Below are positions 1-34,807 of a stretch of DNA of 34,807 nt, in pieces; within the stretch, counting starts at the first letter, position 1; each line of letters opens with the position of its first letter. The stretch is from Deltaproteobacteria bacterium PRO3 (GTDB taxonomy: Bacteria; UBA10199; DSSB01). The stretch is from NCBI GenBank assembly GCA_030263375.1, contig SZOV01000027.1:1-34807 (forward strand), in the 5' to 3' direction. The notes beneath the pieces are model-generated. The model searched no databases and had not been told where the DNA came from. It saw only the letters and a list, made by a program, of their open reading frames with translations. The position numbers and the translations under genes were made by a program.

Positions 1-298
1 CCACACCTGCTTCTGCACCACGGTGGAGGACGTCACGGACCTGAAGGGCGAGCACTCGGAGCGTTGGCAGAGCTGGGATTCCTGCTTCACCCTCGACTTC
101 TCCTACACCCACGGGGCGGGGCCGCAGCGGGCCTCGACCCGCTCGCGCTACCGGCAGTGGCTTAGTCACAAGCTCGCCACTTGGATCGACCAGTTCGGAA
201 GTTCCGGCTGCGTCGGTTGCGGGCGTTGCATCACCTGGTGTCCGGTGGGCATCGACCTGACGGAGGAAGTCGCGGCCTTGAGGAAGCCCTCGCCATGA
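1..298 (+). CDS. hydB: [NiFe] hydrogenase beta subunit (4Fe-4S electron-transfer protein), 5'-truncated
   Basis: This is the C-terminal end of an iron-sulfur subunit; the frame is open from base 2 and its beginning lies outside the window. The visible part has an early Cys-x-Cys (HTCFC) and a ferredoxin-type cluster motif, [16 protein letters not shown], near the end. In group 3b hydrogenases (sulfhydrogenase type) the beta subunit passes electrons between the small subunit and the flavin gamma subunit in the cytoplasm. The stop codon overlaps the start of the gamma gene as ATGA. The order beta, gamma, small, large is the usual group 3b order, which supports the call. The name is by homology and context; the N-terminal half cannot be judged here. 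Confidence 0.82.
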
Positions 299-1125
299 CC
301 GCCCTCATCCCCCAGCCCGCCGAGATCGTCGAGAAGCGCCGCGAGGCCGAGGGGATCTACACGGTCCGCGTCCGGCTCGCCGCCGCCGAGACGCGGCGCG
401 CCTATCGTTTTCAACCGGGACAATTCAACATGCTCTACGCCTTCGGCGCGGGGGACGTGCCGATGTCGATCGTCTCGGACCCCGAGGACGGCGACGTGAT
501 CGGCCACACGCTGCGCGCGGTGGGGCCGGTGACGAAGGCCCTGGCGGCGCTGAAGGAAGGCGAGGTCTTGGGCCTGCGCGGGCCCTTCGGCAGCAGCTGG
601 CCACTTGAAGAGGCGAAGGGAAGGGACGTCCTCATTGTCACCGGCGGCCTGGGCTGCGCGCCGACCCTGGGCGCCTTGCACTACCTATTTCGGCGCCGGG
701 AGAATTACGGCGCCATCAAGATCGTCCACGGCGTGAAGGCCCCGAAGGACCTGATCCTGCACCGGCAGTTCGAGGAGTGGCGGCGCGCCCCGAACACCGA
801 GGTGCACCTTACGGCAGATCAATCCGGCGGGCGCTGGAAGCACAAGGTGGGCCTGGTGCCGCATCTCTTGGTCGAGGTCGCCTTCGATCCGGCGAAGACG
901 ATCGTGATGATGTGCGGCCCCGAGGTCATGATGCGGCTGGCGATCAAGCAGTTGATCTACAAGGGCCTTGCCGCCGAGCGCATCTACCTCTCCCTGGAGC
1001 GCAATATGAAGTGCGCCCTGGGCTTCTGCGGGCACTGCCAGTTCGGGCCGCAGTTTATCTGCAAGGACGGGCCGGTCCTGCGCTACGACCGGATCCAGGG
1101 CATCTTCAACCTCAAGGAAGTCTGA
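295..1125 (+). CDS. hydG: [NiFe] hydrogenase gamma subunit, FAD/NAD(P)-binding oxidoreductase
   Basis: Predicted 276-residue flavoprotein of the ferredoxin-NADP reductase/PyrK type. It would exchange electrons between NAD(P)(H) and the iron-sulfur chain of the cytoplasmic hydrogenase. Seen in the sequence are a flavin-binding RxYxFQPGQF-like stretch near residue 40, a nucleotide-binding [12 protein letters not shown] segment near residue 120, CGPEVMM near residue 205, and a C-terminal [2Fe-2S] ligand set with spacing C-x4-C-x2-C-x7-C ([10 protein letters not shown]...FIC). The ATG at 295 overlaps the beta gene stop (ATGA) and gives a normal family N-terminus; the frame is open further upstream but that part encodes nothing family-like. 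The small-subunit gene starts immediately after the stop. Cofactor preference for NADP over NAD is typical of group 3b but is not shown by the sequence. Confidence 0.9.
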
Positions 1126-1911
1126 ATGGTGAAGCGAAAACCCAAGCTGGCCGTCTGGAAATTCGCCTCTTGCGACGGCTGCCAACTGAGCCTGCTGGAC
1201 TGCGAGGACGAACTGCTCGCCCTGGCCGACGAGATCGAGATCGCTCAATTCCTGGAGGCCTCGAAGGCCGTGGTCCGCGGCCCCTACGATCTTTCGCTGG
1301 TGGAGGGTTCCATCACCACGCCGCAGGACGCCGAGCGGATTCAGCGGGTGCGCCGCGTCTCCAAACACCTCGTCACCATCGGGGCCTGCGCGACGGCGGG
1401 CGGCATCCAGGCGCTGCGGAATTTTCAAGACGTGAAGGAATTCACCGCGGCCGTCTACGCGCGCCCGGAATACATCCGGACTCTCGAGCGCAGCACGCCC
1501 ATCTCCGCCCACGTCCCGGTCGATTTCGAATTGAACGGCTGCCCCATCGACAAGGGGCAGCTGCTGGAGGTGATCGGCGCCTTCTTGAACCACCGCCGCC
1601 CGCAGATCCGTTCCCACAGCGTCTGCGTCGAGTGCAAGCGGCGGGGCACGGTCTGCGTGATGGTCGCGCAGGGGATTCCCTGCCTGGGGCCGGTGACCCA
1701 CGCGGGCTGCGGCGCCCTCTGTCCCGCCTACCGCCGCGGCTGCTACGGCTGTTTCGGACCGATGGAGTCGCCGAACACCGCATCGCTGGGTTTGTGGTGG
1801 AAGCGGCTGGGCGTTCCGGCCGAAGACCTGGTGCGGGTCTACCGCACCTTCCAGACGGGGGCCGAGGCCTTCCGCGAGGCGAGCGAGGCGCATGACCAAG
1901 AAAAAGGATAA
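1126..1911 (+). CDS. hydD: [NiFe] hydrogenase delta (small) subunit
   Basis: Predicted 261-residue small subunit holding the iron-sulfur chain that connects the active site to the gamma/beta subunits. The N-terminal proximal-cluster motif is C16-DG-C19, followed by a [10 protein letters not shown] segment and an ELNGCPID segment, as in NADH-ubiquinone oxidoreductase 20 kDa/small hydrogenase subunits. The C-terminal third is cysteine rich ([37 protein letters not shown]), which fits the additional [4Fe-4S] clusters of group 3 enzymes. There is no twin-arginine signal, so the enzyme is cytoplasmic. It starts right after the gamma stop and overlaps the large-subunit gene by 20 bases, so co-translation is likely. 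Confidence 0.93.
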
Positions 1912-3214
1912 AAAACCCGCCAAGGGTAAGACCCGGACCATCAAGGTCGACTACCTCGCCCGCGTCGAAGGGGAGGGGGCCCTCTACATCCGGCTGAAGG
2001 GCGACGAGGTCGCCGACGTGAAGCTGAAGATCTTCGAACCGCCGCGCTTCTTCGAGGCCTTCCTGCGCGGCCGCGCCTTCCGGGAGGCGCCCGACATCAC
2101 CTCGCGGATCTGCGGGATCTGCCCGGTCGCTTACCAGATGAGCGCGGCCCACGCCGTGGAGGCCGCCCTGGGTCTGCGCGTGGACGGCCCGCTGCGCGCC
2201 CTGCGGCGCTTGCTGTATTGCGGCGAGTGGATCGAGAGCCACACCCTGCACATCTACATGCTGCACGCGCCCGACTTCCTAGGCTATCCCGACGCGATCC
2301 GCATGGCCAAGGATTTTCCCGAGGTCGTCCAGCGCGGCCTGCGGCTCAAGAAGACCGGCAACGAGATCATGACCCTGGTCGGCGGCCGCGAGGTGCATCC
2401 GATCAACGTGCGGGTGGGGGGCTTTTACCGGGCGCCGCGGGTCGAGGAGCTCCGCGCCCTGATCGCGCCGCTGCAATGGGCCCGGGAGGCCGCCCTCGAG
2501 ACCCTGCGCTGGGCCGCGGGGTTCCGCTTTCCCGATTTCGAGCGCGACTACGAGTTCGTCGCCCTGCGGCACCCGGAGGAGTATCCCCTCAACGAGGGTC
2601 GCATCGTCTCCAACCGCGGCCTGGATATCTCCGCCGCGGAGTTCGAGGCGCATTTCGTCGAGGAGCATGTCGCGTATTCCAACGCCCTGCACTGCGTCTT
2701 GCGGGAGCGCGGCGCCTATTTCGTCGGGCCCATGGCCCGCTACAACCTGAATTTCGACAGGCTCTCGCACTATGTCCAAGACGCCGCCCGCACGGTCGGG
2801 ATGGGGCCGACGGAGCGCAACCCCTTCAAGAGCATCCTGGTGCGAAGCGTCGAGGTGCTCTACGCCTGCGACGAGGCCCTGCGGATCGTCGAGCAATATC
2901 AGGCGCCGGAGCGGGATTTCCTAGAGGCCCCGCCGTGCGCGGCCGAGGGTCATGCCTGCACCGAGGCGCCGCGCGGCATCCTCTACCATCGCTATCGCCT
3001 GGACGCCACGGGGGCGATCAAGGAGGCCAAGATCGTCCCGCCGACCTCCCAGAACCAAAAGACCATCGAGGCGGACCTATGGCGCTTCATCCCGCCCTAC
3101 GTCCGCCTGCCGCAGGAGGAGCTGCGGGGCTACTGCGAGCAGGCCGTCCGCAACTACGACCCATGCATCTCCTGCGCCACGCATTTCTTGAAGTTGGAGG
3201 TGGAACGGGGATGA
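1892..3214 (+). CDS. hydA: [NiFe] hydrogenase alpha (large, catalytic) subunit
   Basis: Predicted 440-residue catalytic subunit carrying the NiFe(CN)2CO centre that oxidises H2 or reduces protons. All four nickel-ligand cysteines are visible: C74 and C77 in the N-terminal [11 protein letters not shown] motif, and C425 and C428 in the C-terminal DPCISCATH motif. After His431 there is a short tail of nine residues, which is the part normally removed by the maturation protease once nickel is inserted; the protease gene follows directly. The length and the [11 protein letters not shown] form fit group 3b rather than membrane-bound uptake enzymes. The first 15 residues are lysine rich. The gene overlaps the small-subunit gene by 20 bases and the protease gene by 4 (ATGA). 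Confidence 0.95.
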
Positions 3215-3660
3215 AGCGTGTCATCGGCATCGGCAACGATTTTAGGCGGGACGACGCCGCGGGCCTCGTGGTCGCGCGGGCCTTGAAGGCGCGGGCGCCG
3301 GCAGGCTGCGAGGTGCTGGAGGCCAGCGGGGAGGGCGCCCAACTGATGGAGCTTTGGAAGGGCGCCGAGGCGGTGATCCTGATCGACGCCCTGCAATCCG
3401 GGCATCCGCCCGGCGCCATCCGGCGCTTCGCGGCCCACCGCGAGGCCTTGCCGGCCCGGAGTTTTCGTTATTCCACACATGCCTTCAGCCTGGGCGAGGC
3501 GATCGAGCTGGCTAGGGCCCTGGGGGAAATCCCGCCGCGCCTGGAGGTCTTCGGGATCGAGGGCCGGGATTTCTCCGCCGGGGAGGGGCTCTCTCCCGAG
3601 GTTGCGGCGGCGGCACGGGCGCTTGCTGAGGAAATCTTTGCTATAATGAGGGAACCATGA
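3211..3660 (+). CDS. Hydrogenase maturation protease (M52/HyaD-HybD family)
   Basis: Predicted 149-residue endopeptidase that would trim the C-terminal tail of the large subunit after nickel insertion. It opens with the family motif [14 protein letters not shown] (nickel-sensing Asp in the GNxxRxDD region) and contains an LIDALQSG segment matching the conserved D-A region, then [14 protein letters not shown] and VFGIEG segments typical of the family. The ATG at 3211 overlaps the large-subunit stop (ATGA); the same frame is open far upstream but that part is antisense-like shadow. Its position directly after the large subunit identifies its partner. Confidence 0.92.
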
Positions 3661-4661
3661 AAGTCGCGGTCTTGGGGGCCGGCGCCTTCGGCACAGCCTT
3701 CTGCAAAATCCTGGAACGCCACGATCACGAGATTCGCCTCTGGGCCTGGACCGAGGAGGAGGCGAAGGGGCTCCGTCAGACGCGACAGAATCCCAACATG
3801 CCCGGCGTCATGCTCGCGCCAGGCGTGAAGGTGACGAGCGACCTCCAAGAGGCCCTGACAGGCGCCTCACTGGTCGTCGGCGTGACTCCCTTCAACGCGA
3901 TTCGCGGGACACTCGCCCAGGCCAAGGCCTTTTTGGAACCCAACGCCGTCCTGGTCAACGGCTCGAAGGGGCTGGAGATGGAAAGCTTCCGGACAGCGGA
4001 ACAGATCTACCGCGAGGTCCTGCCGGCCGAGATTGCGGAGCGCGCGGTCTTCGTCTCGGGGCCGACCTTCGCCAAGGAGCTGGCCGCCGGACTGCCCGCG
4101 GCCTTGGTCGGGGCGTCCCAACGTCCGGAATCGGTCGATTGGGTCCGCGAGGCGATCGCCTCCCCGACCTTCCGGATCTTTTCCTCGAAGGACACCGTCG
4201 GCGTCTGCCTGGCCGGGGCCTTGAAGAACGTCTACGCCATCGCGGCCGGCGCCTCCGACAGCCTGGGCTACGGCCTCAACGCCCGCGCGGCGCTCATTTC
4301 GCGGGCCTCCGCCGAGATGACCCAGCTGGGCGTCAAGCTGGGCGCGGATCCGATGACCTTCATGGGCCTGGCGGGCATCGGCGACCTGGTGCTGACCTGC
4401 ACCGGCGACCTGTCGCGCAACCGCCGCCTGGGCCTCGCCCTGGGCGAGGGGAAGACGCCGGAGCAGGCCTTCGCAGAGCTTCACGGCATCGCGGAGGGCT
4501 ATTACACGGCCCGCGCCATCCACCGCATGAGCCGAAAGCTCAAGATCAAGCTGCCGATCGCCCACCTGATCTACCGCTTTCTCTTCGAGGGTCTCGAGCT
4601 GCACCAGGCCGTGAAGATCCTCCTCTCCCTGCACACCGACCACGAGGTGAACTATGCATGA
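3657..4661 (+). CDS. gpsA: Glycerol-3-phosphate dehydrogenase [NAD(P)+]
   Basis: Predicted 334-residue cytosolic enzyme that reduces dihydroxyacetone phosphate to sn-glycerol 3-phosphate for phospholipid synthesis. Visible motifs are the dinucleotide-binding GAGAFGTAF at residues 7-15, NGSKGLE, SGPTFAKELAAG, the ALKN segment with the catalytic lysine, and GLAGIGDLVLTCTGDLSRNRRLG. Some usually constant positions differ (SRASAEM in place of the common TRGLAEM). It overlaps the protease gene by 4 bases (ATGA) and the hypA gene by 8, so it is embedded in the hydrogenase operon rather than merely next to it. That suggests co-regulation with an NAD(P)H-linked hydrogenase; any metabolic coupling is inference. 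Confidence 0.95.
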   Translation: MKVAVLGAGAFGTAFCKILERHDHEIRLWAWTEEEAKGLRQTRQNPNMPGVMLAPGVKVTSDLQEALTGASLVVGVTPFNAIRGTLAQAKAFLEPNAVLVNGSKGLEMESFRTAEQIYREVLPAEIAERAVFVSGPTFAKELAAGLPAALVGASQRPESVDWVREAIASPTFRIFSSKDTVGVCLAGALKNVYAIAAGASDSLGYGLNARAALISRASAEMTQLGVKLGADPMTFMGLAGIGDLVLTCTGDLSRNRRLGLALGEGKTPEQAFAELHGIAEGYYTARAIHRMSRKLKIKLPIAHLIYRFLFEGLELHQAVKILLSLHTDHEVNYA

Positions 4662-4917
4662 GGCCCATCTCATCCAAGACCTGATCCACAAGATCGAAAA
4701 GATCGCCGCGGAAAACGGCGGGGGGCGCGTGGTCGGCGTTCGCGTCAAGCTGGGGGCCTTAAGCCACATGTCCGCCGCGCACTTTCGCGAGCACTTCGAA
4801 CAGGCCTCGCGGGGCACCCTCGCGGCCGGGGCGGCCCTGGTTGCTGAAGAATTGAAGGACATTCACGACCCCCGGGCCCAGGACATCCTGCTGGAGAGCG
4901 TGGAGCTCGCGGAGTGA
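4654..4917 (+). CDS. hypA: HypA-like nickel chaperone lacking the zinc-binding domain
   Basis: Predicted 87-residue protein. The N-terminus MHEAHLIQDLI matches HypA, including the Met-His-Glu nickel-binding start, and VKLGALSHMSAAHFREHFEQASRGTLAAGA matches the HypA core. Full-length HypA is about 113-118 residues with two CxxC pairs binding zinc. Here there is no cysteine at all: the sequence passes from the beta strand ending in VAEEL through a short linker to ILLESVELAE, which corresponds to the normal C-terminus. The zinc loop therefore looks cleanly excised rather than lost by frameshift. Nickel delivery to the large subunit is the expected role. It overlaps gpsA by 8 bases, and hypF begins at or just after its stop. 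Confidence 0.85.
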   Translation: MHEAHLIQDLIHKIEKIAAENGGGRVVGVRVKLGALSHMSAAHFREHFEQASRGTLAAGAALVAEELKDIHDPRAQDILLESVELAE

Positions 4918-4919
4918 AC

Positions 4920-7184
4920 ATGGAAGCGTCGCGGCTGCGCCTGGAGATCGGCGGGGTGGTGCAGGGGGTCGGCTTCCGGCCCTTCGTCTACCGCCTGGCC
5001 CGCGAGCTGGGGCTGGCGGGCTGGGTGTGTAATTCCGCGGCGGGGGCGAGCCTCGAGCTGGAAGGAAGCGAGGCGGCCCTGGAGGGTTTTCTGCTCCGTC
5101 TCCCGCGGGAGAAACCGCCGCACGCGGAGATCGCCCATCTCGAGGTCCGCAAGATCCCGGTCCGAGGCGAGGGCGCCTTCGAGATCCGGCCCAGCCTTGC
5201 GGGAGAAAAGACGGCCGCGATCCTCCCGGACCTCGCCGCCTGCCAGGACTGCCTCGCGGAGCTCTTCGACCCCGCCGACCGGCGCTACCGCTATCCCTTT
5301 CTCAACTGCACCCGCTGCGGGCCGCGCTTCAGCATCCTCGAGGCCTTGCCCTACGACCGGGCCAACACCACGATGAGGGGTTTTGCGATGTGCGAGGCCT
5401 GCCGGGCGGAGTACGAGGATCCCCGCGACCGCCGCTTCCACGCCCAACCAATCGCCTGCCCGCATTGCGGGCCGCGGCTGGAATATTGGGACGCGGAGGG
5501 CCGCGCGCTGGCGGAGCGGGAAGAGGCTCTGCCATGCGCCGTCCGGGCCGTGCGGGCGGGGAAGATCCTGGCCCTCAAGGGACTCGGCGGATTTCACCTG
5601 ATCGCGGACGCGCGCAACGACGAGGCCTTGGCGCGCCTGCGGCGGCGGAAGGCGCGGGAGGAGAAACCCTTCGCCCTGATGTTTCCGTCGCTGGCGGCGC
5701 TGCGCGGGGCCACCGAGGTCTCGGAGCTGGACGCGAGGTGGCTTCAGTCCGCCGAGGCCCCCATCGTCCTGCTGCGCAGGCGGGCCGCGGCGGGGCTTTC
5801 CACCGCCGTCGCGCCGGGAAACCCTTACTTGGGCGCGATGCTTCCCTACACGCCCCTGCACCATCTCCTGATGGCGGAGTGGGGATTTCCCGTGGTGGCG
5901 ACCAGTGGAAACCGCGCCGAGGAGCCGATCTGCACCCGCGAGTCCGAGGCCTTGGAGCGCCTGGGCGGCATCGCGGACGCTTTTTTGGTACACGATCGGC
6001 CCATCGCGCGCCCGGTGGACGATTCGATCCTCCGGGTGATGGCGGGCCGCGAGATGCTCCTGCGGCGCTCCCGCGGCTTTGCGCCCCTGTCGGTGGCGGT
6101 GCCGATTTCGAGGCCGGTCCTGGCCCTGGGCGCCCATCTCAAGAACACCGTGGCCCTCGGCGTCTCGGACCGGGTCTACGTCAGCCAACACTTGGGCGAC
6201 CTGCAAACGCCGCAGGCCATGGCCGCCTTCGCCGAGGCGGCCGAGCGCTTGCAGGCCTGCTACGAGACCCGTCCGGAGGCCGTAGCCTGCGACCTGCATC
6301 CCGACTACGCCTCCACGCATTTCGCCGAAAGCTTCGGCCGGCCCTTGCGGCGCGTGCAGCACCATCATGCGCACGTCGTTGCTTGCATGGCGGAGCAGGG
6401 CTTGGAGGGAAGGGTGTTGGGCGTCGCCTGGGACGGCCTCGGCTACGGCCCCGACGGGACGCTGTGGGGAGGGGAGTTTCTGCTGGCGACGCGCGCGGCC
6501 TTCGAGCGGGCGGGGTATTTTCTGCCCTTCCCCTTGCCCGGAGGCGAGCGGGCGCTGCGCGAGCCGAGGCGCGTCGCCCTGGGACTGCTCCACGAGGCCC
6601 TGGGTCCGGCGGGCCTCGCCGATTTCCAGGGTCCGCTGCGCGCCGCATTTTCCCCGGCGGAGTGGAGGCTGTTGCGGGAGATGATGGAGAAGGGGCTGCA
6701 ATGTCCGCGCAGCAGCGGCGTCGGCCGCCTCTTCGACGCCGTGGCGGCCCTGATCGGCCTGCGCCGGGTCCAAAATTTCGAAGGGCAGGCCGCGATGGAG
6801 CTGGAGTTTTTGTGCGAGGAGGCGGATGATATCGTCGGATATTCCTTGGAAACCCGTCCCGAAAGGGAGGGTTTCATCTTGGATTGGCGCCCGATGCTGC
6901 GGGAGCTCTTGTGCGATCTCGCGCAAGGCACGGCGCGGGCCCGGATCGCCCGCCGTTTCCACCTAGGCCTTGTCGAGGGTCTCTTGCAGGCGGCGCGCCT
7001 CGCAGGGGAGCGAAGGGTCGTGTTGACCGGCGGCTGTTTTCAAAATAAATTCCTCCTCGAGGCGGCCCTGCGGCGCCTGGAAGAGGCGGGCTTCGAGCCC
7101 TATTGGCACCGGAGCATCCCCCCCAACGACGGCGGGATCTCCCTGGGACAGGCGGCCGTCGTCGCCGCGCAGGATCGAGGTTGA
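4920..7184 (+). CDS. hypF: Carbamoyltransferase HypF
   Basis: Predicted 754-residue enzyme that transfers the carbamoyl group of carbamoyl phosphate to the C-terminal cysteine of HypE, the first step in making the cyanide ligands of the NiFe centre. Domains in order are an acylphosphatase domain (GVVQGVGFRPFVYRLA near residue 15), two zinc-finger-like repeats with C-x2-C-x18-C-x2-C spacing (CQDC...CTRC and CEAC...CPHC), a YrdC domain (KGLGGFHLIADA) and a Kae1-like domain with the metal-binding HHHAHVVACMAE. ATG 4920 has a GGAG five bases upstream; a GTG at 4914 overlapping the hypA stop is an alternative giving two extra residues. The length is normal for the family. Confidence 0.96.
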   Translation: MEASRLRLEIGGVVQGVGFRPFVYRLARELGLAGWVCNSAAGASLELEGSEAALEGFLLRLPREKPPHAEIAHLEVRKIPVRGEGAFEIRPSLAGEKTAAILPDLAACQDCLAELFDPADRRYRYPFLNCTRCGPRFSILEALPYDRANTTMRGFAMCEACRAEYEDPRDRRFHAQPIACPHCGPRLEYWDAEGRALAEREEALPCAVRAVRAGKILALKGLGGFHLIADARNDEALARLRRRKAREEKPFALMFPSLAALRGATEVSELDARWLQSAEAPIVLLRRRAAAGLSTAVAPGNPYLGAMLPYTPLHHLLMAEWGFPVVATSGNRAEEPICTRESEALERLGGIADAFLVHDRPIARPVDDSILRVMAGREMLLRRSRGFAPLSVAVPISRPVLALGAHLKNTVALGVSDRVYVSQHLGDLQTPQAMAAFAEAAERLQACYETRPEAVACDLHPDYASTHFAESFGRPLRRVQHHHAHVVACMAEQGLEGRVLGVAWDGLGYGPDGTLWGGEFLLATRAAFERAGYFLPFPLPGGERALREPRRVALGLLHEALGPAGLADFQGPLRAAFSPAEWRLLREMMEKGLQCPRSSGVGRLFDAVAALIGLRRVQNFEGQAAMELEFLCEEADDIVGYSLETRPEREGFILDWRPMLRELLCDLAQGTARARIARRFHLGLVEGLLQAARLAGERRVVLTGGCFQNKFLLEAALRRLEEAGFEPYWHRSIPPNDGGISLGQAAVVAAQDRG

Positions 7185-7187
7185 GCG

Positions 7188-7439
7188 ATGTGTCTGGCCA
7201 TTCCCGGAAAAATCGTTCGCTTGCTTCAGGAGGAGCCGCTCCGCCGCACGGGCAAGGTGGATTTCGGGGGCATCTTGAAGGAGGTCAACCTCTCCTACGT
7301 CCCTGAGGCCGGGGTGGGCGATTACGTGATCGTCCACGTGGGATTCGCGATCAGCCGGGTGGAGGAAAGCGAGGCCCGTAAGGTCTTCGAGTACCTTGCG
7401 GAACTGGAAGGTCTCGCGGAGATCGAGGCGCCTTCATGA
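7188..7439 (+). CDS. hypC: Hydrogenase assembly chaperone HypC
   Basis: Predicted 83-residue chaperone. It begins [10 protein letters not shown], with the essential Cys2 used to bind iron together with HypD and to escort it to the large subunit. The remainder ([35 protein letters not shown]) is the typical HypC/HybG fold sequence. It starts three bases after the hypF stop and overlaps hypD by four bases, giving the classical hypF-C-D-E order. Confidence 0.96.
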
Positions 7440-8533
7440 AATACCTCGAGGAATACCGAGACGCCGCGGCCGCCCGGGGCTTTGCCCGCGCCATCGCGCG
7501 CGCCGCACGGCGTCCCTGGACCCTGATGGAGGTCTGCGGAGGACAGACCCACGCCATCGTCAAGTACGGCTTGGACGAACTGCTCCCGCCCGGCGTCACC
7601 CTGGTGCACGGCCCCGGCTGTCCCGTCTGCGTCACGCCGCTCGAGGTCCTCGACCGCGCGATCGCGATCGCCTCGCGGCCCGGCGTCGTTTTCTGCTCCT
7701 TCGGCGACATGCTCCGCATCCCCGGAAGCCGCAAGGACCTGCTGAGCGTCCAGGCCACCGACGGTGACGTCCGCATCGTATACTCCCCGCTGGACGCCCT
7801 CCGGATCGCGGAGGAAAATCCCCAAAAAGAGGTGGTGTTCTTCGCGGTGGGCTTCGAGACCACCGCGCCGGCCAACGCGATGGCGGTGTATCAGGCGCGC
7901 GAGCGCGGCTTGAAGAACTTCTCCCTGCTGGTCAGCCAGGTCCTGGTGCCGCCCGCGATGGAGGGCATCCTCGCCTCCCCGCTGAACCGCGTGCAGGGCT
8001 TCCTGGCGGCCGGGCATGTCTGCACGATCATGGGCGTCGAGGAGTACGGGCCGATCGCGCAAAAATACCGTGTCCCGATCGTGGTGACGGGCTTCGAGCC
8101 GGTGGACATCCTCCAAGGGATTTATCTGTGCGTGCGACAGTTGGAAGAGGGAAGGGCCGAGGTGGAAAACCAATACGCCCGCTCGGTGCGCCGCGAGGGG
8201 AACCTCCACGCCCGGCGGATGATCGAACGGGTCTTCCGGGTGATTCCCCGGCAATGGCGCGGCATCGGCGAGATCCCGCGGAGCGGCCTGGGGCTCTCGG
8301 AGGAGTTTTCCGATTTCGACGCCGAGCTCCGCTTCGGCGTCCGGGACCTGCGCGTGGAGGAAAACCCCGAGTGCCTGAGCGGACTGATCCTGCAGGGGAT
8401 CAAGAAGCCGCCCGAGTGCCCCGCCTTCGGGACCCGCTGTACTCCGGAGCATCCCCTGGGCGCGACGATGGTCTCCACCGAGGGCGCCTGCGCCGCCTAT
8501 TACCGTTATCGCGGGAGGGCCGCATGTCCCTGA
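7436..8533 (+). CDS. hypD: Hydrogenase formation protein HypD
   Basis: Predicted 365-residue iron-sulfur protein that, with HypC, forms the scaffold on which Fe(CN)2CO is assembled. Visible motifs are [11 protein letters not shown] near residue 35, [14 protein letters not shown] near residue 58, [10 protein letters not shown] near residue 140, and a cysteine-containing C-terminal region ([28 protein letters not shown]) that supplies ligands for the [4Fe-4S] cluster. Length and motif order are normal. It overlaps hypC by 4 bases and hypE by 10. Confidence 0.96.
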
Positions 8534-9555
8534 GCTGTCCCATCCCGCTAAGCGACTACCCTCACATCCTGCTCGGACACGGCGGCGGCGGGCGCCTGAC
8601 GCACCAGCTGATCCAAAAGATGTTCCTGGCCGCCTTCGGCAATCCGACCCTCGAGCTGCAGCACGACGCGGCCCAGCTGGAGCTCAAGGGCAATCGCCTC
8701 GCCTTCACCACCGACTCCTACGTGGTCCGGCCGCTCTTCTTCCCCGGCGGAGACATCGCCGCCATGGCCGTGCACGGGACGGTCAACGACCTGGCCATGG
8801 TCGGCGCTCGGCCGCTTTACCTGAGCGCGGCCTTCATCCTCGAGGAGGGCTTCCCAATGGAGAGCCTCTGGCGGCTGGTCCTGTCGATGCGAGACGCGGC
8901 CCGCGAGGCCTGCGTGCAGATCGTCGCCGGGGACACGAAGGTGGTGAACAAGGGCAAAGGTGACGGGGTGTTTATCAATACCTCGGGCGTGGGAGTTCTG
9001 GAATATCCGGGCCGCATCGCCCCGCAAGAGCTGAAGGAGGGCGACGTCGCCCTGCTCAGCGGCGACCTGGGGCGCCACGGGATCGCGATCCTGTCCGCGC
9101 GCGAAGGGCTCGGCTTCGAGACCACGATCGAAAGCGATTCGGCTCCGCTGGCGGGCCTGGTCCTGGACCTGCTCGGCGCGGGCTTTTCTATCCGCTGCAT
9201 GCGCGACCTGACCCGCGGGGGCCTGGCCACGGCCTTGGTCGAGATCGCCGAGGCCTCGGGCCTGGGGATCGCGATCGAGGAGGCGGCGGTGCCGGTCTGT
9301 GAGCCGGTCCGCGGGGCCTGCGAGATCCTGGGGCTGGACCCCCTCTACGTGGCGAACGAGGGACGCTTTGCGCTCTTCGTTCCCGAGGCGCAGGCGGAAG
9401 CGGCCTTGGAACGGATGCGAAGGCATCCCCTGGGGCGGGACGCGTCACGGATCGGGACGGTGGGTCCCCGGTTAGGCGTGAGCCTGAAGAGCCGGATGGG
9501 CGTGGATCGCGTCCTCGACCGGATCAGCGGCGAGCAGCTGCCGCGTATCTGTTGA
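8524..9555 (+). CDS. hypE: Hydrogenase expression/formation protein HypE
   Basis: Predicted 343-residue ATP-dependent dehydratase of the AIR-synthase (PurM) family that converts the carbamoyl group on its own C-terminal cysteine to thiocyanate, the source of the cyanide ligands. It starts with [14 protein letters not shown], continues with [17 protein letters not shown] and [15 protein letters not shown], has [16 protein letters not shown] in the second domain, and ends with the diagnostic PRIC, so the acceptor cysteine is the last residue. ATG 8524 overlaps hypD by 10 bases; the same frame is open upstream but is not family-like. A kinase gene follows within 10 bases. Confidence 0.96.
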
Positions 9556-9563
9556 AAGGCGAC

Positions 9564-10799
9564 ATGGATCTCTACGAGGCCATTTTTCATTCCGCGAAGC
9601 TCGGCATCGTCATCTCGAACGCCGAGGGCGTCATCGAGCGGGTCAACCCCTTCGCGAACCAGCTCTTCGGCTACGAGGGCGAGGAGCTGATCGGAAAGAA
9701 GGTCGAAGTGCTCTTGCCCGAGACGCTGCGCGAGCGGCACGTCGCCCACCGCCACGACTTCAACGCCCATCCCAAGGCGCGGGCGATGGGCATGGGGATG
9801 GATCTCGCCGGAAGGAGGAAGGACGGGACGCTCTTCCCCGTGGAGGTGAGCCTTGCGCCTTACGAACGGCTGGGCAAGCGGGAGATCGTAAGTTTCGTCA
9901 GCGACATCTCCGAGCGCAAGCGGACCGCGGACGCATTAAAGGCCTTGAACGCCGAATTGGAAAGGAAGGTGGGCGAGCGAACGCAGGAACTCTCCCAGGC
10001 CTTTCTCGAGCTTCGGCAGGGCAACCTGAACCTCCAACAGGAGATGGAGCAGCGCAAGAAGGCCGAGCGCGCCGTGCAGGAGGCCTTGGAGAGGGAAAGG
10101 GAGCTCAACGAGCTAAAGTCGCGCTTCGTGGCGACCGCCTCCCACGAGTTTCGGACCCCGCTCAGCGCCATCCTGAGCTCCGCAGCGCTGCTTTCACGGT
10201 ACCGCGCCCCGGAGGACGCCGAGAAGCGCGAACGGCATATCCAGACGATCAAGACCGCCGTGCAAAACTTGAACGGCATCCTCAATGACTTTCTATCCCT
10301 GGAAAAGATCGAGCAGGGGAGGGTCGAATACCGGATCAGCCGCTTTTCCTTGGCGGCACTGGGCCGGGAACTGGCGGGGGAAATGCAGGCCCTGGCCAAG
10401 CCGGGGCAGCGGATCCATCATCGCCACCGGGGGGAGGACGAACCCGTGCTTCTGGAAAAGACCTTGCTGCGCGGCATCCTGCTCAACCTTTTGTCCAACG
10501 CGGTCAAGTATTCGCCCGAGGAGAAGGAGATCTGCCTGTGCACGGAGATCGGCGACTCCGAGATCCGCATCGTCGTGGAGGACCACGGCATCGGCATCCC
10601 CGCCTCCGAGCAGAAGCATCTCTTCGAGACCTTCTTTCGCGCGAAGAACACCGGGAATATCCAAGGAACGGGCCTGGGCTTGAACATCGTCAAGCATTAC
10701 CTCGACATGATGGGCGGGGTGATCCAGGTGGAAAGCCTGGAAAACCGAGGCACCACCTTCAAGATATTCCTGCCCAAATCGCGAGGAACACCGCCATGA
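9564..10799 (+). CDS. Soluble PAS sensor histidine kinase with FixL/DosP-like heme-PAS signature
   Basis: Predicted 411-residue cytosolic kinase with no membrane segment. A PAS domain fills residues 1-115, a coiled coil about 120-185, a HisKA domain carries His194 in ASHEFRTPL, and a HATPase domain has NLLSNAVKYSPEE (N box), DHGIGI and GTGLGLNIVKHY. The PAS part recalls FixL: LLPETLRERH places His59 at the FixL His200 (DosP His77) position, and the spacing to RRKDGTLFPVEVS is the same as I recall for FixL. Position His+18 is Met77, as in DosP Met95; position His+20, arginine in FixL, is Met79. Heme binding and oxygen sensing are therefore inferred, not shown. ATG 9564 follows AAAGG; a TTG at 9552 overlapping the hypE stop is an alternative. 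Partner: the regulator overlapping its 3' end. Confidence 0.9.
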   Translation: MDLYEAIFHSAKLGIVISNAEGVIERVNPFANQLFGYEGEELIGKKVEVLLPETLRERHVAHRHDFNAHPKARAMGMGMDLAGRRKDGTLFPVEVSLAPYERLGKREIVSFVSDISERKRTADALKALNAELERKVGERTQELSQAFLELRQGNLNLQQEMEQRKKAERAVQEALERERELNELKSRFVATASHEFRTPLSAILSSAALLSRYRAPEDAEKRERHIQTIKTAVQNLNGILNDFLSLEKIEQGRVEYRISRFSLAALGRELAGEMQALAKPGQRIHHRHRGEDEPVLLEKTLLRGILLNLLSNAVKYSPEEKEICLCTEIGDSEIRIVVEDHGIGIPASEQKHLFETFFRAKNTGNIQGTGLGLNIVKHYLDMMGGVIQVESLENRGTTFKIFLPKSRGTPP

Positions 10800-11851
10800 A
10801 AAAGATCCTGCTCATCGAGGACGACCCCGCGGTCCGCGGCAACACGGCCGAGATCCTCGAACTGGCCAGCTACAAGGTCGTCGCCGCGGAAAACGGGAAA
10901 AAGGGGCTCCAGGCGGTCAAGGAGGCCAAGCCCGATCTCGTCATCTGCGACGTCATGATGCCGGAATTGGACGGCTACGGCGTTTTGCACATCCTCTCCA
11001 AGGATCCCGAGACCGCCGGCATCCCCTTCATCTTTCTCAGCGCGAAGGCCGAGAAGGGGGAGATCCGCAAGGGGATGGACCTAGGCGCCGACGACTACCT
11101 GACCAAGCCCTTCGAGGAGACGGAGCTGCTCAACGCCGTCGAGGCGCGGCTGAAGAAGAGCGAAGGACTGCGGCGGGAATTCTCCCGCGACCTCGAGGGC
11201 CTGACGCGATTCCTGGACGAGGCTCGAGGCTTTCGGGAGCTGGAAAAGCTCTCCAAGCAATTTCCGGTGGCGGTCTACAAGAAGAAGGAAACGATCTACC
11301 AGGAGGGGGACGCGCCCCGTTATCTTTTCTTCCTCAACCGCGGCAAGGTCAAGACCGTCAAACTCCACGACGAGGGCAAGGAGTACGTCACCGGACTCTA
11401 CCAAAAGGGCGATTTCTTCGGCTACGGTCCCTTATTGGAGGAGGCGAATTATTCCGAGTCCGCCGCGGCCTTCGAGGAATGCGAGATCTGCAAGATCCCC
11501 AAGGAAGACTTTCTCTCCCTCGTCTATCGGAACCGCGACGTCGCCGCGAAGTTCATCCAGATGCTCTCCGGAGACGTCGCCGAGCGGGAAAGGCAGCTGT
11601 TGAGCTTCGCCTATGACTCGGTGCGTAAGCGGGTGGCGGAGGTCCTGGTGAAGCTCTCGGAAGGCCTGTTTCGCGGGGAGGGGAAGACGGCCCGCTTGAG
11701 CATCCACCGGGAGGACTTGGCGGCGATGGCGGGGACGGCTTCGGAGACCGTGATCCGGGCCTTGAGCGAATTCAAGCAGGACGGCTACATCAAGGTCGAG
11801 GGACGGGACATCCTCGTGGTCGATCCGGAGGGCCTGCGCCAGGTCCAATAA
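10796..11851 (+). CDS. Response regulator: receiver domain fused to CRP/FNR-type effector
   Basis: Predicted 351-residue transcription factor. The receiver domain (1-120) has the acidic pair D9-D10, phosphoacceptor Asp52 in VICDVMMPELDG, and the conserved Lys in DDYLTKPF. A cyclic-nucleotide-binding-like beta-roll follows (about 150-260: YQEGDAPRYLFFLNRGKVKT, KGDFFGYGPLLEE), then a dimer helix and a Crp-type winged helix. The recognition helix reads SETVIR (316-321), keeping the Glu and Arg that contact DNA in FNR and CRP but with Ser in place of CRP Arg180. No FNR-type cysteine ligand set is evident. It overlaps the kinase gene as ATGA, so the two form a cotranscribed pair at the end of the hydrogenase operon. 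Regulation of that operon is inferred. Confidence 0.93.
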   Translation: MKKILLIEDDPAVRGNTAEILELASYKVVAAENGKKGLQAVKEAKPDLVICDVMMPELDGYGVLHILSKDPETAGIPFIFLSAKAEKGEIRKGMDLGADDYLTKPFEETELLNAVEARLKKSEGLRREFSRDLEGLTRFLDEARGFRELEKLSKQFPVAVYKKKETIYQEGDAPRYLFFLNRGKVKTVKLHDEGKEYVTGLYQKGDFFGYGPLLEEANYSESAAAFEECEICKIPKEDFLSLVYRNRDVAAKFIQMLSGDVAERERQLLSFAYDSVRKRVAEVLVKLSEGLFRGEGKTARLSIHREDLAAMAGTASETVIRALSEFKQDGYIKVEGRDILVVDPEGLRQVQ

Positions 11852-11863
11852 CCCCGCGAAAAA

Positions 11864-11875
11864 TGATAGGTATCA
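11864..11875. promoter_or_regulatory. FNR/FixK-type palindrome TGAT-AGGT-ATCA
   Basis: The 12-base sequence TGATAGGTATCA is a perfect palindrome apart from its two central bases and matches the TGAT-N4-ATCA core of FNR/FixK/Anr boxes; the outer TT...AA pair is not conserved (A...G). It lies 13 bases after the regulator gene and 58 bases before the universal stress protein start. The adjacent CRP/FNR-like regulator is the natural candidate to bind it. Function is inferred. Confidence 0.5.
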
Positions 11876-11888
11876 GGATTTTTCCTGA
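11873..11888. promoter_or_regulatory. Inverted repeat TCAGGA-TTTT-TCCTGA
   Basis: A perfect 6-base inverted repeat with a 4-base loop that overlaps the last three bases of the FNR-type palindrome. It is not followed by a T-run, so a canonical terminator is unlikely; it may be a weak hairpin at the operon end or a second operator. Confidence 0.35.
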
Positions 11889-11932
11889 CTGAAATCATCA
11901 TCCTTCCGGGGCGGAGGGTTTAATCTAAGGAG

Positions 11933-12349
11933 GTGAAAAAAATCTTGATCCCGACGGATTTCACCCCCGCCTCCCGGCGGGCGCTTGATTTCGGCGTCTC
12001 GATCTTCGAGACGAGCGGGGTCGGAGCCAAGCTTATCCTGGTCAACACCTTCCCGTTTCCCGTGACCTCTTCGAATTCCTGGGTGGAGATCCACGACGAG
12101 TGGAAGAAGAACTCCAACCGGGCCCTCGAGGCCGAGCTCGAAAATGCGAAGCGCATCCATGGCCCGAAAAATATCTCTTTCGAAACCCTGTCCTTCATCG
12201 GTTCCCTCGATAACGTGCTGGTATACATGGTGAAGGAGCGGGGCATCGACTGCGTCATTTGGGGGATGCAGCCGGACTCCGCGAAAGAGGAGGAGATTGC
12301 GCGGGTCCTGAGCCGGGTTTCGTGCCCCGTCCTGGTGGTGCCGTCGTAA
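11933..12349 (+). CDS. Universal stress protein (UspA family), non-ATP-binding type
   Basis: Predicted 138-residue UspA-fold protein. The N-terminus KKILIPTDFTPASRRALDF and C-terminus SCPVLVVPS are characteristic. The glycine-rich ATP-binding motif G-x2-G-x9-G-S usually found before the final strand is absent (the region reads WGMQPDSAKEEEIARVLSR), so it is probably of the non-ATP-binding group. The GTG start at 11933 gives the family N-terminus, but the strong AAGGAGGT sequence runs into the start codon itself; a TTG at 11945 has better spacing but would remove the first strand. It is preceded by the FNR-type palindrome and is convergent with the following minus-strand gene. Such proteins are frequent targets of anaerobic regulators. 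Confidence 0.88.
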   Translation: MKKILIPTDFTPASRRALDFGVSIFETSGVGAKLILVNTFPFPVTSSNSWVEIHDEWKKNSNRALEAELENAKRIHGPKNISFETLSFIGSLDNVLVYMVKERGIDCVIWGMQPDSAKEEEIARVLSRVSCPVLVVPS

Positions 12350-12374
12350 TTTTCGCCCCGGTCCGCCTAGCCAA

Positions 12375-15300
12375 TCATTTACGGCATCTCGCTCCGACCC
12401 TGAATCCCGCCCACACCGTCACCGCCAAGGCGAAGCAAAGCGCAAACTGGCGCGGGGCTCCGAGCGGATTTTCCGTCGAACTGAGGGCGCAACCCCCGCT
12501 CTTGACCGACGTTGCGCGGCAGGAACCGTCCGTGTCGAAGGGGCACGAGTCCAAGTGATCGAGCTGTCCGTCGTTGTCGTCGTCGCCGTCGCAGGCGTCG
12601 CCTAGGCCGTCGCCGTCCGTCTCGGTCTGCGCGGGATTGTGGTGGTCGGGGCAGTTGTCGTAGTCGTCGTGGATGCCGTCCCGGTCGCGGTCGGCCAGCG
12701 CCTTGGTGCCCGGAGGCGGAGGATTGCCGACCAGGCCGCCGCAAAACTGAGCCGCGGGCAGGGACTGGCCGGCGCAGGAACCCGCCAGGTCCGCCGCGGC
12801 GGGGACCCAGGGGACGTCCCAGTCCGCGTTGTCCGGGAAACACTCGGGCGCGGGGCGCCGGTCGACGTCGTCGGCGACGAAATCTCCCGGCAGGGTGACG
12901 CGGAAGCCGATGCAGCGGGTCTTGAGGACGCCGTTCTCCATAAAGGCGGGGCAGTCGATGTCGCGCACCGACCAGCTGCAGATGTCGTGCTTCACGTCCT
13001 CGCCGAGCACCTGGATGCACTCGTTATAGAGGTCGGGATCGTCGGCCTGCAGCGTGGCGGAACATTGGCAGGCGTCGTTTTTCCATTCGCAGAAGCTTTT
13101 CGGCTGGCAGGCGTCCTGTTTGGCCAAGGCGTAATTGTCGGCGAAGACGCTCATGTCCACCGTCACGCTGAGGATGCCCATCGCGGGGTCGTAGCTTGGC
13201 GGATCCCAGGGCCAGTTCAAGTCTTGGAACTGCAGCGCCAAGGTGCCCAGGTCGACGCTCACCGCCTGGACGTTGGTGTTTTGGAAATTCGGGTGATTGG
13301 CGCCGACGTACAATTGGTAGGTCTGCCGCGTGGTCGGCTGCGCGTAGACGAGGAAGACGTAGTAGGACTGATCGGCCTGAAAGATGTTTTTCAGCGCGGC
13401 GTTCTGCTGCGAGGCGGGACCGTCCGTCGTCGCGATGTAATACTTCCCGTGGTTGGCGGTCAAGTTGATGCGGCCCCCGATGGCGGGGCCCATCATGCGG
13501 ATCTTCGTGGTGTTGGTTGCCGGCGGGTTTTCCTTAGGATTGAGGTACTGTCGATAGAGCGGCACGCCGTAGCAGCCCGAGGTGCAGTTGGCGTTCCATT
13601 GAGCTTGGTCGCAGCCGGTGCCGCAGCCCGGGTAGACGACGGTCGTCACGTGCTCGTAGGGGCTGGTCTTGGCCGTCGCGTCGGACTCGCATTCCAGGAC
13701 CTCGAGCGGGGCGTTGAAGAAGGGGTCCTCGTTGACCGAGACGGTGGCCTTCAGGCCGGTCAGCGAGCCGTCGTCGTCGTTCAATATGGTTTGACGGTCG
13801 ATGGCCGTGAAGTTGTCGAAGGCGGCGGGGTTCCAGGTGGCGTAGCGATTCTTTACCTCCTGCACGTTCGTCTTGAACCAAGAGCCCGGCGTCTCGGCCG
13901 CGAAGAGGGGCTCGATCACGAAGTGGCGGATGTCCACGCCCTCGAAGAAGAGGTTCGTCGAGTGGAAGGCCGGCGGGTAATAGAAGCCGTTGGACTGCTT
14001 CCAGGCGATCGCGGCGTTGGGCAAGTAGCCCTTGCCCGTGGCCGGGTCGCCCGGCATGCCCAGGACCTTCCCGTACATCCAACCGCTGTTGTTGCACTGC
14101 TGGTTGACGTTGGGAAAGGGGCAGTCGGCGATCGTAGCCTTATGGATGTTCAAAAAGGCGTTGGAGTCCTGGAGGGAAGGGCCGTCGTAGATATTGAAGA
14201 AGCGCTGGTTCATGCCGAAGTTGCTGAGCGGCATGGCGATGCCCTCGTCCACGGAGAGACAGTAGTTGATGTCGGTATTGTCGCACTTCAGTCCCTTCAG
14301 CTTGCCGTCCGGCGTTTGCAAGGGGTTGAAGGGCCCGGCGTCGGAGACGAAGGGGTTCAGGACCGCCTGAGTGGCGGGGTCTACCGCGTTTTGGGCATGG
14401 CCGATGAAGACGTTCTGCCGCGCCAGCATCCAGTTGCCGGGGATGACCGAGGAGTGGGTGTAGTCGCCGCCGGTGACGAAGGTCAGCCCCGCGTTTTGCA
14501 CGTCGGTCAGGACGCTCTTGAGCATCAGGAACCAGCGGGGCCTCAGCCAGATCGCCGAGAAATTGGTCTCCGCCCAATGGAACGACGAGGTGTATTGGTC
14601 GAGCACCGTGACCATGCAGGCCTGGCGGTTGCTGGCGGAGCAGACCGGGACGGCGCTGCAATCGGTGTCGTCGCAGCGGGTATAGGCCGGCAGCGTCTGA
14701 GAGACGATGGGATAATAGGACTCTTGGGACTTATCCGTGTTGGGCGCGGGGGCCAGGGGATTCGGGACCGCAGTCAGGCGCAGCGAGCCGTCCTCGACGC
14801 CGTGGCAGACCGCCGAGTCGGGCGTGGAATTGAAGGAGTTCATCGCGCTGCTGCAGAAGTTTCCTTTGAACTTTTTGATGGGCGCGGTCCCGCCGCGGGC
14901 CAGGCCGGCCTGGATGGAGGCATAGGACTCCCAGGTCATGTGCCGCGAGTGCCCGCTGATCGAGCCCAGGACGGGCCAGTAGCAGGCGCCGCAGGCGGTG
15001 GCGCCGGCCGCCATGTTGTATTCGAAGTCGTTCCAGCCGTTCATCATCCAAAACACCGAGGGGCGCACGACGTCGGACTGGTAGGCGAAGAAGGGCGAGG
15101 CCAGACCGCCGGGGATGGAGGCGGCCGAGAGGATGCCGGGCACCTTGCGGGGATTTTGCGCGTTGTCCACCGCAGCGCGCGCCAGGACGCCCAAGTTGGA
15201 ATGGAGCTTGTTGTCGGTTTCGGTCCCGTCTTCCAGGTAGAAACCATGGCCGATCGAGAGATAGCCGACGTTTCTAGCCAGCGTCACCTGCTGGGCGCCG

Positions 15301-16586
15301 TGCAGGGTGATCCATCGGGTCATCGAGTCGTGGATCGAGTTGTCCTGGACGAGGGTGTCCGGCGGCGTTTGGCGGGCATGGTGGAAATGGATCGGGTAGT
15401 GACCGATGCGTCCGCCTTGCCCCAACTGGTAGAATTCGACGCCCTGAATCTTGACGTCCTTGGCGCCCTGCCGGATCACCGTGTGTCCGCCGAAATAGTA
15501 GGGGTGCTGCTGGCCGGGCTGTTCCGTCGAGGGAACCAGCTGGTCCGCCGGAGGAAAGCAGTCGTAGTCGCAGTCGGACTTGGCCGGATCGAAGCTGTCG
15601 CCCGCCGACACTATGCGGATGCTGCGCGTCAAGAGCCCGACGGCGGCGCGGGTCTCGGCGGTGGCGCCCGCGAGCTTGAGTCGGTCGGGCAGGGAGTTCA
15701 GCGGAAAGGCCTCGCCGTTGTGGACGTACTTCACGGGCTGTTTCAGGGTGAGGGTCTTGCGGTCGGCGGCGATCTGCTCGATCTCGAGGCGCTCGGAGTG
15801 GCCGGGGAGATAATCGGTCGTGGTCAGGACGATCCAATCGCCGGCCTCCCAGTCGACCTCGCGGTCGAGGATGAGGGTGCTTTCGCCCGCCTTGACCGTC
15901 TGGGCCAAGCGCACCCAGCTGGTGCCGGAGCTGGAAGAATCGAGGTTGCCGTAGCTCGCCCCTTTCTTTCCGAAAAGCTGGAGCGTCCCGCCGAAGGAGA
16001 CGCCGAGGACCTTGTAGCCGAAATAGCGGTCCGGGGCGCCGTCGTCGGCGGGCAATGTGCCGTAGGTGTAGAAGTAATCGAAGACCCGACACTGCTCGAG
16101 AGGGGTGTCCGGGGCGTCGGGCGGGAGGCAGACCTTGCTCGCGCCGTTGCTGCTCCAGATGGCGGCGGGGACGCCGCAGCTGGCGTCTGTTTGACAGGCC
16201 ACGCCGGTGCCGCCGGGCCCCTGGTCCGCGCCGTAGAGGTGAATCGTCACGGCGCCGCCGGCGCTGCCGATGGGCGCGCCGGGCGAGCCCGCCACCAGGC
16301 TTCCGCCGTTCTCGACCAGGATGTTCTTGGCCCAGAAGTCGATGGCCTGATCTTGAAAGGTCAGGCTTCCGCCGTTGACGATGTTGACGTTGCCGTAATG
16401 AAAGGTGCCCGCGCCCGCGCTGCAGGGGGCGCTGAGGACGATGTCCTCGCCGCTGCCGGGGGCCAGGGTTCCGCCGGGGCAGGGATCGGGCGCGGCCGCG
16501 ACCGGGCTTGGCGTCGAAAGCTTTCCGAAGGCGACTAAAAAGGCAAAGACGAGGGCCGCATAGAAAAAGAACCTTCGTTCGAGCAT
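12375..16586 (-). CDS. Large secreted G8-domain/beta-helix protein with TSP3 repeats and C-terminal anchor
   Basis: Predicted 1403-residue exported protein. Residues 1-30 form a signal peptide (LERRFFFYAALVFAFLVAF, cleavage near SPVAAA). A G8-like domain follows (about 45-120: VNIVNGGSLTFQ, NILVENGGSLVAG), then a right-handed beta-helix region similar to CEMIP/TMEM2 proteins (WIVLTTTDYLPGHSE; HFHHARQTPPDTLVQDNSIH; GHGFYLEDGTETDN). A long cysteine-rich part follows, and thrombospondin-type-3 calcium repeats (DRDRDGIHDDYDNCPD, DGDGLGDACDGDDDNDG) lie near residues 1320-1355. The end carries SGGCAL (Cys1366), a hydrophobic helix and RVGARCRK. The ATG at 16586 is chosen for the signal peptide; a TTG at 16658 is less likely. 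Animal relatives depolymerise hyaluronan, but the bacterial activity is unknown. Confidence 0.85.
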   Translation of the reverse strand: MLERRFFFYAALVFAFLVAFGKLSTPSPVAAAPDPCPGGTLAPGSGEDIVLSAPCSAGAGTFHYGNVNIVNGGSLTFQDQAIDFWAKNILVENGGSLVAGSPGAPIGSAGGAVTIHLYGADQGPGGTGVACQTDASCGVPAAIWSSNGASKVCLPPDAPDTPLEQCRVFDYFYTYGTLPADDGAPDRYFGYKVLGVSFGGTLQLFGKKGASYGNLDSSSSGTSWVRLAQTVKAGESTLILDREVDWEAGDWIVLTTTDYLPGHSERLEIEQIAADRKTLTLKQPVKYVHNGEAFPLNSLPDRLKLAGATAETRAAVGLLTRSIRIVSAGDSFDPAKSDCDYDCFPPADQLVPSTEQPGQQHPYYFGGHTVIRQGAKDVKIQGVEFYQLGQGGRIGHYPIHFHHARQTPPDTLVQDNSIHDSMTRWITLHGAQQVTLARNVGYLSIGHGFYLEDGTETDNKLHSNLGVLARAAVDNAQNPRKVPGILSAASIPGGLASPFFAYQSDVVRPSVFWMMNGWNDFEYNMAAGATACGACYWPVLGSISGHSRHMTWESYASIQAGLARGGTAPIKKFKGNFCSSAMNSFNSTPDSAVCHGVEDGSLRLTAVPNPLAPAPNTDKSQESYYPIVSQTLPAYTRCDDTDCSAVPVCSASNRQACMVTVLDQYTSSFHWAETNFSAIWLRPRWFLMLKSVLTDVQNAGLTFVTGGDYTHSSVIPGNWMLARQNVFIGHAQNAVDPATQAVLNPFVSDAGPFNPLQTPDGKLKGLKCDNTDINYCLSVDEGIAMPLSNFGMNQRFFNIYDGPSLQDSNAFLNIHKATIADCPFPNVNQQCNNSGWMYGKVLGMPGDPATGKGYLPNAAIAWKQSNGFYYPPAFHSTNLFFEGVDIRHFVIEPLFAAETPGSWFKTNVQEVKNRYATWNPAAFDNFTAIDRQTILNDDDGSLTGLKATVSVNEDPFFNAPLEVLECESDATAKTSPYEHVTTVVYPGCGTGCDQAQWNANCTSGCYGVPLYRQYLNPKENPPATNTTKIRMMGPAIGGRINLTANHGKYYIATTDGPASQQNAALKNIFQADQSYYVFLVYAQPTTRQTYQLYVGANHPNFQNTNVQAVSVDLGTLALQFQDLNWPWDPPSYDPAMGILSVTVDMSVFADNYALAKQDACQPKSFCEWKNDACQCSATLQADDPDLYNECIQVLGEDVKHDICSWSVRDIDCPAFMENGVLKTRCIGFRVTLPGDFVADDVDRRPAPECFPDNADWDVPWVPAAADLAGSCAGQSLPAAQFCGGLVGNPPPPGTKALADRDRDGIHDDYDNCPDHHNPAQTETDGDGLGDACDGDDDNDGQLDHLDSCPFDTDGSCRATSVKSGGCALSSTENPLGAPRQFALCFALAVTVWAGFRVGARCRK

Positions 16587-16748
16587 GAGAGCCCCGCTTT
16601 CCCTGAAAAGATGGACTAGAAGAAACTCATTGTAAGTAGACGGCCCCTCCCCGATCAAGGCCCATGACAGGATAGGCCCCTGGAGCGGCGATATCGCAAG
16701 AGTTTTTTCTAAGCCAAAGAGGAAAAGCGACGTCCGGCTCCGCGGGCC

Positions 16749-17363
16749 TTATTTAGCGCGCTTGTAGAGCATCTCCATCGAGCGAAACTCTTTGCCGTTC
16801 GCGTCCGGCATGTACATGCTGAAGGAGAACTTGTCCTTATCGAGGATCTTCCACTCGGAGCGGAAGTTCACGTTGCCCTTGATCGGACAGCTGAAGGAGC
16901 CTTGGTCGGTGATGGTCTTGGTTGCGGCGTCGTATTGGCCCTTGGCCTGGCCGATGCCGGTGGACATGCTGTCCATCCAGGTCGAGACGTATTCCTTCTT
17001 CACGTTGTCGTAACCGACGTAGCCCAGGCCGGTGAAGTCCTCGCCGCCCCAATTTCCCTTGAAGTCCTGCTTGAGGAAGCGCCCGCCCAACACCCAGCTG
17101 AAGGTGCTGGTGCCCGCGCTTTGCTGCGGCTTGTCGCCGGGCTTCATCCACGATTTGCTGGTGACCGTCCATTCGCCCTCGAAGCTCTTCAGGATTTCGT
17201 GGCCCGCGCCGGGGGTTCCGGCCTCTTTTGCCTTGGCCATCATGGCCTGCATTTCGGCGTCGGCCTGAGCCTTTTTATCCTTGTCGGTGCCCCAAGAGGG
17301 ACCCGGGACGAAGAGGGTGAGTGAGAGGGCAAGAAGGGCAGCGCATCGCGCGATCGAATTCAT
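16749..17363 (-). CDS. DUF1579 family exported protein
   Basis: Predicted 204-residue protein with a signal peptide (ARCAALLALSLTLFVPGPSWG, cleaved near residue 25). The mature part matches the DUF1579 pattern: FEGEWTVTSKSWMKPGDKPQQSAG, FSWVLGGRFLKQDFKG, FTGLGYVGYDNVKKEYVSTWMDSMSTG. The fold is expected to be a lipocalin-like barrel; biochemical function is unknown. A GGAGG site lies ahead of ATG 17363. It is the third gene of the minus-strand group DUF1579-DUF1428-SRPBCC that diverges from the tetR gene, so control by that repressor is likely if the three are cotranscribed (gaps of 67 and 58 bases). Confidence 0.88.
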   Translation of the reverse strand: MNSIARCAALLALSLTLFVPGPSWGTDKDKKAQADAEMQAMMAKAKEAGTPGAGHEILKSFEGEWTVTSKSWMKPGDKPQQSAGTSTFSWVLGGRFLKQDFKGNWGGEDFTGLGYVGYDNVKKEYVSTWMDSMSTGIGQAKGQYDAATKTITDQGSFSCPIKGNVNFRSEWKILDKDKFSFSMYMPDANGKEFRSMEMLYKRAK

Positions 17364-17430
17364 AAGGATCCTCCGTTGGGTTAAACTCCGGTATTAATAT
17401 TTAGAAACGTCTCAGGGGCAAGAAATTCCG

Positions 17431-17790
17431 TCAGGCATCCACCAAGACCTTGAATCCGCCGTAGACCATGCGCTTGCAATCGAAGGGCATGTTTTTCGGA
17501 TCCATGGAGCAGGCGAGGCGCGGGTCTTTCATGACCTTGGCGTTGACACGGTCGCGATGGGCACGCGATTTGTAGACGATGTAGGAGAACACGACGGTCT
17601 CTCCCGGCTTGGGTTTCAACACCTTGGGGAAGGGGAGGCCGAACTTGATATTGAGGTCGTCGCCGACGCATTCTTTGTAGTCGAGGGCGCCGTGCTCGCG
17701 CCAGATTTTTCCGGCCTTGGCGGCCATGCGGCGGTAGGCCTGCAGGTTTTTCTTCGGCACTGGTAGGAGAAAACCGTCGACGTATTTCAT
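17431..17790 (-). CDS. DUF1428 family protein (YbaA-like)
   Basis: Predicted 119-residue cytosolic protein starting MKYVDGFLLPVPKKNLQAYR, the typical start of DUF1428/YbaA, a dimeric ferredoxin-like (alpha/beta barrel) family. Further conserved pieces are WREHGALDYKECVGDD, VVFSYIVYKSRAHRDRVNAKVM and MPFDCKRMVYGGFKVLVD. Function is unknown; members often sit with SRPBCC, glyoxalase-like and DUF1579 genes under TetR or ArsR regulators, as here. A GGAGG lies eight bases before the ATG. The length is normal. Confidence 0.92.
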   Translation of the reverse strand: MKYVDGFLLPVPKKNLQAYRRMAAKAGKIWREHGALDYKECVGDDLNIKFGLPFPKVLKPKPGETVVFSYIVYKSRAHRDRVNAKVMKDPRLACSMDPKNMPFDCKRMVYGGFKVLVDA

Positions 17791-17848
17791 AGGTAAACCT
17801 CCATATTATTTCTAGCTGTCAGCGTTAAAAAATTCGAACGTTTCCTTG

Positions 17849-18391
17849 TCATTGCGGCCTGGGCGGGGCCTCCGCAACCGCTTTCAGATCCGCCAGGCCT
17901 TTTTCGAATTGCCCCCCGATCATCTTGTCCATGTTCATGAAGAGGCCCATGGCCTTGGCCATGAAGTTGTTCTTTCCGAACATGCTCCAGGTGACGAGGG
18001 TCTTGTCGCCCTCGGGCTTGAAGGTGAATTCCGCGGTGTGGGTGGCGGCGAAGGGCTTGAGAAATTCGAGCTGGATAAGGATCCGCTCATTGGGACGGCT
18101 CTCGAGGATGGTCATGCGACCCTCGCCCACCTGGGAGTTGCCGGCCCAGGCGTAGGCCGCGCCGGCGCCGGACTGGGAGCCCGAATAGCTCTGTTTCATC
18201 GCGGGATCCAGTTTGCCCCAGGGATTCCAGGTCTCCCAGAGGCGGAAGTCGTCGACCTGGGCGAAGGCCGCCGCCGGTGGGGCGGAGACGGCCAGGCTGC
18301 GGCTGACTTTGAAGTCGGCGGGGCGCAAAGCGACGACGACCACGAAGAGGACTGCGACGACCGCGAGGACGATGAGAATTTTGGAGAGCAT
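17849..18391 (-). CDS. SRPBCC family (START-like) protein with N-terminal membrane anchor
   Basis: Predicted 180-residue protein. Residues 4-23 (KILIVLAVVAVLFVVVVAL) form a membrane anchor, followed by a polyketide cyclase/START-type domain with VSRSLAVSAPPAAAFAQVDDFRLWETWNPW, GEGRMTILESRPNERI and the TLVTWSMFGKNNFMAKAMGLF segment typical of this subgroup. Ligand unknown. ATG 18391 is preceded by AAGGAG; the same frame is open upstream to 18499 but that part runs through the promoter and operator and is not protein-like. It is the first gene of the minus-strand set, reading away from tetR. Confidence 0.9.
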   Translation of the reverse strand: MLSKILIVLAVVAVLFVVVVALRPADFKVSRSLAVSAPPAAAFAQVDDFRLWETWNPWGKLDPAMKQSYSGSQSGAGAAYAWAGNSQVGEGRMTILESRPNERILIQLEFLKPFAATHTAEFTFKPEGDKTLVTWSMFGKNNFMAKAMGLFMNMDKMIGGQFEKGLADLKAVAEAPPRPQ

Positions 18392-18465
18392 GGCAGGATT
18401 CTCCTTGGGCGCGCCGGGACCGCCTGAAACGCGCTGAGTTTGGGAGTCAGAATGATTATTTATTA

Positions 18466-18483
18466 TTGTACTATATGGTACAA
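18466..18483. promoter_or_regulatory. TetR-type operator 1, overlapping the minus-strand promoter
   Basis: TTGTACTATATGGTACAA is an 18-base near-palindrome with 16 of 18 positions symmetric. On the minus strand a promoter fits exactly: TTGATA (18494-18499), 18-base spacer, TATAGT (18470-18475), so the -10 lies inside the operator. A second copy of the pattern TG(T/C)ACTA-NN-T(A/G)GTACA stands in front of tetR. Repressor binding here would block the SRPBCC operon. The binding protein is inferred from position. Confidence 0.65.
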
Positions 18484-18562
18484 AAAATATTCTTATCAAG
18501 AAAAATTTGCTATTTTATACAGAATTTTTGATAAAATGATCACATTTGTTTGGTATAAAATA

Positions 18563-18578
18563 TGCACTAAATAGTACA
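18563..18578. promoter_or_regulatory. TetR-type operator 2, ahead of tetR
   Basis: TGCACTAAATAGTACA is a 16-base near-palindrome (7-base arms with one mismatch) matching the core of the operator at 18466-18483. Its centre is 96 bases from the first. It ends 16 bases before the tetR ATG and lies just after a possible -10, TATAAA (18554-18559), which suits autorepression. Confidence 0.6.
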
Positions 18579-18594
18579 GTAAGAGTCTCCGGGT

Positions 18595-19188
18595 ATGGCC
18601 GTTAAAACCGAAACACGCGACCGCATGATCCAAGCCGCCCTCGACCTTTTCCATCTTCAGGGCGTGAAGGGCACCAGCATCGACGAGGTCCTGGCGAGAT
18701 CCGCCACGGGCAAGAGCCAGTTCGCGCATTATTTCAAAACCAAGGACGGATTGGTGCACGCCGTCCTGCAATATCTCCACGCGCTCATCCGCGACGGCAA
18801 GGCCGGGACGGGTTATCGAATCCGTTCTTGGGAAGATTTGGAAGGCTGGTTCGATCAGTACATCCGCTTTCAGTGGGAGGTGCATTGCGAGCGCTCCTGC
18901 CCCATGGCCACCATCGGTAACGACCTCGCGGCGGACCAAGAGCTGCTGCGCCAGGATATTCGCCTCTTTCTGGAATGGAGCGGGGGGCAGCTGGCGCGCT
19001 TCTTCGCGGAGCGCAAGGCCGCCGGCGAGCTGTCGGCCGCCGCGGATCCGGACGCCCTGGCCGCGCTCTGCCTGACCGTCATGCAGGGCGGGATGCTGCT
19101 CAGCAAGATCCGGCGGGACACGACGACCTTCGAGCGCGCGGCGGAGCAGGCGCTGGCCTACATTCGGTCGCTGCGGAAGGGGTCTTAA
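18595..19188 (+). CDS. TetR/AcrR family transcriptional repressor
   Basis: Predicted 197-residue regulator. The N-terminal helix-turn-helix is classical: RDRMIQAALDLFHLQGVKGTSIDEVLARSATGKSQFAHYFKTKDGLV. The C-terminal ligand-binding half has GGMLLSKIRRD and ends in a helix with LAYIRSLRKGS. It resembles the TetR_C subgroup around YxaF/LmrA-like repressors, though the ligand cannot be read from the sequence. It diverges from the SRPBCC-DUF1428-DUF1579 group across a 203-base AT-rich gap holding two matching palindromes, one in front of each gene set. No clear Shine-Dalgarno precedes the ATG. Confidence 0.95.
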   Translation: MAVKTETRDRMIQAALDLFHLQGVKGTSIDEVLARSATGKSQFAHYFKTKDGLVHAVLQYLHALIRDGKAGTGYRIRSWEDLEGWFDQYIRFQWEVHCERSCPMATIGNDLAADQELLRQDIRLFLEWSGGQLARFFAERKAAGELSAAADPDALAALCLTVMQGGMLLSKIRRDTTTFERAAEQALAYIRSLRKGS

Positions 19189-19331
19189 GTTGGGTTTGGT
19201 GGCGCGAATTTTCCCCGCCTCGGTTCCGGACCCAAAAACGCTTCTGATTTTGCAGGCTTGAAGAAAAGAAGTGCCAAAGGCAGGAATACCGACTAGCGTG
19301 GCGGACTCAGCCTTTAATCCGGGAGGGTTCC

Positions 19332-20366
19332 ATGAAACTTCATTCTTTTTTTCGCCGAATCAGAAAACACCTGCTGCGAGGGGCGCCGGTCTTTGCAGCC
19401 GCCGCCCTCGGCCTGTCCAGCCCCGCTTTGGCACAGTTAATGGTGACCGATTTAAACGGCGGCGTCACCGCGGACGAACTGGCGCAGTCCTTGGCCGGCT
19501 CCGGCGTGACGATTTCCAATGTCACTTTCACGGGCGCGCCGCAGGCCGCGGGGTCCTTCAGCGGAGGCAACGGGATCATCGGTTTTTCCGACGGGATCAT
19601 TCTCGGCTCGGGGTCGGTCAGCTCCGTGCCGGGGCCGAACGACGAAGACGGCGTCACGACGGATTTCGGCGGGCCGGGCGACGCCGACCTCGATCCGCTG
19701 ACCGGCGGATTCCCGACTCAGGACGCCGCCGTCCTTGAATTCGACTTCGTCCCGCAGGGGGGATCGGTCTCCTTCCTCTACGTTTTTACCTCGGACGAAT
19801 ACAACGAGTTCGTCGCCTCCGAGTTCAACGACGTCTTCGCCTTTTTCGTTAACGGGACGAACTGCGCTTTGGTGGGGTCGGATCCGGTTTCGATCAACAC
19901 GATCAACAACGGGAATCCCTTCGGCGTCGGTCCCTCGTCGCACCCCGAGCTCTTCATCAACAACGACTTGGAAGACGGCGGCGGTTCCATCGACACCGAG
20001 ATGGATGGGCTCACCCGGGTGCTCACCTGCACCGCGACGGTCAACTCCGGCGCGACCAATCACATGAAGCTGGCCATCGCCGACGTCAGTGACGGGATCT
20101 TGGACGCCAACGTCTTCATCCAGGCGGGAAGCTTGAGCGCCTGCGAGCCTCAAGCGGAAATCTGCAACGGCCTAGACGACGACTGCGACGGCGTCGTGGA
20201 CAACGGTTGCACGGGGGCCGGCGGCGCGCTGATCGAGGGCGCGGGTTGTTCCTTGAGGGCGGGCACGTCGGGCTCGGCGGGTTTAACGGTGGGGCTCTTG
20301 GCTATGGCGTCGGTTTTTTTCGCCGTCAGGCGGGCGAAGAGTCATTCATCGAACTCCGGTCGATAA
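19332..20366 (+). CDS. Secreted choice-of-anchor L domain protein with MopE-type motif and C-terminal anchor
   Basis: Predicted 344-residue exported protein. The signal peptide ends near residue 36 (SSPALA-Q). The main domain is the choice-of-anchor L type: LAQSLAGSGVTISNVTF, GIIGFSDGIILGSG, QDAAVLEFDFVPQGGSVSFLYVFTSDEYNEFV and DVFAFFVNGTN. A MopE-like metal-binding motif follows (ICNGLDDDCDGVVDNGC, residues 277-293). The C-terminus has GAGCSL (Cys306), a hydrophobic stretch (LTVGLLAMASVFFAV) and RRAK, resembling MYXO-CTERM-type sorting tails. A strong GGGAGGG lies four bases before the ATG. It is likely a surface or outer-membrane-anchored structural or adhesive protein; its ligand is unknown. 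Confidence 0.88.
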   Translation: MKLHSFFRRIRKHLLRGAPVFAAAALGLSSPALAQLMVTDLNGGVTADELAQSLAGSGVTISNVTFTGAPQAAGSFSGGNGIIGFSDGIILGSGSVSSVPGPNDEDGVTTDFGGPGDADLDPLTGGFPTQDAAVLEFDFVPQGGSVSFLYVFTSDEYNEFVASEFNDVFAFFVNGTNCALVGSDPVSINTINNGNPFGVGPSSHPELFINNDLEDGGGSIDTEMDGLTRVLTCTATVNSGATNHMKLAIADVSDGILDANVFIQAGSLSACEPQAEICNGLDDDCDGVVDNGCTGAGGALIEGAGCSLRAGTSGSAGLTVGLLAMASVFFAVRRAKSHSSNSGR

Positions 20367-20404
20367 CGAAGAGTCACAAATTAAGCGCTGGACGACTTGG
20401 GGTA

Positions 20405-20444
20405 TCGTAAAAATAAAAGACCCCTTGATTTCTCAAGGGGTCTT
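20405..20444 (-). terminator. Rho-independent terminator of the tRNA-Lys/tRNA-Glu transcript
   Basis: A perfect 12-base stem (AAGACCCCTTGA, 20417-20428, with TCAAGGGGTCTT, 20433-20444) has a 4-base loop that reads GAAA on the minus strand. On that strand it is followed by TTATTTTT. It sits four bases past the tRNA-Glu 3' end. Confidence 0.92.
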
Positions 20445-20448
20445 CACT

Positions 20449-20521
20449 CGTCCCCAAGGGGATTCGAACCCCTGCTGCCGCCGTGAAAGGGCGGTGTCCT
20501 AGGCCTCTAGACGATGGGGAC
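20449..20521 (-). tRNA. tRNA-Glu (anticodon UUC)
   Basis: A 73-base cloverleaf on the minus strand. The acceptor stem GTCCCCA pairs with TGGGGAC, the anticodon stem CCGCC pairs with GGCGG around the loop CTTTCAC, giving anticodon TTC, and the T arm is GGGGTTCGAATCCCC. The discriminator is G. The 3' CCA is not encoded (the next bases are AGT). It is the downstream member of a pair with tRNA-Lys, 29 bases apart. Confidence 0.96.
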
Positions 20522-20550
20522 AAAGGCGGTGGAGGCAAATAAACGAACTG

Positions 20551-20623
20551 TGAGCCGGCTGGGACTCGAACCCAGGACACCCGCCTTAAAAGGGCGGTGC
20601 TCTACCAACTGAGCTACCGGCCC
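20551..20623 (-). tRNA. tRNA-Lys (anticodon UUU)
   Basis: A 73-base cloverleaf on the minus strand. The acceptor stem GGGCCGG pairs with CCGGCTC (one G-U), the D arm is GCTCAGTTGGTAGAGC, the anticodon loop CTTTTAA gives TTT, and the T arm is CTGGGTTCGAGTCCCAG. The discriminator is A and CCA is not encoded. It is first in the two-tRNA transcript. Confidence 0.96.
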
Positions 20624-20685
20624 GGGGACATCCCGATTTCTTTTTCGATGCCGGGCGCCGCGGTTATAACTAAAAACGCGCCGGA

Positions 20686-20714
20686 CCTTAACCGCCTTTC
20701 GCCGCCACTGTCAA
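20686..20714 (-). promoter_or_regulatory. Candidate promoter of the tRNA-Lys/tRNA-Glu operon
   Basis: On the minus strand TTGACA (20709-20714) is a perfect -35, followed after 17 bases by TTAAGG (20686-20691), a poor match to TATAAT. An alternative -10, TATAAC, lies at 20663-20668. Either would give a short tRNA precursor leader. The exact start is uncertain. Confidence 0.45.
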
Positions 20715-20807
20715 ATTTTTACTTTTGGCGCAGTGCAGCGGCAAGTAGCGGGAATCACAAAATATTTCTTTGCGACTCCGCCCGCAGTCGCTACAATGCC
20801 CCCTAAT

Positions 20808-21824
20808 ATGACCGGTAGGGAGAAGTCGCTCGAGATTCAACCCGAGCTCATTCAAAACATCCATTGGGGTTTCTACAAAACTCAGGTGCTCGCCAGCGCC
20901 GTCGAGGTGGACGTCTTCACCAGCATCCACGCCGGCAACGCCACCGTCGAAAAGATCGCCCGCGGCACCGGCCTGCCGCTTCGCTCCGCCCGCATGCTGC
21001 TCGACGCCCTGGTCGGCATGGGGCTGCTCGGCAAGACCCGCGGCCTCTACAAGCTCGAGCCCGAGGCCAAGGCCTTCCTGGTGCGCGGCGAATCCAATTT
21101 CCTGGGCGCCGCCCTGCAATTCGACGACTTCAGCCGCCAGGGCTGGACCAGCCTCACCGAGGCGCTCCGCCTGGGCAGGCCCGTCGGCACCGCGCAGGCC
21201 GCCGGCGATCGCAAGGCCTTCTTCCAAGAATTGGTGAAGCGGATTTTTCCCGTCTCCTACGCCTCGGGCGTCGCGCTCTGCAAGAAGCTCGGCGTCGGCA
21301 AGACGCTGCGCGGCCAGCGCGTCCTCGACGTCGGCTGCGGCTCGGCGGCCTGGTCGATCGCCTTCGCCCTGGCCGATCCCACCACTAAAGTGGTCGGAAT
21401 CGATTACCCCGAGGTCATTGAGGTCGCCCAGGGTTACGTCCAGCGCTTCCGCCTGCAGAAGAACTACGAGTTCCGGGAGGGCGATTTCCACCAGCTGCCC
21501 TTCGAGGCCGAGGGCTACGACTTGGTCATCCTCGGGCACATCTGCCATATGGAAGGGGAGGCGGCCACCCGCAAGCTGCTCAAGAAGTCCTTCGACGCCC
21601 TCAAGCCCGGCGGCAAGCTGCTCGTCGCCGAGTTCATCGCCAACGACCTGCGCACCGGGCCCGAGCTGCCCTTGCTCTTCGCCCTCAACATGCTGCTGCA
21701 CACCGAGCACGGCGACGTCTTCACCGCCAAAGAGCTGAAGCGCTGGCTGAATTTCGTCGGCTTCAAGAAGGTCGCCGCCCTGGCGGTGCAGTACCCGGCC
21801 AGCGTGATGGTCGCCACCAAGTAA
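20808..21824 (+). CDS. SAM-dependent methyltransferase, O-methyltransferase (winged-helix dimerisation) type
   Basis: Predicted 338-residue enzyme. An N-terminal winged-helix dimerisation domain (FYKTQVLASAVEVDVFTSI; VEKIARGTGLPLRSARMLLDALVGMGLL) precedes a class I methyltransferase fold: motif I VLDVGCGSAAWSIAFA, acidic end of strand 2 VVGIDYPEV, FREGDFHQLPF and FDALKPGGKLLVAEF. This resembles bacterial hydroxyneurosporene/plant-type O-methyltransferases; the substrate is unknown. Starts at 20796 and 20808 are both ATG and neither has a Shine-Dalgarno; a GTG at 20733 is also in frame. TTGCGA (20770-20775) and TACAAT (20792-20797), 16 bases apart, would begin transcription close to 20804, favouring a nearly leaderless 20808 start. 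It diverges from the tRNA pair. Confidence 0.85.
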   Translation: MTGREKSLEIQPELIQNIHWGFYKTQVLASAVEVDVFTSIHAGNATVEKIARGTGLPLRSARMLLDALVGMGLLGKTRGLYKLEPEAKAFLVRGESNFLGAALQFDDFSRQGWTSLTEALRLGRPVGTAQAAGDRKAFFQELVKRIFPVSYASGVALCKKLGVGKTLRGQRVLDVGCGSAAWSIAFALADPTTKVVGIDYPEVIEVAQGYVQRFRLQKNYEFREGDFHQLPFEAEGYDLVILGHICHMEGEAATRKLLKKSFDALKPGGKLLVAEFIANDLRTGPELPLLFALNMLLHTEHGDVFTAKELKRWLNFVGFKKVAALAVQYPASVMVATK

Positions 21825-21826
21825 GC

Positions 21827-22534
21827 TCAACGTACCTCGGGCGGCAGGGGCCGGCCCGACATCCTTCGCAAAATGATGTTCTTTCTCCGCTGGGCTCGGC
21901 GCGTGTTGCGCGTGGTGAGGTAGGCCGGGTTCGGCAGGATCGCCGCGAGGTAGGCGGCCTCCGCGGCCGAAAGCCGGTCGGCGCCCTTTTGGAAATAATA
22001 GCGCGCGGCGTTCTCGGCCCCGTAGACCCCCGGGCCGAACTCGACGACGTTCAGGTAGAGCTCGAGGATGCGGTCCTTGCCCAGGCGCCGCTCGAGGTCG
22101 AGGGTGAGGAGGATCTCGTTGGCCTTGCGCAGGAAGTTCTTCGCCTTCGAGAAATAGAGATTCTTGACCAGCTGCATGCTGATCGTCGAGCCGCCGCGCA
22201 GTGTCTTCCGCTTTTTTTGGTTGAGCTCCCAGCTCGACTTCAGCTCCTTGAAGTCCACGCCCTCGTGCTCGAAGAAGGCGTCGTCCTCCGAGACCAGGAT
22301 CGCGCGCTTCAAGTGGTCGGAGATCTCGCCCAAGGGCCGCCATTGCAAGACGACCTGCTGTCCGTTCTCCCAGGCGTGGCGACGGGTGAAGGCCGTGCCG
22401 GAAGGGTTTCGCCGGGCCAGCCAGGCGTTTTCCGCCATCCCCGAGGCCAGGACGAAGGCCTCGACGCCCAGCAGGGCCGCGAGGGCCAGCGCGAGGCCTT
22501 TCCAGGGACCGAGGGTTTTCTTGGACTTTGTCAT
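21827..22534 (-). CDS. mtgA: Monofunctional biosynthetic peptidoglycan transglycosylase
   Basis: Predicted 235-residue inner-membrane enzyme that polymerises lipid II into glycan strands. One membrane helix spans residues 11-31. GT51 motifs are all present: SEDDAFFEHEGVD with catalytic Glu83, RGGSTISMQLVKNLY (113-127), KANEILLTLDLERRLGKDRILELYLN with the second conserved Glu140, and GVYGAENAARYYF. There is no transpeptidase domain, and the length is typical for MtgA. The gene is convergent with the methyltransferase (two-base gap) and divergent from rsmB (53-base gap). Confidence 0.95.
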   Translation of the reverse strand: MTKSKKTLGPWKGLALALAALLGVEAFVLASGMAENAWLARRNPSGTAFTRRHAWENGQQVVLQWRPLGEISDHLKRAILVSEDDAFFEHEGVDFKELKSSWELNQKKRKTLRGGSTISMQLVKNLYFSKAKNFLRKANEILLTLDLERRLGKDRILELYLNVVEFGPGVYGAENAARYYFQKGADRLSAAEAAYLAAILPNPAYLTTRNTRRAQRRKNIILRRMSGRPLPPEVR

Positions 22535-22587
22535 GGCGGCGATTTACTCATATTCGTCTCTCAGATTTCTGACAAGGACTCCGCTCG

Positions 22588-23850
22588 ATGACACGAAAAC
22601 CCGCCCCCGACGCCCGCGCCCTGGCCCTGCAGATCCTCCGCGAGGTGCTCGGCGGCCGGGGCTTCGCCTCCGAGCGCCTCGACGCCCTCCTCGAGCGGCA
22701 CCGTCTGGGCTCGGCCGATCGCGGCCTTTGCACCCAGCTGGTCTACGGGGTGCTGCGCGAGAAGGGCTTCCTCGACCGGGTCGTCTCCGAATACGTCTCC
22801 GCGGCCAAGACGCCCTCCGGGCTTCGGCACCTCCTGCGCCTGGCGGCCTACCAGGCGCTTTGCCTCGACAAGGTGCCGGACCACGCGGTGGTCCACGAGA
22901 GCGTCGAGCTGGCCAAGAGGCTCTTCGGCGCGCCGCCCGCTCGGATGGTCAACGCGGTCCTGCGGAAGGTGATCGCCGATCGCCAGAAACATCTTGAGGG
23001 CCGGCGCGATCCCGCCGGGGCCTTTCCCGAATGGATGCTCGAACGTTGGCGGTGCCGCTATCCGGAGGCGATCTTGGCCGCGTTGCTATCCTATTTCAAC
23101 GGCATCCCTCCGGTCGGGCTACGGGCGAATCTGCAAAAAACCGATCCCGAGACGGTCGCCGGCAGGCTTCGGGAAGCCGGCCTGGAGGCCGCGCGCGTCT
23201 CGGGGACCCCGCTGTGGACGGTCCGCACCCTCGACCGCGATGCCCTGATGCCCTTGATGAAGGAGGGGGTGATTTCGATCCAGGACCCTCACTCCTACCG
23301 GGTGGCGGAGGCGGTGGCGGCCGCGCCGGGCGAAACCGGCCTCGACGCCTGCGCGGGCCACGGCGGCAAGTCTGCCGCGATCCTGGAGGCCTGTCCCGAC
23401 TTGGAGCTGTGGGTCCACGAACCGGCGTCCGGACGGCTCGCCGAGCTGCGCGAGAATCTCCGCCGCCTCGGCCTGAAGACGCCCCGCGTCCTCGCCTCGG
23501 CCGCCGCCCGCCGTAACCTTGCCTTCGACTGGATCCTCGTCGACGCGCCCTGCTCGGGGATGGGCACCTTGGGCCGAAAGCCGGAGATCCGCTGGCGTCT
23601 TAAGCCCAAGGACCTCGACCGGCTCGCGGCGGGGCAGCGCGCGATCCTCGAGGAGTGGTGGCCCCGGCTGAAGCCCGGCGGGCGCCTGGTCTATGCGGTC
23701 TGCTCGCTGGAGCCGGAGGAGGGCGAGGCGCTGGTCCGCGCCTTTGCCGCCGCGCATCCCGAGGCCGAGCTCACGGCGATTCGCGAGTGGCTACCGGGCG
23801 GGGACCCGGGCGACGGATTTTTTGTCGCCAACTTGCGTCGGCGAACTTAA
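22588..23850 (+). CDS. rsmB: 16S rRNA (cytosine-967 C5) methyltransferase
   Basis: Predicted 420-residue RNA methyltransferase. The N-terminal NusB-like domain (ARALALQILREVLGGRGFASERLD ... VYGVLREKGFLDRVV ... RMVNAVLRKV) is diagnostic of RsmB. The C-terminal Rossmann domain has motif I LDACAGHGGKSAAIL (a variant of the usual LCAAPGGK), motif IV DAPCSGMGTLGRKPEIRWR with Cys322, and motif VI YAVCSLEPEEGE with the catalytic Cys372. The length is normal. dnaJ follows 22 bases downstream on the same strand. In many genomes rsmB sits next to fmt/def; not here. Confidence 0.95.
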   Translation: MTRKPAPDARALALQILREVLGGRGFASERLDALLERHRLGSADRGLCTQLVYGVLREKGFLDRVVSEYVSAAKTPSGLRHLLRLAAYQALCLDKVPDHAVVHESVELAKRLFGAPPARMVNAVLRKVIADRQKHLEGRRDPAGAFPEWMLERWRCRYPEAILAALLSYFNGIPPVGLRANLQKTDPETVAGRLREAGLEAARVSGTPLWTVRTLDRDALMPLMKEGVISIQDPHSYRVAEAVAAAPGETGLDACAGHGGKSAAILEACPDLELWVHEPASGRLAELRENLRRLGLKTPRVLASAAARRNLAFDWILVDAPCSGMGTLGRKPEIRWRLKPKDLDRLAAGQRAILEEWWPRLKPGGRLVYAVCSLEPEEGEALVRAFAAAHPEAELTAIREWLPGGDPGDGFFVANLRRRT

Positions 23851-23872
23851 TCATTATATGTAAGGTTGCCCT

Positions 23873-24859
23873 ATGGCAGAGAAAGACTATTACCAGATCC
23901 TCGGCGTCTCCCCCGACGCCGGCGAGGCCGAGATCAAGAAGGCTTACCGCAAGCTCGCCAAGCAGTACCACCCCGACGTCAACAAGGGCGCCCAGGCCGC
24001 CGAGGACAAGTTCAAGGACATCTCCGCCGCCTACGACGTGCTCAGCGACAAGAAGAAGCGCGAGGAGTACGACCTGATGCGCAAGTTCGGCGGCGCGGGC
24101 GGCGGCGGTTTTCGGCCGGGCGGAGATTCCTACACCTACCGCGGGCGTCCCGGCGGCGGCTTCGACTATTCGACCTTCACCGGGCCGGACGGCGAGCAGG
24201 TCCACTACGAGTTCAACGACCTGGGCGACATCTTCGGCGACCTCTTCGGGATGGGCGGCGTCAAGGGCCGGCCGAAGGGCTTCGGCGGCAAGGGAGGGAA
24301 GGCCGGGCCGATCCGCGGCGCCGACCGCACCTACGCCATGGAGATCGACTTCCTCGACGCCGTGCGCGGCGCCACCACCAAGATCGGCCTCGACGCGGGC
24401 GGCAAGACCGAAAAAATCAACGTCAAGATCCCCGCGGGGGTCAAGACCGGCTCCAAGATACGCCTGGCGGGGAAGGGCGAGCCCTCGCCTAACCACGGCC
24501 CCTCGGGCGATCTCTACATCGAGATCAAGGTGAGGCCGCATCCTTATTTCACTCGGCAGGACGACGACATTTATTTGCAGGTGCCGATCACCCTCGAAGA
24601 GGCCGTCAACGGCGCCGCGATCGAGGTACCGACCGTCGAGGGCACCAAGCTCAAGATGAAGGTGCCCGCCGGCACGCAAAGCGGGCAGAAATTGCGCTTG
24701 AAAGGGAAGGGCGTCCCCCACCGGGACGGCTCGGGGCATGGCGACCAATACGTGGTCGTTCAGATCCAGCTCCCGCCCCACCTCGACAAGGAAAGCCGCA
24801 ACTTGATCGAAGAATTCTCGAAAAGAAATCCGTACCACCCGAGGGAGAAATTATTTTAA
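23873..24859 (+). CDS. DnaJ-like cochaperone, zinc-finger-less (CbpA/class II type)
   Basis: Predicted 328-residue Hsp40. The J domain fills residues 1-70 with His33-Pro-Asp, followed by a Gly-rich linker ([12 protein letters not shown]) and two C-terminal substrate-binding subdomains ([74 protein letters not shown]). There are no CxxCxGxG repeats, so it is class II, as CbpA, rather than true DnaJ. It should stimulate DnaK ATPase and hold clients. An AAGG lies seven bases before the ATG. It may be cotranscribed with rsmB. Confidence 0.94.
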
Positions 24860-24866
24860 AGGTGGC

Positions 24867-24887
24867 TACCGCGCGACTCGCGTGGTA
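24867..24887 (+). other. Stem-loop in the 3' region of the dnaJ-like gene
   Basis: TACCGCGCG (24867-24875) pairs with CGCGTGGTA (24879-24887) over nine positions with one G-U, around the loop ACT. No T-run follows, so it is at best a weak or factor-dependent terminator or an mRNA-end stabiliser. Confidence 0.4.
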
Positions 24888-24937
24888 AACGCCGAAAAGA
24901 TTGGATTTTCTGGATTCGAAGGGAGGAAGAGAAAGCC

Positions 24938-26203
24938 TTGGAATCCCGAATGAACCCTAAGTCCCTCACTGCGCTGTTTTCCTTCCTAGCCGTCTCCCTA
25001 GGCACTTTATTTTTTCTGCAAACCGCTGCGGCGGCCTCCGTCGTGGAGGTCTCCGGAAAGGACCTCCCGGCCCTCCTCGGGCAGCCGGTCGCGGCGATCC
25101 GCGTCTACGCCTCCCCGGACGGAGGCGCGGCCAAGCCGATCCCCTTTCAGATCGACGAAAAGGACGCGAAGGGGCAGTGGCTGATGGACGGCCCCGCCAA
25201 GACGGTCACGGTCCTCGACCCGCAGGACGTCCTGCTCTTCCACTTAGACGACGCGGGCCTCGCGCTGCAGGGCTCGGCGCTGCCCGCCGCCGCGGCGCGG
25301 ATGGAGATCGCCGCCTCGGGGAAATTCGCCTACGCCGTCGCCGAGGAAAATCCCGGTCCGAAATCGACCAAGTCCTACGTGAGCTACCAAGCCGGCCAAG
25401 ACCGCGTCAGCACCGCCTTCTACGACATCGGCTTCAGCACGCGGCAGGCCTTGGTGCAGGACGTCCTGATCTTGCGCAACGGGAAGGCCCAGGCCGACGT
25501 CCTCGACCGTTTCAAGGTGCGCTTCAACCTCGCGATCAAGAACTTCTTCGACTTCAAGATCGAAGAGGGCGACGTCGAGGCGCGGGTGGTCGGCACGCGC
25601 GTGGGGCCGATCCGCGTCATTCGCCGCGTGGTCGCCACCAAGAAGCTGGGGCCGATCAACCTGATTCCGAAGTCGGTCACCGATTTTCTCTTCTACCCCA
25701 ATTGGGTCGAGGTCCCGACGCGCATCCAAAACCCCATCGACGGACCGAAGTTTCTCGAGGACAAGACCCAGGGGCTGAGCGGTTACGACTTCTCCTCCGC
25801 GATTTACGGCAGCGTCCTCTACGCCAGCCAGGGCGGAACTGCGACCCTGAACGGCGTCCCCGATGCCGCGGAACAAGGTTTGGGGCAGGGGGCGGCGACT
25901 TGGTGGTCTTTGACCGGCCCCGCCGGCTCGCTGGTGGTGGGCATCCAAAACGACGGAAAGCTGGAGGCGCTGGGCATCAAGCCCGCGCTCCGCGTGATCG
26001 ACAACGCCAAGCAAGGCGCGCCGCCGGAGGGCGAGACCGGACAGAGCTTGGTCGGCTTCGATCTTCCCTATCACAAGATCCCCAAGGGCTCATTTCTCAT
26101 CCAGGTGAAGCAGGTCTTTCCCTGGCGCTTCGAGCACGGCCGCGAGACCGCCTATCTGGAAGCGGCGAAATCGGTATCCGCCGAGGCGGTCCGGGCCTTA
26201 TAA
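24938..26203 (+). CDS. Exported protein of unknown function
   Basis: Predicted 421-residue protein that I do not recognise. A signal peptide is clear (SLTALFSFLAVSLGTLFFLQTAAAA, cleaved near residue 33). The mature part is rich in beta strands: YASPDGGAAKPIPFQIDEKDAKG, DVLLFHLDDAGLAL, RVSTAFYDIGFSTRQALVQDVLI, FKIEEGDVEARVVGTRVGPIRVIRRVVATKK, and a C-terminal LIQVKQVFPWRFEHGRE. It has no cysteine in the mature region, no lipobox and no obvious catalytic motif. The TTG at 24938 has GGAGG 11 bases upstream; ATG 24950 is in frame but 23 bases from that site. The CoA-transferase gene overlaps its stop by one base. A periplasmic or surface binding role is possible but unsupported. Confidence 0.8.
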   Translation: MESRMNPKSLTALFSFLAVSLGTLFFLQTAAAASVVEVSGKDLPALLGQPVAAIRVYASPDGGAAKPIPFQIDEKDAKGQWLMDGPAKTVTVLDPQDVLLFHLDDAGLALQGSALPAAAARMEIAASGKFAYAVAEENPGPKSTKSYVSYQAGQDRVSTAFYDIGFSTRQALVQDVLILRNGKAQADVLDRFKVRFNLAIKNFFDFKIEEGDVEARVVGTRVGPIRVIRRVVATKKLGPINLIPKSVTDFLFYPNWVEVPTRIQNPIDGPKFLEDKTQGLSGYDFSSAIYGSVLYASQGGTATLNGVPDAAEQGLGQGAATWWSLTGPAGSLVVGIQNDGKLEALGIKPALRVIDNAKQGAPPEGETGQSLVGFDLPYHKIPKGSFLIQVKQVFPWRFEHGRETAYLEAAKSVSAEAVRAL

Positions 26204-27126
26204 TGCCGGGCATGCTGCCGAAAATTTTCTCCGGAGTTTCCGTCATCGATTTTTCCCGGCTCCTGCCGGGGCCCTTCGCCACGCGCCTCTTGCAAAAGAT
26301 GGGCGCCGAGGTCCACTGCGTCGTACCGCCCAAGGGCGACGCTCTGCTGGGCGACTACACGCCGTTCCACGCCTTGCGCGAGGGGAAGGAGATGCACCCG
26401 CTGGATCTCAAGCGGGCCGAGGATTTGGAGCAGGCGCGGGCCTTGATCCGGCGCTCGCCCATCCTGCTGGAGGGCTTCCGGCCGGGCGCCATGGACAAGT
26501 TGCAGCTCGGTTTTGCCGAGGCGGCGCGCCTACGGCCCGACATCGTCTATGCCAGCCTGATCGGCTACCCGCCCGATCACCCCAAACACCGCCTCGGCGG
26601 ACACGACCTTAATTTCCTCGTCGACTCCGGCTTCTACAGCCTGCTCTACGACGACGCCTCCCGCGAGATCCCCACCTTGCAGATCGCCGACGTGGTCGGG
26701 GGTTTTTACGCGGCCTTCCAGATCCTCGTCGCCTGGATCCGCCGCCTGCAGGACTCCGCGCCGCAGCACCTGCAAATTTCGGTGGTCGAGGGTCTGGAGC
26801 ATCTTTGGAGCTACCTCGCCCACGAGAGCGCCACGGGGCTCATACCTTTGCTGACGGGGAGCCTGGCGCGTTACCGGATCTACCGGACCCGCGACGGGGC
26901 CCGCCTCGCCGTGGCGGGGCTGGAGCCGAAATTTCACGAGGCCTTGCTGCAAGCCTTGGGTTTGGAGGCGAGGGCGGGGGAGGAAGAAGAGGCGCTGGCG
27001 GCGAGGATCCAAGACGTCTTGGCCCAGCGCGACGCGGCGGAATGGCAAGAACGTTTTCGCGACCTCGACGCCTGCCTGAGTTTCATTCCCGGACGCGCCG
27101 AGGTCTTGGCCAGGCGCGGTTCCTAG
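26203..27126 (+). CDS. CaiB/BaiF (class III) CoA-transferase family protein, AMACR-like
   Basis: Predicted 307-residue enzyme of the class III CoA-transferase/alpha-methylacyl-CoA racemase family. The N-terminus VSVIDFSRLLPGPFATRLLQKMGAEV and LLEGFRPGAMDKLQLGF are diagnostic. GGHDLNFLVDSG (His134) and IADVVGGFYAAF (Asp163) match the racemase catalytic pair His126/Asp156 of AMACR (LGGHDxNY and ADxxGGG regions), so a racemase-like enzyme is more likely than a transferase. It is shorter than the usual 360-400 residues, with a reduced second half. Starts at 26203 and 26212 are both ATG; 26203 overlaps the previous stop by one base. The acyl-CoA substrate is unknown. It converges on pfkA with a six-base gap. 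Confidence 0.86.
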   Translation: MPGMLPKIFSGVSVIDFSRLLPGPFATRLLQKMGAEVHCVVPPKGDALLGDYTPFHALREGKEMHPLDLKRAEDLEQARALIRRSPILLEGFRPGAMDKLQLGFAEAARLRPDIVYASLIGYPPDHPKHRLGGHDLNFLVDSGFYSLLYDDASREIPTLQIADVVGGFYAAFQILVAWIRRLQDSAPQHLQISVVEGLEHLWSYLAHESATGLIPLLTGSLARYRIYRTRDGARLAVAGLEPKFHEALLQALGLEARAGEEEEALAARIQDVLAQRDAAEWQERFRDLDACLSFIPGRAEVLARRGS

Positions 27127-27132
27127 CCCGGT

Positions 27133-28233
27133 CTAATCGAAAAAGACCTCGCCGATCCGGTAGGTCTCGGGGTCCACGGTCTTCAGCTTCTTGGCGACTT
27201 GGTTCAGCGGAACGGAGGCGATGTCGTGCCCCTGCAGGGCGACCATGCGGCCGCTCTTTCCTTGCAGCAGCAATTCCACCGCCGCCACGCCGAGCCGGGT
27301 GGCCAGGACGCGGTCATAGGCCGTGGGGCTGCCGCCGCGCTGAATGTAGCCTAAGACCGTGGAGCGGATCTCCGCGGAGAGCGACCGGCGCAGCTCTCCC
27401 TCCAGCAGGCCGGCGATGCCGCCCAGCTTCAAGGTCCCGTACTCGTCGCGGTGCACGGGGGTGTGGAGCAGGGCCGGCGGATTTTGCTCGATATCCAGCA
27501 GGATCTTCGCGTCCTCGCTGACCACGATGATGCTGAAGCGCTTGCCGATCTTTTGGCGCCGTTCGAGGATTTCCATCAGGCGGCTCATTCGGAAGGGCTG
27601 CTCGGGGATGAGGATGGCGTCCGCGCCGCCGGCGATGCCGGAGTAGGTCGCGATCCAGCCCGCGTGCCGGCCCATCACCTCGACGATCATGATCCGGTTG
27701 TGCGACTCGGCGTTGGTGTGCAGGCGGTCGATGGCCTCCATGGCGATGTTCACCGCGGTGTCGAAGCCGAAGGTGAAGTCCGTCCCCCAGACGTCGTTGT
27801 CGATGGTCTTCGGGACCCCGATCACCTTGACGCCCAGCTTATGCAGCTCGTGGGAAAAACGCATCGTGCCCTCGCCGCCGATGTTGACGATCGCGTCGAT
27901 GCGATGCCGTTGCAGGTTTTTTTTGATCCGTCCGATGCCGCCGTCTTCCTTGAGGGGATTGTAGCGCGAGGTGCCGAGGATGGTGCCCCCGCGCGAGATG
28001 ATGCCCGCAACGTCGATGGGCTTGAGCGGGCGGATTTGGTCCTCGTAGAGGCCCTTGAAGCCCTCGTAGATGCCGAAGACCTGGACGCCGTCGCCCTCGG
28101 CCCGCTTGACCACGGCGCGGATCGCGGCATTGAGGCCGGGGCAGTCGCCGCCGCCGGTGATGACCCCGATGGCCCGGACCCGGGCCTTTTTTTGTTTGGT
28201 TTTCCGAGCGGCTCCGCTAAGGTTTTTCCGCAT
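27133..28233 (-). CDS. pfkA: 6-phosphofructokinase
   Basis: Predicted 366-residue enzyme phosphorylating fructose 6-phosphate in glycolysis. Motifs are GVITGGGDCPGLNAAIRAVVK (residues 23-43), IGGEGTM (118-124), PKTIDNDVWGTDFTFGFDTAV (from 141), VEVMGRHAGWIA and RGGSPTAYDRVLATRLG. The residue before Thr in GGEGT is glycine, which in the actinobacterial-type group III enzymes goes with ATP use, whereas aspartate there goes with pyrophosphate; the lysine in PKTIDND is shared by both kinds. ATP dependence is therefore likely but not certain. The N-terminal 17 residues are basic and outside the family core. The start codon directly abuts that of nadE on the other strand, and no other start is available in frame downstream before the core. 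Confidence 0.93.
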   Translation of the reverse strand: MRKNLSGAARKTKQKKARVRAIGVITGGGDCPGLNAAIRAVVKRAEGDGVQVFGIYEGFKGLYEDQIRPLKPIDVAGIISRGGTILGTSRYNPLKEDGGIGRIKKNLQRHRIDAIVNIGGEGTMRFSHELHKLGVKVIGVPKTIDNDVWGTDFTFGFDTAVNIAMEAIDRLHTNAESHNRIMIVEVMGRHAGWIATYSGIAGGADAILIPEQPFRMSRLMEILERRQKIGKRFSIIVVSEDAKILLDIEQNPPALLHTPVHRDEYGTLKLGGIAGLLEGELRRSLSAEIRSTVLGYIQRGGSPTAYDRVLATRLGVAAVELLLQGKSGRMVALQGHDIASVPLNQVAKKLKTVDPETYRIGEVFFD

Positions 28234-29871
28234 ATGAAGATCGCCCTAGCCCAGATTAACACGACTATCGGAGATTTCGAAGGAAACTTACGCCGGGTCC
28301 TCGAGGCCCTGCGGGCGGCCGGGGCCAAGGGCGCCGAGCTTGCGGTCTTTCCCGAAATGACCCTGACGGGCTACCCCCCCAAAGACCTGCTGGAGCGGCC
28401 CGATTTCATCGAGGCCAACCTGCGCGCCTTGAAAGACCTGACCCAGAAGGCCCGGGGCCCGGCCTGCCTGGTGGGCTTCGTCGACCGTCGCGACGCACCG
28501 CAGGGCAAGCCCTTGGCCAACGCCGCCGCCCTGATCGCGGACCGCAAGATCCTGGCGGTGAAGCACAAGATCCTGCTCCCGACCTACGACGTCTTCGACG
28601 AGGGGCGCTATTTCGAGCCCGGGCACGAGTCTCCCGTCTTCGGTTTCGGCGACAGGCGCCTGGGCGTCAGCATCTGCGAGGACATCTGGAACGACCGCGC
28701 CTATTGGGGGCGTTCCCAATACCCGGTCGATCCGGTCCTCGAGCAGGCCCGCGCCGGGGCCGAGCTGCTCATCAATATCTCCGCCTCTCCCTATTCGCGC
28801 GGAAAGGAAAAATTGCGGCGCGACCTCCTGCAGCGCCAGGCCCTGCGCTACCGCGTGCCCCTGGTCTACGTGAACCTGGTCGGCGGCAACGACGACCTGG
28901 TCTTCGACGGCCAATCCCTGGTCTTGAGCGCCGAGGGCAAGGTGCTGAAGCAGCTCAAGGCCTTCGCGGAGGACCTCCAGGTCGTCGACCTGGCGCGGCT
29001 TAAGCCGATTCCGCTTCCCAAGCACTCCGAAGAGGCCCTGGTCCTGGACGCGCTCGTCTTGGGCCTGCGCGATTACATGCGGAAGTGCGGCTTCCAGAAG
29101 GCGGTGATCGGCCTCTCCGGCGGCATCGACAGCGCGCTCACCGCCTGGATCGCGGTGCGGGCTCTGGGCGCGAAGAACGTCCTCGGCGTCAGCCTGCCCT
29201 CGGAGTTCTCCAGCCGGGGGAGCTTAAGCGACGCGAGGTCCCTGGCGAAGGCGCTCAAGATCGAATACCGCGTCTACCCGATCGCGCCGCTCTACGAGCA
29301 ATTCAAAGGCACCCTGAAATTCGACGGGCGCGCCAAGGTCGACACGGCCCTGCAAAATATCCAGGCCCGCATCCGCGGCAACATCCTGATGGCGCTCAGC
29401 AACCGGGAGGGGAGGCTCCTGCTCAGCACGGGCAACAAGTCCGAGCTCTCGGTCGGCTACTGCACCCTCTACGGCGACATGGCGGGGGGCTTCGCGGTGA
29501 TCTCCGACGTGCCGAAGATGCTCGTCTACCGGCTGGCGCGACTCGCCAACCGCATCCAGCCGGCCATCCCCCGCGCCACCTTCACCAAGCCGCCCTCCGC
29601 CGAGCTGGCCCCGGGGCAGAAGGACCAGGACGACCTCCCGCCCTACGAGATCCTCGACGGCATCCTCGAGCGCTACATCGAGCGGCGGATGAGCCCCGAG
29701 GCCATCGTCGCCGACGGTTTTTCGAAAAAGACGGTGGCCGAGGTCCTGCGCCGCCTCGACGCCAACGAGTACAAGCGCCAGCAAGCGGCGCCCGGGATCC
29801 GCGTGACCGGCAAGGCCTTCGGCTACGGCTGGCGCATGCCCATCTCCAGCCGCTACCGGGTGAAGCTGTGA
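28234..29871 (+). CDS. nadE: Glutamine-dependent NAD+ synthetase
   Basis: Predicted 545-residue enzyme making NAD+ from deamido-NAD+, ATP and glutamine. The N-terminal nitrilase-type glutaminase domain has the Glu41-Lys112-Cys148 triad (FPEMTLTGYPP, KHKILLPTYDVFDEGRYF, SICEDIWND). The C-terminal synthetase domain has the P-loop GLSGGIDSALTAWIA, LLSTGNKSELSVGYCTLYGDMAGG and a C-terminal YKRQQAAPGIRVTGKAFG. ATG 28234 gives MKIALAQINTTIGDFEGN, the family start; the frame extends upstream through pfkA as antisense only. rsmI overlaps its stop (GTGA). Its promoter must lie within the pfkA coding region. Confidence 0.95.
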   Translation: MKIALAQINTTIGDFEGNLRRVLEALRAAGAKGAELAVFPEMTLTGYPPKDLLERPDFIEANLRALKDLTQKARGPACLVGFVDRRDAPQGKPLANAAALIADRKILAVKHKILLPTYDVFDEGRYFEPGHESPVFGFGDRRLGVSICEDIWNDRAYWGRSQYPVDPVLEQARAGAELLINISASPYSRGKEKLRRDLLQRQALRYRVPLVYVNLVGGNDDLVFDGQSLVLSAEGKVLKQLKAFAEDLQVVDLARLKPIPLPKHSEEALVLDALVLGLRDYMRKCGFQKAVIGLSGGIDSALTAWIAVRALGAKNVLGVSLPSEFSSRGSLSDARSLAKALKIEYRVYPIAPLYEQFKGTLKFDGRAKVDTALQNIQARIRGNILMALSNREGRLLLSTGNKSELSVGYCTLYGDMAGGFAVISDVPKMLVYRLARLANRIQPAIPRATFTKPPSAELAPGQKDQDDLPPYEILDGILERYIERRMSPEAIVADGFSKKTVAEVLRRLDANEYKRQQAAPGIRVTGKAFGYGWRMPISSRYRVKL

Positions 29872-30548
29872 AGGGAAAACTTTACCTTGTTGCCACACCC
29901 ATCGGAAATCTCAAGGATATCACCTTGCGCGCCCTCGAGACCCTGAAGGCGGTCGACCTGATCGCCTGCGAGGACACGCGCCACAGCCTGAAGCTGCTTC
30001 AGGCCTACGAGATCCAAAAGCCCTTGCTCAGCCTGCACGAGCACAACGAGGCCCGACGCGCCGCCGGATTGGTCGAAAGGCTGAACGAGGGCCGATCGGT
30101 GGCCCTGATCAGCGACGCGGGCACGCCCCTGATCTCCGACCCCGGCTATCGCTTGGTGGGCGCGGTGCTCGCGGCCGGTTTCGAGGTCGAGGCCGTCCCC
30201 GGGCCCTGCGCGGCCGTCAACGCCCTGGTTGCGAGCGGCCTGCCGACCGACGCCTTTTATTTCGTCGGCTTTCTTCCACCCAAGAGCGCCGCGCGGCGCC
30301 GGCGCTTCGAGGCCTTGAAGGAATTTCCCTCGACCCTGATCTTTTACGAGTCTCCGCATCGCATCCAAAAGTTCCTCGCCGAGGCCTTTGAAATTTTCGG
30401 TCCGCGCCCGGCGGTGCTGGCCCGCGAGATGACGAAGAAATTCGAGGAGTTTTACCGGGGGCCCCTGGTTTCCGACCCGAAGACCCTGCCGCTGCGCTCC
30501 TGGAAGGGGGAATTCGTGGTCCTGCTCGCCGGTGCCGGCGGGGCCTGA
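29868..30548 (+). CDS. rsmI: 16S rRNA (cytidine-1402 2'-O) methyltransferase, short form
   Basis: Predicted 226-residue SAM-dependent methyltransferase of the tetrapyrrole-methylase fold that modifies C1402 in the decoding centre. Diagnostic motifs are LYLVATPIGNLKDIT at the start, CEDTRHSLKLL, SLHEHNE, LISDAGTPLISDPGYRLV, VPGPCAAVNALVASGLPTDAFYFVGFLP and FYESPHRI. It ends at WKGEFVVLLAGAG, so the extra C-terminal segment of the common 280-residue form is missing. The start is GTG 29868, overlapping the nadE stop; the longer open frame upstream is antisense-like. Confidence 0.93.
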   Translation: MKGKLYLVATPIGNLKDITLRALETLKAVDLIACEDTRHSLKLLQAYEIQKPLLSLHEHNEARRAAGLVERLNEGRSVALISDAGTPLISDPGYRLVGAVLAAGFEVEAVPGPCAAVNALVASGLPTDAFYFVGFLPPKSAARRRRFEALKEFPSTLIFYESPHRIQKFLAEAFEIFGPRPAVLAREMTKKFEEFYRGPLVSDPKTLPLRSWKGEFVVLLAGAGGA

Positions 30549-30602
30549 ACCGAGGTTCGGTTAGGCCGGATTCTTTATAAATTCCTACTAGTTAAATAGC
30601 AC

Positions 30603-30631
30603 TTGCCAGGTTTCTGAGGGCCGTGTTAAGG
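30603..30631 (+). promoter_or_regulatory. Candidate promoter ahead of rimP-nusA-infB
   Basis: TTGCCA (30603-30608) and TTAAGG (30626-30631) are separated by 17 bases, the same arrangement as TTGACA-17-TTAAGG in front of the tRNA pair. The -10 match to TATAAT is poor. The 230-base gap between rsmI and rimP otherwise holds T-rich tracts and no gene. Confidence 0.3.
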
Positions 30632-30778
30632 GCAGGGCGCTTTTGCGGCGGTTTTTTTGCCGCGGCCCCGGTGGTTGGCTATCTTCGTCGAGTGGGCTAG
30701 GATTTTTCCTCTCCCGCTTTTTTTTTGCTTAAATTTCCCCCGGGGACGGGCGGACGGCTGCAAAAGGCCCGGTATTTC

Positions 30779-31294
30779 ATGGATCGCGAACAAAACAGCG
30801 TGTGGAGATTGGCGGAGCCCTTGGCCCAGAGCATGGGCTACGAGTTGCTCCGAGTCGAAAGCGGCGTCGAGCACCGCGATAAGGTGTGGCGGCTTTACAT
30901 CGACAAGCCGGGCGGCGTGACGATCGACGACTGCCAAAGCTTCAGCCAGGCGCTGGGGCCGATCCTAGAGGTCGAGGCCGAGCTGCAGGGGAGCTATCAT
31001 CTCGAGATCTCCTCGCCGGGCTTGGATCGCCCCTTAAACAAACTGGAGCACTTCTCGGCCCAGCTCGGGAACATCGTCCAGGTGACGACCGAGGAGCCGA
31101 TCGAGGGCCGCCGCCACTTCAAGGGGCCGCTGCTGAAGGCCGAAGGCGAGGGCGCCGCGGCGGCGATCGAGGTCGAGATCGACAAGCAGGCGTTCCGGAT
31201 CGAGCTGGTCCGGATCAAGAAAGCGAATTTGGATTACTTCGCCTCCGAAGCGAGGCGGGCGGAGGGCGCCGCCTCCGGAAAAAGAAAAAAATAG
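30779..31294 (+). CDS. rimP: Ribosome maturation factor RimP
   Basis: Predicted 171-residue factor for 30S subunit maturation. The RimP N-domain has LAEPLAQSMGYELLRVES and VWRLYIDKPGGVTIDDCQSFSQALGPILE, followed by SYHLEISSPGLDRPL, the family hallmark. The C-domain reads QVTTEEPIEGRRHFKGPL and VEIDKQAFRIELVRIKKANLD. ATG 30779 gives the family start; a TTG at 30725 is in frame but adds a non-conserved stretch. It heads the conserved rimP-nusA-infB operon; nusA starts 30 bases later. Confidence 0.93.
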   Translation: MDREQNSVWRLAEPLAQSMGYELLRVESGVEHRDKVWRLYIDKPGGVTIDDCQSFSQALGPILEVEAELQGSYHLEISSPGLDRPLNKLEHFSAQLGNIVQVTTEEPIEGRRHFKGPLLKAEGEGAAAAIEVEIDKQAFRIELVRIKKANLDYFASEARRAEGAASGKRKK

Positions 31295-31324
31295 GCGTGA
31301 TTTTTCAGTTAAGGAGAAGCGTGC

Positions 31325-32815
<1,491 letters not shown>

Positions 32816-32821
32816 TTTTTC

Positions 32822-32843
32822 AACGCGGCCTTCGGGCCGTGTT
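32822..32843 (+). promoter_or_regulatory. UUCG-capped hairpin between nusA and infB
   Basis: AACGCGGCC pairs with GGCCGTGTT over nine positions (one G-U) around the loop TTCG, closed by C-G, the exceptionally stable C(UUCG)G form. It starts seven bases after the nusA stop. No T-run follows, so it may act as an attenuator, pause or RNA-processing site rather than a full terminator. Confidence 0.5.
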
Positions 32844-32875
32844 AAGCCAAGTTAATTTGTATTAGGATCTTCACT

Positions 32876-34807
32876 ATGGAAAACAAACAAGGCGTCGTCG
32901 AAAAACGCATCAAGCCCGGCGTCATCCGCCGTCGCGCCAAGGCCACCGAGCCCGAGGCTCCGCCGCCCGCCGAGGCGGCGCCCGAGGCGCCCGTAGCCGA
33001 AGCCCCCGCGGCGCCCGCCGCTCCCGAGGCCGCCGCTCCGGCGCCCGCGAGCGCCGAGCCCCCCGCGGTCGAGGCGAAGGCCAAGGCCCCCGAGGCGACC
33101 GTCGCCGCGAAGCCGGCGCCGAAGGCCAAGGCCCCCGAACCCGCCGCTCCCGAGGCCAAGAAGCCCGCGTCGGCAAAACCCGCCGAGATGGTGATCCGCG
33201 CCAAGGAGGACGAGCCCAAGGTGGTCGGCCCCCGAGCGCTGCCCGAAGGGCCTCCCGTCGGCACCATCATCCAGCTGCCGCACATGAAGCGGAAGGCCGA
33301 GGGTCCGTCTTTCGGACCCGCCGCCGGCGTCGCGCCCGCGACCCCCGCCGAGGGACCCGAAGACGAAGAGAGCAAAAAACTGCGCGTCAACAAGAAGGGC
33401 GGCAAGAAGACCAAGCTCGAGGAAGACGAGTTGGGCATCGACGGCATCGGACGCGTCAGCACGCTTTCCCAGATCGCGCGCATCTCGACCCACAACACCG
33501 CCGACCGCGTCTTCCAGCCGGTGCGCTCCGCCAAGCGGCGCCGCACCAAGTCGCGGGTCCCCGGCAAGAAGACCGAGTCGACCCTGCCGAAGGCGATCAA
33601 GCGCGTCGTCAAGATGGGCGAGACCATTTCCGTCTCCGACCTGGCTCAGCAGCTGGGCGTCAAGGGCGGCGAGCTGATCAAGAAGCTCATGGGGATGGGG
33701 ACGATGGCCACGCTCAATCAGGCCCTCGACTTCGACACCGCCACGCTGCTCGCGCAAGATTATCAGTGGGAAGTCCGCAAAACGAGCTTCGAGGAAGAGA
33801 ACGTCCTCAAGACCGAGGAAGACAAGCCCGAAGCCATGGTCACCCGCGCGCCGGTCGTCACCGTCATGGGCCACGTCGACCACGGCAAGACCTCGCTGCT
33901 CGACGCCATCCGCTCGACTCAGGTCGCCAGCGGCGAACACGGCGGCATCACCCAGCATATCGGCGCCTACCGCGTCCGCCTGGGGCAGGGCAGGGAGCTC
34001 ACCTTCCTCGACACCCCCGGCCACGAGGCCTTCACCTCAATGCGCGCCCGCGGCGCCTCGGTCACCGACATCGTCGTCCTGGTGGTCGCCGCCGACGACG
34101 GCGTGATGCCGCAGACCCTCGAGGCCATCCACCACGCCAAGGCGGCCGAGGTCCCGATTATCGTCGCGGTCAACAAGATCGACAAGCCCGAGGCCAAGCC
34201 CGACAACGTCAAGCGCCAGCTCTCCGAGCACGGTCTACTGGCCGAGGACTGGGGCGGCGACATCCTCTTCGTCCACGTCTCCGCCAAGACCAAGCAGGGC
34301 ATCGAAGAACTGCTGGAATCCATCTTCCTGCAGACCGAGATGCTCGAGCTGAAGGCCAACCCCGCCAAGCTCGCCAAGGGGGTCATCATCGAGGCCCGCC
34401 TCGCGAAGGCGCGGGGGCCCGTCGTCCCCTCCCTCATCCAAGAAGGCACCCTGCACGCGGGCGACGTCGTCGTCGCCGGCCAGCACTTCGGCAAGGTTCG
34501 GGCCATGACCAACGACCGCGGCGAAAACGTGACCGAGGCCGGCCCCGGCGTCCCCGTCGAGGTCTTGGGGCTCGACGGCGTGCCCCAGGCCAGCGACGTG
34601 ATCCAGGCCTTGGCCGACGAGAAGAGCGCCAAGCAGGTTGCCGAGCACCGCCAGATGAAGGCCCGCGAGCAGAAGATCACCGCCCCCAGCAAGATGAGCC
34701 TCGAGGACCTCTTCACCAAGCTGAAGAGCGGCGAGGCCAAAGAGCTCTCGCTGATCCTCAAGGCCGACGTGCAGGGCTCCAGCGCGGCGCTGCAGGCCTC
34801 CCTCGAG
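32876..34807 (+). CDS. infB: Translation initiation factor IF-2 (3'-truncated by the window)
   Basis: The first 644 codons are present. Residues 25-100 are a low-complexity Ala/Pro/Glu/Lys linker, followed by a basic segment ([17 protein letters not shown]) and the IF2-N domain ([24 protein letters not shown]). The GTPase domain has G1 GHVDHGKT at residues 332-339, [22 protein letters not shown] and SAK. Domain II and the start of the C-terminal half follow ([21 protein letters not shown] is the last stretch). IF-2 positions initiator tRNA on the 30S subunit. The start [20 protein letters not shown] at 32876 has only a weak AGG upstream. It is the last gene of the rimP-nusA-infB operon seen here. 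Confidence 0.96.

Follow-up and report, generated by a model that had tools for sequence, protein, structure and literature searches.

NemR of E. coli senses electrophiles and oxidants through cysteine, with a sensing role for Cys106, and its box is TAGACC-N4-GGTCTA. TetR of Tn10, whose C-terminal domain and ligand are other than those of the regulator described here, is divergent from its target and has paired operators. According to an excerpt of PMC9736018, these tet operators lie 11 bp apart, and the motif given there for PA3973 differs from the palindromes reported below. QdoR (YxaF) of Bacillus subtilis, compared here together with LmrA, is described in part of PMC8481877 as regulating its own gene, where a single operator lies downstream of the -10; its target promoter has two operators, and quercetin releases QdoR. 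AcuR (acrylate utilisation) and ScbR-type regulators were also compared.

The window (contig SZOV01000027.1 of Deltaproteobacteria bacterium PRO3; 34,807 nucleotides, the whole stretch of DNA that was analysed) carries a tetR gene that, as in Tn10, is divergent from its putative targets, with two palindromic putative operators (O1 and O2) in the 203-bp spacer (18392–18594) between the SRPBCC ATG (18391) and the tetR ATG (18595). The features of the locus are:

16749–17363, minus strand: DUF1579 gene, presumed last of the operon (Pfam, 67-bp gap, terminator scan)
17431–17790, minus strand: DUF1428 gene (Pfam; matches E. coli YbaA, 2okq)
17849–18391, minus strand: SRPBCC gene (Polyketide_cyc2; Pfam), presumed first gene of the operon
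18401–18406, minus strand: AAGGAG, likely SRPBCC ribosome-binding site (sequence)
18466–18483: putative operator O1, TTGTACTATATGGTACAA, overlapping the -10 of the candidate SRPBCC promoter
18470–18499, minus strand: candidate sigma-70 promoter TTGATA-18-TATAGT for SRPBCC-DUF1428-DUF1579 (10/12 matches)
18563–18578: putative operator O2, TGCACTAAATAGTACA, 16 bp before the tetR ATG
18595–19188, plus strand: tetR (TetR_N with TetR_C_13, 197 aa; Pfam; AlphaFold2 pLDDT 90.9)
18709–18732, plus strand: codons of tetR residues 39–46 (G39, then helix 3, KSQFAHY), the DNA-reading part
18898–18900, plus strand: tetR Cys102 codon (alignment with NemR Cys106)

The regulator belongs to the TetR family by its TetR_N domain (PF00440; 36.2 bits, curated cut-off 24), carries TetR_C_13 (PF16925; 44.6 bits, cut-off 27) and also passes the LmrA/YxaF C-terminal family (PF21993; 30.7 bits, cut-off 27). 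The last match is its likeness to QdoR and LmrA, from which it differs in its divergent sequence and, by alignment, in the Pro that YxaF has at the position of residue 39. Likeness to AcuR and ScbR-type regulators consists of weak full-length NCBIfam matches, far under the curated cut-offs of the AcuR and ScbR_bind_reg equivalogs (42.6 against 247 and 44.7 against 150 bits); the CurR equivalog was likewise below its cut-off (36.9 against 300 bits). In a search of solved folds, 3bru ranked first (Z 21.9) and NemR second (Z 19.8, rmsd 2.4 over 186 residues), and CifR cysteine mutants with operator DNA occupied rows 13–16 of the first 16 rows.

The likeness to NemR comprises the TetR fold, a cysteine (Cys102) that aligns with NemR Cys106 in a column invariant in 11/11 rows, although a separate 10-row alignment put that NemR stretch elsewhere, and a short palindrome just before nemR, TAGACCGACTGGTCTA, with the same ACY-N4-RGT core as the window sites. 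Cys102 does not single out the window TetR as a redox sensor, since another alignment has it in every one of its 28 rows. In contrast, identity between the two proteins is 17–22%, depending on the alignment, NemR has Pro where the window TetR has Gly at position 39, and the neighbours are nemA and gloA rather than SRPBCC, DUF1428 and DUF1579 genes. TAGACC-N4-GGTCTA is present upstream of nemR, whereas the window sites are TGTACT/TGCACT-N4, the outer half-site being TAG in the former and TGT in the latter; the window palindromes thus do not match the NemR box.

DUF1579 is counted in the operon because it is co-directional, is separated by a 67-bp gap and has no terminator-like site nearby on the operon strand (six were found on the opposite strand). 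A large G8/CEMIP beta-helix gene (12375–16658) adjoins the operon and may or may not be its fourth gene; its start has a promoter-like site (16658–16629), the number of such sites being at chance level. A gene of this kind (2452–5430; 26% identical over part) also adjoins tetR of L021, from Planctomycetota, and this shared neighbour may be due to chance, as genome G048 has three such genes and G000 one. Downstream of tetR, an ORF (19332–20366) gives a weak match to a MopE copper-binding motif, below the Pfam cut-off.

An earlier note, made from the letters of this DNA, had described two matching palindromes 96 bp apart in an unusually AT-rich spacer, the second directly before tetR. All of this was borne out: O1 and O2 are present at the positions claimed, 96 bp apart start to start (compared with 11 bp for the tet operators), O2 ends 16 bp from the tetR ATG, and G+C content is 36% in the spacer and 21% in its core (18450–18584), compared with 65% in the window. 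A palindrome ahead of the regulator's start codon, with its match at the gene opposite, is the sequence arrangement of an autorepressing TetR with a divergent target. When the spacer was resampled 5000 times with a first-order Markov model, only one resample equalled the observed pair (two non-overlapping palindromes with at least 6/7 pairs, agreeing at 12/14 positions). One O2 half-site is off consensus, with C at base 3, so that O2 is probably weaker than O1 and the base-3 rule described below is broken there. A perfect 10-bp inverted repeat (TATTTTATAC / GTATAAAATA; 18511–18520 / 18553–18562) lies between O1 and O2, and its arms are perhaps mirrored -10-like elements.

The genome search proposed in the earlier note, for TGTACTA-N2-TAGTACA, returned eight places within three mismatches in the 3.55-Mb genome (198 contigs), comprising O1 and O2 at one mismatch, none at two and six at three; a reversed control pattern gave 49 places within three mismatches in the same genome. 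Should this motif be what TetR recognises, the tetR/SRPBCC locus is probably its whole regulon.

The same note had proposed a TTGATA-18-TATAGT promoter with its -10 inside the first palindrome. The sequence and the overlap are indeed there, but the count of such sites is at chance level (one found in the region, 0.7 expected, sd 0.9), so the candidate promoter is weak evidence alone. No tetR promoter was found under the criteria used for the SRPBCC promoter, only looser matches.

Relatives of the window TetR were absent from the other 45 genomes of its phylum at E≤1e-15 and from the other six genomes of its family at E≤1e-8, and conservation was therefore tested in other phyla. When 84,980 species were scanned, each represented by one genome, 321 relatives emerged, and the best 80 of these were retained. 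The eight closest loci (L019–L026; 40–52% identity), none from the phylum of the window, belong to Planctomycetota, Omnitrophica, Dadabacteria, Micavibrio and Alpha- and Gammaproteobacteria, plus one in the phylum of L025. A later search added the most similar TetR (L132, 53%), which is also nearest to the window TetR by path length in one tree, while L025 is its sister row in two trees with weak support (90/57; 82). Plasmid relatives reached at best 34.1% identity among the 20 listed of 47 records, and a scan of viral contigs found no relative.

A palindrome with no more than 2/14 mismatches lies within 60 bp before tetR in six of the eight closest loci (L019, L022, L023, L024, L025 and L026), a position that O2 resembles, and the O1 16-mer itself is present before tetR in L019 and L118. 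The upstream site of L021 (TGTACTGATCGGTAAA) has four mismatches; L020 has a degenerate upstream site (TAGACCTGGAGGTACA) plus TGTACCTGTAGGTACA just downstream of tetR. In L132 no site was found upstream of tetR within three mismatches, and a two-mismatch copy (TGTACTGATTAGTATA) lies between tetR and a GST gene. Six loci (L019, L022, L026, L118, L122 and L123, the last three from the same order as L023) have a second copy between tetR and the gene next to it. In L019 and L026 this copy, before a GST gene, fills the gap between TTGACA and TACAAT and overlaps TACAAT (read from the sequence, with genes assigned by Pfam), in what reads as a core promoter, where bound repressor would block polymerase. 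In the TetR clade of L022 and L137–L140, from the order of L023, genes for MMPL-type transporters are linked, and operators flank tetR on either side in L022, L137, L138 and L139.

More broadly, a near-perfect TGNACY-N4-RGTNCA occurs in 34 of the 80 homologue loci within the 310 bp scanned, which cover the start of tetR and the DNA upstream of it; going by 2655 control segments, 0.7 would be expected. The possibility raised in the earlier note, that the palindromes are not kept beside the same genes in relatives, was checked: they are kept in six of the eight closest loci, including L025 with the same partners. Its reading of the palindromes as TetR operators gains support, at sequence level, from their recurrence beside tetR in other phyla.

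In L025 (Omnitrophota), tetR is divergent from DUF1428 (67% identical to that of the window), SRPBCC (52%) and then DoxX genes, with one palindrome, TGTACCAATTGGTACA, in the shared divergent spacer. G014, from the family of the window, carries YCII-SRPBCC-DUF1428 genes, of which SRPBCC and DUF1428 are 70% and 82% identical to those of the window. It lacks a relative of the window TetR at E≤1e-8, and the 3.3 kb scanned (L130) contain no such palindrome. The palindrome thus seems to go with the regulator and not with the SRPBCC-DUF1428 genes, as L025 has both and G014 has the genes without a close TetR or, in the stretch scanned, a site. These G014 genes (L133, 1310–3841) adjoin a DUF6596 ECF sigma-factor gene, not tetR, i.e. 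the same pair with a different kind of regulator. DUF1579 had no match in the L025 or G014 stretches. Genes adjacent to operators of relatives (n = 52) most often encode AhpC/TSA (14, several being near-copies from mycobacteria), MMPL (5), GST (3), alcohol dehydrogenase (3) and glycosyl hydrolase family 15 (3), with DUF1428 found once; these genes were picked mechanically, with at least one regulator-like ORF included and 10 of 62 loci without a suitable gene.

The two palindromes are almost certainly the binding sites of the adjoining tetR's own product, as judged from sequence, and it is highly probable that a TetR_C_13 repressor acting at O1 and O2 represses the operon and tetR until an inducer releases the dimers. 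A dimer at O1 would cover the -10 of the candidate SRPBCC-DUF1428-DUF1579 promoter and block RNA polymerase; one at O2, close upstream of where tetR starts, would limit tetR itself. An inducer freeing the dimers would turn on both directions. We infer that binding, autorepression, repression of the operon, its transcription as one unit and joint control of the three genes would all follow this scheme. It is very improbable that the palindromes arose by chance in an AT-rich promoter region and are bound by no protein: a core of 21% G+C does favour self-complementary stretches, and other inverted repeats occur there, such as 18511–18520 with 18553–18562 (all 10 pairs), but a comparable pair arose in just one of the 5000 same-composition resamples, and the palindrome recurs before tetR in other phyla while being rare in control segments. 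It is unlikely, though less so, that TetR, while binding both sites, acts chiefly on its own gene, activates the operon, or forms a loop between dimers 96 bp (about nine helical turns) apart. The single site before tetR in L023, L024 and L025 and the weakly predicted operon promoter are in keeping with such behaviour; the overlap of O1 with the candidate -10, a classical place for a repressor, the second copy in the apparent core promoter of the neighbour gene in L019 and L026, and the location of the single L025 site in a shared divergent spacer argue instead for repression of the operon.

The signal is assigned more tentatively. By analogy with NemR, it may be an electrophile or oxidant sensed through Cys102, and the operon may be a local detoxification module; thiol-reactive stress appears the likeliest signal given the NemR fold and Cys106 alignment, the CifR folds and the AhpC/TSA and GST neighbours. 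SRPBCC proteins typically bind hydrophobic ligands, and a non-reactive small hydrophobic inducer (flavonoid, aromatic or lipid), as for QdoR/YxaF, is a serious competitor at somewhat under even chances. It draws on the passing LmrA/YxaF C-terminal score (30.7 against 27 bits) and on the release of QdoR by quercetin (part of PMC8481877), and is opposed by the alignment of Cys102 with NemR Cys106, by the presence of operator-bound CifR cysteine mutants in the top 16 rows of the fold search and by the frequency of peroxiredoxin-like or GST genes beside relatives.

Operators of the relatives form two classes, TGTAC and TGGAC, that follow a single residue of the regulator. In the AlphaFold2 model, residues 29–36 and 40–46 are predicted helices, and residue 39 directly precedes the recognition helix (helix 3, 40–46). 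Residue 39 presumably corresponds to Glu37 of TetR. The TetR substitutions V36F/E37A/P39K alter operator specificity (excerpt of PMC6515661). In the CprB-DNA crystal, K43, G44, Y47 and F48 contact bases and T42 contacts the backbone (part of PMC4150764); counting from the helix-starting lysine, T42 would correspond to residue 39. The helix position, the CprB contacts and the TetR specificity change make a role for residue 39 in operator reading plausible, and it may plausibly act directly or by placing Lys40. Position 44 is Ala in the window TetR and L025 and Tyr in nearly all other rows, and Tyr there contacts a base in CprB (part of PMC4150764).

Among 92 loci (the best 80 of the scan, four plasmid loci, seven from other genome searches and the window), with site class assigned at one mismatch or better, residue 39 agrees with half-site base 3 in all 61 assignable loci (25 Gly with TGTAC, 36 Ser with TGGAC). 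The other 31 are two ties, both Gly, and 29 loci without a clear site (26 Ser, 3 Gly); of 1326 control segments 41 were assigned, 38 of these to TGGAC. Residue 39 is the only aligned column dividing the two classes without error, and residue 43 also differs between the groups, with L065 and L096 as exceptions. A Fisher p of 1e-17 from this comparison takes no account of relatedness and is not treated as proof; pattern probabilities, being post hoc, are likewise set aside.

When 181 loci (the earlier 92 together with 89 new ones) were searched without bias for NNNACY-N4-RGTNNN, the outer pairs being perfect, 72 had sites, compared with 22 of 930 control segments, and the combinations Thr/CATAC and Pro/TAGAC were added. 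All 23 Gly loci with a site (33 in total) have TGT, and all 36 such Ser loci (of 90) have G at base 3 (TGG 31, CCG 2, and CGG, GGG and CAG 1 each). Thr is accompanied by CAT in 7/7 (14 in total), Pro by TAG in four and GGC in one (31 in total) and Gln by TTG in one (of two), while the 11 Arg, Lys, Ala and Asn loci yielded no site in this search. The palindromes of the Thr loci (L174, L195, L211, L223, L240, L241 and L248) are CATACC-N4-GGTATG, with two copies in four of these loci.

A tree of the 72 site-bearing loci requires four changes in the class of the residue and likewise four in that of the base; the three well-supported independent pairs are all concordant, giving a sign test p of 0.25, and with three pairs this test cannot reach 0.05. 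With only about four evolutionary changes underneath, the relationship between residue 39 and base 3 is covariation and not a demonstrated cause. A rule fixed in advance was applied to the 89 new Pseudomonadota loci (29 that were returned and the 60 places next in the list; matches occurred in 128 of 398 genomes). Five were assigned, and three of the four with Gly or Ser agree (Ser/TGG 2, Gly/TGT 1), the exception being L176 (Ser, with a one-mismatch TGT site); L214 (Pro, also with a one-mismatch TGT site) falls outside the rule. This is a weak test, as the new loci mostly belong to other subfamilies. The chances are about even that the outer half-site of TetR_C_13-type operators, NNNACY-N4-RGTNNN, is determined by the residue just before the recognition helix, with Gly corresponding to TGT, Ser mostly to TGG, Thr to CAT and Pro to TAG.

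A full-text literature search found no paper naming DUF1428 and SRPBCC together, and gave only unrelated matches for DUF1428 with TetR; nothing relevant was seen among the matches listed for the operator sequence or for NemR with TAGACC. Among the matches listed, the titles and abstracts of family-wide motif studies (IclR, GntR) and of single-TetR studies do not contain the residue/base rule.

The arrangement itself is an ordinary self-controlled repressor of known kind. Through it, the DUF1428-SRPBCC pair gains a regulatory handle that is seen in two phyla, and identifying what releases the window TetR would reveal the stress that these genes serve. The possible one-residue rule is the part most worth taking further. 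The near one-to-one link between residue and base pair spans several phyla, and operator prediction for a large TetR group would become testable. If the rule is true, a Gly to Ser swap should turn the window repressor from TGTAC to TGGAC sites, and for many uncharacterised regulators a single residue of the sequence would be enough to predict the operators.
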